Source: Eubacterium sp.
Lineage (GTDB): Bacteria > Bacillota > Clostridia > Lachnospirales > Lachnospiraceae
Direction of reading: 5' to 3'
NCBI GenBank assembly: GCA_017433825.1
Contig: JAFRGL010000017.1
Location: forward strand, 1 to 64,000
Length of the DNA stretch: 64,000 nt
Shown: positions 1 to 64,000 of the stretch, one piece after another
How positions within the stretch are numbered: position 1 is the stretch's first letter
Layout of the letters: each line of letters begins with the position of its first letter
Translations under genes and position numbers: made by a program
The notes under the pieces: generated by a model
Seen by the model: only the letters and a program-made list of their open reading frames with translations
Told to the model about the DNA's origin: nothing
The model's database searches: none

Positions 1-97
1 CACGAAGAGAACGTGATGGATTTTGACGGATCGAGTGGAGTCCGAAGGACGACACGTTGCGGACGGAACGAAAGACCGTCTGCGGAAGATGACGACC

Positions 98-216
98 AAA
101 GAACTTGTCACTTTCGAAACAAAAAACTTGTCACTCATCATCATCCCCGGAAGTGCCTTGTTTATAAGGCCTACCGGGGATTTTTCTGTCTGTTTGAGTA
201 CAAAATGAGTACAAAT
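98..216. repeat. Short direct repeats at the left edge, possible mobile-element end
   Basis: The 11-mer AACTTGTCACT occurs twice, near 100 and 127, and the 10-mer TGAGTACAAA occurs twice in tandem near 196-216, with a terminator hairpin between them. Repeated short motifs next to a gene end resemble the multiple terminal repeats of IS21-type elements, but no transposase is visible in the window, so this is inference. Reading frames entering from the left stop at 16 and 26, so a plus-strand gene probably ends there. Nothing else is seen in 1-278. Confidence 0.3.
145..185 (+). terminator. Intrinsic terminator of a gene left of the window
   Basis: An outer stem CCCCGG/CCGGGG encloses an inner stem GCCTT/AAGGC and is followed by ATTTTT on the plus strand. 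It probably ends a transcript entering from the left. It lacks a T-run on the minus strand, so it is not the obvious terminator for the tldD-tldE transcript. Confidence 0.6.
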
Positions 217-278
217 AACGGTTTTTTGCAGATGCAGAAAACCTGCAGCTGCAAGGCTTTCTCTATCCAGGGACAGGT

Positions 279-1496
279 TCAGGCCTTTTCCACGTCCATT
301 TCAAATGCGCTGACGTCGAAGCCCTTTAACGGATCGTCATGAACGGTGCCGATATAGTCCTTCCCGAGCAGGTCGAAGAAATCACCGCTTATATTGAGCT
401 CCGGCAGGCGCCCTTTGAGCTCGCCGTCCTCCATCAGGTAAGAAAGCTGCACCGGCGTTGCAAAGTGCCCGCCGGGCGTGACGTCGCCGCCTTCCGCGAT
501 CATGACGAGTATTGCTTTACCGGGAACGAGTTCGCGGATACTCTTCGCAGTTTCGGTAAGATAAACTCCGTGGAAACCGGTTTCCGGCACTCCGTCATAA
601 TCGGCGCCGGCGCTGCCAAGGTTGGGGATGCCGTATGTGTCAGCGCTCTTTTTGGTCGTGAGCAGACCTTTCAGCACACCGTTTTCGATAAGGGCGGGCC
701 TCCTGTCAGGAGCGATGCAGCCCTCGGCGTCGAAGAAACATTCGCCATGCGCAGTCTCAGGGTTCATATCGTCCTTAAGGGTCAGCTTATCGGAGAAAAC
801 CTTCTCACCGAGCATGCCGCTCAAAAGCGAAGCGCCGGCGGCGTACATATCGCTTACAAAGTGGTTGAAATACCTGTAGAGGATCGTTTCGGCACCGATA
901 ACCACGGGGTACCTGCCGGACTCGATATCGACCGGCACGAAAAAGGCGTCATACTCCCTCTTAAACTCTTTCAGCAATGCCTCCTCATCGAAGCTGTCTC
1001 CGCTCCAGAAGAAGCCCGTATCGAACAGGTTGCCGCTGCCGCGGCTCTGCGCGAGCAGCTCTATCGATAGTTTTCTGCCGGAGCTTGCCAGATGCCTTCC
1101 ATTGGAGCTTTTGTACTCCGTACTGTTGTGAGAAATGCTGATTTTGTTTGAAAATGCGAAATTGGGGCAGAGTTCTCCGAGACGGTCAAGGAATCTTTGC
1201 ATGGTCGGGATAAACTTCGGTACCGGGATGATTTCGCCGTTGCGGATATCCTGCATTTCGAGTGCTCCTTCGAGCTTTTCGGGATACGGGATTGCAAAAG
1301 CAAGCGCTTCCTTTGCCTTTTCAGTCAGTTCCTTTTCGTTGGGTTCGCCCAGGCACCCGGCGACGCCGATGCAGCCGTTTTCATAAACGCGTACGGTGCC
1401 GGTGGTCTTTTCGATCTCACGGAAACTGTCGATTTTACCCGCAGTAACGTTGAGCGTTACGGAACGCCCGGTCGTTCTGATAAATTCTTTTTTCAT
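279..1496 (-). CDS. tldE: TldE/PmbA-family metalloprotease subunit
   Basis: About 405 aa. The protein aligns in character with the PmbA/TldE half of the TldD/TldE heterodimeric protease, which in enterobacteria trims leader peptides of modified peptides such as microcin B17 and degrades unfolded short peptides (family knowledge). TldE has no zinc site of its own and supports TldD; accordingly no HExxxH motif is present here. A GTG nine bases upstream (1505) is in frame, but the ATG at 1496 has a GGGGTG ribosome site six bases before it and is preferred. It follows tldD by 14 bp on the same strand, so the two are almost surely co-transcribed and form one complex. The substrate is unknown; no RiPP precursor or modification enzyme is seen nearby. 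Confidence 0.88.
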   Translation of the reverse strand: MKKEFIRTTGRSVTLNVTAGKIDSFREIEKTTGTVRVYENGCIGVAGCLGEPNEKELTEKAKEALAFAIPYPEKLEGALEMQDIRNGEIIPVPKFIPTMQRFLDRLGELCPNFAFSNKISISHNSTEYKSSNGRHLASSGRKLSIELLAQSRGSGNLFDTGFFWSGDSFDEEALLKEFKREYDAFFVPVDIESGRYPVVIGAETILYRYFNHFVSDMYAAGASLLSGMLGEKVFSDKLTLKDDMNPETAHGECFFDAEGCIAPDRRPALIENGVLKGLLTTKKSADTYGIPNLGSAGADYDGVPETGFHGVYLTETAKSIRELVPGKAILVMIAEGGDVTPGGHFATPVQLSYLMEDGELKGRLPELNISGDFFDLLGKDYIGTVHDDPLKGFDVSAFEMDVEKA

Positions 1497-1510
1497 TCTG
1501 ATCACCCCGG

Positions 1511-2848
1511 TTATTGAACGTTCATTTCGGATACTCTGACGAACGGGCCTCCGAAACCGACGGGCAGAGGATACTGCTCCATCTTGCCGCAGCCGCCGCT
1601 GACGAAGGAAAGGAGTTTGACGTCCTTTGTGAGCCCGTCAATGAGGCCTAGCGTTTCGAACACGCTGCCAGAAATAACGCTGATCTGCACCGGACGGCCG
1701 AGCCTGCCGTTCACTATTTCATAGGCAACTTTCGGTGCAATGGTGAAGGTGCTCATGCCGCTGCCGTGCTTGATGCTTTTGATGAAATAGCCTTTTTCAA
1801 TCGGCGAGATAAGCTCGTCGAAAGTCAGATTGCCGCCCTCGATATAGGTCGTCGTCATGCGGACGATGGGCTCGTATTCGCAGTCCACGGCGCGGGCGTT
1901 CCCGGTCAGATCCTCGCCGAGTGCAGCGGCAGTCTGTGCACTGTGCAGGCGGCCCGCAAGCACGCCGTTTTTGATGAGATAATTCCTGCGTGCTTTTGTT
2001 CCCTCGTCGTCGTAGGGAACGAAGCCGCTGCCCCGGACGCTGCCGCAGTCTGCAATGGAAAGAATCGGCGAACCGACTCTTTTGCCGAGCTGCCAGTCCT
2101 CTTTCATGGATTCGTCAGAAAGCATGAAGTCGGATTCCGATTTGTGTCCGAAGCTCTCATGGGCGAATACGCCCGCAGCCTCCGGAGAGAGTACGACGGG
2201 GTATTTTCCCGCCGCCACGGGCACGGAACTGCGAAGGCAGTCCGCCTGCTCACGGACGGAGCCGCGGACGGTTTCCTCAAGGCCGCAGAGTTCTTCAAAG
2301 CGGGTCACTCCGTTGCTCCAGCTGCCGTGGAACTGTTTTTCTCCCTCTGCCATCGCAAACGACAGGGAGATACCGCAAGTCTGATAATCATAGGTAATGT
2401 CTGAACCTAGGCTGGACATGAAGTGAAAAACACTGTTCCGGTCAAGGTAGTTCCCCTCCGGCATGGTGACTGCGGGCTCTTCCGTCAGTACTGGCAGGTA
2501 TGAAAGCAGAAGCTCCTGCTTTTTCGCAAGCGGTATATACCGGACGGAACAGTCCGAAAAGCTCATCAGCCTGTCGCGGTTTACCTCGAAGCGGCGGACA
2601 ATCGGATCATCAAGGATATCCGGATTCGCCGCCGCTGCGGCATAAAGCCCGTCCAGTGTCTTCTGCAAGTGGCCTACATCCGTCACGGATGCGTAGTACC
2701 AGAGCTTCCCGTCATAGACGAGCAGGAACGCCTGCTTTTCATTGCGGGTCTTCATTTCCTCGAGGACGCCTGCCTTATATGTGATTGTGGTGCGGAAGCG
2801 ATCCTCGATGCGGATGTCGGCATAATAGCCTTCTCTGAATTTGATCAT
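1511..2848 (-). CDS. tldD: TldD-family zinc metalloprotease
   Basis: 445 aa, the catalytic partner of the TldD/TldE peptidase. The zinc motif HESFGH (H230, E231, H235) matches the HExxxH of the family, and the conserved C-terminal Gly-Cys-Gly-Lys segment near residue 420 supplies the third ligand as known for TldD. The ATG at 2848 lies ten bases after AAAGGAG. The gene starts 14 bp after the stop of an XRE-TPR regulator and is followed by tldE, giving a compact three-gene unit. The enzyme should act in the cytoplasm, as no signal peptide is present. The usual TldD role is processing or degrading small peptides that thread into the closed dimer; the natural substrate cannot be read from this context. 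Confidence 0.9.
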   Translation of the reverse strand: MIKFREGYYADIRIEDRFRTTITYKAGVLEEMKTRNEKQAFLLVYDGKLWYYASVTDVGHLQKTLDGLYAAAAANPDILDDPIVRRFEVNRDRLMSFSDCSVRYIPLAKKQELLLSYLPVLTEEPAVTMPEGNYLDRNSVFHFMSSLGSDITYDYQTCGISLSFAMAEGEKQFHGSWSNGVTRFEELCGLEETVRGSVREQADCLRSSVPVAAGKYPVVLSPEAAGVFAHESFGHKSESDFMLSDESMKEDWQLGKRVGSPILSIADCGSVRGSGFVPYDDEGTKARRNYLIKNGVLAGRLHSAQTAAALGEDLTGNARAVDCEYEPIVRMTTTYIEGGNLTFDELISPIEKGYFIKSIKHGSGMSTFTIAPKVAYEIVNGRLGRPVQISVISGSVFETLGLIDGLTKDVKLLSFVSGGCGKMEQYPLPVGFGGPFVRVSEMNVQ

Positions 2849-2862
2849 AGGTATATGCTCCT

Positions 2863-3945
2863 TTATTCTTTTGCCTGTTCTGATGCTGATATACTGTCCC
2901 AGAGCGCGGACAGTTCTTCATTTCCGCTTTGCCTCACGACGTTTTCAACAGCGTCCATTGCGTCAGCGCCTAAATCGTCGTGTACGCTCGCCCCATCGAT
3001 CCGCTCGACAAACCGGACGTCGCTTTCGTCATAGCTTGGGGATGCATCGAAAAATCCTGCAAGCTCCCTGGCTTTTCTGAGGGAACCTGAGGCATCGTCC
3101 TTTCTGCCCTGAAGAAGCTGCACACAGGCAATCCCGGCAAGAGCGCCGCTGTTCACCTTGTCGAAAACGTTCGGCCGGCCATCCTTCCTCAGCCCGGACA
3201 GCAGCTCGCTTCCCAGGTGCAGTATCGCCTCGGCGGAAGCATAGTCGCTGCGCGAACCGTATAAGTTCACATAGCCGAAGACCACGCTGATAAACTCGGT
3301 CAGGAGCTTTGTCAGGGCCTCCGAAAGATACGGTGCCGCTTCCTCCGGATGATCACTGTCAGCCAGTATGCTGCCGATTTTATGGTTAAAAAGCCCATCG
3401 GCGTTGTGCCTCTTATAAAGCTCGATCGCCTTTTCCGTTTCTCCCAAACCCAGATATACTTCGGCCATTTTACCGTAAACGGTCTGCTCGCTGATCTCGG
3501 GGTCGGTATTCTGCGGCAGGAGCGCAAGCGCTTTTTCCAGCAGCTCCAAAGCGCGTCTTCCCTGTTTTTTGTCCTTGCTTTCAAGGAAGAACGCACGGTA
3601 AACCGTTGCGCATTCATTGACAATTCTGAAAGAATGCGGGTATTTCTTCAAAGCCTTTTCCGCTTCATCAAGTCCTGTGCGGTCTTTGCTGCGGCGGTAT
3701 TCCTGCAGGCGTCTGACCGTTGCGTCGAGGCGGTTGTCCTTTATTTCATAACCGAACAGTACGTCCAGCGACACGTCGAAAAAGTCCGCCATCTGAAGGA
3801 TCAGCCCGATATCCGGCACGGAGAGCTTTGACTCCCATTTATAGACGGCTCCGGTCGTGACGCCGAGAACCTCGGCGAGCTGCTCCTGTGTAAGCGACCT
3901 TTCCTTACGAAATAAACGTATATTTTCAGCAAGTTTTGTTTCCAT
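2863..3945 (-). CDS. XRE-family regulator with C-terminal TPR-like region
   Basis: 360 aa from the ATG at 3945, which has GGAGG just upstream; a longer reading frame to 4161 lacks a ribosome site and is rejected. Residues 5-64 form a Cro/cI-type helix-turn-helix (LTQEQLAEVLGVTTGAVYKW...). The remainder is alpha-helical with repeated pairs such as LGETEKAIELYKRH, typical of TPR arrays in peptide-responsive or self-contained regulators. It is the first gene of the unit with tldD and tldE, 14 bp before tldD. By context it likely controls that unit, perhaps itself too: a promoter and a 13-bp palindrome lie upstream. TPR regulators of Firmicutes often bind peptides, which would fit a peptidase operon, but that link is inference. 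Confidence 0.8.
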   Translation of the reverse strand: METKLAENIRLFRKERSLTQEQLAEVLGVTTGAVYKWESKLSVPDIGLILQMADFFDVSLDVLFGYEIKDNRLDATVRRLQEYRRSKDRTGLDEAEKALKKYPHSFRIVNECATVYRAFFLESKDKKQGRRALELLEKALALLPQNTDPEISEQTVYGKMAEVYLGLGETEKAIELYKRHNADGLFNHKIGSILADSDHPEEAAPYLSEALTKLLTEFISVVFGYVNLYGSRSDYASAEAILHLGSELLSGLRKDGRPNVFDKVNSGALAGIACVQLLQGRKDDASGSLRKARELAGFFDASPSYDESDVRFVERIDGASVHDDLGADAMDAVENVVRQSGNEELSALWDSISASEQAKE

Positions 3946-3973
3946 ATGCGGGCCTCCGTTTGTTTCTGCATCA

Positions 3974-4002
3974 ATTCTACTTAAACGATGGTCGGATGTA
4001 AA
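3974..4002 (-). promoter_or_regulatory. Sigma-A promoter of the XRE-tldD-tldE unit
   Basis: On the minus strand TTTACA and TAGAAT are 17 bp apart, about 30 bp before the regulator start at 3945. Upstream, at 4036-4048, sits the palindrome ATACTGGCAGTAT (perfect except its single central base), a candidate operator in the divergent intergenic region. Confidence 0.5.
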
Positions 4003-4204
4003 CCCACAATCAATACGAATCAGATAAAGATAATTATACTGGCAGTATGGCTTTTGGAAAAAATGAAAGCCGGCCTGGCAGGTCAGCAGACTGGATGACG
4101 GCGGCCGGGCAGACTGCGAAATAAAACTTTCGGAATGATATTCCCCTTTTATTCCCCGCATACTATAATAAAGATGGAAATATATCTGAGAAAAATGAGT
4201 TAAT

Positions 4205-4672
4205 ATGATGAATATGAAAACAGCCGGCTATAGATTGGAATTTGAATCGGAAGAAGCTGCCCGGAAAGCTCTGGAAGTCTGCAGGGAGCAGGCGGAGGGG
4301 ACAGGGTGGCAGGAAAATACGGACATTTTCGGGGATGCTGTTTATGTCCAGACGGACACGGTTCTTGCGGAAGATGACTTTGACGAAGACGGATATGATG
4401 ACGGAGAAACGCTGATTCAGCAGATTTGTCTGGCGCTGGCCTTCCGGTATCCGGACATGCCCTTTTCGGGCGTCTGTTATTTTAGTGACGACGAACAGAG
4501 GCTGCGGATACGAATCAGCATTACACATACGGATGATTATGTGCGTTTCATGTCAAGGAAAACCACACCGGAGAAGCAGGTTTTCCACAGTGTATTCTGG
4601 GACAGGCAGCCGGATGGCCGCCTGGAGAAAAGTGATTTCGGTATGCTGAGGGAGAGAAAACGGGGACAGTAA
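4205..4672 (+). CDS. Hypothetical acidic protein, 155 aa
   Basis: I do not recognise this family. It is a soluble, acidic protein without signal peptide or membrane segment. It has an acidic stretch (residues about 57-68, DDFDEDGYDDGE) and a second half with alternating beta-like segments (RLRIRISITH). Codon use resembles the neighbours and the frame is clean, so it is likely real. Start choice is uncertain: ATG codons at 4205, 4208 and 4214 are all possible, with no strong ribosome site. A TATAAT at 4164-4169 could be its -10 element, though no good -35 is visible. It diverges from the XRE regulator. Function unknown. Confidence 0.6.
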   Translation: MMNMKTAGYRLEFESEEAARKALEVCREQAEGTGWQENTDIFGDAVYVQTDTVLAEDDFDEDGYDDGETLIQQICLALAFRYPDMPFSGVCYFSDDEQRLRIRISITHTDDYVRFMSRKTTPEKQVFHSVFWDRQPDGRLEKSDFGMLRERKRGQ

Positions 4673-4681
4673 TAAGGACGG

Positions 4682-4711
4682 TTGACTTGCCGGTCAGAAG
4701 TATACTACAAT
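4682..4711 (+). promoter_or_regulatory. Promoter-like element, copy 1 of 2
   Basis: TTGACT and TACAAT are separated by 18 bp. The 32-bp block starting at 4681 matches the block at 20417 at 29 positions, including the spacer, so it is more than a chance consensus promoter. Downstream lies about 170 bp without a gene and then a terminator at 4851-4891. Confidence 0.55.
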
Positions 4712-4717
4712 AATTCT

Positions 4718-4891
4718 GCAGCATGACTGTTGTTTATTGAATATAAATAAAAATCATCATTGTTCAGTGACACTCACGGTGAGCCTGAAAATGACAAAAA
4801 CGTTGAACGTCTGACTGGGTAAAAAGAGAAAAAAAGAATATAGTATGACGAAGCCTTGTGTTGTGGAGATTCCGCAGCATGAGGCTTTTTT
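4718..4891 (+). ncRNA. Possible short untranslated transcript
   Basis: This segment of the 327-bp gene-free stretch 4673-4999 is bounded by a promoter-like element (4682-4711) and an intrinsic terminator (4851-4891). It holds a small hairpin (CTCAC/GTGAG) and an A-rich tract near 4821-4838, and no credible reading frame. It could instead be a promoter plus the end of the upstream gene's transcript. No known RNA family is recognised. Confidence 0.25.
4851..4891 (+). terminator. Intrinsic terminator
   Basis: AAGCCT pairs with AGGCTT around an inner stem TGTTGTGG/CCGCAGCA (two G-U pairs), followed by TTTTTT. Confidence 0.6.
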
Positions 4892-4931
4892 CTGTCCTGA
4901 AGCCTTGCGAATCTGCATTGGTGCATAAGAA

Positions 4932-4960
4932 TTGAAAAACGATATGGCAAGTGCTACAAT
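4932..4960 (+). promoter_or_regulatory. Sigma-A promoter of the 5000-5314 gene
   Basis: TTGAAA and TACAAT are 17 bp apart, ending 39 bp before the start codon at 5000. Confidence 0.6.
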
Positions 4961-4999
4961 GAATGATATAATCATCTTCATTTTCGGAAAGGAGTAACT

Positions 5000-5314
5000 A
5001 TGGTACCTCAACTGGCTTTTATGTATGTGGCACCCGGGGCGAAAGACTACAAGGATCTGAAGGTGACGGTCGCAAACGACTTCGCCAGCATGTATGTTAT
5101 CGGTGTCGGAAACTATGATCAGGCAGAGAAGGCTGCGAAGGAGCTCGTGGCGGAGGGCGTGAAGATCATCGAACTCTGCGGCGGTTTCGGCGCGATCGGC
5201 CTGGCCAGAGTGAAGAAAGCCGTGGGACCGGGCATCCCGGTCGGCGCGGTGCGTTTCGATTTTCATCCTGCGATGGGCTTTAAGACCGGAGACGACCTGT
5301 TTCCTGAGCAATAA
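5000..5314 (+). CDS. Small conserved protein, DUF6506-like
   Basis: 104 aa. The protein resembles a small Firmicute family that I recall as DUF6506 (from memory, unverified). Visible features are a hydrophobic start (MVPQLAFMYVAPG), a central alpha/beta segment with KIIELCGGFGAIGLARVKKA, and FDFHPAMG near the end. The single Cys, the glycine-rich turn and the late His are the likeliest functional residues. A clear ribosome site, GGAAAGGAG, precedes the ATG, and a good promoter lies at 4932-4960. It is followed after 32 bp by the MATE exporter on the same strand, so the two may be co-transcribed. No signal peptide. Function unknown. Confidence 0.75.
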   Translation: MVPQLAFMYVAPGAKDYKDLKVTVANDFASMYVIGVGNYDQAEKAAKELVAEGVKIIELCGGFGAIGLARVKKAVGPGIPVGAVRFDFHPAMGFKTGDDLFPEQ

Positions 5315-5346
5315 TTCACCGGCGGAAGCCGATTAGGGAGGATCCG

Positions 5347-6732
5347 ATGAAACGAGGAACTGTTGATCTGCTGCACGGCAATGTCCTGGGCAAGCTGCTG
5401 GCTTTTTCGGTCCCGCTGGTGCTGACGCAATGGCTGCAGACGCTGTTTAACTCTGCCGACAGCATGATCGTGGGCCGCTGGGGCGGAGAAGGCGCGCTGG
5501 CATCCGTGGGCTCGTCTTTCGTCCTGAACATGCTGATCATCTGTTTTTTCGGAGGGCTTGCCGCCGGCGTGACGGTCTGTACGGCGACGGACTGGGGAGC
5601 GGGAGACAGAGAGAGTTTCGACCGGACGGCCCACACGGCTATCCTGCTTGCGTTCCTGGTGGGCCTGTTCGCCACGGTGCTTTTCCAGATACTGACCCGG
5701 CCCGTGCTGACGGCTATGAATGTGCCGGAGGATATCCGGCCAGGCGCAATCCTGTATTTCCGGCTGTACCTGCTCGTCATCCCCGGCCAGATGGTCTATA
5801 ATTCCGGCGCAGGGATCATGCGCGCGCGGGGCGACTCGCAGCGGCCGCTGATCTTTCTTACGATCGCCGGTATCTGCAACGTCGGCCTGAACCTGCTCTT
5901 CGTCATTGCCTTCCGCTGGGGCGTCGCCGGTGTAGGCATCGCCACAGTCATCACGCAGTATCTGTCGGCGGTCATGGCACTGATCATCCTGTTCCGGCCG
6001 GGGTCGGAATACGGCATGCAGTTTTCCCGCCTGCGCCTGCATAAGGACAAAGTCATCCAAATCGTGCGGATCGGGCTGCCCGCGGGACTCCAGGCTTCGA
6101 TGCTCGCGGCATCGGATATCCCCCTGCAGACCTGCGTGAACAGTCTGGGATCGCTTGCGGTCGCGGGCAATGCTGCGGCCCTGAACCTGGACGGCTTCAC
6201 CTTCTCCGCGATGACGTCCCTCGGGCAGGGATTGATGGTCTTTACCGGCCAGTGCGTTGGCGCCAGGGATTTCCGCCGCGCACGGAAAGTGCTTTTAAAC
6301 GGCATGCTCATGATCGTTGGGGCCGGTGCGTTGGTGGGCTGGATCTGCGTTTTGTTCCGCATGCAGCTCGTCGGGCTGTTCCTGGCCGGAAATACGGAGG
6401 CGATCATGTTCGGGGAGCAGCGTGTCATGGCGGTCTGCAGCCTGGCGTTCATCTACGGTTTCCTGGAAAGCATGAATTCGTCCCTGCGCGGCTATGCGGT
6501 CTCCTTGCCGCAGGCTGTGATTAACGGGTTGGGCCTGTTCGGCTTCCGCACACTGTGGTCGATCTTTTACTTCCCGCATCATCGGGATCTGTTCCACCTC
6601 TATCTGTCGTATCCTGTGGCGTGGACGCTCTGTATTATCGCCATGGTGTCCATCTATGTGCCGATGGTGCGGCGGCGGCTCGCGCAGATCGAGGCGGAAG
6701 ATGCCGCGCGGACGCAGCCGCCGGACGCCTAG
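5347..6732 (+). CDS. MATE-family efflux transporter
   Basis: 461 aa, the usual length for MATE exporters, with about twelve hydrophobic helices. The N-terminus (LLAFSVPLVLTQWLQTLFNS, then DSMIVGRWGG) and the repeat of this layout in the second half (LPAGLQASMLAASDIPLQTC) are typical of the NorM/DinF-type fold with two six-helix bundles. Such proteins export cationic drugs or metabolites in exchange for sodium ions or protons across the cytoplasmic membrane; the substrate here is unknown. The ribosome site GGGAGGATCCG precedes ATG 5347. It lies 32 bp behind the 104-aa gene and is followed by a hairpin near 6805-6856. The stretch near residues 380-395 (RGYAVSLPQAVINGLGLFGF) is slightly atypical but shows no frame break. 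Confidence 0.92.
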   Translation: MKRGTVDLLHGNVLGKLLAFSVPLVLTQWLQTLFNSADSMIVGRWGGEGALASVGSSFVLNMLIICFFGGLAAGVTVCTATDWGAGDRESFDRTAHTAILLAFLVGLFATVLFQILTRPVLTAMNVPEDIRPGAILYFRLYLLVIPGQMVYNSGAGIMRARGDSQRPLIFLTIAGICNVGLNLLFVIAFRWGVAGVGIATVITQYLSAVMALIILFRPGSEYGMQFSRLRLHKDKVIQIVRIGLPAGLQASMLAASDIPLQTCVNSLGSLAVAGNAAALNLDGFTFSAMTSLGQGLMVFTGQCVGARDFRRARKVLLNGMLMIVGAGALVGWICVLFRMQLVGLFLAGNTEAIMFGEQRVMAVCSLAFIYGFLESMNSSLRGYAVSLPQAVINGLGLFGFRTLWSIFYFPHHRDLFHLYLSYPVAWTLCIIAMVSIYVPMVRRRLAQIEAEDAARTQPPDA

Positions 6733-6804
6733 TACCAGGGGGCTGCGTCGGGGAGATCATGTGTGAGATCCCGTTCGGAAAAACGGTAAACGATTCTGAC
6801 AGAA

Positions 6805-6856
6805 TGAAGGACTGACTCTCCGGCAAATCTGCCCCGGAGTGCCGGGCCTTCATTTT
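6805..6856 (+). terminator. Probable terminator after the MATE gene
   Basis: TGAAGG/CCTTCA forms an outer stem around an inner hairpin (CTCC-GGCA/TGCC-GGAG), followed by TTTT. The stem is interrupted, so strength is uncertain. Confidence 0.45.
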
Positions 6857-6909
6857 ACTATTATGCACATGCAGATTGTTATGGTATAATCAGCTGGAGG
6901 AGGCCAGAC

Positions 6910-8565
6910 ATGGAAGAGCGAAGAAACAGAATATTACACATATCCGGCATCATTTTATGTGTTCTGATGCTTATCTGTTTTTCCGCATGTGCAGGCGGAA
7001 AAGATACGGAAAAAGGCACCGCTGATGCCGGAAGTACGGAATCCGTTACCGCTGAAAGCAGTACAAAGTCCGCTGTCAGTGAAGCCGTTTCGGAAGAATC
7101 CGCCGGAACGGACACGGAAGAGCCTGTTGAAAACGATGCGGCAGAACCCGCCGGAACAGACACGGAAGAGCCTGCCGGAAACAGTACGGAAGAATACGTT
7201 GAGACTTATCCGCGGACAAAGATCAGTTTTACTTATAACAGCCTGTATGAGGGAACGCTGAACCCGAAGGGAACGGCAAGGCTTCTGGTTGTGCCGGTTG
7301 AGATCGAGGGCGGAGACCTGTTTGATGAAGCGGCCCTTACCAGGATAAAGGAAAGAATTGAAGGTCCGTATAACAATCCATACTGTCTCGATGTCAGACG
7401 GTATTACAACAATGCTTCCTACGGGCAGTTTGATATTGAATGCGACATAATGCCCGTCTACAGCCTGGGTATCACGCTTGACGAATGGACAGGGGACGAA
7501 CACAAGAGCATGTTTAAGTACCTCTATGCACAGGAAGCCATAGAATACAGTATCAGCCATTATGTTTCCGATCCCGGCGTCTATGATTCCGACGGGGACG
7601 GATTCCTTGACGGAGTCATCTGCGTTTACAATGAGCCGTCTGAGGTGGAAAATGTGAGCGGCTGCCCGCGGTACGGCGACGACGACGTCGAAAGATGTGC
7701 GGAAAATGCCAAAATCAGGATGTTCGTGGATACCATGCTGCATTGTTTCAATGATGCCACGGTCTATATGAGCAATACGGTTTCACATGAACTGGCGCAT
7801 TGTTTCGGCATCGAAGATTACTATGATTATCAGCGGATAAATGCGTTTTCTACTTTCTTTGACCTGCAGGGCGCGACTTACGGGGACTGGAACAGCTTCT
7901 CCAAGATGGCTGTCGGATGGATTGACCCCTACGTCATAACGCCTGACGTTGACAAAGTGACTGTCAGGCTGCGCAACAGTGCGGAGTATCCGGATGCCAT
8001 CCTGATACCGATAGGAGAGTGGAACGGTACGCCGTTTGACGAATATCTCCTCATCGATGTGATGGCCGACAGGGGAAACAACAGTCTTCCCTTCTCCTGG
8101 TACTATCAGACGGATCCCGAAAATGGCGGATCGGAAGACTATGGCGGCGTGAGACTGTATCATGTGGATGCCCGGCTGATGAAAAGGACGCATTATACGG
8201 GTGAAGGTCTCGGCTGGTTCGATGATTTTACCGGACAGGAACGATGTTCGGTATTCGATGTCTGCAGCGCTTATACCAACAGCACCAGTGAAGCCGACCG
8301 GATGAACGATTCTCCGGACAGGAATCCGGACTATCATCTGCTCTCGCTGATACCTGTTTCCGGAAAACCGGTTGGTGTATCCGAAAAGTTCTACAGTTCG
8401 TATCTTTTCCATACAGGCGATGTCTTTACGGCGGACAGGTACAGCGCATTTTTCCCGAACTATCCGCTGGGCAATAAAAGAGAAAGCATAAACTATAAAT
8501 TTACAGTGGACAGTTTCGATAACAAGACCAAGGAAGCGGTCATCACAATCGAAAAGGTAAACTGA
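6910..8565 (+). CDS. M6-type metalloprotease lipoprotein
   Basis: 551 aa. The N-terminus is a lipoprotein signal: basic start, hydrophobic stretch IILCVLMLICFSAC, and a lipobox cysteine at about residue 27. A low-complexity Thr/Glu/Pro/Ala linker follows (residues 30-100), with repeats of TDTEEP. The catalytic part carries HELAH (H293, E294, H297) and then CFGIED with D303, the extended zinc motif of the M6 (immune inhibitor A-like) peptidases. A calcium-loop-like DSDGDGFLDG lies near residue 230. The protein is probably anchored to the outer face of the membrane and cuts host or matrix proteins, an inference from the family. Start ATG 6910 follows CTGGAGGAGG. It appears to be its own unit, with a small unknown gene behind it. 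Confidence 0.85.
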   Translation: MEERRNRILHISGIILCVLMLICFSACAGGKDTEKGTADAGSTESVTAESSTKSAVSEAVSEESAGTDTEEPVENDAAEPAGTDTEEPAGNSTEEYVETYPRTKISFTYNSLYEGTLNPKGTARLLVVPVEIEGGDLFDEAALTRIKERIEGPYNNPYCLDVRRYYNNASYGQFDIECDIMPVYSLGITLDEWTGDEHKSMFKYLYAQEAIEYSISHYVSDPGVYDSDGDGFLDGVICVYNEPSEVENVSGCPRYGDDDVERCAENAKIRMFVDTMLHCFNDATVYMSNTVSHELAHCFGIEDYYDYQRINAFSTFFDLQGATYGDWNSFSKMAVGWIDPYVITPDVDKVTVRLRNSAEYPDAILIPIGEWNGTPFDEYLLIDVMADRGNNSLPFSWYYQTDPENGGSEDYGGVRLYHVDARLMKRTHYTGEGLGWFDDFTGQERCSVFDVCSAYTNSTSEADRMNDSPDRNPDYHLLSLIPVSGKPVGVSEKFYSSYLFHTGDVFTADRYSAFFPNYPLGNKRESINYKFTVDSFDNKTKEAVITIEKVN

Positions 8566-8598
8566 CAGGAATACAATCCGTAAGAGGGGGCAGAAATA

Positions 8599-9219
8599 AT
8601 GGGCTTTTTTAAAAGAAAAGAAACGGATGAGAAGAAGGCAAAAAGGCTTGCGGAAAACGCCGGATATTTCGTGGAAATGTTCAAGGCCGCATTCAAGGCG
8701 CCCCAGGGATATATAGATGCAACGCAGGCTTTGATTTTTACTGCGGCGATTGCGGGGTACGCCTGTCATCAGGCGGTGAAAGCCGAAAAAGGAACATTTG
8801 CAGTCGTAACGGATAAAAACGGCAAAAAATATTATTTCGGAGATGCAGTGAACAAATACCTGCTCGAGGACAACCTGAGCGTTGTGGGATTCTGCACGGC
8901 CGTAACAGGCGTAAGCCGGGAAGAAGTGCTTGCCATTGTCGCCAAAGCAGCCGCAGCCGTCGGGGATGAAAGCTATACGCTGTTCGGATATGATCCGAAA
9001 CACCTCTATAAAAAAGTGGACGAGTGCTGGAAAGCGGTTCACGACAGAATGATCGCAAAATACTGTAAATCTCCTTCGGACTGGCCCGTAATGTTCGGAA
9101 TTGTCCTGCAGAATATTCTGAACATGTCGCTTAAGGCAGGCGCGCCTGAGGATGAGGCCGGCAGGATTGCCATAGAATGTGCGGTGGTCATTTCAAAAAT
9201 GGACGACGATTCCTTATAA
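8599..9219 (+). CDS. Hypothetical protein, 206 aa
   Basis: Not recognised. A mostly helical protein with a charged N-terminus (MGFFKRKETDEKKAKR), a hydrophobic patch (ALIFTAAIAGYACHQAVK, residues 44-61) that is too short and mixed to be a sure membrane helix, and a segment TFAVVTDKNGKKYYFGDAVN that looks like a beta-hairpin. No signal peptide and no known catalytic motif. The ATG at 8599 follows GAGGGGG, a strong ribosome site. It lies 33 bp after the M6 protease on the same strand and may share its transcript. Function unknown. Confidence 0.7.
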   Translation: MGFFKRKETDEKKAKRLAENAGYFVEMFKAAFKAPQGYIDATQALIFTAAIAGYACHQAVKAEKGTFAVVTDKNGKKYYFGDAVNKYLLEDNLSVVGFCTAVTGVSREEVLAIVAKAAAAVGDESYTLFGYDPKHLYKKVDECWKAVHDRMIAKYCKSPSDWPVMFGIVLQNILNMSLKAGAPEDEAGRIAIECAVVISKMDDDSL

Positions 9220-9226
9220 GAGGATA

Positions 9227-9253
9227 TTGACCGCAGGGGAAATCTGTTATAAT
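9227..9253 (+). promoter_or_regulatory. Promoter of the DUF169 gene
   Basis: TTGACC and TATAAT with a short 15-bp spacer; the -10 is of the extended type (TGTTATAAT), which tolerates a poor spacer. Confidence 0.55.
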
Positions 9254-9304
9254 TATCAGGAAGCAAGTCAGTTTAAAATACTTAAAAAAGAGAGGATTAT
9301 TATC

Positions 9305-10114
9305 ATGACTTCAGAAGAATGCCGTGCTCTCGGCGAACGTCTGTCCCAGAACCTGCTGCTGCGTTACTCACCCATTGCGATGAAGCTTCTGTATGACGAG
9401 TCTGAAATTCCGGAGGGAAGTGTACGTCCCTTTAAGGACAGAGGCGAACATCTGGCCATGTGTCAGGCCTACGCCACCGTCCGGAGAGACCGTGTATGCC
9501 TTGCAATGCTTAAAGAGGACCACTGGTGTGTATGGCCCCTGGTTTCCTACGGCCTGGTCGATTTGGACGCGGACGACTATGAATACATGGGCGACAAATT
9601 CTTCTTCCGGGACAAGGAACGAAGCCGCCGTTTCCTGAAAGAGGAATATCCCTTCCTGAAAGCGGAGAAAAAGCCGGTTGGCTTTGCCCTTTTCCCTCTG
9701 GAAAAAGCAAATTTCGTCCCGGATCTGGTGACAATCTACTGCAATCCCGCGCAGATCCGCTGCCTGCTTATGGGCACCAAGTTCATGACCGGCGAGATGT
9801 TTAAGGTGACGCTGGATCCCGTGGATTCCTGCGTGCATTCCTCCATCCCCGTGCTGAACGGGCAGGATTACAACATTACCTTCCCGGATCCCGGCGAATA
9901 TGAACGCGGGCTTACGGATGAAGACGAGGTAATGTTTACGCTGCGGGGTGACAAACTGGAGGAAGTGGCGGAAGGCGTCGGGATTATCTGCCGCGCCGGC
10001 TTCGGCTACAAGCAGCTTTCCATGGAAATGACCAAGAACTTCCCGCGGCCCGAGTTTTACAACAAGATGTTTGAAAAATGGGGCCTGGAAACGGGAGCAA
10101 ACTGGAGAAAATAA
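9305..10114 (+). CDS. DUF169-family protein
   Basis: 269 aa. The sequence matches the layout of DUF169 proteins: an early RYSPIAMKL segment, then MCQAYATVRR and CVWPLVSYGL with conserved cysteines, and a later VTIYCNPAQIRCLL block. The family is widespread in anaerobic bacteria and archaea and has no firm function; the conserved cysteines suggest metal or cofactor binding (inference). The start is ATG 9305, preceded by AGAGAGG; an extension to 9179 lies across the promoter and is rejected. No signal peptide. The gene stands alone behind its own promoter and ends against a bidirectional terminator shared with the opposing DUF2804 gene. Confidence 0.8.
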   Translation: MTSEECRALGERLSQNLLLRYSPIAMKLLYDESEIPEGSVRPFKDRGEHLAMCQAYATVRRDRVCLAMLKEDHWCVWPLVSYGLVDLDADDYEYMGDKFFFRDKERSRRFLKEEYPFLKAEKKPVGFALFPLEKANFVPDLVTIYCNPAQIRCLLMGTKFMTGEMFKVTLDPVDSCVHSSIPVLNGQDYNITFPDPGEYERGLTDEDEVMFTLRGDKLEEVAEGVGIICRAGFGYKQLSMEMTKNFPRPEFYNKMFEKWGLETGANWRK

Positions 10115-10141
10115 AATACTTCCGCATGACGAAGCGGTATG

Positions 10142-10185
10142 AAAAAGCAGCCAGCCGGCATTTACCACCGGTTGACTGCTTTTTC
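10142..10185. terminator. Bidirectional terminator between converging genes
   Basis: AAAAAGCAG pairs with CTGCTTTTT around an inner CCGG/CCGG stem, giving a T-run in both directions. It overlaps the last codons of the minus-strand DUF2804 gene. Confidence 0.75.
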
Positions 10186-11193
10186 CGCAAATGCGAACAT
10201 GTCTTTGATTTCAAGGACGGTACCGTCGTCCAGCCTTACGCGGCCGTTGAAATGGCCGAACACCTGGTCGCTTTTGTGTCCGGCAATGCCTGCAAAGACC
10301 AGGCCGACCGGGCGGTGCAGTACCGGTGTCAGGGTAAGGTCCAGCCTTCCTTCCGCATCCGTGAAATGCCAGGGCGACAGCCAGCCCTCCTTTGCCGGAT
10401 CGGAATCCAACTTTACCGGGCCGATTTTGTGGCATTTCCCGTCGTAGAAAAGGGCGGTTTCCGTTGCGTGCGATTCGTTTCCGAAGCCCCAGGTCAGTTC
10501 AAAGCCGAAGCGTTTTCCGTTTAAATAAGTGCTGCCGTTTGTCCAGTACCAGGAACTGGCGTAGGGCCAGACGCCCCGGGCCCAGTCCACGGCCATGAAA
10601 GCCCTGTCGGGATTTAAGGCCAGTACGGTATCCCCGATGCGTACCGTTCCGGTGCAGGCGATGCAGTTGAGCTTCTGGCTGTAAAAGAACTGCGCCGGGT
10701 CTTTAAAAGGCGTGAGCACCGTCAGGCTTTCCTGACCGGGAAGACGGTCTCCCCTGATATTGATTTCGAAGCGTTTCCCCTTTGACTTCCCCCTGAAAAC
10801 CAGGCTGTGGCGGGTTCCTTCGGTTTTAAACCAGGCAGACCGGCCGGCATTCCGGTAATGAAAAAGGAAATCGGCGTCCGCAGCCGGACTTAAAGTATAT
10901 TTGTCCGGGCCTGAGGGCTCCAGAATCATGTCGGACCAGCTCCTGCCGGTTTTCAGATCCACCACCTCCGCCGTAAGGGCGGCTGCGAAGGAAATATTGA
11001 AGAAGTTCAGTTCAATTTTTATCCGTCCGTCGGTGATGAGATAGAAATCCCATTCCTTGATGCGGCGGCGTTTATTCCGTATGACGTACTTGTTGTAAAT
11101 ATACAGATTCCTTTTGCAGTAACCGGGCTTTAATGCCCGGCCTTTTTCGTCCAAAAGGGGCGTTTCGGTGATGATTTCAGTCTGTTTTTTCAT
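10162..11193 (-). CDS. DUF2804-family protein
   Basis: 343 aa. The pattern LLDEKGRALKPGYCKRNLY at the start and the central block DWARGVWPYASSWYWTNG are hallmarks of DUF2804, a beta-rich family of unknown function found in many bacteria and some eukaryotes. It resembles lipocalin/AttH-like double barrels, so binding of a lipid-like ligand is possible (inference). No signal peptide. ATG 11193 lies 21 bp after the stop of a CmpB-type membrane protein gene, so the two likely form one transcript. The 3' end runs into the bidirectional terminator. Confidence 0.82.
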   Translation of the reverse strand: MKKQTEIITETPLLDEKGRALKPGYCKRNLYIYNKYVIRNKRRRIKEWDFYLITDGRIKIELNFFNISFAAALTAEVVDLKTGRSWSDMILEPSGPDKYTLSPAADADFLFHYRNAGRSAWFKTEGTRHSLVFRGKSKGKRFEINIRGDRLPGQESLTVLTPFKDPAQFFYSQKLNCIACTGTVRIGDTVLALNPDRAFMAVDWARGVWPYASSWYWTNGSTYLNGKRFGFELTWGFGNESHATETALFYDGKCHKIGPVKLDSDPAKEGWLSPWHFTDAEGRLDLTLTPVLHRPVGLVFAGIAGHKSDQVFGHFNGRVRLDDGTVLEIKDMFAFAEKAVNRW

Positions 11194-11214
11194 AATAATT
11201 GCACTCCCGGAAAT

Positions 11215-11817
11215 TTACGGATTATATCCGGTGACCAGGGGATACAGGCCGCTCCTGCCCCAGAAAGTAATCGCGTCCATGGTGCCCAAAGTGCCGGCCA
11301 GCACGTCATTGTAGACGATATCAGCCAGGCAGATGAGGCCTATGGTCAGCATCAGGATGAAGAAACGCCTTTCCCCGAGCTTTGCCAGTACCTTCATCTG
11401 GATGGGGACGACCACGTAAAGCAGCAGCAGGCCCGCGGCGGCAAAAACCAGGGAAGCGCGCAGGCAGATGAAGCCGTTTACATTGCCGAAATTTAAGATT
11501 TCCGTATTGTAGTCCCAGGTTCTCGGAAGGCCTGCAGCGTACATGCCGTAGCCCGCGGCATATTCAAGGGCGGTGCAGATGCCGCCGCTTAACAGGAACA
11601 CCAGTACGGGCCATTTCGTAAGCTTCCTGCAGACCAGGTAAATGACCAGGCCGCCGAAGCAGTAAATCTCAATCCAGGGGCCGAAGCAGGTGCCCCGGCG
11701 GGTCAGCGCACCGTTATTGAAAATGTAGAATATGGTTTCGTAGAGAAATCCGAAAATACCGGAGGAAAAAAGAACGGCAAACAGCATGGCGATGCCCGTT
11801 TTCCGGGATAGTTTCAT
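11215..11817 (-). CDS. CmpB-type (PF06541) membrane protein
   Basis: 200 aa with about five or six hydrophobic helices. The motifs RRGTCFGPWIEIYCFGG, then LEYAAGYGMY, WDYNTEILNFGNVNGFICLR, fit the family annotated as putative ABC transporter type IV / CmpB. Despite the name, no ATPase partner lies nearby and the true role is unknown. GAGGAGG precedes the ATG at 11817. It is followed by the DUF2804 gene, possibly as a two-gene unit; a lipid or envelope role for the pair is a guess from membrane location and the lipocalin-like partner. Confidence 0.78.
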   Translation of the reverse strand: MKLSRKTGIAMLFAVLFSSGIFGFLYETIFYIFNNGALTRRGTCFGPWIEIYCFGGLVIYLVCRKLTKWPVLVFLLSGGICTALEYAAGYGMYAAGLPRTWDYNTEILNFGNVNGFICLRASLVFAAAGLLLLYVVVPIQMKVLAKLGERRFFILMLTIGLICLADIVYNDVLAGTLGTMDAITFWGRSGLYPLVTGYNP

Positions 11818-11975
11818 TTGACTGCCTCCTCTGTACTGCTGATAGGTATACTATATCACATTTCCGGAAAAAAAACGGGTAAAATAATGGGGTGAAAACC
11901 GGCAATTTAAGCTTCTGTTTGTTATATTTTACAAAAACCGTGCATCACATTTGGGTAGATATACAGAGAGAAAAT

Positions 11976-11984
11976 TGTTATAAT
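11976..11984 (+). promoter_or_regulatory. Extended -10 promoter of the surface-repeat gene
   Basis: TGTTATAAT (TGn plus perfect TATAAT) lies 46 bp before the start at 12030. No well-placed -35 is visible. Confidence 0.5.
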
Positions 11985-12029
11985 TTATAAAAAGTGAATC
12001 GCAATACAGAAAAAAGGAGAGAAGATACT

Positions 12030-13958
12030 ATGAAGCTCAGAAGACTGATGGCGGTAATTGTGTCCGTCATTATGCTGCTTTGTGCAGGCGGAGCGGTATC
12101 AGCCGCTGAAAAATCGGACCTTATCGGCGAATGGAAGGTTACGGCGGTCAATGATACCGTGACTGCCTACGGCGGAAGCGCAACCGGCAGCTATACGTTT
12201 ACTGAATCAGAATTCACGTATTCTGAGAATGCCACGGTGTATTCCTGGACATTGGACGGAAATACCATTACGGCGATAAATCCTGACACGGGTGATGCCA
12301 TACCATGGACATATACCTTAAGCGGCAATACACTGACACTGACGCTTTACGGAATGATGGTATATACCTGCGAAAAGGTGGAGGAAGAAAATCCGCCCGC
12401 TGAGGAACCGATCCCGGAACCTTCGCCTGAACCGTCCTATACCGCCCCGGTGGGCGACTGGACCGTAACTTCTGTGGAAGGCGCGGGCAATCCCGAAGGC
12501 GGCAGCTACAGCATTACGGAAGACGGACAGTTTACTTATACCGCTGCCGACGGCACTGTGACAAAGTACACCTACAAAGTGACGGCGGAAGGCAAGATGC
12601 TTGCCACCAGCGAAGACGGCAGCACGACAGCGGAATGGCTTTTCGAGCAGAACGGCGACAGCCTGACGCTGACGCTTCCGATTCCGGCATACGGAATCAA
12701 CTGGGTATACCATTGCGAAAAGGCCTCGGAAGAACCCGAACCGACACCGACTCCCGGTCCGGAATATCAGGCCCCGGTGGGCGACTGGACCGTAACTTCA
12801 GTGGAAGGCGCAGGCAATCCCGAGGGCGGCAGCTACAGCATTACAGAGGACGGCAGCTTTGATTATACCGCTGCCGACGGAACGGTTACCCACTATACGT
12901 ACACGGTTCCGGAAGAAGGAAAAATGCTTGCCACCAGTGCGGACGGCAGCAATACGGTGGAATGGCTTTTCGAACAGAACGGCGACAGCCTGACGCTGAC
13001 GCTTCCGATTCCGGCATACGGAATCAACTGGGTATACCACTGCGAGAAAGCTTCGGAAGAACCGGATCCCGGGACTGAACCGACACCGACTCCCTCGCCT
13101 ACACCCACACCCACCCCGACACCTACACCGACCCCGGCTCCCGGCGGTTCGACAGGAGGCCTTGTGGGATCCTGGAACGTGGTTTCCGTGGAGGGCGATG
13201 GCTGTCCGGAGGGCGGAAGCTATACCATTACAAACTCCTCCTTCACTTATTCCGGCAATCCGACGCCTTACAGTTATTCAACCTCCGGCAACAAACTTTA
13301 TGCCACAAGCCCGGAAGGAAGCGCCACATGGACGTATTCATTAAGCGGGGACAGCCTGACCCTGATCCTTCCGCTTCCCGATTACGGTATTAACTGGGTG
13401 TTCCACTGCGTAAGGACCAGCAATCCCGCGGGCAGCCCCACCGTCAATCCTGCTCCGACCTCCGCTTCCGGCGCACCGGTGATTGAGTCCACGGAAGAGG
13501 ACGGCGTGAAGGGAACCTGGGATATTATCCAGGTAACCTACAACACCCAGGATGCGGCAGACGTGGCCAACAGCATCGTAGGCTCCCAGTATTACAGCCC
13601 CAACGTGGACTATGACTGGACCTCCTATGGCCAGAGCTTTGTATTTACGGATAAGAACTTCCAGTTCTGGGGAAGCGGTTCCATGATCAATGACAGCACC
13701 TATGAATGGGTGAAAGAAAACGAACTGCTCCGCGCATCTGCCAACGGCAATACCGCGGACTGGACCGTGAAAATCGAAGGCAACAAGCTTATTCTGGAAA
13801 ATGCGGGCGTAACCTACGTATGCACCAGGGTAGGTACGGCCGTAAACGGTCCCGGAACGTATGATAATTCCCATGCGGAATACTGGATGGTTCTTCTGGC
13901 AGCAGCTGCGGTATGCGCGGCTGCGGCAGGCACGGCATACGCGAAAAGAAGAAGATAA
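12030..13958 (+). CDS. Secreted, membrane-anchored repeat protein
   Basis: 642 aa from ATG 12030, preceded by AAAAGGAGAG; a frame extending to 11994 is rejected. A signal peptide (residues 1-26, ending VSAAE) is followed by five modules of about 90-100 aa near residues 31-122, 140-236, 250-346, 377-460 and 493-605. Each starts with a G-[DES]-W-x-[VI] strand (GDWTVTSVEGAG, GSWNVVSVEGDG, GTWDIIQVTYN) and most end in a Tyr/Phe-x-Cys strand, as in small lipocalin-like or beta-sandwich repeats. Modules 2 and 3 are nearly identical also in DNA. Pro/Thr linkers separate modules (longest about 350-371). The end is a hydrophobic helix with KRRR, not LPxTG. Probably a surface protein; function unknown. 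Confidence 0.75.
   Translation: MKLRRLMAVIVSVIMLLCAGGAVSAAEKSDLIGEWKVTAVNDTVTAYGGSATGSYTFTESEFTYSENATVYSWTLDGNTITAINPDTGDAIPWTYTLSGNTLTLTLYGMMVYTCEKVEEENPPAEEPIPEPSPEPSYTAPVGDWTVTSVEGAGNPEGGSYSITEDGQFTYTAADGTVTKYTYKVTAEGKMLATSEDGSTTAEWLFEQNGDSLTLTLPIPAYGINWVYHCEKASEEPEPTPTPGPEYQAPVGDWTVTSVEGAGNPEGGSYSITEDGSFDYTAADGTVTHYTYTVPEEGKMLATSADGSNTVEWLFEQNGDSLTLTLPIPAYGINWVYHCEKASEEPDPGTEPTPTPSPTPTPTPTPTPTPAPGGSTGGLVGSWNVVSVEGDGCPEGGSYTITNSSFTYSGNPTPYSYSTSGNKLYATSPEGSATWTYSLSGDSLTLILPLPDYGINWVFHCVRTSNPAGSPTVNPAPTSASGAPVIESTEEDGVKGTWDIIQVTYNTQDAADVANSIVGSQYYSPNVDYDWTSYGQSFVFTDKNFQFWGSGSMINDSTYEWVKENELLRASANGNTADWTVKIEGNKLILENAGVTYVCTRVGTAVNGPGTYDNSHAEYWMVLLAAAAVCAAAAGTAYAKRRR
12449..13048 (+). repeat. 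Near-identical tandem DNA repeat inside the surface protein gene
   Basis: About 12449-12720 and 12776-13048 encode modules 2 and 3 and share long identical runs, pointing to a recent duplication. The unit is about 327 bp including the linker. Confidence 0.8.
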
Positions 13959-13979
13959 GTTTTAGCCGGGAATAACAGG

Positions 13980-14056
13980 CCGGCAGGGTTTGATATGTAC
14001 TCTCTTTACTGGACAACCAGTAGGGAATGTACATATCAGATCCTGCCGGTTTTTTT
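13980..14056 (+). terminator. Strong long-stem terminator
   Basis: CCGGCAGG/CCTGCCGG, TGATATGTAC/GTACATATCA and ACTGG/CCAGT nest into one long stem, followed by TTTTTTT. It separates the surface protein gene from the C11 peptidase gene. Confidence 0.85.
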
Positions 14057-14103
14057 GCTTTAAGGAACCGCAGGACGGTACCCGGCAGGCTTGACTGTAA
14101 CCG

Positions 14104-14126
14104 TAATTGTAATTAATATACAATTA
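14104..14126. promoter_or_regulatory. Inverted repeat upstream of the C11 peptidase gene
   Basis: TAATTGTA and TACAATTA are perfect inverted repeats 7 bp apart, 53 bp before the start codon. The right half contains TACAAT, a possible -10. A dimeric repressor could bind here. Confidence 0.45.
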
Positions 14127-14179
14127 TGGAATTGCCCGTAAAAAAGACGGTATTGATTCTTTAAAAGGAGCTTAAAAAG

Positions 14180-17100
14180 TTGAAGGAAGAAGTGGGAAGA
14201 ATCAGGAAACGGATAACGGCATGCGCCTTGGCAGTTCTCCTGCTTTTCGGAATGGCCGCGCCTTTGAAGGCGGAAGAGGGAAGTGAAGGAAAGACCACGC
14301 TGATGATTTACATGATCGGATCCGATCTGGAATCCAAGATGGGCGCCGCAACCGAAGATTTAAAGGAAATGACGGAAAGCGGTGTGGATGTTGGTTCGGT
14401 CAACCTTGTGGTCTGTGCCGGCGGCACCTCAAAATGGCAGGGAGACCTGGGCGATACGGAAAAACTGTCGCTGCTGCATCTGACGGAAAACGGCTTTGAG
14501 CAGGACGGTACGATGCCGCTGGCATCCATGGGGGATGCGGAAACCCTGGCTGCTTTCGTTAATGACAGCGTGGAAAAATACCCGGCGGAGCATTATGCCC
14601 TGATATTCTGGGACCACGGAAACGGCCCGGTGATGGGCTACGGCAAGGATATCCTGTTCGACAAGGACGCGCTGACGCTGTCCGAGATGCGGGATGCAAT
14701 GGACAGGACGCCATTTGCAAAAGACCTGAAGCTGGACTGGGTGGGCTTTGACGCCTGCCTGATGGCATCCGCCGAACTGGCCTGTGTCTGGAACGCTTAT
14801 GCGGATTACCTGGTATCTTCCCAGGAGGTGGAGCCCGGTTTCGGCTGGTATTACGCCTTCCTTAAGGATATGGGCAAGGTTCCCGCTAAGGAACTGACCC
14901 GCAGTATTGCCGACAGCTACATGGCATTCACGGAAGAAAAAATCGCTGAAAAGAACAATTACAATCCGGAGGTCACCTTATCCGTCCTGGACCTCTCCCA
15001 TGCGGAGGAGCTGGAGACGGCAGTTAACGCGCTGTTTAAAACAGCCGCCGCGGATGTTTCCGGAGACTATACCAGGCTGGCGCTTGCCAGGGTAAATACA
15101 AGAGGCATCGGCAGGGCGAGTACTGGGTCGGAATATGACCTGGTGGATTTGCAGACTGCTGCGGAACAGCTGTCGGAGGAATACCCGAAGCAGAGCGCGG
15201 CCGTCCTGGACGTGCTTAAGGATTTTGTCGTATACAGCGTTTCCAATACGCCACAGTGCTGCGGCGTGAACCTGTATTATCCCTATTACAACAAATCCTA
15301 TTATAAGAAATCCTGGAACGATACGTACCGGGACTTGGGCATATTCCCGGATTATCTGACCTATTTGGAACGGTATGACAAGGTCTGGCTGGGTACGGAC
15401 ATGCAGGACTATTTCGAAGGCGCCATGGAGCTTTCCGAAGGCGCTTCACCCTCCTCCTATACCCTGCAGCTGACCGAAGAGCAGGCTGCGGTATACGCGA
15501 AGAGCAATTATTATATCTTAAGAAGGGAAGCCGAAGACCTGTATTCCATTGTCTACTGCTGCTGGGACGTAACGGAGAAAAAAGGAAAACTGACGGCGGA
15601 GTTTGACGGGAATATCCTCTATTTCGAAACGGATTTCGGACATAAAGGCATTCCGTTTACTCTGATGTACGATACCGTGGACGGCGTCACGGATTATAAG
15701 GCCATGAATATGCTGCTGACCAGGGGGGATATCAACGGTCACGGCGACGATTCCATGGAAACGGAAATCCGTTTTTCCGTCGACAAGGAGACCGGGGAAA
15801 TGGAGATCAAGGGAATTTTCCCCGTGGACGAAGAGGATTTCTCCGGCGGCAGACAGGAGCCCGTGGATTTGTCCGAGTGGGATGTCATCCGCTTTTATAT
15901 GATGACGCCGCACTACCTGTCCCGGGACGAAAGCGGCAGACTGAAATATTACTGGGAGTGGCCGGAGCATGAGTCCATACTTTGGAATGAACTGCCCGTT
16001 GCGGACAATCCCACCTTCCGTTTCGAGCCGCTTTATGCAGACGGCTACGAGTATTTCATCATCATCAACGTGATGGACGTGCAGGGCAACCTGTATTCTT
16101 CGGAGCTGTTCCCCATTGTGCCGGCAGCCGCGCCTGAAGCCAGACCGCATGCTGAGGCAGAGCATGTTTCCTGGGACGGCGGAAACGAAGTCACCCTGCT
16201 GGATGCGGACGGCATTACCGTCGGCATGGCTGCTGCAAAGGATGTTAACAGCGGACAGGATTGTTATTTTCTGACCGGTGAAAACCGCAGCGATTACCCC
16301 GTAACCGTCAGTATAGGCGGAAAATACAGCCTGATAAACAGGAAAATCAACGGGGACTGCTATGCAACCCTGTACCTGGATCCCGGGGAAAACAGATGTC
16401 AGGTTGTGTCCGGGCTGACAAAAAATCTGATGATTTCCGGGCAGAAGCGTCCGGATACACTGCTTTTCGACTGCAGGATTTACCGCAGGGACAATGACGC
16501 AACGCTGTATGACGGGATGTTTGAGGTCGGGCTTTCCGAATCCATTAGTCCGGAGGCCGAATGGGTCAGCGTGCTTTCCGCTTCTGCCGAAGAGCAGGTC
16601 CTTCTGTCTGAGGACGGCGTGACGGTAAGTCTTCTGGGGCTTGGAATTCCGAAGGACAGCGGTTATACCGGAAAGGTATCAACCATAGATAATATGACGG
16701 CTGCTTTTGCGGTGGAGAATGAAAGCGGCGCGGCAGCGGAAGTGGAAATCAGCGGCCTTATCGTCAACGGCGTTTACGTGGATACGGGCGGGTCGTTCCC
16801 GTTCACCCTGCCGGATAAAACCTGCTGGTACGGTCATGAGGAGCAGGGTATCGAGAAAATTATGGCGCTGGGAAGTCTCTACCGGGAAAGCCCCGAACCG
16901 GAAGATGAAAGCACATCCTGGTTCCTTTCCGTAGACGAAATGCTGCAGCTGATTGACAAGCAGCCGGAAGGCGGCCTTCCCTGGATCACCTCCATTTCAT
17001 CACTTTCCGTGGTAGTTTCGATAAACGGTAAATTCTATACCTGCCCGGTGGAACTGTCCGAAAAAGGAGACCAGGAGCCCTTCTCCTTCGAGGGAGAAAC

Positions 17101-17431
17101 AGTTTATCAGGATGACACCGTCGAAATCCGGCTGTACAGTGTGGAAGAAGGAGAAGATTACAGCGGGGAAGAAACCTATACCTGGTATTTCTGGATTATC
17201 AGCAAAGCCGGAAGCGGGATGAACCTGTATCTGTATCCCTCCGAAAGCGACCCGTCTGACAGGGATGGCTTCTTTGATTATTACACTTTTTACAATACAG
17301 GCCCGGATTCCGCTGTGCTGGCGGAATTCTCAGCCGGCAGGACAGAAGGAACGGAGCATTCGGTTAAGCTGGTGGATTTTATGGACGGCAGCAGCTATGA
17401 GACAAAGCCTTTTGTGCTTAAAGCGGAGTGA
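14180..17431 (+). CDS. Clostripain-like C11 cysteine peptidase, secreted
   Basis: 1083 aa. The start is TTG at 14180, nine bases after AAAAGGAG. A signal peptide covers residues 1-31 (ALAVLLLFGMAAPLKA). The C11 domain (about 38-410) shows the caspase-like catalytic pair: H146 in LIFWDHGNG and C193 in VGFDACLMAS. C11 enzymes cut after Arg or Lys and often self-activate (family knowledge). The tail (about 660-1083) has three beta-sandwich-like modules, the second beginning EEQVLLSEDG at 804. The same three modules, in order, make up the next gene's lipoprotein. No transmembrane anchor is evident. The stop (17429-17431) lies 11 bp before the next ATG, so these genes are co-transcribed. Confidence 0.88.
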   Translation: MKEEVGRIRKRITACALAVLLLFGMAAPLKAEEGSEGKTTLMIYMIGSDLESKMGAATEDLKEMTESGVDVGSVNLVVCAGGTSKWQGDLGDTEKLSLLHLTENGFEQDGTMPLASMGDAETLAAFVNDSVEKYPAEHYALIFWDHGNGPVMGYGKDILFDKDALTLSEMRDAMDRTPFAKDLKLDWVGFDACLMASAELACVWNAYADYLVSSQEVEPGFGWYYAFLKDMGKVPAKELTRSIADSYMAFTEEKIAEKNNYNPEVTLSVLDLSHAEELETAVNALFKTAAADVSGDYTRLALARVNTRGIGRASTGSEYDLVDLQTAAEQLSEEYPKQSAAVLDVLKDFVVYSVSNTPQCCGVNLYYPYYNKSYYKKSWNDTYRDLGIFPDYLTYLERYDKVWLGTDMQDYFEGAMELSEGASPSSYTLQLTEEQAAVYAKSNYYILRREAEDLYSIVYCCWDVTEKKGKLTAEFDGNILYFETDFGHKGIPFTLMYDTVDGVTDYKAMNMLLTRGDINGHGDDSMETEIRFSVDKETGEMEIKGIFPVDEEDFSGGRQEPVDLSEWDVIRFYMMTPHYLSRDESGRLKYYWEWPEHESILWNELPVADNPTFRFEPLYADGYEYFIIINVMDVQGNLYSSELFPIVPAAAPEARPHAEAEHVSWDGGNEVTLLDADGITVGMAAAKDVNSGQDCYFLTGENRSDYPVTVSIGGKYSLINRKINGDCYATLYLDPGENRCQVVSGLTKNLMISGQKRPDTLLFDCRIYRRDNDATLYDGMFEVGLSESISPEAEWVSVLSASAEEQVLLSEDGVTVSLLGLGIPKDSGYTGKVSTIDNMTAAFAVENESGAAAEVEISGLIVNGVYVDTGGSFPFTLPDKTCWYGHEEQGIEKIMALGSLYRESPEPEDESTSWFLSVDEMLQLIDKQPEGGLPWITSISSLSVVVSINGKFYTCPVELSEKGDQEPFSFEGETVYQDDTVEIRLYSVEEGEDYSGEETYTWYFWIISKAGSGMNLYLYPSESDPSDRDGFFDYYTFYNTGPDSAVLAEFSAGRTEGTEHSVKLVDFMDGSSYETKPFVLKAE

Positions 17432-17442
17432 GGTGGAAGCAG

Positions 17443-18774
17443 ATGAAAAAGAAAGCATTTTTACCATTACTGGTGGCTGGCTGTCTTGCGTTTGCCGCCT
17501 GCGGCAATACTGCGGACAATTCCCCCTCTTCCGAAACGGAAGCATCAGCTGTATCAGCCGTATCCGAACTGCCCGGAGACGGAGGACAGAAGGCTTCCAT
17601 ACGGGAAGAACAAAAAGGCGTCTGGCTCCTGACAGAACACGACGGCATCACTGTGGAATGGCTGGAATTTCCGGATCCGGATACCTTCGGGGAAATAAGC
17701 TTCCTGCGCTTCCGGTCACCGGTAACGGAAAACCGTACAGTTTCGGTTTCAGACATCATCATTAACGGCCGGTACACGACAGGGGACGAATTTGTCTACT
17801 GGGAAGATGAAGGGCAGATGCTCCAGCAGGTGAATCTGAGCTTTATCAATGCTTACGGCGGGCTGAACGAAGGAGAGGAACGGCATATCAGCTGCCATAT
17901 CGCGGAGTCGCAGTGGGACGATGAGTGGACATCAAAGGAAATACTGTGGGAGACGGACTGTGAAGCGGTGATTCCCGCAGGCTTTTCGCAGGAAGTGATG
18001 CTTACCGGCGAAAAGGGCGTGCAGGCTCTGGAACAGGTCCTGCTGGATAAAGAGGGATTACGTTTAACGCTTACCGGCCTGGGCACGCTTCCGGACGGAT
18101 ACTGGAAGGATTACCTGTACTGTTTCCTGAAGCTGGAGAACAATACGGACAGGACAGTCCCCTTGCAGGCCAACGGCATTTCCTTAAACGGCGCGTTTTT
18201 CGGCAATTACGGCAGTTTATATCATGTTGAACCCGGCTGTGAATGCTATGTGGACTTCTATATTACCGCTTCGGCTCTGGAGGAAAGCGGTATTGAGCAG
18301 GTGGGAGACGTATCCCTGCTTCTCCTGACGGACGAAAAGGAGAACAGCGGCTTTATCAATTCGGCAGGCGGAAGCTGGTACCCGGTGGAGCTTTCCGTAA
18401 AAAGCCAGGCGTCCGAAGCGCCTGAAATCGAAAGGCTGCTGTTTGAAAACGAGTATGTGCAGGTGGGCTTTACCGGAACGGGCGAAAGGGAAGGCCTGGA
18501 TGGAGATATGTATTACGACTGGTATCTGCTGGTGAAAAACATCAGCGACACCAATGTGGAGCTGAGAAGGGCTTCCTCGGAGGACGATTCCCCCTTCTGG
18601 TGGGTTTCGCAGGGAGAAATCGGCGCGGGAAACTGGCGCTATGTAACGGTTAATTACCGGGGAACAAACGGAGAGCCGCGGCCTGTCATCGAAGCCTCAT
18701 TCCGCGGTGTTACCCCGGGCGGCGGCGGCATATTGTTCGAAGGAACGGAACCGGTAATACTGCCCGATGAATGA
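17443..18774 (+). CDS. Lipoprotein sharing the C11 peptidase tail modules
   Basis: 443 aa from ATG 17443; an in-frame GTG at 17428 overlaps the previous stop and gives a poorer signal peptide. The N-terminus MKKKAFLPLLVAGCLAFAAC is a typical lipoprotein signal with Cys at 20. The body holds three modules near residues 50-180, 190-330 and 335-440. Module 2 starts EQVLLDKEGLRLTLTGLG and clearly parallels EQVLLSEDGVTVSLLGLG in the upstream peptidase; module 1 has DGITVEW against DGITVGM. It therefore looks like a copy of the peptidase tail put on a lipid anchor, perhaps a docking partner, inhibitor or substrate of the peptidase (inference). It overlaps the reading frame of the next gene's upstream region, consistent with one operon. 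Confidence 0.75.
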   Translation: MKKKAFLPLLVAGCLAFAACGNTADNSPSSETEASAVSAVSELPGDGGQKASIREEQKGVWLLTEHDGITVEWLEFPDPDTFGEISFLRFRSPVTENRTVSVSDIIINGRYTTGDEFVYWEDEGQMLQQVNLSFINAYGGLNEGEERHISCHIAESQWDDEWTSKEILWETDCEAVIPAGFSQEVMLTGEKGVQALEQVLLDKEGLRLTLTGLGTLPDGYWKDYLYCFLKLENNTDRTVPLQANGISLNGAFFGNYGSLYHVEPGCECYVDFYITASALEESGIEQVGDVSLLLLTDEKENSGFINSAGGSWYPVELSVKSQASEAPEIERLLFENEYVQVGFTGTGEREGLDGDMYYDWYLLVKNISDTNVELRRASSEDDSPFWWVSQGEIGAGNWRYVTVNYRGTNGEPRPVIEASFRGVTPGGGGILFEGTEPVILPDE

Positions 18775-18799
18775 ACGGCAGAGAAAGGAAGGTAAGCAG

Positions 18800-20410
18800 A
18801 TGAACGGATTGAATCCTGACGGCAGGATACCGCTGGCGGTGGGCATTACCGGCCACAGGCAGATTCGTCCGGAGGACCGGCAGAAAATCTGTTCTTCCGT
18901 GAAAGCCGAGCTGGCAAAACTGAAAAGCGCTTATCCTTCCACCCCCGTAATCATGCTGAACAGCCTGGCGGAGGGCGGGGATCTTCTGTGCGCCGAAGCT
19001 GCAGAAGAACTGGACATCCCCCTTTACGCCGTCCTGCCCATGGATATAAAGGAGTATGAGGAGGATTATTCGCCGGAAGGGCTTGAAGAATTCCGGCGGC
19101 AGCTGGGACGGGCAGCGGAATGTTTTGTCACGCCGTATACGGAAACCCCACAGGAAACAGTTTCCCGGAATTTCCTCTACCGGCAGGCCGGCATCTATGT
19201 GGCGGCCCACAGCCATGTGCTGATTGCCCTGTGGGACGGCGGACCGGGCACACCGGCTGCCTGCGGAACCGCGGAAGCGGTGGATTTTGCCCTGCAGGGC
19301 GCTTACAGGCCGCAGAAAGGCATTTCTTACCGCAGCGGTGACAATACCCGGGTTATCCATATCTTTACCCCCAGGAACGGTCATGATGAAAAAGAAGCCG
19401 GTACCGTGGAATATCTTGGGAACCGGACGGATGCGGAGGATATCCTGGCAAAGACGGAGGAGTACAATGCACTTGCCCTCTCCGTGCCCGGCAGTACGGA
19501 AAGCCTCCTGCCGGAACCGCAGCCGGAAGCTTCCCTGCCTGCGAAGCTGGACCGGGTCTATCAGGCCGCGGATGCCTTAAGCATGGCCTTTTCAAAGACC
19601 TACAGAAAGGTCCTTTCCCTGCTTGCGGCGGCAAGTACGGTGCTGACCCTGGCCTTCCTTCTGTATGACGAGGCGGAAATCCACTGGATGGTGCTGGTCT
19701 GCGGAGTCATGCTTTTTACCGCGTTTTTCTGCAGGCGCTACGCGGTGCGTTCCGCCTGCCACAGACGGTATATCGAATACCGGGCCCTGGCGGAATGCAT
19801 CCGGGTGCAGGCGTTCCTCCGTTATGCGGGGAGCAGCCTGGAAGCGGCGTCACTGCTTTCCTGGACGCAGCAGCTGGAAACGGCCTGGATTCTGGATGCC
19901 TTATGCAGCCTTGATACCGGCAAAGCGCTGCAGGAGAAAAGGGATATCCGGGAAAGCTGGGTGAATGCCCAGGGCAGTTATCATAAAAATGCGGCGCTGA
20001 AGACCGGCCGGAACCTGAAAAGCAGCGACCGGATTGTCAGTACGGCGCTGGCGTTGAGCATCTGCCTGTATTTCGTGGTGCTGATTTTCGAGCTGGTTTC
20101 CGGCGGGCTTTTCAATAAGATATTCCTTCCTGCGGGGAACATGGACCTGGTGCGGGTGGTTTTGAAGCTGCTTCTGGGAACAATATCCGCAGGCACCCTG
20201 TTTATCGCCAATTATTACGGGAAGCAGTCGCTTTCCCGGCAAAAGTCCGACCATGAGAAAATGGCCCGCTTCTATGACAAAATGGCTTCGCTGCTTGCCG
20301 TTTACGGCCAGAGTGATGAGCTGCTGGAGATTATTGCCAGGGAGGAACTGACGGAAAACGGAAACTGGGTTTCCTACCAGCGGGACAATACACCGGACTT
20401 CAGTCTGTAG
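18800..20410 (+). CDS. SLOG-like protein with four membrane helices (SLATT-like)
   Basis: 536 aa from ATG 18800, preceded by AAGGAAGG; an ATG at 18767 overlaps the previous gene and lacks a ribosome site. Residues 10-230 look like a Rossmann-type SLOG/DprA-like nucleotide-binding domain: LAVGITGHR, NSLAEGGDLLCAEAAEEL, LYAVLP. Two helix pairs follow (about 271-289 and 295-311; 411-433 and 453-472), with YIEYRALAECIRVQ after the first pair and a conserved-looking end HEKMARFYDKMA...ENGNWV. SLATT and SLOG domains are known parts of nucleotide-signal conflict systems (Burroughs and Aravind framework), where the membrane part is thought to act as a pore. Here it is third after a C11 peptidase and a lipoprotein. 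Domain names are my reading, unverified. Confidence 0.7.
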   Translation: MNGLNPDGRIPLAVGITGHRQIRPEDRQKICSSVKAELAKLKSAYPSTPVIMLNSLAEGGDLLCAEAAEELDIPLYAVLPMDIKEYEEDYSPEGLEEFRRQLGRAAECFVTPYTETPQETVSRNFLYRQAGIYVAAHSHVLIALWDGGPGTPAACGTAEAVDFALQGAYRPQKGISYRSGDNTRVIHIFTPRNGHDEKEAGTVEYLGNRTDAEDILAKTEEYNALALSVPGSTESLLPEPQPEASLPAKLDRVYQAADALSMAFSKTYRKVLSLLAAASTVLTLAFLLYDEAEIHWMVLVCGVMLFTAFFCRRYAVRSACHRRYIEYRALAECIRVQAFLRYAGSSLEAASLLSWTQQLETAWILDALCSLDTGKALQEKRDIRESWVNAQGSYHKNAALKTGRNLKSSDRIVSTALALSICLYFVVLIFELVSGGLFNKIFLPAGNMDLVRVVLKLLLGTISAGTLFIANYYGKQSLSRQKSDHEKMARFYDKMASLLAVYGQSDELLEIIAREELTENGNWVSYQRDNTPDFSL

Positions 20411-20417
20411 ATGACTG

Positions 20418-20447
20418 TTGACTTGCCGGATGGAAGTATACTACAAT
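20418..20447 (+). promoter_or_regulatory. Promoter-like element, copy 2 of 2
   Basis: TTGACT-18-TACAAT, 55 bp before the start of the MoaF-like gene. It matches the element at 4682-4711 in both boxes and nearly all the spacer. Confidence 0.6.
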
Positions 20448-20502
20448 ATTTTTAAAGCCGACAGGCTGTGAACAAACCCTGTATTTATAAAAGGAGAAGA
20501 TT

Positions 20503-21456
20503 ATGGGTAAGGTAAACCGCAAATTTTACGGACTGAGTCAGTACAAGGTCCCCTACTGTTACGAGCTGGCAGGAAAAAGCTTCCGTCTTGTCATGGATGA
20601 CGGAAGGGTTTTCGGCCTCGGTTTTCTGGATGAGAAAAATGTGCAGTGGAATGAAAATTCAAATCCCCCCAGGATTGACGGCTATCAGTGCCTGAAGGGA
20701 GACGACACCACGTATCTTGTTCATGTACGGCTGCCGGAGGAAGACGGCCGGTTTGCATACAACTGGATACTGGATCTGGAACAGCGCCTGGTAACGCTGG
20801 ATGTTATGGAATGGCATTACGAGAAGGATTTTGACCGTCTCGTCCGCAATACGCCTTACTTCGGCGCCATTGACATGCCCGGCCTCCCGCTTCCGGAAAT
20901 CCGTCACCACCTGACAAAGCGTATGAACGGTGTGCACATCTTCTGGCATTACAATCCCGGCCATGTCCTGCAGCACATTTACCATTCGCCGCACGCGATC
21001 CGCGCAAGCACCGGCGACGGCAAGACGATGGTGGAAACGCAGAAGGAAAGGATGAAATATCTGCTGGCAAGCCCGAATCCGGAAGACCGGGCGGAAGCGG
21101 AGCGTTCCATTGAGGAGTTCCGGCAGCGGATGACGTATTATCCGATGTTCGAGGAGCCCTGCTACCATGTGTGGATCAAGGACAATATGAACCTGTTCTG
21201 CTTCGTGGAAGAGATTATGTGCCGGCGTTCGCCGAATCATGACCAGGGCGGCGGCGGAATCCTGCTGCTCCAGGATATCGAAAGGCTTCTGGAGGTAGGC
21301 GTTGCTTTCAATGTCAATGAGAACTACATGGTTTCGGCTTACGGTGACAGCAATGAGGATTTCGATCCTTTCGATACGGCCCCGTCGCCTTTCGAAGAGG
21401 AGTGGAAGAATATTACCAGCATGCCCAGCCTGAACTGGGAGATTCCGGAGGAATAA
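20503..21456 (+). CDS. MoaF-like N-terminal domain protein
   Basis: 317 aa. Residues about 20-110 (LAGKSFRLVMDDGRVFGLGF, then YLVHVRL and TLDVMEW) have the strand pattern of the calycin-like MoaF family, first noted near molybdenum cofactor genes but without a settled role. The rest (residues 130-317) includes a histidine-rich patch (HHLTKRMNGVHIFWHYNPGHVLQHIYHSPH) and CYHVWIKDNMNLFCFVEE, which suggests a buried ligand or metal site. No signal peptide. AAAAGGAG precedes ATG 20503. It has its own promoter and runs toward the long inverted repeat at 21474-21729. Assignment to MoaF is tentative. Confidence 0.55.
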   Translation: MGKVNRKFYGLSQYKVPYCYELAGKSFRLVMDDGRVFGLGFLDEKNVQWNENSNPPRIDGYQCLKGDDTTYLVHVRLPEEDGRFAYNWILDLEQRLVTLDVMEWHYEKDFDRLVRNTPYFGAIDMPGLPLPEIRHHLTKRMNGVHIFWHYNPGHVLQHIYHSPHAIRASTGDGKTMVETQKERMKYLLASPNPEDRAEAERSIEEFRQRMTYYPMFEEPCYHVWIKDNMNLFCFVEEIMCRRSPNHDQGGGGILLLQDIERLLEVGVAFNVNENYMVSAYGDSNEDFDPFDTAPSPFEEEWKNITSMPSLNWEIPEE

Positions 21457-21473
21457 ATAAAAAAGTAAAAATA

Positions 21474-21729
21474 AAAAAAGAGACTGCCGTTTTAGTGTAC
21501 AATTCTGCAAAGTCTGTATATTTCTTCCGGGGACCGTTCGCACTAAGGTCTCACCTGCCGGCTCGGTCCGCGCTAAGCGAGTGCCACTGGCACTCAGCGC
21601 CCTCGCGCAGCGGAACTAAACTCTTGCTCACATTTGTTCGCAATCGTTAAGGTCCGGCGCTGTGGACGTCCCCTTCAGATAATATACAGACTTATGCAGG
21701 AAAGTGATTATTACGGCAGTCTCTTTTTT
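21474..21729. repeat. Long inverted-repeat element between converging genes
   Basis: The outer arms AAAAAAGAGACTGCCGT (21474-21490) and its exact complement (21713-21729) are joined by a second pair of perfect 13-bp arms, AAGTCTGTATATT (21510-21522) and 21681-21693, plus CTGCA/TGCAG. Inside, GGGGAC/GTCCCC and GAGTGCC/GGCACTC give further stems. The ends have A- and T-runs, so it can stop transcription both ways. The 158-bp core has no reading frame. It looks like a MITE-like insertion or structured RNA within a bidirectional terminator. Confidence 0.7.
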
Positions 21730-22595
21730 CAGTTAAGGTGCTCAAGAATAAAGGCGAGCATGGTTTCCATGGCGAAATCGTCGTCTTCTCCCTGGAAGAC
21801 GTGGCCGGCGCCTTCGACGGGGACAAGCTGCGCGTCGGGAAAATACTGCGCTGCCCGGATGGAGTAAAAGTACGGCGCGATGCGGTCTGCCGTACCGTGG
21901 ATGATCAGTACGGGCCCCGGGTATGCGGACATACAGCTGTGGATGTCCACGGAAAGCGCATCCTCGATATACATCCGGCTGACGGTATTCCCCAGCATTT
22001 CCACACTTTCCGGCAGTTCGCCGTTTTCATCCGGCAGGGTTTTCAGGTAATCCTGGATGCCGTATCCCGGATAAAGAGAAATCAGGCCTTTCACATCGTC
22101 AGGCCGTTTGGCTGCTGTCATGGTGGCGATGAAGCCGCCATGGCTGGAGCCGATAAGGAAGATATTTTCTACGTCAATTTCCGGCCGGGCGGAAAGACCG
22201 TCCAAAACCGCTTCCAGGTCCTTTTCTTCCGTCAGAACGCTCATTTCCATCATGCTTCCCCCGCTGGCGCTTGACGGTCCGCCTCCCACAAAATCAAAGG
22301 CGCAGGCGGCTATGCCGTTTTCCTGGAAGAAACGTCCGTACTGCAGAAGATACTGCATGTTTCCGCCGAAGCCGTGGCAGATGATGACTGCCGGGAAAGG
22401 ACCTTCGCCCTCGGGCAGGTACAGCCTGCCGGAAATGGTTTCTTCATCCCTGTCAAATGTGATTTCCAAAGTCCGTTTCTGCGTATTTTCCTTATTTTCC
22501 TCTTCCTGCGGGCTGCAGGCGCCGATCAGGCAGACGGCCAGGAGGAGAAGCACGGAAAAACAGATGATTTTTATGCTTTTTCTGAGTGTTTTCAT
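21729..22595 (-). CDS. Alpha/beta hydrolase lipoprotein
   Basis: 288 aa. A lipoprotein signal ends at C27 (LIGAC). The catalytic triad of the alpha/beta hydrolase fold is visible: S151 in GSSHG, D237 in HGTADRIAPY and H265 in GAGHVF. ICHGFGG at about 72-78 supplies the oxyanion loop. The enzyme should be an esterase or peptidase-like hydrolase held on the outer membrane face; the substrate is unknown. Its stop codon overlaps the edge of the inverted-repeat element. The 125-bp gap before it is shared with the divergent gene at 22721, and both sides carry extended -10 boxes (TGCTATACT here, TGCTATAAT on the other strand). Confidence 0.88.
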   Translation of the reverse strand: MKTLRKSIKIICFSVLLLLAVCLIGACSPQEEENKENTQKRTLEITFDRDEETISGRLYLPEGEGPFPAVIICHGFGGNMQYLLQYGRFFQENGIAACAFDFVGGGPSSASGGSMMEMSVLTEEKDLEAVLDGLSARPEIDVENIFLIGSSHGGFIATMTAAKRPDDVKGLISLYPGYGIQDYLKTLPDENGELPESVEMLGNTVSRMYIEDALSVDIHSCMSAYPGPVLIIHGTADRIAPYFYSIRAAQYFPDAQLVPVEGAGHVFQGEDDDFAMETMLAFILEHLN

Positions 22596-22647
22596 GGATT
22601 TTAGTGCCTCTTTTCTGCTGAAAGTATAGCAGATATCAGTGCGTTTA

Positions 22648-22656
22648 TGCTATAAT
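22648..22656 (+). promoter_or_regulatory. Extended -10 promoter of the Cys-rich gene
   Basis: TGCTATAAT on the plus strand; a mirror element TGCTATACT on the minus strand (22623-22631) may serve the hydrolase gene. No clear -35 for either. Confidence 0.4.
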
Positions 22657-22720
22657 AAACTTCCGGGAATTGTCCGTCTGCCGTAAACGTACGGACTGCC
22701 CGGAGCAAAGGAGAGTAAAA

Positions 22721-22942
22721 ATGCATTACGAGCTACCGCTGCTGTATAATCCCTGCGCGATGTGCGTGGGAAAATCCCACTGCGAGGAGTGTTCCGCGCG
22801 GATTGCGGAAGCTATATCAGGGCCGCACCTTGCGGAAAATGTCGAGGCGGACACCAGGGAAAAATATATCCGTTTCGATGCGGACCCGGAAAACCTGGCG
22901 GACATCGAAGACGCGCTGGAAGGCGCCGGCGCAATGGTCTGA
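22721..22942 (+). CDS. Cysteine-rich mini-protein, HMA-like
   Basis: 73 aa from ATG 22721, behind AAAGGAGAG. Residues 12-24 give C-x2-C-x4-H-C-x2-C (NPCAMCVGKSHCEECS), a likely metal site. The rest (ARIAEAISG...VEADTREKYIRFDADPENLADIEDALEGAGAMV) reads like the second half of a heavy-metal-associated (HMA) ferredoxin-like fold. So it may be a small metal-binding or carrier protein. It sits 81 bp before the glycyl radical enzyme on the same strand and may share its transcript. The family is not recognised and the function is inferred only from the residues. Confidence 0.65.
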   Translation: MHYELPLLYNPCAMCVGKSHCEECSARIAEAISGPHLAENVEADTREKYIRFDADPENLADIEDALEGAGAMV

Positions 22943-23023
22943 CGGGACGGCTGACAAAAGAGAATAATCAGCAGATTATAAGGATGCTTTTTGATATAAC
23001 CAGAAAGAACGGAGATATGTAAG

Positions 23024-25519
23024 ATGATCAGTGAAAGAGTACAGAAGAATAACCCGCCGCTGGCCGTGGAGCCTTACGACAAGACCTGGGGAACAGGCGT
23101 ATCAGGCCTGGACGAGAATATTTCGCCCTTCCCGCGGGTAAACCGGCTGCTGGAGAGAACCAAAAGCACGACCGTAAGCACCGTGGATACCCAACGGGCC
23201 AAACTCATGACCGAGGCGTTTCAGAAGTACGCGGCCCAGCCGCAGGTGAAAAAAATCGCCCTGGCGATAAACCACGTGGTGAAAAACGTGGATATACACA
23301 TCGATGAGGATGACCTGATCGCCGGCGAAATCGCCGCGCCTTACTGGGCGGCTCCCCTGTACCCGGAATTCTCCATCCAGTGGCTGAAGGAAGAGATCGA
23401 TCTGGCGGAAGCCGGCGAGCTTCCGGAATTCCACGAACGACACAATGACAAGTATTATGTATCAAAGGAGAACCGCGAAGACATCCGAAAGCTTGCGGCC
23501 TGGTGGGACGGGAAATCCCAGGACCAGCTGATCAAGGCAGAGCTTTCCGATGAGGAGAAAAAAGGCAGCAGCATCTGCTACATGAACGATCTGTATACCT
23601 ACAACGGCATCGGCCATGTGTGCATGGACTATGCGGGCCTGATTGAGAACGGTTTCGGCGCCTACAAAAAGAAAGTGCAGGCGAAGCTGGATGCCTTCCG
23701 CTACGGCCATGACGACGATACGAAGCGGATTTTCTGGGAAGCCCAGCTGATTGCCCTGGATACCTCCTCCACTTATTTCCGCCGTTACGGCGAGCTGGCG
23801 GCGAAGATGGCGGAAGAGTGCACCGATGAAGTGCGCAAGGCCGAGCTTCTGCGTATTTCCTCCAACTGCCTGAACGTGTCCGAAAACCCGCCGAAGGATT
23901 TCTGGGAAGCCATTCAGCTGTGGCAGGGCGCCACCAACCTGATCCTCATCGAATCCAACGGCCATTCCGTAACCTACGGCCGCTTTGACCAGTTCATGGG
24001 GCCCTTCTATAAAAACGACATCGCAAACGGCACCTTAACCAGGGAGCAGATGCAGGAGCTTATCGAGCTGTCCTTCATCAAGATGGACACCTTGCGGAAA
24101 ATCCGCAACTACCCGGAAACCGCCATTGCTTCCGGCATCGGCTGGGGCGGCACGGCCCTGAACGTGGGCGGTGTGGACGCGGACGGAAACGACGCGGTCA
24201 ATGACGTCTCCTTCATGGTGCTGGATGCCCATGCCCACACCCGCATTACCAATCCCTGGATGGGCGTCAAGCTCTCCGAGAAGAATCCGAAGGAATTCTG
24301 GATCAAGACCTTCAACGTCTGCCGTATCGGCACCGGCGAGCCGAAGGTTTACAATGACGACATGTATTACGAAAGCCTGGTCAATTACGGTATTCCGGTG
24401 GAAATGGCCAGGGGCTGGGTCGGCGTAGGCTGCGTGGAGCCCGAGGTTCCCGGCTATACCTACGGCTGGCACGACGCGGATTATTACAACGGCACCAAGG
24501 TTTTCGAGCTGGCCATCAACGACGGCAAACTGGCGGACGGCACCCAGCTGGGGCCGCAGACCGGTTTCTTAAAGGATATGAAGAGCTTTGACGACGTAAA
24601 GGCTGCCTTCGAAACCCAGATGGAATACTGGACAGACCGGATGATTTCCACTATCAATACCATGGACCGGGTACATCAGCGCAACCATCCGCTGCCGTAT
24701 CTGTCCCTGTTCATCAATGACTGCACGGAAGCGGGCGTTGATGTCTCCGCCGGCGGCGCGCGGTTTAATTTCACCGGTCCGCAGCTGGTGGGCCTGGGTA
24801 CCGTTGCCGACTGCATGTGCGCCTTAAAGCAGCTGATTTTCGAGGAAAGGCTTTTTACGCCTGAGGAAATGCAGCAGGCGCTGGCAGACAACTGGGAAGG
24901 ACACGACCTCCTGCATGCCTACGTCAACAGCGACAAGGTGCATCATTACGGAAATGACGATGACTACGCGGATGAAATCGCGAAATATGTGCTGGAAACC
25001 TACTGCAGGATGATTGAGCACCGGCCGAATGCCAGGGGCGGTGAGTTCAGACCCGGCGTGTACTCCACCTCCATCAACGTGCCCTGCGGCTATCCCGTAG
25101 GAGCTACACCAGACGGAAGATGTGCGGGCGAGCCGGTTTCCGACTGCTTAGGTCCCTGCCATCCCCAGGGGATTTCCCACGATGTGAGAGGGCCTCTGGC
25201 CATCGCCAACTCCCTTTCCAAGCTGAACCAGTCCCGGATTGCCAACGGCGTCATCCTGAACTGGAAATTTACCCCGGAAACCGTTGCGGGCGAAGCGGGC
25301 CTTCAAAACTTCATGAACCTGTTCCACGGCTATTTCGCAAAAGGCGGCCTGCAGAGCCAGTTCAATGTGGTAAGCCGGGACGTGCTGGAAAGCGCCAAGG
25401 CAAAACCGAAGGATTACCGGGACCTGATGGTCCGGGTGGCCGGCTATTCTGCCTACTTTACCGAACTGTCCCCGGACCTGCAGAACGATCTTATCGGCAG
25501 GACGGAACTTAGCTTCTGA
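23024..25519 (+). CDS. Glycyl radical enzyme, diol-dehydratase-like
   Basis: 831 aa. The catalytic cysteine is C470 in VGVGCVEPEVPG, with the general base E472, and the glycyl radical residue is G807 in RVAGYSAYF near the C-terminus. GCVEP marks the eliminase branch (glycerol/propanediol dehydratases, hydroxyproline dehydratase, CutC and relatives), not pyruvate formate-lyase. An Asp 14 residues after the Cys (GWHD) sits where the substrate-binding Asp of glycerol dehydratase is found, and GIGHV at about 195-200 matches the position of its active-site His. I cannot decide the substrate. The activase follows directly and a GH51 enzyme after that. No microcompartment genes are in the window. 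The protein requires anaerobic conditions (family knowledge). Confidence 0.85.
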   Translation: MISERVQKNNPPLAVEPYDKTWGTGVSGLDENISPFPRVNRLLERTKSTTVSTVDTQRAKLMTEAFQKYAAQPQVKKIALAINHVVKNVDIHIDEDDLIAGEIAAPYWAAPLYPEFSIQWLKEEIDLAEAGELPEFHERHNDKYYVSKENREDIRKLAAWWDGKSQDQLIKAELSDEEKKGSSICYMNDLYTYNGIGHVCMDYAGLIENGFGAYKKKVQAKLDAFRYGHDDDTKRIFWEAQLIALDTSSTYFRRYGELAAKMAEECTDEVRKAELLRISSNCLNVSENPPKDFWEAIQLWQGATNLILIESNGHSVTYGRFDQFMGPFYKNDIANGTLTREQMQELIELSFIKMDTLRKIRNYPETAIASGIGWGGTALNVGGVDADGNDAVNDVSFMVLDAHAHTRITNPWMGVKLSEKNPKEFWIKTFNVCRIGTGEPKVYNDDMYYESLVNYGIPVEMARGWVGVGCVEPEVPGYTYGWHDADYYNGTKVFELAINDGKLADGTQLGPQTGFLKDMKSFDDVKAAFETQMEYWTDRMISTINTMDRVHQRNHPLPYLSLFINDCTEAGVDVSAGGARFNFTGPQLVGLGTVADCMCALKQLIFEERLFTPEEMQQALADNWEGHDLLHAYVNSDKVHHYGNDDDYADEIAKYVLETYCRMIEHRPNARGGEFRPGVYSTSINVPCGYPVGATPDGRCAGEPVSDCLGPCHPQGISHDVRGPLAIANSLSKLNQSRIANGVILNWKFTPETVAGEAGLQNFMNLFHGYFAKGGLQSQFNVVSRDVLESAKAKPKDYRDLMVRVAGYSAYFTELSPDLQNDLIGRTELSF

Positions 25520-25630
25520 TTATCCATGGAAGGGGCCCGGGCAAAGCCAGGGAAGGAGTCCGTGGATGCCTTAGCGGCGAGCGTATTCAAAGAAAGTGCG
25601 GAGCATTTTCTGCCAATTATCCATGGAAGG
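25519..25630 (+). repeat. 15-bp direct repeat before the activase start
   Basis: ATTATCCATGGAAGG occurs at 25519-25533 and again at 25616-25630, 97 bp apart. The second copy supplies the ribosome site (GGAAGGA) for the activase. The segment between is in frame with the activase but has no ribosome site of its own beyond the first copy. Confidence 0.7.
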
Positions 25631-25636
25631 AAAATT

Positions 25637-26614
25637 ATGTCAACTACCGGTATTGTGTTCAATATCCAGCATATGACCGTACACGACGGTCCGGGCATCC
25701 GGACCGAAGTGTTTTTAAAAGGCTGCCCGATGCACTGCAGGTGGTGCAGCAACCCGGAGAGCATCGATCCCAAAAGGGAGCTGGGCATTTACCCCTCCAA
25801 ATGTATCGGGAAGGACAAATGCGGCCTGTGCCTGAAGGCCTGCCCGAAGGGCGGTTCTCCGCTTGTTTTCACGGAAGACGGCATTGTCATCGGTTCGAAT
25901 GAGCAGTGCTTAAGGTGCATGTCCTGCGCGAATGCCTGCCTGACCCACGCCATCAAAGCCTGGGGCGACGTGATGACCGTGGAGCAGGTCATGAAGGAAA
26001 TCCTGGACGACCGGATCTATTACGAGAGTTCCGGCGGCGGCATGACCTTAAACGGCGGCGAAGTGACGGTGCAGTGGGAATTTGCCCTGGAGCTTTTAAA
26101 AGCCTGTAAGGCAGAAGGCATCAGCACCTGCGTGGAAAGCGCGCTTTTATGCAAACCGGAGATTCTGGAAAAGTTTGTGCCCTTAACGGATATTTTCTAC
26201 GCGGATATCAAAAACATGGATTCCGAAGCCCATGCATACTGGTCCGGCGCGGGAAATGAACAGATTCTGGAGAATATCCGGTATTTAAGCGGCACGGGCA
26301 TTCCCTATGTTTTACGCATCCCGGTGGTGCCGCAGGTCAACAATACGGAGGAAAATATCCGAAAGACTGCGGAATTTATACTTACACTGCAAACGCTTCC
26401 GGTGCAGATCCAACTGCTTCCCTACAAAAAGATGGGTACGGAAAAATACGCTTCCTTAGGCCGGCCGTACCCCATGGGCGAGGATTACATGATGCTACCC
26501 AGGGCGGAATGGGAGGCCAATCTTAAAGAGCTTGCCGATATCATGCGCGGGTACGGACTGCCCGCGGTGGAAGGTTCGAATCATATTGTGAACTATAAAA
26601 CAAGAATGTGTTGA
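25637..26614 (+). CDS. Glycyl radical enzyme activase (radical SAM)
   Basis: 325 aa from ATG 25637, after GGAAGGA; an in-frame ATG at 25526 would add 37 unrelated residues. The radical SAM cluster motif is C30-x3-C34-x2-C37 (GCPMHCRWC). Two ferredoxin-like 4Fe-4S motifs follow, C56/C62/C65/C69 and C91/C94/C97/C101, the arrangement of the longer activases that serve dehydratase-type enzymes rather than the short pyruvate formate-lyase activase. GGEVTVQWEFALELL corresponds to the SAM-binding GGE motif. It abstracts H from the glycine of the upstream enzyme (G807), starting the radical. The direct neighbour upstream is its expected substrate. Confidence 0.93.
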   Translation: MSTTGIVFNIQHMTVHDGPGIRTEVFLKGCPMHCRWCSNPESIDPKRELGIYPSKCIGKDKCGLCLKACPKGGSPLVFTEDGIVIGSNEQCLRCMSCANACLTHAIKAWGDVMTVEQVMKEILDDRIYYESSGGGMTLNGGEVTVQWEFALELLKACKAEGISTCVESALLCKPEILEKFVPLTDIFYADIKNMDSEAHAYWSGAGNEQILENIRYLSGTGIPYVLRIPVVPQVNNTEENIRKTAEFILTLQTLPVQIQLLPYKKMGTEKYASLGRPYPMGEDYMMLPRAEWEANLKELADIMRGYGLPAVEGSNHIVNYKTRMC

Positions 26615-28174
<1,560 letters not shown>

Positions 28175-28196
28175 AGCTGCCCCGGGGCGGTTTGCG

Positions 28197-28868
28197 TTAA
28201 TTCTCGAAAACCTGGAACCGCACAAACTGGGGCAGGTTCTCGGTCCGGCTTTCGATGGACCGGGTTTCTCTAAGCCATCCGCACTGGCGGAAGGCGGAAA
28301 GGGAGGACGGCGTGGGGTATAAAAGCAGTACCTTTACCTTCCGGGGAGTGCGCCTTACGCTCTCATGCAGCGCCTCAAGCCATTCAGTATAAGTATTCTG
28401 GTCGTAGAAGCTGTTGAAGAGATAACAGATACGGATGTCGTCCGGCACGCCTGCCGTGACGGCATTTTCATTTCTGATTTCCAGATGTCCGGCATAGTCC
28501 GGCACTTTCGTCCGGAAAGCGGCGGCATTTTTTTTGGCCACCGCAAAAATATCCGCATCCAGTTCCTGGCCTTCCAGGTATGAAAATCCTTTGGAAGCCA
28601 GATAGAACAGGAAAATCCCGGTGCCGCAGCCCACGTCCAGGATATGGTCACCGGGTTTTATTTCCCCCGAGGCCAGCAGAGCGTCCAGCATCAGCACGTT
28701 GACGCCGCCGTAGAAATTGTATCTGGTCACCTTGCGTTCCTGCCGGGGCAGGTCGGTCAGGCCATACCGTTCCAGAAACTTACGGTTTTCCTTATTGTTT
28801 TCCTTTTCCTTAACCGCCCAGGCCCAGTCCTCCAGAAATGAGGCAAACCGGAAACGGAATGATGACAT
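28197..28868 (-). CDS. Class I SAM-dependent methyltransferase
   Basis: 223 aa. The SAM-binding motif I HILDVGCGTGIF (residues about 75-86) and the acidic motif II residue in LEGQELD fit the Rossmann-type methyltransferases; RICYLFNSFYD fills the motif IV place. A charged N-terminal helix region precedes. The substrate is unknown. It lies 36 bp after the threonine aldolase gene on the minus strand and is likely its downstream partner. It converges with the GH51 gene with only 22 bp between. Confidence 0.8.
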   Translation of the reverse strand: MSSFRFRFASFLEDWAWAVKEKENNKENRKFLERYGLTDLPRQERKVTRYNFYGGVNVLMLDALLASGEIKPGDHILDVGCGTGIFLFYLASKGFSYLEGQELDADIFAVAKKNAAAFRTKVPDYAGHLEIRNENAVTAGVPDDIRICYLFNSFYDQNTYTEWLEALHESVRRTPRKVKVLLLYPTPSSLSAFRQCGWLRETRSIESRTENLPQFVRFQVFEN

Positions 28869-28904
28869 GGCTTCCTCCTTTGCGGAAAACCGCGCGGCAT
28901 ATTT

Positions 28905-29951
28905 TCAGACCGGCGCGTCCGCCAGAACTTTTTTCAGCGTATCCAGGTCTTCGTCAGACGTGGACCAGCAGGCGGCAAAACGTACCACCGTATGGCTTTC
29001 GTCGTATTTCTCCCAGAATTCAGGCAGGATGTCTTGTTCTTTCAGATAGGAGAGACATTCGTCTTTTATTACCACAAACTGCTGGTTGGTGGGGGAATCA
29101 ATGAAGTACGGCAGGCCTGCGCCGGAGAGAATCTCCCGCAGTTTTTCCGTGGCTGCCATGCCGTTCCTTCCTATTTCCGAATACAGCCCGTCCGTAAACA
29201 GCGTATCGAACTGGATACCCAGAAGCCTTCCCTTGGCAAGCAATGCGCCGCGTTTTTTCATGGCGTTCATGAAATGAGGCGGTTTGTTGCCTTTCGTAAA
29301 TACCACGGCCTCGCCGATAAGCGCGCCGCATTTGGTGCCGCCGATGTAAAAGACGTCAGTCAGACGGGCAACATCCTCCAGCGTCACGTCTGTTCCGCGG
29401 CCGGCCAGCCCGTATGCCAGGCGGGCACCGTCCAGATACAGCGGAATCTGATATCTGCCGCAGACCTCCGAGAGTGCTTCAAGTTCGGCTTTCGTATACA
29501 GGGTGCCGTATTCCGTGGGGTGGGAGATATAGACCATGCCCGGGAAGACCATATGCTCGTGGGCGGCGTCATTGTAGAAAACGGAAATATAGCTGTCCAG
29601 CTCTTCTGCGTACATTTTGCCCTCGTGGCCGGGTACGGTTAAGACCTTGTGGCCGGTATATTCAATGGCGCCGGCTTCATGGACGGCCACATGGCCGGTC
29701 TGGGCCGCAACCACACCCTCGTAATCCTTCAGCATGGAGGCGATGACCACCGCGTTGGTCTGGGTGCCGCCGGCGATAAAGGCAACGTCCCCTTCATCCC
29801 CAAGGCCGCAGGCAGCGAGAATTTTCGCACAGGCGCTGTCGCAGAAGGCATCTGTGCCGTAGCCGGGGGCATAGGTGAGGTTGGTTTCTTCCAGTCTTTT
29901 CAGGATGGCCGGATGGGCGCCGGTCAGGTAATCGTTTTCAAATGAAATCAA
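28905..29951 (-). CDS. ltaE: Low-specificity L-threonine aldolase family enzyme
   Basis: 348 aa. I choose the TTG at 29951, because AGGAGGA lies nine bases upstream and the protein then starts ISFENDYLTGAHP as is usual in the family; the ATG at 29981 has no ribosome site and adds MYHEKGGNTA. The PLP lysine is K207 in YIGGTKCGAL, and DGARLAYGL holds the aspartate that pairs with the PLP nitrogen. The enzyme splits L-threonine or allo-threonine into glycine and acetaldehyde. It is cytosolic. It is divergent from rpoB, with the rpoB promoter in the shared 274-bp gap, and is followed by a methyltransferase gene. Confidence 0.9.
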   Translation of the reverse strand: MISFENDYLTGAHPAILKRLEETNLTYAPGYGTDAFCDSACAKILAACGLGDEGDVAFIAGGTQTNAVVIASMLKDYEGVVAAQTGHVAVHEAGAIEYTGHKVLTVPGHEGKMYAEELDSYISVFYNDAAHEHMVFPGMVYISHPTEYGTLYTKAELEALSEVCGRYQIPLYLDGARLAYGLAGRGTDVTLEDVARLTDVFYIGGTKCGALIGEAVVFTKGNKPPHFMNAMKKRGALLAKGRLLGIQFDTLFTDGLYSEIGRNGMAATEKLREILSGAGLPYFIDSPTNQQFVVIKDECLSYLKEQDILPEFWEKYDESHTVVRFAACWSTSDEDLDTLKKVLADAPV

Positions 29952-30038
29952 GGCCGTATTTCCTCCTTTTTCATGATACAAATATTCCCTGCCGGGCGCG
30001 CTTTATCCAGGGCAGAAATCCCGCAGGGAAACAGGCTG

Positions 30039-30089
30039 AAAAAACTTTTTAAAAAAGTTGTTGACAGAGAGAAACGCTTGCGATATGCT
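30039..30089 (+). promoter_or_regulatory. rpoBC promoter with A/T-rich UP-like element
   Basis: TTGACA (30061-30066) and TATGCT (30084-30089) are 17 bp apart. Immediately upstream, 30039-30058 is almost pure A/T with the palindrome AACTTTTTAAAAAAGTT, placed like an UP element. The expected transcript has a leader of about 130 nt in which I see no clear terminator or ribosomal-protein binding site. Confidence 0.75.
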
Positions 30090-30225
30090 AAACAATGCAC
30101 TATTGTGGCGTCACAGGCTCATTTTACCCTTTTTCAGGTATTTTTACTTGTAATAATGCCGAAAATCTGTTGAAAATGAACCTGCCTCATAGTTCAATAT
30201 TATACGCACAAGGGGTGAAACGTCA

Positions 30226-33200
30226 ATGGAGAAAAACAGAATACGCCCGGTTTCAACCGGGAAAGGTATGCGGATGAGCTACCAGCGACAGAAAGAAGTT
30301 CTCGAGATGCCCAACCTGATAGAGGTACAGAAGGACTCCTATAACTGGTTCCTTCACGAAGGACTCAGAGAAGTATTTGATGATATTTCACCGATTGAAG
30401 ACTACGGCGGAAAGCTCAGCCTGGAATTCGGCGATTTCAGACTGTGTGAAGACGACGTAAAGTATTCCATAGATGAATGCAAGCAGCGCGACGCCACATT
30501 TGCGGCACCCTTAAGGGTGAAAGTGCGCCTGTTCAACCGCGAAACCGAAGAGATCACCGAGCATGAGATTTTCCTCGGCGATCTTCCTTTGATGACCGCG
30601 ACCGGCACCTTCGTCATTAACGGCGCGGAGCGTGTCATCGTATCCCAGCTGGTCCGTTCCCCCGGCATTTATTATGCCGTTACCCACGACAAGCTGGGCA
30701 AGAAGCTGTATTCCTGCACCGTGATCCCCAACAGAGGCGCATGGCTGGAGTATGAAACCGATTCCAATGACGTTTTCTACGTACGTGTGGACAGAACCCG
30801 TAAGGTGCCCATCACGGTGCTTATCCGTACCTTAGGCGTCGGCTCCAACGAGGAGATCCGGGAGCTGTTCGGCGACGAGGCGAAGATCGAAGCCACCCTG
30901 GCAAAGGACGTGGCCACCAACTACCAGGAAGGCCTTCTTGAACTGTACAAGAAGATCCGTCCCGGCGAGCCGCTGGCAGTGGAAAGCGCCGAGAGCCTGA
31001 TCACCTCCATGTTCTTCGATCCCAGGAGATATGATCTGGCCAAGGTCGGCAGATATAAATTCAACAAGAAGCTGGCATTCCGCAACAGGATTGCCGGCCA
31101 TGTCCTGGCTGAGGACGTGGTCAACGAGGAGACCGGTGAAATTATCGCCGAGGCCGGTACCCTGGTGACCAAGGAACTGGCCGACGACATCCAGTATGCA
31201 GCTGTCCGCAGCGTTACCGTCAATGCGGACGAGAAGGCTGTGAAGGTTATTTCCAATATGATGGTGGATATTACCCGCTTCGTGGACGTGGACCCTGCGG
31301 AAGTAAGGGCTACGGAAGAGGTGTATTATCCCGTCCTGAAGGAAATCCTGGATTCCGCCTCCGACGACCGCGAAGAACTGATCCAGACCCTGAAGAACCG
31401 GATGCATGAGCTGATCCCGAAGCACATCACCAAGGACGACATCATTGCTTCCATTAACTATAATATCCATCTCGAGCACGGCATCGGCAACGACGACGAT
31501 ATCGACCATCTGGGCAACCGCCGTATCCGCTGCGTGGGCGAGCTCCTGCAGAACCAGTACCGCATCGGCCTGTCCAGGCTTGAAAGAGTGGTGCGTGAGC
31601 GTATGACCACCCAGGACTCCGACCTGATTACGCCCCAGTCCCTCATCAACATCAAGCCGGTAACCGCGGCGGTTAAGGAGTTCTTCGGATCCTCCCAGCT
31701 GTCCCAGTTCATGGACCAGAACAACCCCTTAGGCGAACTGACCCACAAGCGCCGTCTGTCAGCCCTCGGCCCCGGCGGCCTTTCCAGGGACCGTGCCGGT
31801 TTCGAAGTCCGTGACGTGCATTATTCCCATTACGGAAGAATGTGCCCGATTGAGACCCCTGAAGGCCCCAACATCGGTCTGATTAACTCCCTGGCCAGCT
31901 ATGCCCGGATTAACCAGTACGGCTTTATTGAGGCCCCCTACCGCAAGATTGACAAGTCCGACCCGGAAAATCCCAGGGTTACGGACGAGGTTGTATATAT
32001 GACCGCCGACGAAGAGGACAACTACCATGTGGCCCAGGCAAATGAGCCCCTGGACGAGGAAGGCCACTTCGTCAGAAGAAATGTTTCCGGACGTTACAGG
32101 GATGAGACCCAGGAATACGAGCGCCACATGTTCGATTACATGGACGTATCCCCGAAGATGGTATTCTCCGTGGCTACCGCGCTGATTCCTTTCCTGCAGA
32201 ACGACGATGCGAACCGTGCCCTGATGGGCTCCAACATGCAGCGTCAGGCCGTACCGCTTCTGTTCACCGAGGCCCCGGTTGTGGGTACCGGTATGGAAAG
32301 CAAGGCGGCCATCGACTCCGGCGTCTGCGTCGTGGCGGAGAAATCCGGCACTGTCACCTATGTTTCCTCCGAGGAAATCCGGGTGAACAATGACGACGGA
32401 ACCAAACAGACCTACAAGCTGACCAAGTTCATGCGTTCGAACCAGTCCAACAGCTACAACCAGAGGCCCATCGTGGACAAGGACGAGCACATCGAAGCCG
32501 GCATGGTGATTGCCGACGGCCCCTCCACCTCCGGCGGCGAGCTGGCCCTGGGCAAGAACCCGCTTATCGGCTTCATGACCTGGGAAGGCTACAACTACGA
32601 GGACGCCGTTCTGTTAAGCGAGCGTCTGGTGAAGGACGATGTCTACACCTCCGTCCACATCGAGGAATACGAGGCGGAAGCCAGGGATACCAAGCTGGGA
32701 CCGGAAGACATCACCAAGGACGTACCCGGCGTCGGCGACGACGCGTTAAAGGATCTGGATGAGAGAGGCATTATCCGCATCGGCGCGGAAGTACGTGCCG
32801 GCGATATCCTGGTAGGCAAGGTTACCCCCAAGGGCGAAACCGAGCTGACTGCGGAGGAAAGACTGCTCCGCGCCATTTTCGGCGAAAAGGCCAGGGAAGT
32901 AAGGGATACCTCCTTAAAGGTGCCGCACGGCGAATACGGCATTGTCGTGGATGCAAAGGTATTTACCAGGGCAAACGGCGACGAGCTTTCCCCGGGCGTC
33001 AACCAGTCCGTACGTATTTACATTGCGCAGAAGCGTAAGATTTCCGTAGGCGACAAGATGGCCGGCCGTCACGGCAACAAGGGTGTAGTTTCCCGTATTC
33101 TTCCGGTGGAAGACATGCCCTTCCTGCCCAACGGACGTCCGCTGGACATCGTGCTGAACCCCCTGGGCGTTCCCTCACGTATGAACATCGGCCAGGTCCT

Positions 33201-34080
33201 GGAAATCCACTTAAGCCTTGCGGCCAAGGCCCTGGGCTTTGACATCGCCACCCCCGTCTTCGACGGCGCGAACGAGATTGATATCCAGGATACCTTAAGG
33301 CTGGCAAACGACTACGTTAACCTTTCCTGGGAGGAATTCACCGAGAAGCATAAGGCCGAACTCCTTCCCGAGGTATATGATTATCTGGATAAGAACAAAG
33401 AACACCGTGCACTGTGGAAAGGCGTTCCCATCAGCGAGGACGGCAAGGTCCTCTTAAGAGACGGACGTACCGGTGAGTTTTTCGACAGCCCCACCACCAT
33501 CGGCCACATGCACTACCTGAAGCTCCACCACCTGGTAGACGACAAGATCCATGCCCGTTCTACCGGCCCCTACTCCCTGGTTACCCAGCAGCCCCTGGGC
33601 GGCAAGGCCCAGTTCGGCGGCCAGCGTTTCGGTGAGATGGAGGTTTGGGCCCTGGAGGCCTACGGCGCTTCCTATACCCTGCAGGAAATCCTGACCGTGA
33701 AGTCGGATGACGTTGTGGGACGTGTGAAGACCTACGAAGCCATCATCAAGGGCCAGAACATCCCTGCGGCAGGTATCCCCGAATCCTTCAAGGTACTGAT
33801 CAAGGAACTCCAGTCCCTGGGCCTTGATGTCAGAGTCCTGAAGGATGACAATACCGAAGTGGAGATCATGGAGAGCGTGGATTACGGCGACACGAGCCTT
33901 CGCTCCGTGATTGAAGGCGACGAGCGCTACAACAGGCAGGAGGAGAATTCCTTCGGCTACTACGGCTACGGCACCCAGGAATTCTCCGGTGAGGAACTGG
34001 TTGACGTGGAGGAAGAGCCCTCATCTGAAGGAGAGGACGTTTTCGACGAAATGTTCGAAGACGACTACATCGACGACTGA
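30226..34080 (+). CDS. rpoB: RNA polymerase beta subunit
   Basis: 1284 aa, full length, with the typical clostridial start [20 protein letters not shown]. The rifampicin region is intact ([20 protein letters not shown], then [10 protein letters not shown]), and the conserved [12 protein letters not shown] and the C-terminal [15 protein letters not shown] are present. The tail after about residue 1240 is acidic ([15 protein letters not shown]...). AAGGGGTG precedes ATG 30226. It forms the catalytic core of RNA polymerase with rpoC, 81 bp downstream. Unusually, rplJ and rplL are not upstream: the left neighbour is threonine aldolase on the other strand, and transcription starts from its own strong promoter. 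Confidence 0.98.
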
Positions 34081-34161
34081 CAAAAGAAAAGGGAGAGACA
34101 GGATCTTCCTCAAGCAGAGTTTTTATCTGAACTGTGACATGGATTTGAAAGGGGTAATCAA

Positions 34162-37100
34162 ATGCCGGAATATACAAATAATACAGTAACCTATGAACCC
34201 TTGACCTTTGACGCCATCCGTATCGGACTTGCTTCTCCGGAGAAAATCCGCCAGTGGTCCCACGGTGAGGTGAAAAAACCCGAGACCATCAACTACAGAA
34301 CCTTAAAGCCGGAGAAAGACGGCCTGTTCTGCGAGCGTATTTTCGGACCGTCAAAGGACTGGGAATGTCATTGCGGTAAATATAAAAAGATTCGTTACAA
34401 GGGTGTGATCTGCGACCGCTGCGGCGTTGAGGTCACCAAAGCCTCTGTCAGAAGAGAGCGTATGGGCCACATCGAACTGGCCGCCCCTGTATCCCATATC
34501 TGGTATTTCAAGGGAATCCCGTCCCGGATGGGCCTGATGCTGGATCTTTCTCCCAGAACACTGGAGAAGGTTCTGTATTTCGCCAGCTACATCGTACTGG
34601 ATCCCGGCGACACCGGCCTGTCCGTCAAGCAGGTGCTCACCGAAACCGAATACCAGGAGAAGATGGAAGAGTATCCGCCTGTTGAAGGCAAGCCCGCTTT
34701 CCGTGTGGGAATGGGCGCCGAGGCCATTCAGGAACTCTTAAGCGCAGTGGACCTTGAGAAGGAATTCAAGGAACTTAAGACCGGCTTAAAGGAATCCACC
34801 GGCCAGAAGAGGGCCAGGATCATCAAGAGGCTGGAAGTCGTGGAAGCTTTCCGCGAATCCGGAAACCGTCCCGAGTGGATGGTCATGAACGTCATCCCCG
34901 TGATCCCGCCCGATTTACGGCCCATGGTACAGCTGGACGGCGGCCGTTTCGCCACCTCCGACTTAAATGACCTTTACCGCCGTATCATCAACAGGAACAA
35001 CCGTTTAAGAAGGCTTCTGGAGCTGGGCGCGCCGGAAATCATCGTAAGAAACGAAAAGCGTATGCTGCAGGAAGCCGTTGACGCGCTGATCGACAACGGC
35101 CGCCGCGGACGTCCGGTAACAGGACCCGGAAACCGTGCCCTGAAATCCCTTTCCGATATGCTCAAAGGCAAATCCGGCCGTTTCCGTCAGAACCTTCTGG
35201 GCAAACGTGTGGACTATTCCGGCCGTTCCGTTATCGTTGTAGGCCCCGAACTGAAGATTTACCAGTGCGGCCTGCCCAAGGAGATGGCCATCGAGCTGTT
35301 CAAGCCCTTCGTCATGAAGGAGCTGGTAAAGAACGGCACCGCCCACAACATCAAGAGCGCCAAGAAGATGGTGGAAAAGATGCAGACCGAGGTCTGGGAC
35401 GTGCTGGAGGATGTCATCAAAGAGCATCCGGTTATGCTGAACCGTGCGCCTACGCTGCACCGTCTGGGTATCCAGGCATTCGAGCCCATCCTGGTGGAAG
35501 GCAAAGCCATCAAGCTGCATCCGCTGGTATGTACCGCTTTCAATGCCGACTTTGACGGCGACCAGATGGCCGTGCACCTTCCCCTTTCCGTGGAAGCACA
35601 GGCGGAGTGCCGCTTCATGCTGCTGTCCCCGAACAACCTGCTGAAGCCCTCGGACGGCGGTCCGGTGGCGGTTCCCTCCCAGGATATGGTTCTCGGTATT
35701 TACTACCTGACCCAGATGCGGGAAGGAAGCCTGGGCGAAGGCAAGGCATTCAAGGATATGAATGAAGCCATTCTTGCCTATGAGAACAAATGCATTACCC
35801 TCCAGTCCAAAATCGCGGTCCGCAGGACCGGCAAGGACATCGAAGGCAATGATATTTCCATCGTGATACATACCACCCTGGGACGTCTCCTGTTCAATGA
35901 AATCCTGCCCCAGGATCTGGGCTATGTGGACAGAAGCGTTGCCGGCAATGAACTGCTTCCCGAGGTTGATTTCCTGGTAAAGAAGAAAGAACTCAAGCAG
36001 ATTCTGGAACGCGTCATCACCATTCACGGTGCGACCGTTACCGCCGAGGTACTGGACCACATCAAGTCCATGGGCTACAAGTATTCCACCCAGGCGGCCA
36101 TGACCGTTTCCATTTCCGATATGACGGTTCCGGCGCAGAAGGGCGAGCTTATCGCAAAGGCCCAGGAGACTGTGGACAAGATCACCAGGAACTACAAACG
36201 AGGCATTATTACCGACGAAGAGCGGTATAAGGAAGTCGTTGAAACCTGGAAAGACACCGATGACGAACTTACGAAGGACCTTCTGGAAGGTCTGGATAAG
36301 TACAACAATATTTTCATGATGGCGGACTCCGGTGCCCGTGGTTCCGACAAGCAGATCAAGCAGCTTGCCGGCATGCGAGGCCTGATGGCCGATACCACCG
36401 GCCATACCATCGAGCTGCCCATCAAATCCAACTTCCGTGAAGGCCTGGACGTACTGGAGTATTTCATGTCCGCCCACGGCGCCAGAAAAGGCCTTTCCGA
36501 TACGGCCCTGCGTACCGCCGACTCCGGTTACCTGACCAGACGTATGGTTGACGTTTCCCAGGAGCTGATCATCCGGGAGACCGACTGCTGTGAAGAAACC
36601 GGTGAAATCCCCGGCATGGAAGTGGAAGGCTTCTCCGACGGCAAGGAAGAGATTGAGTCCTTAAAGGAAAGAATCACAGGCAGATTCTCCTGTGAGGATA
36701 TCTACGACAAGGACGGCAACATGCTGGCGAAGAAGAATGAAATGATTACTGCCGCCGCTGCAGGAAAGATTTTAAGCATCGGCGTGCATGAGGACGGTAC
36801 GCCTTATAACAAGGTGAAAATCCGTACCATCCTTACCTGCCGTTCCCGTCTGGGCATCTGCGCCAAGTGCTACGGCGCGAACATGGCCACCGGCACCCCG
36901 GTTCACGTGGGCGAATCTGTCGGCATTATTGCCGCCCAGTCCATCGGCGAACCCGGTACCCAGCTGACCATGCGTACCTTCCACACCGGCGGCGTTGCCG
37001 GCGGCGATATCACCCAGGGTCTTCCCCGTGTTGAGGAGCTTTTCGAAGCACGTAAGCCCAAGGGCCTTGCCATCATTACCGAGATCAAGGGCCAGGCATC

Positions 37101-38004
37101 CATCCGGGATACCAAGAAGAAACGTGAAATCGTGGTGGAGGACAAGGACGAAGGCATTTCCAAGACGTATCTGATTCCCTACGGTTCCCGCATCAAGGTA
37201 GCCGACGGACAGATTCTGGAAGCCGGTGACGAGCTGACCGAAGGTTCCGTGAACCCCCATGATATCCTTCGTATCAAGGGCGTTCAGAATGTACAGAACT
37301 ACATGCTCAGCGAGGTGCAGCGTGTATACCGTCTGCAGGGTGTTGAGATTGCGGACAAGCACATTGAAGTGATCGTCCGTCAGATGCTGAAGAAGGTCCG
37401 TATCGAGCACAACGGGGATACCCCCTATCTGCCGGGCATGCTGGTGGATGTGCTGGATTTCGAAGATACCAACAAGGAGCTTGTTGCCCAGGGCCTGGAG
37501 CCCGCGGAAGGCAAGAGGGTGCTTTTAGGTATCACCAAGGCCTCCCTGGCCACGGATTCCTTCCTTTCCGCCGCTTCCTTCCAGGAGACCACGAAGGTAT
37601 TAACCGACGCGGCCATCAAGGGCAAGGTTGACAAGCTCATCGGCCTGAAGGAAAATGTTATCATCGGTAAGCTGATTCCTGCCGGTACCGGCATGAAGTG
37701 CTACAGCAATATCGCGCTGGATTCCGATGAAGACATGCGCAACCTGAAGGCTGCCAGAGAGCAGGAAGCCGCCGCGGAAGCTGCCGCTGCCGCAAAGGCT
37801 GCCGAGGAAGCCGCACTGGCTGAAGCTGCCGAGGACGCGGCCTATGCGGAAGAGGCTTCCGAAGGTACGGAACCGGGCGAAGAAACCGTTCAGGATGAAA
37901 CGTTTGCCGAAGACGGTGAATTCGCGGAAGAAGCATCCGAAGAAGTATTTACCGAAGAACCGGACGAAGAAGACGGCAATTTCGACGATTTCGAAGAAGA
38001 ATAA
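34162..38004 (+). CDS. rpoC: RNA polymerase beta-prime subunit
   Basis: 1280 aa. The zinc ribbon cysteines C69, C71, C84 and C87 and the catalytic magnesium motif NADFDGDQM (D463, D465, D467) are present, as are the bridge-helix and trigger-loop regions ([18 protein letters not shown]). The last about 85 residues form an Ala/Glu-rich tail ([20 protein letters not shown]..., ending DDFEEE) beyond the usual end of the protein. AAAGGGG precedes ATG 34162. It is the second gene of the rpoBC unit. A perfect 11-bp hairpin follows the stop. No rpsL, rpsG or fusA genes follow, which is a break from the common order. Confidence 0.98.
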
Positions 38005-38014
38005 ACGACTCTTT

Positions 38015-38048
38015 GAGCCGGCGCCGATGCCATAGGCGCCGGCTCTTT
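38015..38048 (+). terminator. GC-rich hairpin after rpoC
   Basis: GAGCCGGCGCC (38015-38025) pairs perfectly with GGCGCCGGCTC (38035-38045), loop of 9, followed only by TTTC. The short T-run suggests an attenuator or RNA-processing hairpin letting some transcription into the deacetylase gene, starting 18 bp downstream. Confidence 0.6.
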
Positions 38049-38062
38049 CAAAAAAGTTCCTT

Positions 38063-39280
38063 ATGCGGTGTGACATGAATCCGGAAGACAGACGAAGAAA
38101 CATCCAGAGAAACAACAGAAGAAAAGAAAACCTGCGGAAGGCGTACTTTATTGCAGTGGGCGTGGTGGCTTTGCTGCTGGTGATTTTCTGTGCGCTGAAC
38201 GCCAGGGAAGCCGCAAAAGAAAAAGCGGCCGGAAAAGATGCCTTACCGGTGCAGACGGCGTCTGCGGACAATACGGGAAGAGGCGATCTGGTCATTACCC
38301 CGACACCCACCCCGGAGCCGACGCCGGAACCCACGCCCGAGCCGGCGCAGTTTGTCTATACGGTCAGGCCGGAAGCGGAAGACGGTACCGGCAAGGCAGG
38401 AAGGGGCAGGTATGATGACGAGCCGGCTGCCGCGGAGGAAGGCTTTGCGACCACCTATACCGGCACGAAATACTATTTCCCGGACGGCACCTACCTGGTG
38501 AACGGCTGGCTGGAACAGGGCGGCGCATGGCTTCATTTTTCTGCGGACGGCTATATGGCAAAGGGCTGGACGGCTATTGCCGGGAAAGGCTATTTCTTTA
38601 ACGACAGGGGAGCCTGGGTGCCGGACGAAGACGGTACGAAGCTGGTGGCGCTCACCTTTGACGACGGTCCGGGGGAATTTACGGACCGAATCCTGAACGT
38701 ACTGTCCGCCTACAATGCGAAGGCCACTTTTTTCCTTATCGGCGTGGAAATCGAGAAATACGGCGACCAGGTACTGCCCAGGATGGCGGCTGAAGGCCAC
38801 CTTATCGGGAACCACAGCTACAGCCACGTGCAGATGCCTGCGGATGAAAATGCCGACGAGGCGGAATGGCAGTTTTATCTGTGTGACGAGCTGATCAGGA
38901 AATATACCGGCGGAGAGATCGCGAAAGTCGTACGTTTCCCCTTCGGCGACTACAGCCATTACGGTGTAAGAAGGGTAAACCGCCCGAATATCCTGTGGGA
39001 TCTGGACACCTACGACTGGGAGGACGGCGCGAATACGGCATCCATCATGGCGGAGGTGCAGAGTCTCCTGGAGCCCGGCAATATTTTACTGATGCACGAC
39101 ATCTACGAAACCACGGCGGAAGCTTGTGAAACCCTGATCCCCTGGCTTTATGAACAGGGATACAAATGCGTTACCATAAAAGAACTGGCCGCTTCCAGGG
39201 GTTATGAGCTGGAAAACGGCGTTACGTACCTCAGCTTCAAACAGCTGAACATTGACGAGGGAAGAGTAACAGATGAATGA
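38063..39280 (+). CDS. Membrane-anchored polysaccharide deacetylase with cell-wall-binding repeats
   Basis: 405 aa (ATG 38063; ATG 38075 is also possible, neither has a strong ribosome site). A basic cytoplasmic tail and one membrane helix (about 28-46) are followed by a Pro/Thr linker (80-95), two choline-binding-type repeats (NGWLEQGGAWLHFSADGYM, KGWTAIAGKGYFFNDRGAWV; about 147-186) and a CE4 NodB domain. The CE4 motifs are TFDDGP (198-203, D200 and D201), HSYSH (H251, H255), RFPFGDYS and LLMHD. It likely removes acetyl groups from peptidoglycan or wall polysaccharide outside the cell. Its stop overlaps the next start by 8 bp, so the CobW-like gene is translationally coupled. Confidence 0.9.
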   Translation: MRCDMNPEDRRRNIQRNNRRKENLRKAYFIAVGVVALLLVIFCALNAREAAKEKAAGKDALPVQTASADNTGRGDLVITPTPTPEPTPEPTPEPAQFVYTVRPEAEDGTGKAGRGRYDDEPAAAEEGFATTYTGTKYYFPDGTYLVNGWLEQGGAWLHFSADGYMAKGWTAIAGKGYFFNDRGAWVPDEDGTKLVALTFDDGPGEFTDRILNVLSAYNAKATFFLIGVEIEKYGDQVLPRMAAEGHLIGNHSYSHVQMPADENADEAEWQFYLCDELIRKYTGGEIAKVVRFPFGDYSHYGVRRVNRPNILWDLDTYDWEDGANTASIMAEVQSLLEPGNILLMHDIYETTAEACETLIPWLYEQGYKCVTIKELAASRGYELENGVTYLSFKQLNIDEGRVTDE

Positions 39281-40229
39281 AGATGAACTGAAAATACCGG
39301 TCTATGTGGTAACCGGCTTCCTGGACAGCGGGAAGACTTCTTTCCTGAACTACACCATCGCCCAGGATTATTTCCAGATTGACGAACCTACACTGCTCAT
39401 CGCCTGCGAGGAAGGTGAAGAGGAATATGATGCCCGCAGGCTGCTCCGGTATCATACCACGCTTACGCAGATTGAATCGGAGGAGGATTTTACACCTGCC
39501 TGCCTGCGCAGGCTGAACCGGAAATTCCGCCCGGATCGTGTTATTATCGAGTACAATCCCTTATGGGGCATTAAAAACCTGTGGGAAATGGAACTGCCGG
39601 ATGACTGGGAAATCGTCCAGCAGATAGTAACCGTGGACGCCTCCACCTTCAGCGTCTATGTCAACAACATGAAATCCCTTTTCGCGGAAATGTCCCAGAA
39701 TGCGGACATGGTTATCTTTAACCGTTCCTCTTCCGACATGCCGCTGGCTTCCTTCCGCCGCAGCATCAAGGTCGTCAACCCGGCCTGCGAGGTGCTGTTT
39801 GAGGATATGGAAGGCAATCTGACGGATTTCACCGAGTCCCAGCTTCCCTACGATACGGACGGGGACGTGATCGAGATCGACGACGTGGACTACGGCATTT
39901 TCTACGTGGACGCGGGGGAGAACCCGGATACCTACGACGGCAAGACCGTGCATTTCAAGGGCCAGGTGCTGAAAAGCCAGAAGGAAGACGCGGATGTGTT
40001 CGTACCCGGAAGACGCGCCATGACCTGCTGCGCGGATGATACCGCCTTCATCGGCTATCTGTGCAAGAGCAAAAACGCGCCGCGGCTGGAAATGGGCAGC
40101 TGGGTGGACGTGACGGCCACCATCCGTTACCGTTATGTCAAGATGTACGGCGGGGAGGGCCCGGTGCTCTACGCGAAGAAAATAGCCAAGGCCGAGCCGC
40201 CCAGAAGCGAACTGGTGTATTTTACGTAA
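39273..40229 (+). CDS. CobW-like GTPase fused to a DUF1980/YcgQ-like domain
   Basis: 318 aa. The Walker A motif GFLDSGKTS (G15 to T22) opens a COG0523-type GTPase. The usual CxCC metal motif is missing (LLIACEEGEEEYD in its place) and the NKxD motif is changed to NRSSSD, so nucleotide or metal handling may be altered. The C-terminal part (about 205-315) has FKGQVLKSQKEDADVFVPGR then RAMTCCADDTAFIGYLCKS, the pattern I recall from DUF1980 (YcgQ, TIGR03943), a partner of putative permeases. COG0523 proteins deliver metals such as zinc (family knowledge). GAGGG precedes ATG 39273; the gene overlaps the deacetylase by 8 bp and precedes pth by 16 bp. Confidence 0.72.
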   Translation: MNEDELKIPVYVVTGFLDSGKTSFLNYTIAQDYFQIDEPTLLIACEEGEEEYDARRLLRYHTTLTQIESEEDFTPACLRRLNRKFRPDRVIIEYNPLWGIKNLWEMELPDDWEIVQQIVTVDASTFSVYVNNMKSLFAEMSQNADMVIFNRSSSDMPLASFRRSIKVVNPACEVLFEDMEGNLTDFTESQLPYDTDGDVIEIDDVDYGIFYVDAGENPDTYDGKTVHFKGQVLKSQKEDADVFVPGRRAMTCCADDTAFIGYLCKSKNAPRLEMGSWVDVTATIRYRYVKMYGGEGPVLYAKKIAKAEPPRSELVYFT

Positions 40230-40245
40230 GGGAGACAGCCAAATT

Positions 40246-40863
40246 ATGTATCTCATCGTCGGTCTGGGCAATCCGGACAGGAAATATGAGCATACCAAGC
40301 ACAACATGGGCTTTGACGCGGTCACTGAACTCATTGACCGGTACAACATCCCTTCCTCAGGCATTTCCATGAAGGGCATGTACGGGAAGGGCATCATTCA
40401 GGGGCAGAAGGTGATACTCTTAAAACCCCTGACCTACATGAATTTAAGCGGCGACGCGGTGCAGGCCTACGTGCATTATTATAAAATCAACCCGGAAGAG
40501 GAGCTCATTGTCATTTACGACGATACCGATCTTTCCGTGGGCCAGGTCCGGGTACGGAAAGCCGGACGCCCCGGCAGCCACAACGGCATGAAGGATGTGA
40601 CCGCCAAGCTGGGAACGGAGAAGTTCATCCGTATCCGGGTGGGCATCGGAAAACGGCCGGACAGGATGGACCTGGTGGATTACGTCATGAGTCCTTTCCC
40701 GAAGGAAGAAAGGGTCCTGATAGACGAGGCCTTAAAGAAAGCCGCGGACGCGGTGGAAATGATTTTAAAAGAAGGCGTGAACGCGGCCATGAACACGTTC
40801 AATAAAAAAGAGATTAAAAATGAAGGCAGCGATACAGGCACTGAAGGAGTCGGCGGGCTTTGA
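40246..40863 (+). CDS. pth: Peptidyl-tRNA hydrolase
   Basis: 205 aa. The family signature VGLGNPDRKYEHTKHNMGF is intact, with N9 and the catalytic H19, and YDDTDLSVG and GRPGSHNGMKDV follow as expected. The enzyme frees tRNA from peptidyl-tRNA that dropped off ribosomes, an essential step. The C-terminal end (about 185-205) is longer than usual and is encoded inside the overlap with mfd, whose start lies 44 bp before this stop. GGGAG precedes ATG 40246. The pth-mfd order is common in Firmicutes. Confidence 0.96.
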   Translation: MYLIVGLGNPDRKYEHTKHNMGFDAVTELIDRYNIPSSGISMKGMYGKGIIQGQKVILLKPLTYMNLSGDAVQAYVHYYKINPEEELIVIYDDTDLSVGQVRVRKAGRPGSHNGMKDVTAKLGTEKFIRIRVGIGKRPDRMDLVDYVMSPFPKEERVLIDEALKKAADAVEMILKEGVNAAMNTFNKKEIKNEGSDTGTEGVGGL

Positions 40864-43800
40864 GGAACTGACCGGCTTCCTCTCCAAAAAGACAGGCGCG
40901 GTGAAGGTCACAGGCTGTCTTGCGGGGCAGAAAGCCAATCTGGCGGCAGCGTTATGCGGCGGCAGAAGCATGCTCGTGGTCTCCGAAAACGAACTGAAGG
41001 CGAAGGAACTGTATGAAGACCTGCGCCTTTACGAAAAAGACGTGTTTTACTACCCTGCAAGGGATGTGCTGTTTTACCAGGCGGACATCGCCGGAAATGA
41101 GGTAACCAGGCAGCGCCTGCAGGTCATAGAAGCTTTGGCAGAGCAAAAGAAGGTCATTGCGGTAACCTCCGCAGGGGGGTGTATGGACCGTCTTTTGCCT
41201 CTTTTCATGTTCAAAAACAGCTTGATTACGGTAAAAAGAGGCGACATCTGCGACCTGGAAAGCCTGATAAGGCAGCTGGTGGATATCGGTTACGAAAGGA
41301 CCTCCTATGTGGAGGCGCCGGGCCAGTTTGCGGTCCGGGGCGGTATCGCGGATATCTTCGGCCTGTCGGCCGCCTTCCCGGTGCGGATCGAGCTTTGGGG
41401 TGACGAGGTGGATTCCATCCGGAGCTTTGACCCGGAAAGCCAGCGGAGCATTGAGGAGCTTACCGAAGTGAATATCGGGCCCGCGACGGAGGATATCGGC
41501 GCGGACAAACCGGATTTTGAGAAAAAACTGACGGTAACCTTCCCGGAATTATTCCCGAAGGACGCCCTTTTCATCCTGGATGAGCCGGTGCGGGTTTACG
41601 AGGACGCCCAGGCGATTTTCTCCGTCTATGCCCAGGCAATGGAAAAAAGGCTGGAAAGCGGGAAAATCACGTCCGCCGGCGCGGACCGGCTGATAAGCCC
41701 GGCCGCTATGCTGGCAGTCTTTTCCAAAGGGCACTGCGCGGCGTTCTCCCTGCTGGACCAGAAATACGAAGAGCTGAAAATTAAAGAGAGCTTTTCCTTC
41801 GCCGCCCGCAGCGTCAATCCTTACAATAACCAGTTCCCGCTTCTGGTGCAGGATTTGAAGAAATGGCAGAGGGACGGTTACCGGACCATCCTTCTGACGG
41901 CTTCCCGGACCAGGGGGGAGCGTATGGTGAAGGACCTGCTGGATGAGGGTATTACGTCCTTCTATACCGAAGCGGATGAACGGGAGCTGGAGCCGGGAGA
42001 GGTTATGGTGCTGCACGGCAACGCCAGCCGGGGCTTCGAATACCCGATGCAGAAATTTGTCCTCATCACGGAATCTGATATTTTCGGCCGTGAGAGAAGG
42101 AAACGGAAGAAAAAGCTCTACAGCGGCAAAAGCATTTCCGACCTTTCCCAGCTGTCCGTGGGGGATTACGTTGTGCACGAATCCCACGGCCTGGCCATTT
42201 ACAGGGGCATTGAAAAGGTAACCCGGGACGGCTGCTCGTGCGACTATATCAAGCTGGAATACGCCAAGGGCAGCTGCCTGTATATCCAGGCCACCCAGCT
42301 GGAGGCCCTGCAGAAATACGGCAGCAGCGAGGAGCACAGCCAGCTGAAGCTGAATACCTTAGGCGGAAGCGAATGGCAGAAGACCAAGGCCAGGGTAAAA
42401 AAGGCAGTGAAGGATATCGCCGCGGACCTTATCCGGCTTTACGGCGCCCGTGCCGTCCAGACCGGCTATGTGTACGGCCCGGATACCGTCTGGCAGAAGG
42501 AATTTGAGGAAATGTTTCCCTTTGAGGAAACGGACGACCAGCTTGCGGCTATAGAAGCGGTCAAGGCGGATATGGAAAGCCCCAGGATTATGGACAGGCT
42601 CATCTGCGGCGACGTGGGCTACGGCAAGACGGAAGTGGCCATCCGGGCCGCCTTCAAGGCGGTGCAGGAGAGCAAGCAGGTGGTCATGCTGGCCCCAACC
42701 ACCATCCTGGCCCAGCAGCATTACAATACCTTCCTGCAGAGAATGAAGGATTTCCCGGTCAGAATCGACCTCCTGTGCCGGTTCAGAAGCCCGGCCCAGC
42801 AGAAGAAAACCCTGGCGGATCTGGAAGCCGGACGGGTGGATATCGTCATCGGCACCCACCGGGTGCTGTCAAAGGACGTGAAATACAAGGACCTGGGGCT
42901 TCTCATCGTGGATGAGGAGCAGCGCTTCGGCGTTACCCACAAGGAGAAAATAAAACAGCTGAAAAACAAGGTGGACGTGTTAAGCCTTACCGCAACGCCC
43001 ATCCCGAGAACCCTGCACATGAGCCTTATCGGCATCCGGGACTTAAGCGTCTTGAACGAGCCTCCCCTGGACAGGGTGCCCATCCAGACCTATGTCAGTG
43101 AGTATGACGAGGATATGGTCAGGGAAGCGATCACAAGGGAACTGGCCCGGGGCGGGCAGGTATATTTCGTGTCCAACCGCATCGCCGGCATTTCCGAGCT
43201 GGCCTTTAAGGTACAGCAGATGGTGCCGGATCACGTGGTGGCCTATGCCCACGGACAGATGAAGGAGCAGGAGCTGGAGGACATCATGTACCGTTTCATC
43301 AACGGGGAAATAGACGTCCTGGTCTCCACCACCATCATCGAAACCGGCATGGACATCCCGAATGTAAATACCATCATTGTCCGGGACGCGGAACGTCTGG
43401 GCCTTTCCCAGCTGTACCAGCTGCGGGGCAGGGTGGGAAGAAGCAGCCGCACCGCCTACGCCTTTCTGATGTACCGGAAAAACAAAATGCTCAAAGAAGA
43501 GGCGGAGAAACGCCTAAGCGCCATCCGGGAATATACCGAACTGGGAAGCGGCATCAAGATCGCGATGCGGGACCTGGAAATCAGGGGTGCCGGAAACCTT
43601 TTAGGCGCGGAGCAGAGCGGCCATATGGAAGCAGTGGGCTACGACCTGTACTGTAAGCTGCTGACCGAGGCCGTGGCGGAAGCGAAAAACGAACAGACGG
43701 AAGAGCGGGTGGAAACCGCAGTGGATATTTCTGCGGACGCCCATATCCCGGTAAGCTACATTCCGGACGAGAGCTCGAAGCTGGACGTCTACAAGAGGAT

Positions 43801-44182
43801 TTCCACCATAAGGAACCGGACGGATTACGACGACATGCTGGACGAGCTGGTGGACCGCTTCGGCGAACCGCCTAAATGCGTCATGAACCTGCTGTCCGTC
43901 TCCATGCTGAAAGCGGCGGCGGAGAAATGCTATATTACCGAAATCCGGCAGCAGCAGGATACCGTCACCCTGAAATTCCACGAACAGGCGCTGATTCACA
44001 ATGAGGAAATCCCGGCGCTTCTGGAGGAATATAAAGGAAGCCTGTCCTTCAGACCGAAGATTCCGGGCTTTATCTACCGGCTGCCGAAGACGCAGGGAAG
44101 CCGGCCGGACGTGCTCTGGGACGTGGGGAGGCTTCTGGAAAGCATGGTGGACAGGCTGGCCGTAAAGCATTCCTTAGTGTAA
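40820..44182 (+). CDS. mfd: Transcription-repair coupling factor
   Basis: 1120 aa. Order of domains: UvrB-like N-terminal part, RNA polymerase interaction domain near residues 440-510 (LSVGDYVVHESHGLAIYRGI), then the RecG-like helicase with Walker A GDVGYGKT (597-604) and DEEQ box (698-701), and the TRG region (RDLEIRGAGNLLGAEQSGHM) before the C-terminal Mfd domain. It removes stalled RNA polymerase at DNA damage and recruits UvrA. The start ATG 40820 lies within pth and has only a weak AAGAGA ribosome site, so translation is probably coupled to pth. Full length. Confidence 0.96.
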   Translation: MKAAIQALKESAGFEELTGFLSKKTGAVKVTGCLAGQKANLAAALCGGRSMLVVSENELKAKELYEDLRLYEKDVFYYPARDVLFYQADIAGNEVTRQRLQVIEALAEQKKVIAVTSAGGCMDRLLPLFMFKNSLITVKRGDICDLESLIRQLVDIGYERTSYVEAPGQFAVRGGIADIFGLSAAFPVRIELWGDEVDSIRSFDPESQRSIEELTEVNIGPATEDIGADKPDFEKKLTVTFPELFPKDALFILDEPVRVYEDAQAIFSVYAQAMEKRLESGKITSAGADRLISPAAMLAVFSKGHCAAFSLLDQKYEELKIKESFSFAARSVNPYNNQFPLLVQDLKKWQRDGYRTILLTASRTRGERMVKDLLDEGITSFYTEADERELEPGEVMVLHGNASRGFEYPMQKFVLITESDIFGRERRKRKKKLYSGKSISDLSQLSVGDYVVHESHGLAIYRGIEKVTRDGCSCDYIKLEYAKGSCLYIQATQLEALQKYGSSEEHSQLKLNTLGGSEWQKTKARVKKAVKDIAADLIRLYGARAVQTGYVYGPDTVWQKEFEEMFPFEETDDQLAAIEAVKADMESPRIMDRLICGDVGYGKTEVAIRAAFKAVQESKQVVMLAPTTILAQQHYNTFLQRMKDFPVRIDLLCRFRSPAQQKKTLADLEAGRVDIVIGTHRVLSKDVKYKDLGLLIVDEEQRFGVTHKEKIKQLKNKVDVLSLTATPIPRTLHMSLIGIRDLSVLNEPPLDRVPIQTYVSEYDEDMVREAITRELARGGQVYFVSNRIAGISELAFKVQQMVPDHVVAYAHGQMKEQELEDIMYRFINGEIDVLVSTTIIETGMDIPNVNTIIVRDAERLGLSQLYQLRGRVGRSSRTAYAFLMYRKNKMLKEEAEKRLSAIREYTELGSGIKIAMRDLEIRGAGNLLGAEQSGHMEAVGYDLYCKLLTEAVAEAKNEQTEERVETAVDISADAHIPVSYIPDESSKLDVYKRISTIRNRTDYDDMLDELVDRFGEPPKCVMNLLSVSMLKAAAEKCYITEIRQQQDTVTLKFHEQALIHNEEIPALLEEYKGSLSFRPKIPGFIYRLPKTQGSRPDVLWDVGRLLESMVDRLAVKHSLV

Positions 44183-44227
44183 TGGATATTCGGATTTCTT
44201 AAAAATTGATTAAATTGAAAGAATCTA

Positions 44228-44256
44228 TTGAATTCACAGGTTTTTGATGCTACTAT
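44228..44256 (+). promoter_or_regulatory. Promoter of the copper ATPase gene
   Basis: TTGAAT and TACTAT are 17 bp apart, followed by a leader of about 80 nt. I see no clear CopY-type TACAnnTGTA operator. Confidence 0.5.
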
Positions 44257-44341
44257 TACGGCTGGAAAGAATGTTAAAAAAATAACGAATTCTTCTGACA
44301 AACATTGGCTTCAGACTTTCTTTCATATCAGAGGAGATATT

Positions 44342-46960
44342 ATGCGTCGTTTTGATGTAACCGGGATGTCCTGTGCAGCCTGCGCGGCCCGGGTGGAAAA
44401 AGCGGTAAACGCCCTGCCGGATGTGGATACGGTGTCGGTCAACCTGCTGATGAACAGCATGCAGGTGGAAGGCAGCGCATCCGACGCGGATATAGTAAAT
44501 GCGGTGACAGCCGCAGGCTACGGTGCTTCGCCAAAAACGGAGGAGACGGCCGGCGGACAGTCCGCATCTGCTTCCGGTACGGCAAAACCAAAGGAAGACG
44601 CCTCTGACGCGGAGTTTAAGAAAATACGGAAAAGGCTTGTTGCGTCCATCTGCTTCCTGCTTCCCCTCATGTATGTTTCCATGGGGATGGGCATGTGGAA
44701 CTGGCCGGCGCACGAAGCGTTCCGGAACAATCCTTTGGCCATCGGACTTTATGAAATGCTGCTGGCCATAATTGTCATGGTCATCAACCGGCAGTTTTTT
44801 ATCAGCGGCGTTAACGGGCTGATGCATAAAGCCCCGAACATGGACACCCTGGTGGCCATGGGTTCGGCCGCATCCTTCGGCTACAGTACGTATATTCTGT
44901 TTAAAATGTGCTTCGTGGTCATAAGCGAGGGGCATATGGGCCTCCACAGCCTGATGCACGAGTTTTATTTTGAATCGGCAGCCATGATCCTGACGCTGAT
45001 TACCGTAGGCAAGATGCTGGAAGCCTATGCCAAAGGCAGGACCACGGATGCCATCAAGGGCCTGCAGGCCCTGGCACCGGAGACGGCAAACGTCATCCGT
45101 GACGGGGCTGAAATTAATCTTCCCATCGACCAGGTAAGAGTCGGCGACGTGGTTGCGGTCCGTCCCGGCGAGGCAATTCCGGTGGACGGCATTATCCTGG
45201 AAGGAAGTTCTGCCGTCAATGAAGCAGCGCTTACCGGTGAATCCGTTCCGGTGGACAAGGCTGAAGGCGATACGGTATCCGCGGCTACCATCAACCAGTC
45301 CGGCTTTCTTTTAGTGGAAACCAGGAAGACCGGCAGCGAGACGGCCCTGGCAGGCATTATCCGTCTGGTCAGCGATGCGGCGGGCAGCAAGGCACCTATT
45401 GCCAAGCTGGCGGACAAGGTGGCAGGAGTTTTCGTACCGTCGGTTATCACCGTTGCGTTAATTACTATTATCGTCTGGCTTATCGCCCGCCATGACGTGG
45501 GCTTTGCCCTGGCAAGGGGCATTTCCGTGCTGGTTATCAGCTGTCCCTGCGCTCTGGGTCTGGCAACTCCGGTGGCTATTATGGTGGGAAGCGGCGTCGG
45601 CGCGAAGCACGGCATCCTGTTCAAAAGTGCGGCGGCCCTGGAGGAAACAGGCCGGATCACCACCGTGGTTATGGACAAGACCGGTACGCTGACCAAGGGA
45701 GAACCCTCCGTTACCGGCATATACCCGGCATCGGGCGTGACAAAAGAGGAGCTTTTAAGGAAAGCTTTTATCCTGGAATCCCCCAGCGAGCATCCTCTGG
45801 CGGGGGCAGTTAAGAGGCTGGGTGAGGCGGCAGGCCTTACGGCGGAAACCATTACGGATTTTGAAGCGCTGCCTGGCAACGGGCTTTCCGGAAAATACAA
45901 GGGCAGAACCTTAACCGGCGGCAGCTTATCCTATATTTCAAAGCAGACGGCCGTGGAAGACGCCGTACTTGAAGCAGCAGACGCGGAAGCAGGCAAGGGC
46001 GGCACGCCCCTGCTGTTTACGGAAGACGGACGCCTTCTGGGTATGATTTCCGTGGCCGATACCTTGAAGGAAGACGGCGCGGAAGCGGTGGCCGAGCTGC
46101 GGGAGATGGGCATCAAGGTGGTGCTCTTAACCGGCGACAACGCGAAGACCGCAGCGGCGGTGGCAAAGGCTGCCGGCGTGGACGAGGTGATTGCAGGTGT
46201 CCTGCCTGACGGCAAGGAGGAAGTGATTCGGAAACTTAAGGAGTCCGGCAAGGTGGCCATGGTGGGCGACGGCATCAATGACGCCCCGGCCCTGGTCCGG
46301 GCGGACGTGGGCATCGCCATCGGTACCGGTACGGATATCGCCGCGGACGCGGCGGACATCATGCTGATGCAGAGCCGGGTGCGGGATGTGCCCGCAGCCA
46401 TCCGTCTGGGACGCGGGACTTTGCGGAATATCCGCCAGAACCTTTTCTGGGCATTCTTCTACAATGCCTGCGGCATTCCCCTGGCGGCCGGTGTATTCAT
46501 CGGCATCTGGGGCTGGCAGATGAACCCCATGTTCGGTGCGGCGGCCATGAGCCTGTCCTCCGTATTTGTGGTGACGAACGCGCTGCGGCTGAACCTTATT
46601 AAAATTTACGGCAAAGGAAACAGAATACCGGCAGCCATGCCGGAAAAAGTTTCCGGAACCGTTGATAAAGCAAATGATAACAGTTACAATGAAGAACAGA
46701 TTCTGCAGGCGCTGGGAATTGACACGGCTGCCTGTGCGGAAGAAAGGAGCTGCGAAATGGAAAAGACCATCAAGGTAGAAGGCATGATGTGCCACAACTG
46801 TGAGAATCACGTAAAGAAAGCGCTGGAGAAACTGGAGGGCGTCGTAAGTGCCACCGCTGATTTCGAAAAGGGTACTGCCGTGGTTGTCATGGACAAGGAC
46901 GTAGAGGATGCGCTGCTTAAAGCCGCCATCGAAGAAGAGGGCTACAAGGTAGTAGCGTAA
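44342..46960 (+). CDS. copA: Copper-exporting P1B ATPase with C-terminal CopZ domain
   Basis: 872 aa from ATG 44342, behind AGAGGAGA; a frame opening at 44228 runs through the promoter and is rejected. Domains: N-terminal HMA with GMSCAAC (C11, C14), a polar linker, membrane helices, the actuator TGES, the ion-binding CPC (C401-P402-C403), the phosphorylation motif DKTGT (D445), the ATP-binding HP (SEHPLA) and GDGINDAP. After the last helices an acidic linker leads to a second HMA (GMMCHNC, C817 and C820). This last domain has the size of the chaperone CopZ and starts with its own ribosome site and ATG at 46757. It exports Cu(I). No copper regulator gene lies beside it. Confidence 0.95.
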   Translation: MRRFDVTGMSCAACAARVEKAVNALPDVDTVSVNLLMNSMQVEGSASDADIVNAVTAAGYGASPKTEETAGGQSASASGTAKPKEDASDAEFKKIRKRLVASICFLLPLMYVSMGMGMWNWPAHEAFRNNPLAIGLYEMLLAIIVMVINRQFFISGVNGLMHKAPNMDTLVAMGSAASFGYSTYILFKMCFVVISEGHMGLHSLMHEFYFESAAMILTLITVGKMLEAYAKGRTTDAIKGLQALAPETANVIRDGAEINLPIDQVRVGDVVAVRPGEAIPVDGIILEGSSAVNEAALTGESVPVDKAEGDTVSAATINQSGFLLVETRKTGSETALAGIIRLVSDAAGSKAPIAKLADKVAGVFVPSVITVALITIIVWLIARHDVGFALARGISVLVISCPCALGLATPVAIMVGSGVGAKHGILFKSAAALEETGRITTVVMDKTGTLTKGEPSVTGIYPASGVTKEELLRKAFILESPSEHPLAGAVKRLGEAAGLTAETITDFEALPGNGLSGKYKGRTLTGGSLSYISKQTAVEDAVLEAADAEAGKGGTPLLFTEDGRLLGMISVADTLKEDGAEAVAELREMGIKVVLLTGDNAKTAAAVAKAAGVDEVIAGVLPDGKEEVIRKLKESGKVAMVGDGINDAPALVRADVGIAIGTGTDIAADAADIMLMQSRVRDVPAAIRLGRGTLRNIRQNLFWAFFYNACGIPLAAGVFIGIWGWQMNPMFGAAAMSLSSVFVVTNALRLNLIKIYGKGNRIPAAMPEKVSGTVDKANDNSYNEEQILQALGIDTAACAEERSCEMEKTIKVEGMMCHNCENHVKKALEKLEGVVSATADFEKGTAVVVMDKDVEDALLKAAIEEEGYKVVA
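46757..46960 (+). CDS. copZ: Internal in-frame copZ reading frame within copA
   Basis: 67 aa. AAAGGAG at 46743-46749 is spaced 7 bases from ATG 46757, which is in frame with copA. Initiation here would give a free CopZ-like chaperone (MEKTIKVEGMMCHNCEN...). The spacing is as good as any ribosome site in the window. Either copZ was once a separate gene that lost its upstream stop codon, or both products are made. Whether it is used cannot be seen from sequence. Confidence 0.5.
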   Translation: MEKTIKVEGMMCHNCENHVKKALEKLEGVVSATADFEKGTAVVVMDKDVEDALLKAAIEEEGYKVVA

Positions 46961-46970
46961 GGCAAATCAG

Positions 46971-47005
46971 AAATCCCTGCCGGGACGAACCGGCAGGGAT
47001 TTTTT
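46971..47005 (+). terminator. Strong terminator after copA
   Basis: AATCCCTGCCGG pairs with CCGGCAGGGATT around a 6-nt loop, followed by a T-run. Confidence 0.9.
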
Positions 47006-47096
47006 ATATAACGGGGAATTCAGCCATTTCTGCAGCCGGACATGGACGGCAGACGGGTAACAATTCCTGGTTTGTGTCGAAAACGGCGCAACTTTT

Positions 47097-47126
47097 TTGA
47101 CCCGTCCGGGCAATCTGTGATACAAT
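47097..47126 (+). promoter_or_regulatory. Promoter of the phosphoesterase-bioY genes
   Basis: TTGACC and TACAAT are 18 bp apart, 68 bp before ATG 47195. Confidence 0.6.
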
Positions 47127-47194
47127 AATCCTGACTATCCGGTTTCAGCCGGAAATTCCGCAGCTTTTAACCCTTTCACCGCAGGTAAAATCAT

Positions 47195-48085
47195 ATGCAT
47201 TACGCAATCGGAGATGTCCACGGCTGTTATGACGAGCTGATGGCGCTGCTGAAGACAATTGAAGAACGCGATGCCGATGCCAGGTATATCTTCGTCGGGG
47301 ATTTTATCGACCGGGGACCGAAAGTCTGGGAAACCCTGATGTGGGCTATGGACAACATTACCGCGGAGGGCAAGTATACCGCCGTCCGGGGCAATCATGA
47401 GCAGATGGCGGTAAACTGGTATTATACGGAATTCCTGCCCTGGTGGGATGAGAAGGAGAAGGGCGGCACCCGGCCGATGCCGGAAACCCTGTACGATTTC
47501 TCGCTGCTGGCCGTCAGGCAGAAGATTGACCGTCCGGATATCCTGAAGTACGCCGTTGATTTCTTTGAAAGCCTGCCGTTTTCCAGAAGGATGGAGATTG
47601 AAACCAGTGCGGGCAGGAAGGTGGTTTACCGGATTGTGCATGCCTGGTACCGCTACGGCGAGGAAAGGGAGGAGATCCAGCAGGAATGCAATCTCTGGGA
47701 CCGTAATTTCCGGGGGAATTTCAAATCCGACGAGATCATTCTCCACGGCCATACGCCCACCATCGTGCCGGAGTATTACCGGCCCATGGAGAATAATACC
47801 CGGCCGGGCTTGATCGGATATAAGAAAAATGATATTAATATTGACGGCGGATGCTGCTTCGGGGCACTGACGGCCCAGCCCTGCATGCTTTGCGGACTGT
47901 GTCTGGAAACTCTGGAGGAAATCTACCCCTGTACTATTGCCGAGCGTTTCATGCAGCTGGCGCAGCCGCCCATCACAAAACGGAAGGCAAAACGGCAGGA
48001 GAAAAAGTATCTGGCCGATCATGCGCAGGTGCCGAACGCGTACCGCGAGGAACTGGTGGAGCGGTACTTTACGGCATCCGCATAA
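47195..48085 (+). CDS. PP2A-like metallophosphoesterase
   Basis: 296 aa. The metal-binding motifs of the calcineurin-like family are complete: GDVHGCYDEL (D5-H9 region), GDFIDRGP (D36), RGNHE (N67, H68) and HGHTP near residue 188. It resembles the bacterial serine/threonine phosphatase and Ap4A-hydrolase-like group (PrpE/ApaH-like); the exact substrate is open. A lysine-rich C-terminal end (KRKAKRQEKKY) follows. The ribosome site is weak (AGGT). It starts a run of plus-strand genes; bioY follows after 14 bp. The second phosphoesterase in the window, at 50699-51119, is broken. Confidence 0.88.
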   Translation: MHYAIGDVHGCYDELMALLKTIEERDADARYIFVGDFIDRGPKVWETLMWAMDNITAEGKYTAVRGNHEQMAVNWYYTEFLPWWDEKEKGGTRPMPETLYDFSLLAVRQKIDRPDILKYAVDFFESLPFSRRMEIETSAGRKVVYRIVHAWYRYGEEREEIQQECNLWDRNFRGNFKSDEIILHGHTPTIVPEYYRPMENNTRPGLIGYKKNDINIDGGCCFGALTAQPCMLCGLCLETLEEIYPCTIAERFMQLAQPPITKRKAKRQEKKYLADHAQVPNAYREELVERYFTASA

Positions 48086-48099
48086 GGAGAGGAGAAAAC

Positions 48100-48636
48100 A
48101 TGACAGAAAGAACAAAAACGAAAGACTTAATCAGAATCGCTGTCATGAGCATGATTATCGGCGTGTGCGCATGGATAACCATACCCATGCCGGTACCCTT
48201 TACCCTGCAGATTTTCGGCGTATTTGCCGCACTGAAGCTTCTCGGCGCGAAAAAAGGCACCCTGTCCATCGTGGTTTATATCCTGCTGGGACTGGTGGGA
48301 ATTCCGGTATTTTCGTCCTTCCAGGCCGGGCCTGCGGTACTTTTAGGACCCACGGGAGGCTATATCATCGGCTTTATTATCATGGGCATCCTGTATATTT
48401 TCTGTGAACCCCTGTGCAGGAACGGCTGGCAGAAGAACCTGACGCTTGTCATCGGGCTTTTCTTCTGTTACCTGTTCGGCACCTTCTGGTTCTCATCCGT
48501 CATGGCGGGAAGAGGACGTTCCGTGACCTTCCTGTCCGGCCTTATGACCTGCGTGGTGCCCTTTATCATCCCGGATCTGGTCAAGCTTGCGGCAGCCGAG
48601 CTGGTCTCCCGCAGGGTGAAAAAGTGGATTAAATGA
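48100..48636 (+). CDS. bioY: BioY-type biotin uptake component
   Basis: 178 aa from ATG 48100, behind AAGGAGAGGAG; a frame starting at 47851 overlaps the phosphoesterase and is rejected. Six hydrophobic helices and the BioY signatures PMPVPFTLQIFGVF and GPTGGYIIGF are present. BioY is the substrate-binding S component of an energy-coupling-factor transporter and needs EcfA/EcfT from elsewhere, or acts alone as described for some species. It should import biotin. No biotin-synthesis or BirA genes lie near and I see no BirA operator. Confidence 0.93.
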   Translation: MTERTKTKDLIRIAVMSMIIGVCAWITIPMPVPFTLQIFGVFAALKLLGAKKGTLSIVVYILLGLVGIPVFSSFQAGPAVLLGPTGGYIIGFIIMGILYIFCEPLCRNGWQKNLTLVIGLFFCYLFGTFWFSSVMAGRGRSVTFLSGLMTCVVPFIIPDLVKLAAAELVSRRVKKWIK

Positions 48637-48692
48637 AACCTTTCGGTATAAATGCAACTGTCGGCTGAACGTGTTTATTGAAGGAGAAGAAA

Positions 48693-49202
48693 ATGAAGCT
48701 TGCGATTATTTATGACTCTAAAACAGACAATACCAGGCAGGCGGCTGCCTGGATTGCGGAAGGCATGAACAAGGTGAAAAATGTGGAAGCGAAGATTTTC
48801 CACATCTCGGATATCGATTACACCTTCGTAAACCAGACGAAGGGTATCGTTATCGGAAGCCCGGTGTACGCCACCCAGATGACCGCGGATATGCGCACCT
48901 GGCTTTTGAACGCCGCCATGCGGCTGAATGTGGCGGGAAAGCTCGGCGGCGCCTTTGCCACCGCGCAGTACACCCACGGCGGCGCGGAGCTGGTCATCCA
49001 GACCATCCTGACCAACGAAATCGCCTTCGGCATGCTGGCATATTCCGGCGGCGCTTCCAAAGGACTGCCGGTGATACACCTGGGCCCCGTGGGCGTGAAC
49101 GGCAACGTGGAGCCCCACAACAAAATGGAAAACTACAGGGACAATTTCGTTATTTACGGCAAACGGTTCGCGGAAAAGGCAGTCGAGCTGTTTAAAGACT
49201 GA
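48693..49202 (+). CDS. Flavodoxin-like protein
   Basis: 169 aa from ATG 48693, behind AAGGAGAAG; an upstream TTG at 48678 overlaps the ribosome site. The FMN-phosphate loop SKTDNTRQAA and the GSPVYATQMTADMR and GGAFATAQYTHGGAE loops are those of flavodoxin / WrbA-like NAD(P)H-dependent oxidoreductases. It likely carries FMN and transfers electrons or reduces quinones. The gene stands 56 bp after bioY and 17 bp before the small DUF6440-like gene. Confidence 0.85.
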   Translation: MKLAIIYDSKTDNTRQAAAWIAEGMNKVKNVEAKIFHISDIDYTFVNQTKGIVIGSPVYATQMTADMRTWLLNAAMRLNVAGKLGGAFATAQYTHGGAELVIQTILTNEIAFGMLAYSGGASKGLPVIHLGPVGVNGNVEPHNKMENYRDNFVIYGKRFAEKAVELFKD

Positions 49203-49219
49203 ACGGAGGAAGAGGACAG

Positions 49220-49417
49220 ATGATCGGCAGAAGATTCCGGAAACTGCGAGAGGAGAATCTTTCCGGCAACGATAATGAAAAGGCCACAATCCTGGTGGAC
49301 AGGGAGACCGGCGTAAACTATCTGTGGATTCAGTCTCCCACAGGTTCGGGGCTGACCCTGCTTGTTGACAAGGACGGCCGTCCCGTTGTAACGAAATCCG
49401 GCATACTGAAAGACTGA
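49220..49417 (+). CDS. Small DUF6440-like protein
   Basis: 65 aa. The core ILVDRETGVNYLWIQSPTGSGLTLLVDKDGRPVV is the pattern of a small Firmicute family recalled as DUF6440 (unverified), a beta-rich domain often encoded beside unrelated genes. GGAGGAAGAGG precedes ATG 49220. Function unknown. Confidence 0.75.
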   Translation: MIGRRFRKLREENLSGNDNEKATILVDRETGVNYLWIQSPTGSGLTLLVDKDGRPVVTKSGILKD

Positions 49418-49440
49418 AGAACTGCCGGGAGTTTTAAGCA

Positions 49441-50271
49441 ATGAACAGGGAAACTCTTTACCATTATACGGATTTTATGGCGCTTGACGGTATTTTAAGC
49501 AACCGTGAACTGCGGGTCAACAATGTGCTGAACATGAACGACGCGCAGGAAATGGAGCTTTTCATGACCGGTATTTTCAGGGCAGCCATAGAAAGGCTGG
49601 AGAAAAGCGGCAGGGAGGACAAGGCCCGGAAGCTTTCCGCCCTTTATGAAGAGGAGAAGAAGAAATTCTTTGAATACTCGGTCTATGCCGCCTGCTTTTC
49701 GGAATACAGGGACGACGCGGCCCAGTGGGACAGGTATGCCTACAGGGGCAAGGGCGTCTGCTTCGGCATGAAGAAGGCGATTCTGGAGAAAATGACCGGC
49801 GGCGCGGTATCCCTGCAAAAGGTTTTTTACAGGGATGACATGGATTCCCATCCGCTGGTGACGGAAATCTGCACCCTGGTGCAGGGCAGCGATGATGTTT
49901 CGGTGGAAAAAGGGCCGCTGAAGACAGCTGTTTTAAAGGCCTGGCAGAACTGCGCTTCCTTCAAGCATCCTTCGTTTTCCAGTGAGCGGGAGTACCGGCT
50001 GGTGGTCATGCCCTTCGAGGCAGAGGACTTTTCCGTAAAGCCCCGGTACCATGTGGCCAGGGAAAGAATCAAGAAGTATTATCCGCTGGACCTGCATGCC
50101 ATGTGCGTCCAGGCCGGTTCTTCCATCGAGGAACTGGTAACGGAGATCATCATCGGCCCGGAATCCACCCAGTCCATACCGATTCTTAAGGATTATCTGA
50201 AAGACATCGGCCTTCCTGCACTGGCGGGCAAGGTGGTGCATTCCGACTGTCCGTTAAGAAGCAAGATTTAA
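49441..50271 (+). CDS. DUF2971-family protein
   Basis: 276 aa. The start TLYHYTDFMALDGILSNRELRVNNVLNMNDAQE and the late FSSEREYRLVV match DUF2971, found singly or in defence islands, without a settled function. The layout HYT...L...NDxxE with a later E-R recalls ADP-ribosyltransferase-like folds, but this is inference. CSxY (CFSEYRDDAAQWDRYA) lies at about residue 80. Soluble, no signal peptide. GGGAG precedes ATG 49441; it is followed by the thioesterase gene after 8 bp. Confidence 0.8.
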   Translation: MNRETLYHYTDFMALDGILSNRELRVNNVLNMNDAQEMELFMTGIFRAAIERLEKSGREDKARKLSALYEEEKKKFFEYSVYAACFSEYRDDAAQWDRYAYRGKGVCFGMKKAILEKMTGGAVSLQKVFYRDDMDSHPLVTEICTLVQGSDDVSVEKGPLKTAVLKAWQNCASFKHPSFSSEREYRLVVMPFEAEDFSVKPRYHVARERIKKYYPLDLHAMCVQAGSSIEELVTEIIIGPESTQSIPILKDYLKDIGLPALAGKVVHSDCPLRSKI

Positions 50272-50279
50272 TCCCGGGG

Positions 50280-50687
50280 ATGAAAATGAAAGACCGTACG
50301 GAAAAAGCGAGAGAATTCTTTAAAGATGATATTTATGCCACGGAAGCCACGGGCATAGTGATAGAGGAAGCAAAAGACAACTATGCCAGATGCTCGCTGG
50401 TACTGGACAGAAGGCATAAAAACGCCAACGGACAGGTGATGGGCGGCGTGCTTTTCACCCTGGCGGATTTTGCCGTGGCCGCGGCTTTGAATGACGGCGA
50501 AGGGGCTCCTTTCGTCTCCCTGTCCGCGGATATCCAGTTTTTAAGGCCCGCAAAGGGCACGGTCCTGACCGCCGAAACTGCAGTTGTGAAGGCCGGGAAA
50601 ACGGTCTGTTTTATGGAAGCGGTCATCACAGATGACCTGGGCACGAAAACCGCGAAGCTTACAGGAACATGGATAAAGGCCGGATAA
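50280..50687 (+). CDS. PaaI-type hotdog thioesterase
   Basis: 135 aa (ATG 50280 or 50286). NANGQVMGGVLFTLADFAVAAALN is the hotdog helix with the N-x-x-G-x-x-x-G-G motif and the Asp of the PaaI/4HBT-type thioesterases; FVSLSADIQFLRPAKG follows. It probably hydrolyses an acyl-CoA in the cytoplasm, perhaps a phenylacetyl- or hydroxybenzoyl-type substrate; no pathway genes nearby tell which. It is the last intact gene of the plus-strand run before the broken phosphoesterase. Confidence 0.85.
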   Translation: MKMKDRTEKAREFFKDDIYATEATGIVIEEAKDNYARCSLVLDRRHKNANGQVMGGVLFTLADFAVAAALNDGEGAPFVSLSADIQFLRPAKGTVLTAETAVVKAGKTVCFMEAVITDDLGTKTAKLTGTWIKAG

Positions 50688-50698
50688 CCGGCCTTTTT

Positions 50699-51119
50699 TC
50701 ATACGAATTCTTTTTCATCATCCAGCCGGTAAAGCACCGGCTTTTCGCCGAATCCGGCACCTGCGTCAATGCTGGTCCAGGTGTCGGTTTTTATTATCCT
50801 GCCGCGGTACTGTTCACCGTAGGAGAATGTGGGCCGGTGGCCGAATACCGTATGGATATCCGGAAAATACCGGTCGGACAGCGCCGGGGAAGCCCAGATC
50901 AGTTCATCGGCCGTATATTCGGAAAGCTTTTTATCCGGACGGAAGTTTTCAAGCCCCGCGTGCACCAGGAGATAATCCTTCCCGCCTGCCGTTACCGTTC
51001 CTGTCAATTACATCCCCAAGGATATAAAGAAAGTCCGTATCGGAGAAACCCGCCCTTTCAAGAAGCGCAAGGAACGCATCATGCGGGTAACCGTGCAGGT
51101 CGGAAATAACGTAAACCAT
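50699..51119 (-). pseudogene. Metallophosphoesterase remnant with internal deletion and frame break
   Basis: The start MVYVISDLHGYPHDAFLALLERAGF and GDVIDRN are read from ATG 51119 in one frame. The end (GKDYLLVHAGLENFRPDK, then FGHRPTFSYGEQYRGR...DTWTSID) continues in another frame from about 51000. Intact relatives have about 100 residues between these parts, including the catalytic GNHE block, and that whole segment is missing. The product would lack key metal ligands. Both ends remain well conserved, so the loss seems recent. Confidence 0.8.
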
Positions 51120-51254
51120 CGTCCATCCTTTCTGTTTTACCAATTTCAGCAAAACTATCATAGCATGAGAATGCGGTACTGTAAATCGCTGTGCGTGCAG
51201 GCAATGCTCGGAACAACCGGTGAAATCCCGGATAAAATATTTTTAATTCAGGTA

Positions 51255-51283
51255 TTGCATTTTCGAAAAAACTGTAATATAAT
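51255..51283 (+). promoter_or_regulatory. Sigma-A promoter in a gene-free stretch
   Basis: TTGCAT and a perfect TATAAT are 17 bp apart. The next intact gene starts 287 bp further on, behind a terminator-like hairpin, so this promoter probably drives a short RNA. Confidence 0.65.
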
Positions 51284-51289
51284 CCGCTT

Positions 51290-51397
51290 TGCCAATTGAA
51301 TATGGCTTGTCATAAGCCGCTGTTTTGATAAGTACCGGAGGAAGATTTCTTCAGGAGAAGTCTGTCCTTTCGGCAGTTATCAAAGCAGCGGCTTTTT
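51290..51397 (+). ncRNA. Candidate small RNA or leader with terminator
   Basis: A promoter at 51255-51283 is followed by about 25 nt and then an 18-bp stem: AAGCCGCTGTTTTGATAA (51314-51331) pairs with TTATCAAAGCAGCGGCTT (51377-51394) with one G-U, then TTTTT. The 45-nt loop holds smaller stems (AGGA/TCCT). No reading frame is plausible. It may be an independent RNA of about 107 nt or a leader that controls read-through into the AAA+ gene at 51570. It does not match SRP, 6S, tmRNA, RNase P or a riboswitch that I can recognise. The rest of the gap (51398-51569) has a TTGACA near 51421 without a -10 and a GC-rich hairpin region near 51480-51520. Confidence 0.5.
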
Positions 51398-51569
51398 GCT
51401 GTGCTTTGAAGCCGTGCACCTTGACAACTTAATCCGCCGATACGTACGGAAGGGTGTCCGGGGAAGCCGCGCGATGATATGAGCGGGCCAAGGATCTTCC
51501 GAAACGGCCGGCGGTCATTTTTTCAGGACAGCGAACCAAGTATAATTAAAATACAGAAAGGCACAGCTT

Positions 51570-53456
51570 ATGACAAAATATAAAGAAATGTTAAACGGCA
51601 GACTGGTAAATGCGGCAGCCTTAAAGATTAAGCCGGACAGAGCCGCACGCAGCAGCGCAGGGGACTGCGGCAGGGCAAGTGAGAGATTTTTAAAATCCGC
51701 GGCAAATCTCCCGGGAAACGGCTTTTTAGGCTGGCAGATAGAGACGGGCAGGGACAATACGTTAATGACCGCTGCCTTTACCGGGACAGGCGTCAGGACC
51801 ATGGCTTCTGACTACAACTGGATTTTCCAGAAATGCGCGGAAGCGGGCAGCAGGCCCGCCGAAATGCTGAACGATTTATATGCGGACGGACGCAGGGTGT
51901 ATGTGCTCGTCTCCGGCAGCAGCCGCCTGGTGTCTGACATAAAGAAAAAAGCGGAACTGGAAGACGTCTTCGTTGATGTGGATTATTTCGACGAAGATGA
52001 CGGCGATTACTGTTCAGGCAGTTATTTCAAGGAAATGTTCGATATCCTGCAGCAGGAAGGCGCGGTTATCCGGCTGACGGCCGATAAGGTGCAGACAGAC
52101 GGAAACGGCCGGGGACGGCTGTTTATCAGTCTTCCGCAGAATATGAACCTGAGCCTGCGCACCGCCATTTCACTGGCATTTCCGGATATGTACGTGAAGG
52201 AGCTGCCGGAAGACGGCCCGGAAGACGCTGCGGCGGGCTGTATTTCCGAAGGGTTCTTCCTGGACAGTTTTGCCCGTTTCCTGACCATTTTAAGAAGCAG
52301 GGCGGTCATCCCCCTTACACCGGAGCGGCTTACAAAGATATCCATTGATGATATGGAATTTTCCGTGCGCACCTACAACTGCCTGAAAAGGGCAGGCATT
52401 CACACGGCCGGCCAGCTGCAGGAATTAAATGAAGAAGACTTAAGGGAAATCCGCAATCTCGGTGAAAAAAGCATTCTTGAAATCCGGGAGAAGCTGGAAG
52501 AGCTTGAAGCGCAGGTAGTGGAAACCGGGGAAGCGCAGAAAGCTTTGTCCTGCGGAGCGGAAGCGGAAAAAGAATGTGCAGACGCTGGATCGGAAGAAGC
52601 GCCGCGGTCCGCTTTCGACAGGCTGAACGGCCTGGTGGGGCTGGAAAACGTCAAGGAGCAGGTCCGGAAAATCTCAGCCTTTGCCAGGATGAAAAAAGCC
52701 ATGCTGCAGGACGGAAAAAACGGCATTTCCCTGGCCCTGAACATGGAATTTACGGGAAATCCCGGTACCGCCAAGACCACGGTCGCGCGGATTTTAGCGG
52801 AGATTTTTTACGAAACCGGCCTGCTTGCCGACGGAACCGTCGTGGAAGCCGGACGGGCTGACCTGGTTGCCAGGTACGTGGGACAGACCGCGGAAAAGGT
52901 GAAAGCTGTTTTCCGTAAAGCGAAAGGAAGGCTCCTGTTCATCGACGAAGCCTATTCGCTGTCCGAGAACTGGAAAGGTTCCTACGGTGATGAGGCGATT
53001 AACACGATCGTACAGGAAATGGAAAACCGCAGGGACGATACGGTAGTCATCTTTGCCGGATATCCGGAGGAAATGGAAGAATTCTTCGGCAGGAATCCGG
53101 GCCTGCGCTCCAGAGTGCCTTTTTCCATCCGCTTCTCAGACTATTCTCCGGAAGAACTGCTGCAGATTGCCGGCCTGGAAGCGGAGAAAAGAGGCTTTTC
53201 CTTAAGCCCGCAGGCAGAAGAAAAGGTGCTTGATATCTGTAAAGGCGTATCGGGCAGTCCCGCAGCCGGCAACGGCCGCTTCAGCCGGAACCTGGTGGAA
53301 AGCGCAGTGCTGAACTACGCGGTCCGGATATACGGTGCTGATAATGCGGACAGCCGGATGCCTCAGGAGCATATCCTGACCGAAAATGATTTCTCCCTTC
53401 CGGAAGGTTTTTCGGAAGAAAAAACAACCCGCCCCATCGGTTTTTGCGTAAACTGA
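51570..53456 (+). CDS. AAA+ ATPase (CbbX/SpoVK-like) with an RNA polymerase alpha-CTD-like domain
   Basis: 628 aa. The N-terminal 250 residues are not recognised; they include an acidic stretch (DVDYFDEDDGDY) and IRLTADKVQTDGNGRGRLFI. Residues 259-312 read as an RNA polymerase alpha C-terminal domain: FSVRTYNCLKRAGIHTAGQL and REIRNLGEKSILEIREKL, the two-helix-hairpin signature of alpha-CTD. A linker leads to a CbbX/SpoVK-type AAA+ module (about 349-600): Walker A GNPGTAKTT (396-404), Walker B LLFIDEA (D459, E460), and NPGLRSR with likely arginine fingers (513-515). It may remodel a transcription or DNA-bound complex; that is inference. A weak ribosome site (GAAAGG) precedes ATG 51570. It stands alone. 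Confidence 0.85.
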   Translation: MTKYKEMLNGRLVNAAALKIKPDRAARSSAGDCGRASERFLKSAANLPGNGFLGWQIETGRDNTLMTAAFTGTGVRTMASDYNWIFQKCAEAGSRPAEMLNDLYADGRRVYVLVSGSSRLVSDIKKKAELEDVFVDVDYFDEDDGDYCSGSYFKEMFDILQQEGAVIRLTADKVQTDGNGRGRLFISLPQNMNLSLRTAISLAFPDMYVKELPEDGPEDAAAGCISEGFFLDSFARFLTILRSRAVIPLTPERLTKISIDDMEFSVRTYNCLKRAGIHTAGQLQELNEEDLREIRNLGEKSILEIREKLEELEAQVVETGEAQKALSCGAEAEKECADAGSEEAPRSAFDRLNGLVGLENVKEQVRKISAFARMKKAMLQDGKNGISLALNMEFTGNPGTAKTTVARILAEIFYETGLLADGTVVEAGRADLVARYVGQTAEKVKAVFRKAKGRLLFIDEAYSLSENWKGSYGDEAINTIVQEMENRRDDTVVIFAGYPEEMEEFFGRNPGLRSRVPFSIRFSDYSPEELLQIAGLEAEKRGFSLSPQAEEKVLDICKGVSGSPAAGNGRFSRNLVESAVLNYAVRIYGADNADSRMPQEHILTENDFSLPEGFSEEKTTRPIGFCVN

Positions 53457-53481
53457 AAAGGGCAGGCTGTGACAGACAGAA

Positions 53482-53509
53482 ACACCGCAGGCTCTTCCGC
53501 CTGCGGTGT
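53482..53509. terminator. Hairpin between converging genes
   Basis: ACACCGCAGGC and GCCTGCGGTGT pair perfectly with a 6-nt loop; no T-run of note follows, so termination may depend on the hairpin alone or it is a barrier. Confidence 0.5.
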
Positions 53510-53515
53510 ACAATT

Positions 53516-55000
53516 TCAAGGAAGGTACACTTCAGCTCCCGAAATTGCGCCGGCGTACCACAGGCCGTCCTGCAAAACGGCATAGCAGTAGACGGGGTTA
53601 TAGTTTTCATCCCTCGGGAGAACCGGGGCGGTGTAGGGATCAAAGCTGTCCTTCAGTTCGCCCGGCCAGACGATAAACCCTCTGATTTCACAGCCGGGAA
53701 ACAGTCCTGCAATGTCTTTGGACATGGAAGCCCAGGAGGAACCGGAGCCTTCCCACCATAAATCTTTCGTTCCTTCCCAGGGGAAGATTCCGTACCTGGT
53801 GAAAGTATATCCGGCATTTTTCATGTAAGGTGCTGCAAATTCCGCGGTAACAGGTTCATCAAGAAGTGTCCGGATCATGACCTCTTTGGAAGAAGAACCT
53901 GCGAAAGCCGTCATCTTCCGGTAACGTTCTCCCGGCGCCCAGTCGTCTCTGTTTGCGATTTTCTTAAGATACCTTACGCCGTATTCCTGATACAGCTGCG
54001 GCCAGGGTATCCGGGCGAAAAACTGCCGGACGTCCCTGGTGCCCAGCACATCTGCCAGAGCTTTGGCTGCTTCATCAAAGGAAGCGTAACCCGGCGCGTC
54101 CATTTCTTCGATGGTGAATTCGTAAGGAAGGTTATACAGAATGTTTTCAAATTCGTTCCGGAACGCTTTGGTTTCTTCCGCATCGGTCTGGTAAACATTT
54201 GCCGTATTTTCCGGCAGACCTCCGTCAGCCCTGATCCGGATGCAGGGCCGCACGCCGATATCGCGGCTGCTGACTTCCGCGCCCCAGGCGTCTGTACCGC
54301 CGTCATAATAGGTGCCCATGGCGTCCACATACAGAGCATACTCTTTATTTGCGGCGGCACCGGCTATCCAGTAGGTCGCGTAACCGGTGTATTGCCCGGT
54401 TTCACAGCCCGTAAGATAGGCGTGGCGTGTCGCAACGGCAAACCGCGCGCCGGCATCGGCCTGATACATCGTTTCCTGGGCGTCGGCACCTAAAAGAAAG
54501 ACATAATCATCCGTATCGTTTCCCCCGTCCGTACCGTAATAGTCATTGTTCCAGAAGCTTTGATGGGAAAGCAGGATCAGCTGTCTTTCTTCCTCCGAAA
54601 ATGCGTCCCGGTAAAAATCATTGTTCAGCCAGCTGCGCAGGGTGCAGGTTTCCCAGGTAACGCGGGTCTGTTCTTCGTTGAAGGGCACCGTATCCAGGCA
54701 GTATTCGGAAAACAGCGTCAGTTCGTTTCCGCCGGCGGACAGCACGATCCACCGAATCTGCTCCGGCCCGTCTGCGGCTTCCCCGTTCTGCTCCCAGGAA
54801 CCGAAAACCACGATATCGCCTTTCTGCGGAAGCACCTGCGGTTCTTCGGGCTCCTGCGAGGCTTCCCCGCCGGGACTGTACGATTCTTCTTCCACGTAAG
54901 ATACCGGCTGCGTTACCGCGGAACGTTCCTGCCTCTTTGCGCAGGCTGAGGTCAGAAGCATTCCTGCCGAAAGCAGAAGGCAAAGTATTTTTCTGCTCAT
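53516..55000 (-). CDS. Lipoprotein with DUF6273 domain
   Basis: 494 aa. The signal MSRKILCLLLSAGMLLTSAC ends in a lipobox Cys at 20. Residues about 60-250 fit DUF6273 (VVFGSWEQ...IRWIVLSAGGNELTLFSEYCLDTVPFN, then TLRSWLNNDFY), a family of surface proteins thought to be related to formylglycine-generating enzyme-like folds. The last about 220 residues form another domain of unknown type with several Trp. Extracellular, membrane-anchored. ACGGAGG precedes the start at 55000. It converges with the AAA+ gene. Function unknown. Confidence 0.8.
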   Translation of the reverse strand: MSRKILCLLLSAGMLLTSACAKRQERSAVTQPVSYVEEESYSPGGEASQEPEEPQVLPQKGDIVVFGSWEQNGEAADGPEQIRWIVLSAGGNELTLFSEYCLDTVPFNEEQTRVTWETCTLRSWLNNDFYRDAFSEEERQLILLSHQSFWNNDYYGTDGGNDTDDYVFLLGADAQETMYQADAGARFAVATRHAYLTGCETGQYTGYATYWIAGAAANKEYALYVDAMGTYYDGGTDAWGAEVSSRDIGVRPCIRIRADGGLPENTANVYQTDAEETKAFRNEFENILYNLPYEFTIEEMDAPGYASFDEAAKALADVLGTRDVRQFFARIPWPQLYQEYGVRYLKKIANRDDWAPGERYRKMTAFAGSSSKEVMIRTLLDEPVTAEFAAPYMKNAGYTFTRYGIFPWEGTKDLWWEGSGSSWASMSKDIAGLFPGCEIRGFIVWPGELKDSFDPYTAPVLPRDENYNPVYCYAVLQDGLWYAGAISGAEVYLP

Positions 55001-55119
55001 ATTGAAAACCTCCGTTTTTGCTTTGATGACTGTATTCTAGCTTACCGGACGGACAAATTTGTTTCGGGCAAGATGCCTTGCGGATGAATGCCGCCGTATG
55101 AAAGCGCGGGACTTAGAAC

Positions 55120-56292
55120 CTACGGCATCTTCCGGAAGAGGTCTTCTTTGGAAAGACCGGTGGCTTCTGCCCATTTATACCAGGCAGAATGGCAAATCTC
55201 CGTGTATTCTTCAATGGAAAGGTTATAAGGATCCGCATAAATATCCGGGATAATACCGCCTTCTTTTACTGCTTCCGCCAGCTTTTCCAGGCCTTCCACC
55301 GCTTTTTTCGCCGGGCCTTCCGCACCGGAAGCTTCCATCATTTTTTTCAGGGTGCCGCCTGCGCCTACTGCCAGCCCGCCGCCGAAGACATACCCTAAAT
55401 GTCTGCACCAGACCTTCATCAGGGCCAGCATGTTGCGGATTTGGATGCTTTCGTAAAAGCCCATGTTGGCAATCACATATACCTTTTTTCCGCCTGCGGC
55501 ATCCTTTTCATACAGCTTTTCCAGCAGCGGGATAACCTGGGCAGGGATGCCGTCCAGATACAAGGGCATGGCGATGACCAGCTTTTCCGCGGGCAGGATG
55601 AGGTCCGCCAGGGTGTCAATGCTGTTCCGATAATCATTGATGTTCAGGATTTCCGGCGAAACGCCCATGATTTCCCCCAGCTTTTCCAGGTATGCTTTCG
55701 AATTGGAGGCATTTCCCCTTGTGCTGGCGTTCAGGAAAACGGTGCCGGAAAGCGGTTTTTCCTTAAGTCCGGAAATATCCTTTGCCGGAAACAGGTCACC
55801 TTCGGAAGGCTGTACGGTTTTGTTCCAGGAGACCTCTTTCAAGGTCATCAGCGTATTGCGGCAGACAGCCCGGACGTATTCCCGGGATACTTCCTTTTCC
55901 TCTTCGGAAGGTTCCTCCCCGTAGAAACGGATGTAAAGGTCGATCTTCTCGTCTTCATACCGGGGCACGTGGTGCATCTCCCCGTCTATCATCTGGAAAA
56001 AGGGCAGTGCGTGGCCGATACTGCGGTCGAAGATATTTTTCACAAAGGGGGAAAACCCGCCGAAGGTCCAGCGGCTGATGACCACGATTTCTTCCGCGTC
56101 CTTGAATATCTGGCCCACCCGGTCGTAGCCGTCTTTGATGACGCATTCGCCCGGGGTTTTTGCCCAGCAGCCGAAGCATCCCATGCAGGGGCGGATCCCG
56201 CCGTTGTCGGCAAATACGTTCCAGCCCTCGTAATCCGCCTTAATCTTTTCCCAGCCTTGCCCGTCCAAATCATGAATAACCAGGTTTTTCAT
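55120..56292 (-). CDS. Tandem flavodoxin-like oxidoreductase
   Basis: 390 aa from ATG 56292, behind GGAGGGAG; an extension to 56388 overlaps the upstream gene and is rejected. The first half has the motif IRPCMGCFGCWAKTPGECVIKD, the cysteine pattern of iron-sulfur flavoprotein / NADPH-dependent FMN reductase relatives, with ISRWTFGGFSPFVKNIFDR. The second half repeats a flavodoxin fold (FLNASTRGNASNSKAYL, then LVIAMPLYLDGIPAQV). It is a fusion of two such domains, likely an FMN-binding redox protein. It is the second gene on the minus strand after the 162-aa protein, 26 bp behind it. Confidence 0.82.
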   Translation of the reverse strand: MKNLVIHDLDGQGWEKIKADYEGWNVFADNGGIRPCMGCFGCWAKTPGECVIKDGYDRVGQIFKDAEEIVVISRWTFGGFSPFVKNIFDRSIGHALPFFQMIDGEMHHVPRYEDEKIDLYIRFYGEEPSEEEKEVSREYVRAVCRNTLMTLKEVSWNKTVQPSEGDLFPAKDISGLKEKPLSGTVFLNASTRGNASNSKAYLEKLGEIMGVSPEILNINDYRNSIDTLADLILPAEKLVIAMPLYLDGIPAQVIPLLEKLYEKDAAGGKKVYVIANMGFYESIQIRNMLALMKVWCRHLGYVFGGGLAVGAGGTLKKMMEASGAEGPAKKAVEGLEKLAEAVKEGGIIPDIYADPYNLSIEEYTEICHSAWYKWAEATGLSKEDLFRKMP

Positions 56293-56318
56293 TGTCAGTC
56301 TCCCTCCATATCCGATAG

Positions 56319-56807
56319 TTATGCCCAGGGATCGTCTTTTACGGGCGTTTTCACCTGCACCAGCAGGCTTTGCTCCCAGAGGAACCACTGGTCTGTTGAC
56401 GGTTTATACCTTAAGGTTACCGGCCGCGGGGTATCCGCGCCAAGGGAAAATACGTCGTATTTGCGGTAGCCTTCCTCCGCTATTTGGGAGGCGGAAGGCT
56501 TCAGTTCAATCCGCGCCGGCAGCTCCGGCTGATAATTATTCTGCGGGGATGCCCCGTAAAGATAAGCCCTGGGGATGTAGTCATGTCCGTCCATGAACCT
56601 GTCCCGGATGAACTGTTTCTCAAAACTGCTCAGCGGCCGGGGACCGCGGAGGTAATCCAGCATCTTAAAGCATTCTTCTTTATTTTTTACATAAACATTC
56701 AATGCGGCAACGGTCAGTCCGACCACCGCCTCCGGACTGTGCAGCTGGGCCTCGGGCAGGGCGAGCATTGCGTCCAGGCTTTCGGGCAGGGAAATATCCA
56801 GAATCAT
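56319..56807 (-). CDS. Small protein, DUF6935-like
   Basis: 162 aa from ATG 56807, preceded by AAAGGAG. LRGPRPLSSFEKQFIRDRFMDGHDYIPRAYLYGASPQNNY is a highly typed segment of a small family that I recall as DUF6935 (unverified). No signal peptide. Soluble. It starts the unit with the tandem flavodoxin gene and diverges from the NlpC/P60-like gene. Function unknown. Confidence 0.75.
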   Translation of the reverse strand: MILDISLPESLDAMLALPEAQLHSPEAVVGLTVAALNVYVKNKEECFKMLDYLRGPRPLSSFEKQFIRDRFMDGHDYIPRAYLYGASPQNNYQPELPARIELKPSASQIAEEGYRKYDVFSLGADTPRPVTLRYKPSTDQWFLWEQSLLVQVKTPVKDDPWA

Positions 56808-56848
56808 AATTATCTCCTTTCTCTGACTTATCTTGTGATAAAACCATC

Positions 56849-56878
56849 TTACCACAGAAAGTCCTTCTATGGTATACT
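56849..56878 (+). promoter_or_regulatory. Promoter of the NlpC/P60-like gene
   Basis: TTACCA and TATACT are 18 bp apart, 59 bp before ATG 56937. Confidence 0.5.
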
Positions 56879-56936
56879 GAAAACATAAAACAGCATTACC
56901 CGTAATGAGAACCGGCTGTCTGTGAGGAGGTGAAGC

Positions 56937-57728
56937 ATGCAGAAGGAAAATACAAACCGGGAACCGGTAATTCCGGTTCAGCCGAAAAATCCCTGGAATC
57001 CGCAGGCCGCGGACCGGGTTCTGGCTGTGGCGCAAACCTACCTGGACAATGCGGAAAAACTCATCTATTCCTACGGCAGCAGGACCTTCCTTTCAGGCTT
57101 TTACCTTTATGATCCGGCGTACGGCGGCAGGGGAAATATCGACTGTTCCACCTTCGTGCTCCTGGTGCTGGCGGGGATTCCCTATGAAAAAAGCCCCTAT
57201 GCGACCGGCAGCCGGCAGAACTTAAACGACCTTCGGGCGGACTGGGCGGACAAGGCCCTGGCGGATTTTTCAGACCTGCCGGAACGGTTTATCGATATCG
57301 CCGAGCGTATCGGAAGGCCGTACCTGGCCGGGCCGAAGGGCCTGGATCTGGAAAAGGCCGAAGCCATGGGCATCAGTGTGAAAACCCTTGGGGAGGAGAT
57401 ACGGAAAACCGGCGTGGGAAGGCGGTCAGCAAATATCACCCGGTATTTTCTGGACCGGGGGGAATGTTTCTCCGATCCGCAGGAAATACGGCCCGGGGAC
57501 ATCGTATTTTACAGAAATCCGGGCTTCTTCCGGGAGGGGGAGAGAAGGTTTAAGGCGGAAGAGCAGATCACCCATGTGGGTATTGTCTGGACCGATACAT
57601 TACTGATGGTGAATTCAGCCGGTTATGTGAAGAAAGAAAGGGCGGAAGAAGAGGGCCTTCCCGCGGTGGCCCTGGCGCCTGTTTCCGGAAAAAGAACGCC
57701 GGCCTTCTTTGCCAGGCCGGCGTACTGA
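56937..57728 (+). CDS. NlpC/P60-like peptidase fold protein, no signal peptide
   Basis: 263 aa. The catalytic residues of the NlpC/P60 fold are visible: C70 in GNIDCSTFV, GDIVFY as the strand, and H213 in ITHVGIV. Such enzymes usually cut cell-wall peptides, but this protein has no signal peptide and has a long insertion (residues 85-185) between Cys and His. It may act in the cytoplasm or on a non-wall substrate. GAGGAGGTG precedes ATG 56937, among the strongest ribosome sites here. It ends against a bidirectional terminator. Confidence 0.78.
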   Translation: MQKENTNREPVIPVQPKNPWNPQAADRVLAVAQTYLDNAEKLIYSYGSRTFLSGFYLYDPAYGGRGNIDCSTFVLLVLAGIPYEKSPYATGSRQNLNDLRADWADKALADFSDLPERFIDIAERIGRPYLAGPKGLDLEKAEAMGISVKTLGEEIRKTGVGRRSANITRYFLDRGECFSDPQEIRPGDIVFYRNPGFFREGERRFKAEEQITHVGIVWTDTLLMVNSAGYVKKERAEEEGLPAVALAPVSGKRTPAFFARPAY

Positions 57729-57753
57729 AAGCGGTTAATAAACGATAATCAGC

Positions 57754-57800
57754 AAAACACCCTCCTTAAACCGGATTGTCCGGCTTTAAGAGGGTGTTTT
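57754..57800. terminator. Bidirectional terminator
   Basis: AAAACACCCT and AGGGTGTTTT pair around an inner TTAAA/TTTAA and CCGG/CCGG stem; it serves both the NlpC/P60-like gene and the ABC-GNAT gene. Confidence 0.8.
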
Positions 57801-57802
57801 CA

Positions 57803-60148
57803 TCAGATATCCCTTGTATAATACAGGTTTTCTCCCGTATCCGGCAGAGGTGAATCGGCGGGAACGAAGCCCTGCGCCTCCCAGAAAGCGGCGGCGTCCG
57901 TATTGTTTTTCCGGATGCCCACGCACAGATGGCGGATGTCCTGGGCGGCAAGTGCGGCCCTGACGTCGGCGAAAATCTGTGAACCGATGCCCTGGCGCTG
58001 CTGTTCGGCGTCCACCATGAACCAGCCGATGAAAGCGGCGTTTTTGTCCGGGAAGCCGGTTATCAGGTCCAGTACCGCGGTCAGCCGGTCCGCATCGTCG
58101 TAAAAGCCCACAAAATACTGCCTGTCGGTTTCGTCGTAATCCGGAAGGTCGGTGATTACATCCGTAAGTCCGCGCAAGGCACGTCCCACCTGCTCCTTGC
58201 GGTAATATTTCCGGTTGTCGCGGTAGAGATGGTAAACGGAGGCGATGCCGGGTTCCTTAATCCGGCGGACCTCGTATTCAGAGGAAAAAGCATCGATATC
58301 CAGTCCTTCCTGCTTCCTGGCCTGTTCATATTCCAGGGCAGGCCGGAACTGGGTTTCGTACAGTTCCCTGTAAATGCCGTCTGCCTCCAGCAGTTCGTCG
58401 TGGCTTCCCTGTTCGCAGATTACGCCGTCCTTCACCACAAGAATCTTGTCCGCCTTTAAAATGGTGGAAAGCCGGTGCGCAATAACGATGCTGGTTCTGC
58501 CGGCCATCAGGGCTTCCAGCGCGTCCTGGATAGCGTTTTCGGAAATGGAATCCAAAGCGGAGGTGGCCTCGTCCAGAATCAGGATCTTCGGGTCTTTTAA
58601 GATAACCCGGGCGATGGAAATACGCTGCTTTTCACCGCCGGAAAGCTTTAAGCCCCGGTTGCCCACCACTGTATTGTAGCCGTCGGGCTGGGAGGCGATG
58701 AAGTCATGGATGCTGGCGATGCGGCAGGCGTTTTCCACCTCTTCCATGGTGGCGTCTTCCTTCGCGTACAGGAGGTTGTCGAGGATTGTGCCGTTGAACA
58801 GGTAGGTTTCCTGGGTCACCATGCCGATATTCTGCCTCAGCCAGAAAAGGTCCATGTCCCGGACGTCCGTGCCGGCCACGGAAACCGAACCGTCCAGCAC
58901 GTCATACAGCCTGGGGATCAGGTTGACCACCGTGGATTTGCCGGAACCGGAGGGCCCGACAATGGCGTACATTTTGCCGCCGGGCACGGTAAAGCTGACA
59001 TCCTTTAAGATAACCGTTTCCGGATCATAGCCGAATTTCACGTGTTCGTAGACGATATCCTTATCGGCAATCTCGGGCTTTTCGCCGTTTTCCGGGTTCG
59101 TAACGGTATTTTCCCGGTCCAGATAGTCAAAGATACGGGTGAACAATGCCAGGGACCTGGTGAAGTCAACCTGGATGTTCAGCAGCGATTCCACCGGCCG
59201 GTACAGGCGGTTGACCAGGGCGACAGTGGCGGTGATCACGCCTACTGTAAGCGTGGGATCAAACCGGCGGATGATAAACAGGCCGCCGAAGAAGTAAATC
59301 AGCAGGGGGCCGATCTGGGTGAACATGCCCATGAGCACGCCGAAAAGCCGGCCGCTGGTGGCTTCCTTTAAGGAAAGCTTCGTCACTTCCTCATTGATCT
59401 TGACGAAATTGTCGTATTCCTTCTTTTCACGGGTGAAAAGCTTGACCAGCATGGAACCGGAGACCGAAAGGGTTTCATTGATGACCTGGTTCATTTCGTC
59501 GTTTTTCGCCTGCCGTTCGGTTAACAGCGTGTACCGTTTCCGGCCTGCGCTCCTGGTGGGCAGGATGAGCAGGGGAATAACCACGATGCCCACGATGGCC
59601 AGCTGCCAGCTCATGGAGAACAGGGCCACCAGGGTGGTTACCACCGTGGCGATATTGCTGACGATGGAGGTCAGCGTGCCGGAGATAACCGAGCTTACGC
59701 CGCTGATGTCGGTGTTCATCCGGGTAATGATGTCGCCCTGCTTTTCCGTGGTGAAGAAGGAGTGGGGCATGTATTCCAGATGTTTGTACATCTGGTTTTT
59801 CATATCGAAGATAATCCGCTGGGAAATCCAGTTGTTGATATAGCTGTTCAATACGCCGATAAGCTGGCTGGCGGTCATGGCGATTAAAGCAAATATCAGA
59901 AGCTTGATAAGCAGGATCATATCCTTGCCCACCAGGGCATCGTCCACGATGTGTCCGGTGATGATGGAGGGCAGAAGGCCTACGATGGAAGAAATGACAA
60001 TGGTTACGAAAACCAGCAGGAACTGCCACCAGTAGGGTTTAAGGTATCCCAGGATGCGCTTGATGAGTCCTTTTGTTACTTTCGGGATGTTGGCTTTTTC
60101 TTCGTCTGTCAGAAAGCCTCTCGGGCCGAAACCGCCTGGTCCGGGCAT
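57803..60148 (-). CDS. ABC exporter fused to a GNAT acetyltransferase
   Basis: 781 aa from ATG 60148, behind GGAGG; an ATG 18 bases upstream (60166) precedes the ribosome site. The first about 330 residues are the membrane domain of a type IV ABC exporter, followed by a full nucleotide-binding domain: Walker A GPSGSGKST (about 397-405), signature LSGGEKQR (about 500), Walker B ILILDEATSALD. After a linker, residues about 620-781 form a GNAT domain: AAFIGWFMVDAEQQRQGIGSQIF gives the Q/R-x-x-G-x-G acetyl-CoA motif, and RKNNTDAAAFWEAQGF is the usual last part. Exporters of this kind dimerise, so two GNAT domains would sit at the inner face. The substrate is unknown; coupling of acetylation and export is inference. 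Confidence 0.9.
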   Translation of the reverse strand: MPGPGGFGPRGFLTDEEKANIPKVTKGLIKRILGYLKPYWWQFLLVFVTIVISSIVGLLPSIITGHIVDDALVGKDMILLIKLLIFALIAMTASQLIGVLNSYINNWISQRIIFDMKNQMYKHLEYMPHSFFTTEKQGDIITRMNTDISGVSSVISGTLTSIVSNIATVVTTLVALFSMSWQLAIVGIVVIPLLILPTRSAGRKRYTLLTERQAKNDEMNQVINETLSVSGSMLVKLFTREKKEYDNFVKINEEVTKLSLKEATSGRLFGVLMGMFTQIGPLLIYFFGGLFIIRRFDPTLTVGVITATVALVNRLYRPVESLLNIQVDFTRSLALFTRIFDYLDRENTVTNPENGEKPEIADKDIVYEHVKFGYDPETVILKDVSFTVPGGKMYAIVGPSGSGKSTVVNLIPRLYDVLDGSVSVAGTDVRDMDLFWLRQNIGMVTQETYLFNGTILDNLLYAKEDATMEEVENACRIASIHDFIASQPDGYNTVVGNRGLKLSGGEKQRISIARVILKDPKILILDEATSALDSISENAIQDALEALMAGRTSIVIAHRLSTILKADKILVVKDGVICEQGSHDELLEADGIYRELYETQFRPALEYEQARKQEGLDIDAFSSEYEVRRIKEPGIASVYHLYRDNRKYYRKEQVGRALRGLTDVITDLPDYDETDRQYFVGFYDDADRLTAVLDLITGFPDKNAAFIGWFMVDAEQQRQGIGSQIFADVRAALAAQDIRHLCVGIRKNNTDAAAFWEAQGFVPADSPLPDTGENLYYTRDI

Positions 60149-60212
60149 GGTGTTACCTCCGTTCATGGTGAAGCCTGATACTGCCGAAGCGATAAAGTAC
60201 GGCAGCCGGAAA

Positions 60213-60250
60213 TTGACATTTTATTCATTGGTTTGTTATATTATATAACA
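60213..60250 (+). promoter_or_regulatory. Promoter with overlapping operator-like palindrome
   Basis: TTGACA (60213-60218) and TATATT (60237-60242) are 18 bp apart. The -10 lies within the inverted repeat TGTTATATTATATAACA (60234-60250), which could bind a repressor blocking the promoter of the gene at 60290. Confidence 0.6.
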
Positions 60251-60289
60251 GGCAGGAAAAGAAAAAAACAAAGAAATGAGGGTTTTGCA

Positions 60290-61234
60290 ATGACAGACTG
60301 CAAAAAAGAGACTATCACAAAGACCCAGCACTTTGTTTACGTGCCGGGAACGGAAGTATCCTATCCGGAAACCGTTTTCTGCGGAGCCGCAGACGGACCG
60401 CGCGTTACCGTAAGCGCCGGCGTCCACTGCCGGGAATATATCGGCATTGAGGCGGTAAACCGCCTGGCGGCGGAAATCAGACCGGAGGATGTCCGCGGCA
60501 GCATCCGATTCATTCATGCCGTTAATTACAACGGGCTTATCAGGCGGAGCGCGGACGTATTCCCGGAGGACGGCGAAAACCTGAACAGGGTATTTCCCGG
60601 AAATGAGGAGGGCGGTTCCACCCTGAGGGTGGCGGTATTCCTGGAAAAGGAGGTTATCGCGTCCTCCGACGCGATCATCGACCTGCATTCCGGCGGCTTC
60701 TGCGAAGCGCTGACCCCGCATGTTTATTTCCACGGCGTATGCGCACCGGAGGTCAACCGGCAGTCGGAGGCAATCGCGAAACACGTGTCGGTTCCCTATG
60801 TTGTGCGTTCATCCGCGAAAAACGGCTTTTACAGCTACGCCGGACAGTGCCGTGTGCCCGCCATTATCCTGGAAAGGGGAGGTTGCGGGCTGTGGTCGGA
60901 AGAGGAAGTGAAAGCGGATATGGAGGATGTGAAAAATATCCTGCGGTTCCTCGGCGCGCTCGATGACGGTATTCCCGCAGTGGAAAAGAATCCCTGTGTG
61001 ATGTCAGCGGGCTGGTATGAGGACGCGCCGGAAAGCGGCCTGTGGTATCCTGCGAAGAAGCCCGGGGACCGGGTCGTAAAAGGAGAGGTGCTGGGGCAGA
61101 TAAAGGATGTCTTCGGCACAGTCCTTTATACTTATACAGCCAAAGACGACGGGGTGCTGCTGTATCAGACGGCGTCTCTGGGCATAGAAAAAGGGCACCC
61201 CATGGTTGCCTACGGGATGCCGGAGAAACAATAG
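60290..61234 (+). CDS. Succinylglutamate desuccinylase/aspartoacylase-like enzyme
   Basis: 314 aa from ATG 60290 (GAGGG upstream). The zinc ligands of the carboxypeptidase-like fold are H46 and E49 in GVHCREY and H132 in DLHSGGF; ILERGG near residue 200 supplies the catalytic Glu region. The family removes acyl or peptide groups from amino acids. The C-terminal beta domain (residues about 245-314, AKKPGDRVVKGEVLGQIKD) has a biotinyl-like turn, as usual. Substrate unknown. It has its own promoter with a possible operator and is closed by a bidirectional terminator. Confidence 0.83.
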   Translation: MTDCKKETITKTQHFVYVPGTEVSYPETVFCGAADGPRVTVSAGVHCREYIGIEAVNRLAAEIRPEDVRGSIRFIHAVNYNGLIRRSADVFPEDGENLNRVFPGNEEGGSTLRVAVFLEKEVIASSDAIIDLHSGGFCEALTPHVYFHGVCAPEVNRQSEAIAKHVSVPYVVRSSAKNGFYSYAGQCRVPAIILERGGCGLWSEEEVKADMEDVKNILRFLGALDDGIPAVEKNPCVMSAGWYEDAPESGLWYPAKKPGDRVVKGEVLGQIKDVFGTVLYTYTAKDDGVLLYQTASLGIEKGHPMVAYGMPEKQ

Positions 61235-61244
61235 CTTCAGTCAG

Positions 61245-61286
61245 TAAAAAAGGCGTTTCCTGCAGATGCAGGAAGCGCCTTTTTTA
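61245..61286. terminator. Bidirectional terminator
   Basis: AAAAAAGGCG...TTCCTGC and GCAGGAA...GCGCCTTTTTT pair with a 4-nt loop; A-run on one side and T-run on the other. Confidence 0.85.
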
Positions 61287-61295
61287 CATTCACGG

Positions 61296-61778
61296 TTACT
61301 CTAAAACGGTGAATCCTTCCGCGGGTACGTGGAATTCCATGACGTAGGTGCCTTTCTGGGCAATACCGATGGCTTCCACCTTCGTTCCGTTGGACGGAAG
61401 CTCCACGCCTTCGGGCAGGTACATCAGAAGGCCAAGTTTGGTATTGCCTTCTTCGTTGGCTTCCATGACGGAAGGAGTGCTGGTATCCTTCTGGTAGATA
61501 CCGGTGATCTTGATGACGGTGCCTTCCTTGATTTCCATGTTGGACATCTGTTTCATCAATACCTGGATGCCGTCGAAATCGCCGAATTCGATGACGATCT
61601 CGGGATTGGAAAGATCAACCCCGGCTGTGGTGCCGCCCTGGCTGTCAGTGCCTGCGGAAGAGGCTTCCGCGGTGCCTCCGCCGGAATTGCCGCCCCCGCC
61701 GCTGCCTGAACCGCCGCCGCAGGCTGCAAGGCTTAACGCCATCACGCAGGCTGCCGCCAATGCAATTATCTTTTTCAT
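61296..61778 (-). CDS. Small lipoprotein with glycine-rich linker
   Basis: 160 aa. The signal MKKIIALAAACVMALSLAAC ends in a lipobox Cys at 20; a Gly/Ser linker follows to about residue 55. The rest (NPEIVIEFGDFDGIQVLMKQM...VIKITGIYQKD...KLGLLMYLPEGVELPSNGTKVEAIG) looks like a small beta-barrel similar to OB-type folds in surface proteins. Anchored to the outer face of the membrane. It has its own minus-strand promoter at 61846-61874 and ends against a bidirectional terminator. Function unknown. Confidence 0.75.
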   Translation of the reverse strand: MKKIIALAAACVMALSLAACGGGSGSGGGGNSGGGTAEASSAGTDSQGGTTAGVDLSNPEIVIEFGDFDGIQVLMKQMSNMEIKEGTVIKITGIYQKDTSTPSVMEANEEGNTKLGLLMYLPEGVELPSNGTKVEAIGIAQKGTYVMEFHVPAEGFTVLE

Positions 61779-61808
61779 GTTTCGTTCCTCCTTATTAATC
61801 CAAAACGC

Positions 61809-61829
61809 AGGGGATGACTGAGATCCCCT
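61809..61829 (-). other. Leader hairpin of the small lipoprotein mRNA
   Basis: AGGGGAT (61809-61815) and ATCCCCT (61823-61829) pair with a 7-nt loop, between the promoter and the ribosome site. It could be a weak terminator or a stabilising 5' hairpin. Confidence 0.35.
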
Positions 61830-61845
61830 AATGCCTTATACAAAT

Positions 61846-61874
61846 CTTATATCATTTTGTCTGAAGGATGACAA
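61846..61874 (-). promoter_or_regulatory. Promoter of the small lipoprotein gene
   Basis: On the minus strand TTGTCA and TATAAG are 17 bp apart, about 70 bp before ATG 61778. Confidence 0.55.
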
Positions 61875-61903
61875 GCCGTTATCCGGAATGTTTGCTGCGA
61901 TGG

Positions 61904-63553
61904 TCACCTTCTGGCTGTTCCGCACGACACGCAGAACAGCTCTCCTGTGTTTTTGGCACCGCAGACGGGGCAGAACCAGCCGGAACCCATACCGCCCGTG
62001 TCGGTCCACCGGTTTCCGGAAACGGAAGGCCAGACTATTTTCTGGTCTTTCGGCCAGGCAACCGTATAAGCCAGGGTAAGCGAGAGGGGTCTGTCCGGTT
62101 CAAGAACCAACTCCCAGGTAATGATGCCGGTATCCGGGTTCACGCGGCCGCCGGACAGCTCATCCACGGTAATGGTGATCTTTTCATTGCGGGCAAGGGG
62201 GATCCGGTCCTGGATGCAGACGGTTTCCGGTTCGGATACCGTGCCCGAAATCAGGATCCGGTACTGCAGCTTCCTGCTTTGCTGGTTCCGCAGGAGGGCG
62301 GAAGAGCCGAGATCCGTCATCTGCATCCAGCGTACGGTGAACCGCTCATCCCTGCCTAGCGGAAGGGAGAATTTCTCCTTTGTTTTGTCCGGACGCACCA
62401 TGGATTTGCCCATGTAGGTATCCCGGACATAGACGGACACCAGCCCGTCCGGTATTTTCCAGTCTTTTACGGCGACTTCCGCGGTAAACCGGACGGAAGA
62501 GTCCAGCATGGGTACGGCGGAAAGCAGGTATTCCGCCGGAACGGTCATGCTCCGCAGGTCAGCCATGTTGCCCAGAGAGCCGCTGGAGATATCCCGGCCG
62601 CCGGGCAGATGGTAGGCTGTCATGGTTTCTTCCGTTTGTTCCGCCGCAGACGTGGTCTCCATCCGTACCATGTTATACGCGGAAAGATCCGGCAGGTCCG
62701 CGGTATCGGGGGAAACGCCTCCCGAAGCTTTTGCCTTCAAAGGTGCGGCGGACTGCATCATAGCTGCCCGCGGTGCGGCAGGAGCGGAATAGTTTACCGG
62801 TGCAGCCGGGATATAAAAATCCAGATATGCACTCCGAAGCTCCGGAATATCCAGGGATTTGCCCGGAGTTCCCGTGTAAAGGCTGACCTGGGTGTTTTCC
62901 CAGTCCTCGCCGGTCTGCTGCGTGATCTTAGCCCGCATCCTTATGGTCAGCGGTTCCGCCTTTCCCCGGAAATGCACCTCGTACTGGGGTTCCCAGCCCG
63001 CGCCTGATTCCTGATACTCCAGGAAAAACGGACATTCCATCTGCCGGGCGGCCAGCACGTCAACACTGACTACAGCCTGCCGCATCTTTTTCTGCCCGTC
63101 GGACAGCTCTTTCTGTTTTTCGGCCTTCCGGATTTCCAGCCGGCGGATCTCTTCACGAATGACGGAAAGCTTCGCGGGAAGCGCTTCGATGTAGGCGCTG
63201 ACCTTGTCCGGGTCCACCTGCTGCATGGTGTGGAAATCCCCGTTGGCTTTCCACAGTTCTTCCTGGGTTTCCCAAATCCGGATTTTCCGGTCCATGTCAT
63301 CGATTTCCTGCTGCAGGGCAAGAAGCTCATCCTCCGAAAGCAGTTCCGAGGCGGAAAGCACCTGAATATTTTCTGCGGAGACAAGATCCGGGAAGCGTAA
63401 GGACAGGCTGTCGCGGAAAGCACCGTCTGTCAGCCCGCCGATGAGCAGCCTGTTCCGGCCTTCATCAAGCGTAACGGTACCGTATCGCTCCACGCTGCAG
63501 CCTCTGCGGAAAATCTTCACTTTATCAGCTTTGGTTTCGATAATCTTTGTCAT
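61904..63553 (-). CDS. DUF4139 (MuiA-like) protein with C-terminal zinc ribbon
   Basis: 549 aa. Layout: a beta-like N-terminus (VKIFRRGCSVERYG...LDEGRNRLLIGGL), a coiled coil (about residues 70-165, rich in E/K/Q), then the DUF4139 beta domain (EYQESGAGWEPQYEVHF, RMRAKITQQTGEDWENTQVSLYTG) of mucoidy-inhibitor MuiA-like proteins, whose role is unclear. The last 24 residues are a zinc ribbon, WFCPVCGAKN...FCVSCGTARR, with C528, C531, C541, C544. No signal peptide, so it seems cytoplasmic although MuiA-type proteins are thought to be envelope-linked in other bacteria. GGAGGAA precedes ATG 63553. Confidence 0.83.
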   Translation of the reverse strand: MTKIIETKADKVKIFRRGCSVERYGTVTLDEGRNRLLIGGLTDGAFRDSLSLRFPDLVSAENIQVLSASELLSEDELLALQQEIDDMDRKIRIWETQEELWKANGDFHTMQQVDPDKVSAYIEALPAKLSVIREEIRRLEIRKAEKQKELSDGQKKMRQAVVSVDVLAARQMECPFFLEYQESGAGWEPQYEVHFRGKAEPLTIRMRAKITQQTGEDWENTQVSLYTGTPGKSLDIPELRSAYLDFYIPAAPVNYSAPAAPRAAMMQSAAPLKAKASGGVSPDTADLPDLSAYNMVRMETTSAAEQTEETMTAYHLPGGRDISSGSLGNMADLRSMTVPAEYLLSAVPMLDSSVRFTAEVAVKDWKIPDGLVSVYVRDTYMGKSMVRPDKTKEKFSLPLGRDERFTVRWMQMTDLGSSALLRNQQSRKLQYRILISGTVSEPETVCIQDRIPLARNEKITITVDELSGGRVNPDTGIITWELVLEPDRPLSLTLAYTVAWPKDQKIVWPSVSGNRWTDTGGMGSGWFCPVCGAKNTGELFCVSCGTARR

Positions 63554-63588
63554 CTGTATTCCTCCGTTCCGGTTTTTTCCTGAAACGA

Positions 63589-64000
63589 TTATTTCATCGG
63601 ACGGAATCTGCCGAAAAGCAGAACCGGCTTATTGTTGCCCCTGCAGGCGCGGATAAGGCCGAAGAACCACATGACGATGGTGAAAATCAAGGCGGCAAGG
63701 CCAAGGACAAATAAAAACACTCCGAAGCCGACTGCGCCTGTGCCGCGGCCGTACATGGCGTAGCTGTAGGCACTCATAACCACGCCGGCGGAAACCACAG
63801 CCGCGCCGATGGAGTAGAGTATGAGAGCGCAGGTTGCCGTGATATTCATTAAAAGCGACTGGTTCAGGTGGGATTTGGCATATTCTTCCTTCCGGTCGCC
63901 GCCGATCATGGCAATCAGGAAGCCGATCCAGCCAAGGTAGCCGATGATGGCGGTCTGGCCGCGGTTTAAAATCGGCCGTTCCAACACCTGGTATTCGGCG
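63589..64000 (-). CDS. DUF4870-like membrane protein, start may lie off the edge
   Basis: At least 132 aa from GTG 63987, but the frame stays open to the window edge (upstream residues AEYQ), so the true start may be outside. Three hydrophobic helices (IIGYLGWIGFLIAMIGG, MNITATCALILYSIGAAVVSAG, VFLFVLGLAALIFTIVMWFFG) and the segment EEYAKSHLNQSLLMNI recall the DUF4870 family (EYxxxHxNQ motif), whose function is unknown. It precedes the DUF4139 gene by 35 bp on the same strand, so the two are probably co-transcribed. Confidence 0.6.
   Translation of the reverse strand, partial: AEYQVLERPILNRGQTAIIGYLGWIGFLIAMIGGDRKEEYAKSHLNQSLLMNITATCALILYSIGAAVVSAGVVMSAYSYAMYGRGTGAVGFGVFLFVLGLAALIFTIVMWFFGLIRACRGNNKPVLLFGRFRPMK

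Follow-up and report, generated by a model that had tools for sequence, protein, structure and literature searches.

An AAA+ motor of the SpoVK/CbbX clade with an RNA polymerase alpha-CTD, a C-terminal GF tail and a candidate regulatory leader RNA

Introduction

In bacteria, AAA+ unfoldases usually find their substrates through degrons or adaptor proteins, and classical AAA rings of the proteasome type dock via C-terminal tails. The alpha-CTD of RNA polymerase grips DNA and regulators and is also a protein-binding domain. HhH domains are widely reused. PMC10659427 describes the SpoVK/CbbX/EccA clade as a group of dedicated chaperones with narrow targets, in which the substrate is presumed to be recruited by variable N-terminal domains and a GY at sensor-1 is a characteristic feature; its authors state that they found no evidence of peptidase association for the clade. 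Clp ATPases, in turn, enter the hydrophobic pockets of ClpP by a (L/I/V)-G-(F/L) motif, according to PMC8745299.

The gene considered here lies at positions 51570–53456 of the forward strand of a 64,000-nucleotide stretch (the window) of a Lachnospiraceae genome (Eubacterium sp., contig JAFRGL010000017.1) and is an intact ORF of 628 aa. A preliminary description of this protein had proposed an alpha-CTD fused to a SpoVK/CbbX-type motor behind a head of its own. It was right about the domain and reasonable about its meaning; a C-terminal GF tail and a leader RNA, described below, change the picture. No published alpha-CTD/AAA+ fusion was found among the literature matches listed, which were confined to open-access papers.

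Domain Layout and the AAA+ Motor

The protein consists of a head without known relatives (residues 1–253, positions 51570–52328), an alpha-CTD (residues 254–311, positions 52329–52502) delimited by profile, fold and alignment, and an AAA+ motor with its lid, recognized by profiles and motif alignment from Walker A onward (positions 52755–53351). Near the end, an I-G-F tail motif (residues 623–625, positions 53436–53444) is followed by three more residues. The same architecture of head, alpha-CTD and motor recurs in 12 genomes, and the fusion is therefore no assembly artefact. Mean pairwise identity among the 12 members is 0.23 in the head, 0.48 in the alpha-CTD, 0.17 in the linker behind it and 0.58 in the motor. 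The stretches flanking the alpha-CTD vary in length (13–53 and 13–69 residues on the two sides), which fits with a tethered arm. A full-length single-sequence AlphaFold2 model reached a pLDDT of 34 and was set aside.

Pfam places PF00004 at residues 394–498 and AAA_lid_6 at 547–594, and the nearest solved structures to the motor are CbbX (E 5e-52) and EccA1 (E 8e-43). The motor is also matched by TIGR02881 (E 2.7e-75), TIGR02880 (E 4.3e-63) and TIGR03922 (E 4.3e-56). The proposed fusion of an alpha-CTD to a SpoVK/CbbX-type motor is supported. The scores against these three models lie below the curated NCBIfam cut-offs of the named SpoVK, CbbX and EccA families (252.8 vs 422.95, 213.3 vs 459.25 and 190.6 vs 466.65 bits, respectively).

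The motifs comprise Walker A (396–404), a Y436-x-G438 pore loop, Walker B (456–460), the GY of sensor-1 (497–498), the arginine finger region (513–515) and sensor-2 R573, in agreement with the intact Walker and arginine-finger motifs first read from the sequence. Walker A and B, the Y-x-G pore loop, the sensor-1 GY, R515 and sensor-2 are present in 12/12 members, with two variants (one Walker A reads GNPGTCKTT and one Walker B IFIDEAY). All 12 carry AGYP at sensor-1. The clade has an Asn four residues ahead of its first arginine finger, to which N509, likewise present in all 12, may correspond; position 513 is R in nine and K in three, R515 is invariant, and so are R570 and R573 in the sensor-2 region. 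The motor domain, the GY signature, the sensor-2 Arg and an N-terminal part differing from that of other members are all shared with the SpoVK/CbbX/EccA clade, from which the alpha-CTD-AAA proteins depart by their alpha-CTD and private head. They constitute a new subfamily of the SpoVK/CbbX clade.

Identity of the Alpha-CTD

Residues 254–311 are a genuine alpha-CTD. They match PF03118 (RNA_pol_A_CTD) with E = 6e-23 and 80.8 bits against a gathering cut-off of 23.8, and the limits given earlier (259–312) were right within a few residues. Searched by sequence against the PDB, residues 245–320 find RNA polymerase alpha-CTD chains as best matches (E 1e-16), the Bacillus subtilis Spx complexes 1z3e and 3gfk among them. 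An AlphaFold2 model of the same residues, based on an alignment of 31 rows including 30 of the 36 alpha-CTD segments from viral contigs, has a mean pLDDT of 87.0, and its predicted fold is that of RNA polymerase alpha: in Foldseek, ranks 1–6 are RNA polymerase alpha entries with rmsd 0.6–1.1 (best rmsd 0.6, TMt 0.94), and the best 50 of 247 PDB matches are, by title, RNA polymerase entries or complexes with RNA polymerase. Within its own genome, at E 0.001, the sole other match is the C-terminus of rpoA, with 45% identity over residues 251–319. Compared with RNA polymerase alpha, the domain shares the profile, the fold and the residues of the DNA face, whereas it is not joined to an alpha N-terminal domain and has diverged, in the alpha-CTD-AAA members, in the region around position 287, which we take to be the activator-binding face.

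Conservation of the DNA-Gripping Face

In this protein the DNA face of the alpha-CTD comprises R267, N270, C271, K273, N296, G298, K300, S301 and E304. In E. coli numbering, R265, K271, N294 and E302 are invariant in 12/12 members, and position 298 has Lys in 11 and Arg in one; N268 is lost in two members, C269 in two, S299 in four and G296 in one. The main contact residues are kept, and the conditions under which the preliminary description would have fallen (no match in profile or fold, or loss of these residues) did not arise. As described in PMC7822876, R265 and N294 enter the minor groove while K291 and K298 touch the backbone. K291 is not conserved in the alpha-CTD-AAA members. The positions of the face beyond R265, N294, K298 and K291 are presumably DNA contacts too.

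Agreement with the consensus of eight RpoA rows was scored at eight DNA-face positions (265, 268, 269, 271, 296, 298, 299 and 302) and amounts to 90% of cells compared to 46% elsewhere (permutation p 3e-4), a p value to be taken as a guide and not as a formal test because the 12 members are kin. Restricted to polar positions, the figures are 90% vs 42% (p 1e-4). Because the DNA face is selectively conserved, the weaker alternative of the preliminary description, a generic helix-hairpin DNA binder, becomes less likely. Conservation of the face is no proof of DNA binding, since an alpha-CTD also binds proteins; and as the domain grips DNA and regulators within RNA polymerase itself, "polymerase-docking", as it was formerly put, is a less direct description than "DNA- or regulator-docking".

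Distribution and Origin of the Family

The 12 full-length members, each made up of head, alpha-CTD and motor, come from four families in two classes of one phylum: the window protein, a protein of the same genus (L049, 62% identity), six of the same family (L050–L055), three of the same class (L172, L173 and L174) and one of another class of the same phylum (L175). They were found in 7/397 genomes of a family sample, 3/392 of an order sample, 4/371 of a class sample and 2/378 of a phylum sample; these samples overlap, and each includes the window's own genome. In the family sample 22 pass E 1e-60, and the other 15 are without an alpha-CTD where the ORF is readable, while in the order sample 36 pass E 1e-80 and the other 33 match solely from model position 285 onward. 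A profile of eight RpoA C-termini found an alpha-CTD in 8/39 motor ORFs, all of the present family, seven of the 39 being cut by the end of the sequence stretch.

In a quick LG+G4 tree of the AAA domain only (142 rows), the 12 members form one clade (SH-aLRT 99), from which the alpha-CTD fusion looks single. The sister group on this tree is made up of CbbX-like ORFs, mostly of 670–790 residues, only 6/37 of which contain two motor domains by the motor profile. Head, alpha-CTD and motor thus travel as one unit with a patchy distribution. A scan of genome contigs added one relative, with the motor only (L022). Among plasmids, 272 records match and none does so over 80% of the protein length, and the motor profile, up to E 10, matches 0/36 alpha-CTD ORFs of viral contigs.

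The head of about 250 residues, first described as unknown, is still without a relative. The heads of eight members have no credible Pfam match (best E 0.014, in one member, to an unrelated viral family), the search against solved structures found no relative (best E 0.037, a capsid protein), and the head alone was found in 5/200 family genomes, all of them known members, with no other protein at E 0.001. L47, W84, F86, A90 and Y111 are invariant in the 12 members.

The C-Terminal GF Tail

G624 and F625, behind a variable stretch, are the final two columns without variation in the alignment of the 12 members. The C-termini read IGF in nine members, MGF in two and YGF in one, followed by one to five residues; the strict (L/I/V)-G-(F/L) rule therefore fits the window protein (IGF) and 9/12 members. 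In the sister group, [LIVMFY]-G-F occurs near the end of 36/37 complete ORFs, the sole exception being a 226-residue frame that apparently lacks the end of the motor, which brings the tail to 48/49 complete ORFs of family and sister group together. Other ORFs carry it in 8/83 cases, six of which are first-domain rows of sister-group proteins, leaving 2/77 complete ORFs; the tail thus sets the family apart from the rest of the SpoVK/CbbX/EccA clade, being absent from 75/77 ORFs outside family and sister group. As a background, 2/519 ORFs of at least 200 residues without a motor-profile match in the sampled loci have such a tail. Three residues make a short motif.

All 12 host genomes encode ClpP and, likewise, ClpX, whose loops read IGF in five, MGF in four, LGF in one, YGF in one and FGF in one. 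The range of tail tripeptides resembles the range of these loops. Against docking in ClpP stand the shortness of the motif, its position outside an internal loop, the absence of joint variation, genome by genome, between the first residue of the tail and that of the host ClpX loop, and the statement on peptidase association in PMC10659427. A hydrophobic-G-F tripeptide together with a pore-loop motor is also what is seen in ClpX, ClpA and ClpC. Unlike those Clp ATPases, which bear the plug in an internal loop, the alpha-CTD-AAA protein has the tripeptide at its C-terminus and a motor of the classical AAA type. Judged from the sequence, docking of the GF tail in ClpP is plausible, at close to an even chance. 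Among the open-access papers listed, no link between ClpP and CbbX-type proteins was found.

A Covarying Leader RNA Upstream of the Gene

Upstream of the gene, a likely promoter can be read from the sequence, with TTGCAT at 51255–51260, a 17-base spacer and TATAAT at 51278–51283 on the forward strand; it was not among the three sites of a consensus scan. The same-genus relative L049 has both boxes as well, together with a long hairpin with a U-run and further stems ahead of the gene. In the window this terminator-like hairpin (51314–51397) has its predicted arms at 51314–51331 and 51377–51394 and its U-run at 51393–51397. The fold of 51255–51570 has a z of -4.9, and the 420 bases ahead of the ORF contain a T-run hairpin at least as strong as -25 kcal/mol in 11/12 members (not L175) compared to 20/124 control ORFs, by a criterion that was set afterwards. 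Behind it, in the fold, a strand at 51398–51407 pairs with 51558–51567, which adjoins and overlaps the ribosome-binding site, so that the site would be sequestered by the leader. Between the two lies a conserved structured core (51418–51516) made up of a conserved 5' strand, a long covarying stem, a GG/AA internal loop and an inner hairpin. By eye, the inner hairpin is kink-turn-like.

A sequence-only profile of the window and L049 leaders finds the same place in front of each of the remaining ten genes (L055, E 2e-14; L054, 6e-14; L053, 4e-11; L050, 6e-10; L174, 6e-10; L175, 3e-9; L052, 2e-7; L051, 5e-7; L172, 2.5e-4; and L173, weakly, 0.1) and otherwise lists, up to E 10, just second copies of these members and the long hairpin read on the opposite strand. 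The proposed pairings are stronger within members than between them: the strand opposite the ribosome-binding site pairs at -14.1 kcal/mol with its own partner and at -9.6 across members (12 members; 0 of 20000 permutations), and the long inner stem at -17.3 vs -10.0 (11 members, L173 not being delimited; 0 of 20000), the own partner being the best of all in 4/12 and 5/11 cases, respectively. The segments were cut after the folds were seen, and the tests were weakened by a start of L054 taken two codons too early and by an insertion missed in the stem of L050; the result stays when L052 and L054 are left out (-14.2 vs -9.5 and -17.6 vs -10.0).

In a structural alignment of the 12 leaders, fitted to a structure drawn from L054, 80.1% of 281 cells are paired, with a covariation score of 0.339, whereas shuffled alignments give 0.182 (0 of 500) and slid ones no more than 0.093. 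An unfitted alignment of 10 leaders gives 0.276 compared to 0.187 shuffled and at most 0.107 slid. A model of the core (R1) has 12 matches in 608,510 bases, namely its 10 seeds, the non-seed L050 (E 2e-4) and, weakly, L173 (E 0.32), and has zero matches in a further 532,993 bases, the sister-group loci being represented in the scan by short upstream stretches only. RNAalifold alone gives a weak consensus (-1.67 kcal/mol) that recovers the inner hairpin and not the long stem. It also contains a CCUUG:CAAGG pairing as an alternative, which would either rival the proposed structure or make a pseudoknot together with it.

The viral contig L226, which matches the conserved leader string, was discarded as an apparent chance match within a phage coding gene, model R1 having two chance-level matches there (E 0.043 and 0.22).

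A distant blastn of the leader against plasmids found nothing, no Rfam family matches the window at its gathering score (best E on the leader 0.14), and nothing on the leader was found among the open-access papers listed. The leader is like translational riboswitches and other cis-regulatory leaders in its conserved, covarying core and in the closing stem, which would hide the ribosome-binding site; unlike them, it is matched by no Rfam family and has its terminator-like hairpin before the core and not after it. As a conserved, covarying and gene-linked leader without an Rfam family, it is a candidate for a new regulatory RNA.

Genomic Neighborhood

In a survey of 11 other members, with flanks of 11–20 kb each, some of them ending at contig ends, no operon partner was found and no conserved neighbor that points to a target, and guilt by association was dropped for this reason. 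Flanking genes in common are found chiefly in pairs of closely related members (L051/L052, L053/L054 and window/L049). Scattered flank matches, by reading, include ABC transporters, cell-surface repeat proteins, two-component genes and one rubredoxin-like pair. A reading as a defense system was also set aside. For the protein itself, PADLOC gave weak AAA matches (IetA, E 6.2e-7) and one to PglW that spans the alpha-CTD and part of what follows (residues 258–329, E 2.6e-5).

Proposed Mechanism and Alternatives

The reading that we prefer, held tentatively and at somewhat less than an even chance, is that of a threading unfoldase that is targeted to DNA by its alpha-CTD, delivers its target to ClpP and is produced under the restraint of its leader. 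The motor would form a ring, which we infer to be a hexamer, of a SpoVK/CbbX/EccA-type AAA+ unfoldase, and the alpha-CTD on its flexible linkers would be the targeting arm, up to six of these domains per ring gripping the minor groove of A/T-rich, UP-element-like DNA. Recruitment to A/T-rich DNA is favored because targets in this clade are presumed to be recruited by variable N-terminal domains and the alpha-CTD has kept its DNA face intact; as a second choice, the alpha-CTDs would grip a regulator, for example Spx, that normally binds an alpha-CTD. From the conserved Y-x-G pore loop one would expect protein and not DNA to be pulled, and a protein at the DNA site would be drawn through the pore by this loop. 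The GF tail predicts a hand-over of the target to ClpP: [I/M/Y]-G-F tails, placed where the pore of the ring has its exit, would dock in hydrophobic pockets of a second ring, with ClpP as the likeliest partner, and the target would be degraded and not just remodelled. Production of the motor would be throttled by the structured leader RNA, which would hide the ribosome-binding site.

A possible but rather doubtful alternative is a dedicated chaperone that works without a protease, remodelling and releasing one DNA-bound or transcription-linked protein, in which the GF tail would serve the ring itself or another partner. Those characterised members that PMC10659427 names act in this way, as CbbX does on rubisco and SpoVK on MurG, the solved structures nearest to the motor are those of CbbX and EccA1, and the tail does not stand at the usual loop position; against it are the near-constant presence of the tail in family and sister group, its rarity outside them and its resemblance to the host ClpX loops. 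The alpha-CTD might instead act as a decoy or bait without binding DNA, capturing regulators (the Spx family or response regulators) that the motor would strip or destroy, thereby resetting transcription, which we regard as improbable. Y263 of B. subtilis alpha, which belongs to the Spx contact (PMC2801614), corresponds to Y269 here and is Y in 10 and F in two of the 12 members, and ArsC/Spx-fold genes (PF03960, Spx and ArsC being pooled in these matches) are present in 10/12 host genomes; they were not found in two host genomes that have the gene (G1000 and G1034), and the helix with the Spx contact also bears DNA contacts, so that its conservation cannot separate regulator binding from DNA binding. 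Least probable of all is an alpha-CTD that is a structural helix-hairpin spacer or a generic nucleic-acid binder, perhaps gripping its own leader RNA. The wide reuse of HhH domains, a weak match of the segment to PF14520 (HHH_5, E 0.048) and the conserved leader upstream of the same genes would suit such a module, but a spacer would not need the DNA-face residues that have been selectively kept.

Perspectives

Within the open-access literature matches listed, the tail and the leader are two features that were not found in print. With an RNA polymerase alpha-CTD as part of the motor itself, the unfolding of proteins would be linked directly with promoter DNA or transcription factors, and the motor may take proteins away from selected DNA sites. 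The leader RNA, covarying and without an Rfam match, is likewise open to test and offers a hint of the conditions under which the motor is required. In its fullest form, which we consider unlikely as a whole, the proposal is that of a DNA-addressed ClpP protease with an UP-element reader that would clear proteins from promoters or A/T-rich sites under a new RNA switch. As the GF tail is common to the sister group, motors without a known peptidase partner may work with ClpP, and if the DNA-addressed protease is true, the CbbX-like sister group would amount to an entire set of ClpP partners that has so far gone unrecognised.

The gene for the AAA+ protein with an alpha-CTD (51570-53456, + strand) has as neighbours a DUF2971 protein (49441-50268, + strand), a relative of which likewise lies near the alpha-CTD-AAA gene of L049, a locus of the same genus, and a DUF6273 protein that begins like a lipoprotein (53519-55000, - strand). 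Half of the 12 genomes that host the family carry a second ClpX-like gene (G000:C10:19566-20879, given as genome:contig:position, and five others). The C-terminal GF tail ([LIVMFY]-G-F) is common to the CbbX-like sister group (36 of 37 complete ORFs), and no alpha-CTD was seen in this group (loci L028-L045, L059-L075, L091, L092, L094 and L098). Directly 3' of a two-motor CbbX-like gene, a 168-residue ORF (L093:3875-4381) with an HTH-like look at its start gave a weak match of 35 bits to the alpha-CTD portion of the profile built for the family, and none to the RpoA-CTD profile.

A search of 61 related genomes also returned alpha-CTD frames that are neither RpoA-sized nor members of the alpha-CTD-AAA family (G008:C61:11005, G034:C22:7199, G014:C14:14745, G008:C29:44827 and G051:C48:20868). 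On viral contigs, the domain stands at the start of two 1065-residue frames, L205:2980-6174 (with two stretches matched) and L207:2980-6174, both of which reach the end of the sequence examined.

Among 10 phage-contig proteins scanned, a subset of 36 alpha-CTD loci from IMG/VR, six fuse sigma-70 region 4 (PF04545) to the alpha-CTD (L177, L184, L190, L181, L187 and L206), the last three with an additional Cro/C1-type HTH. These phage-contig fusions are apparently stand-alone promoter readers.
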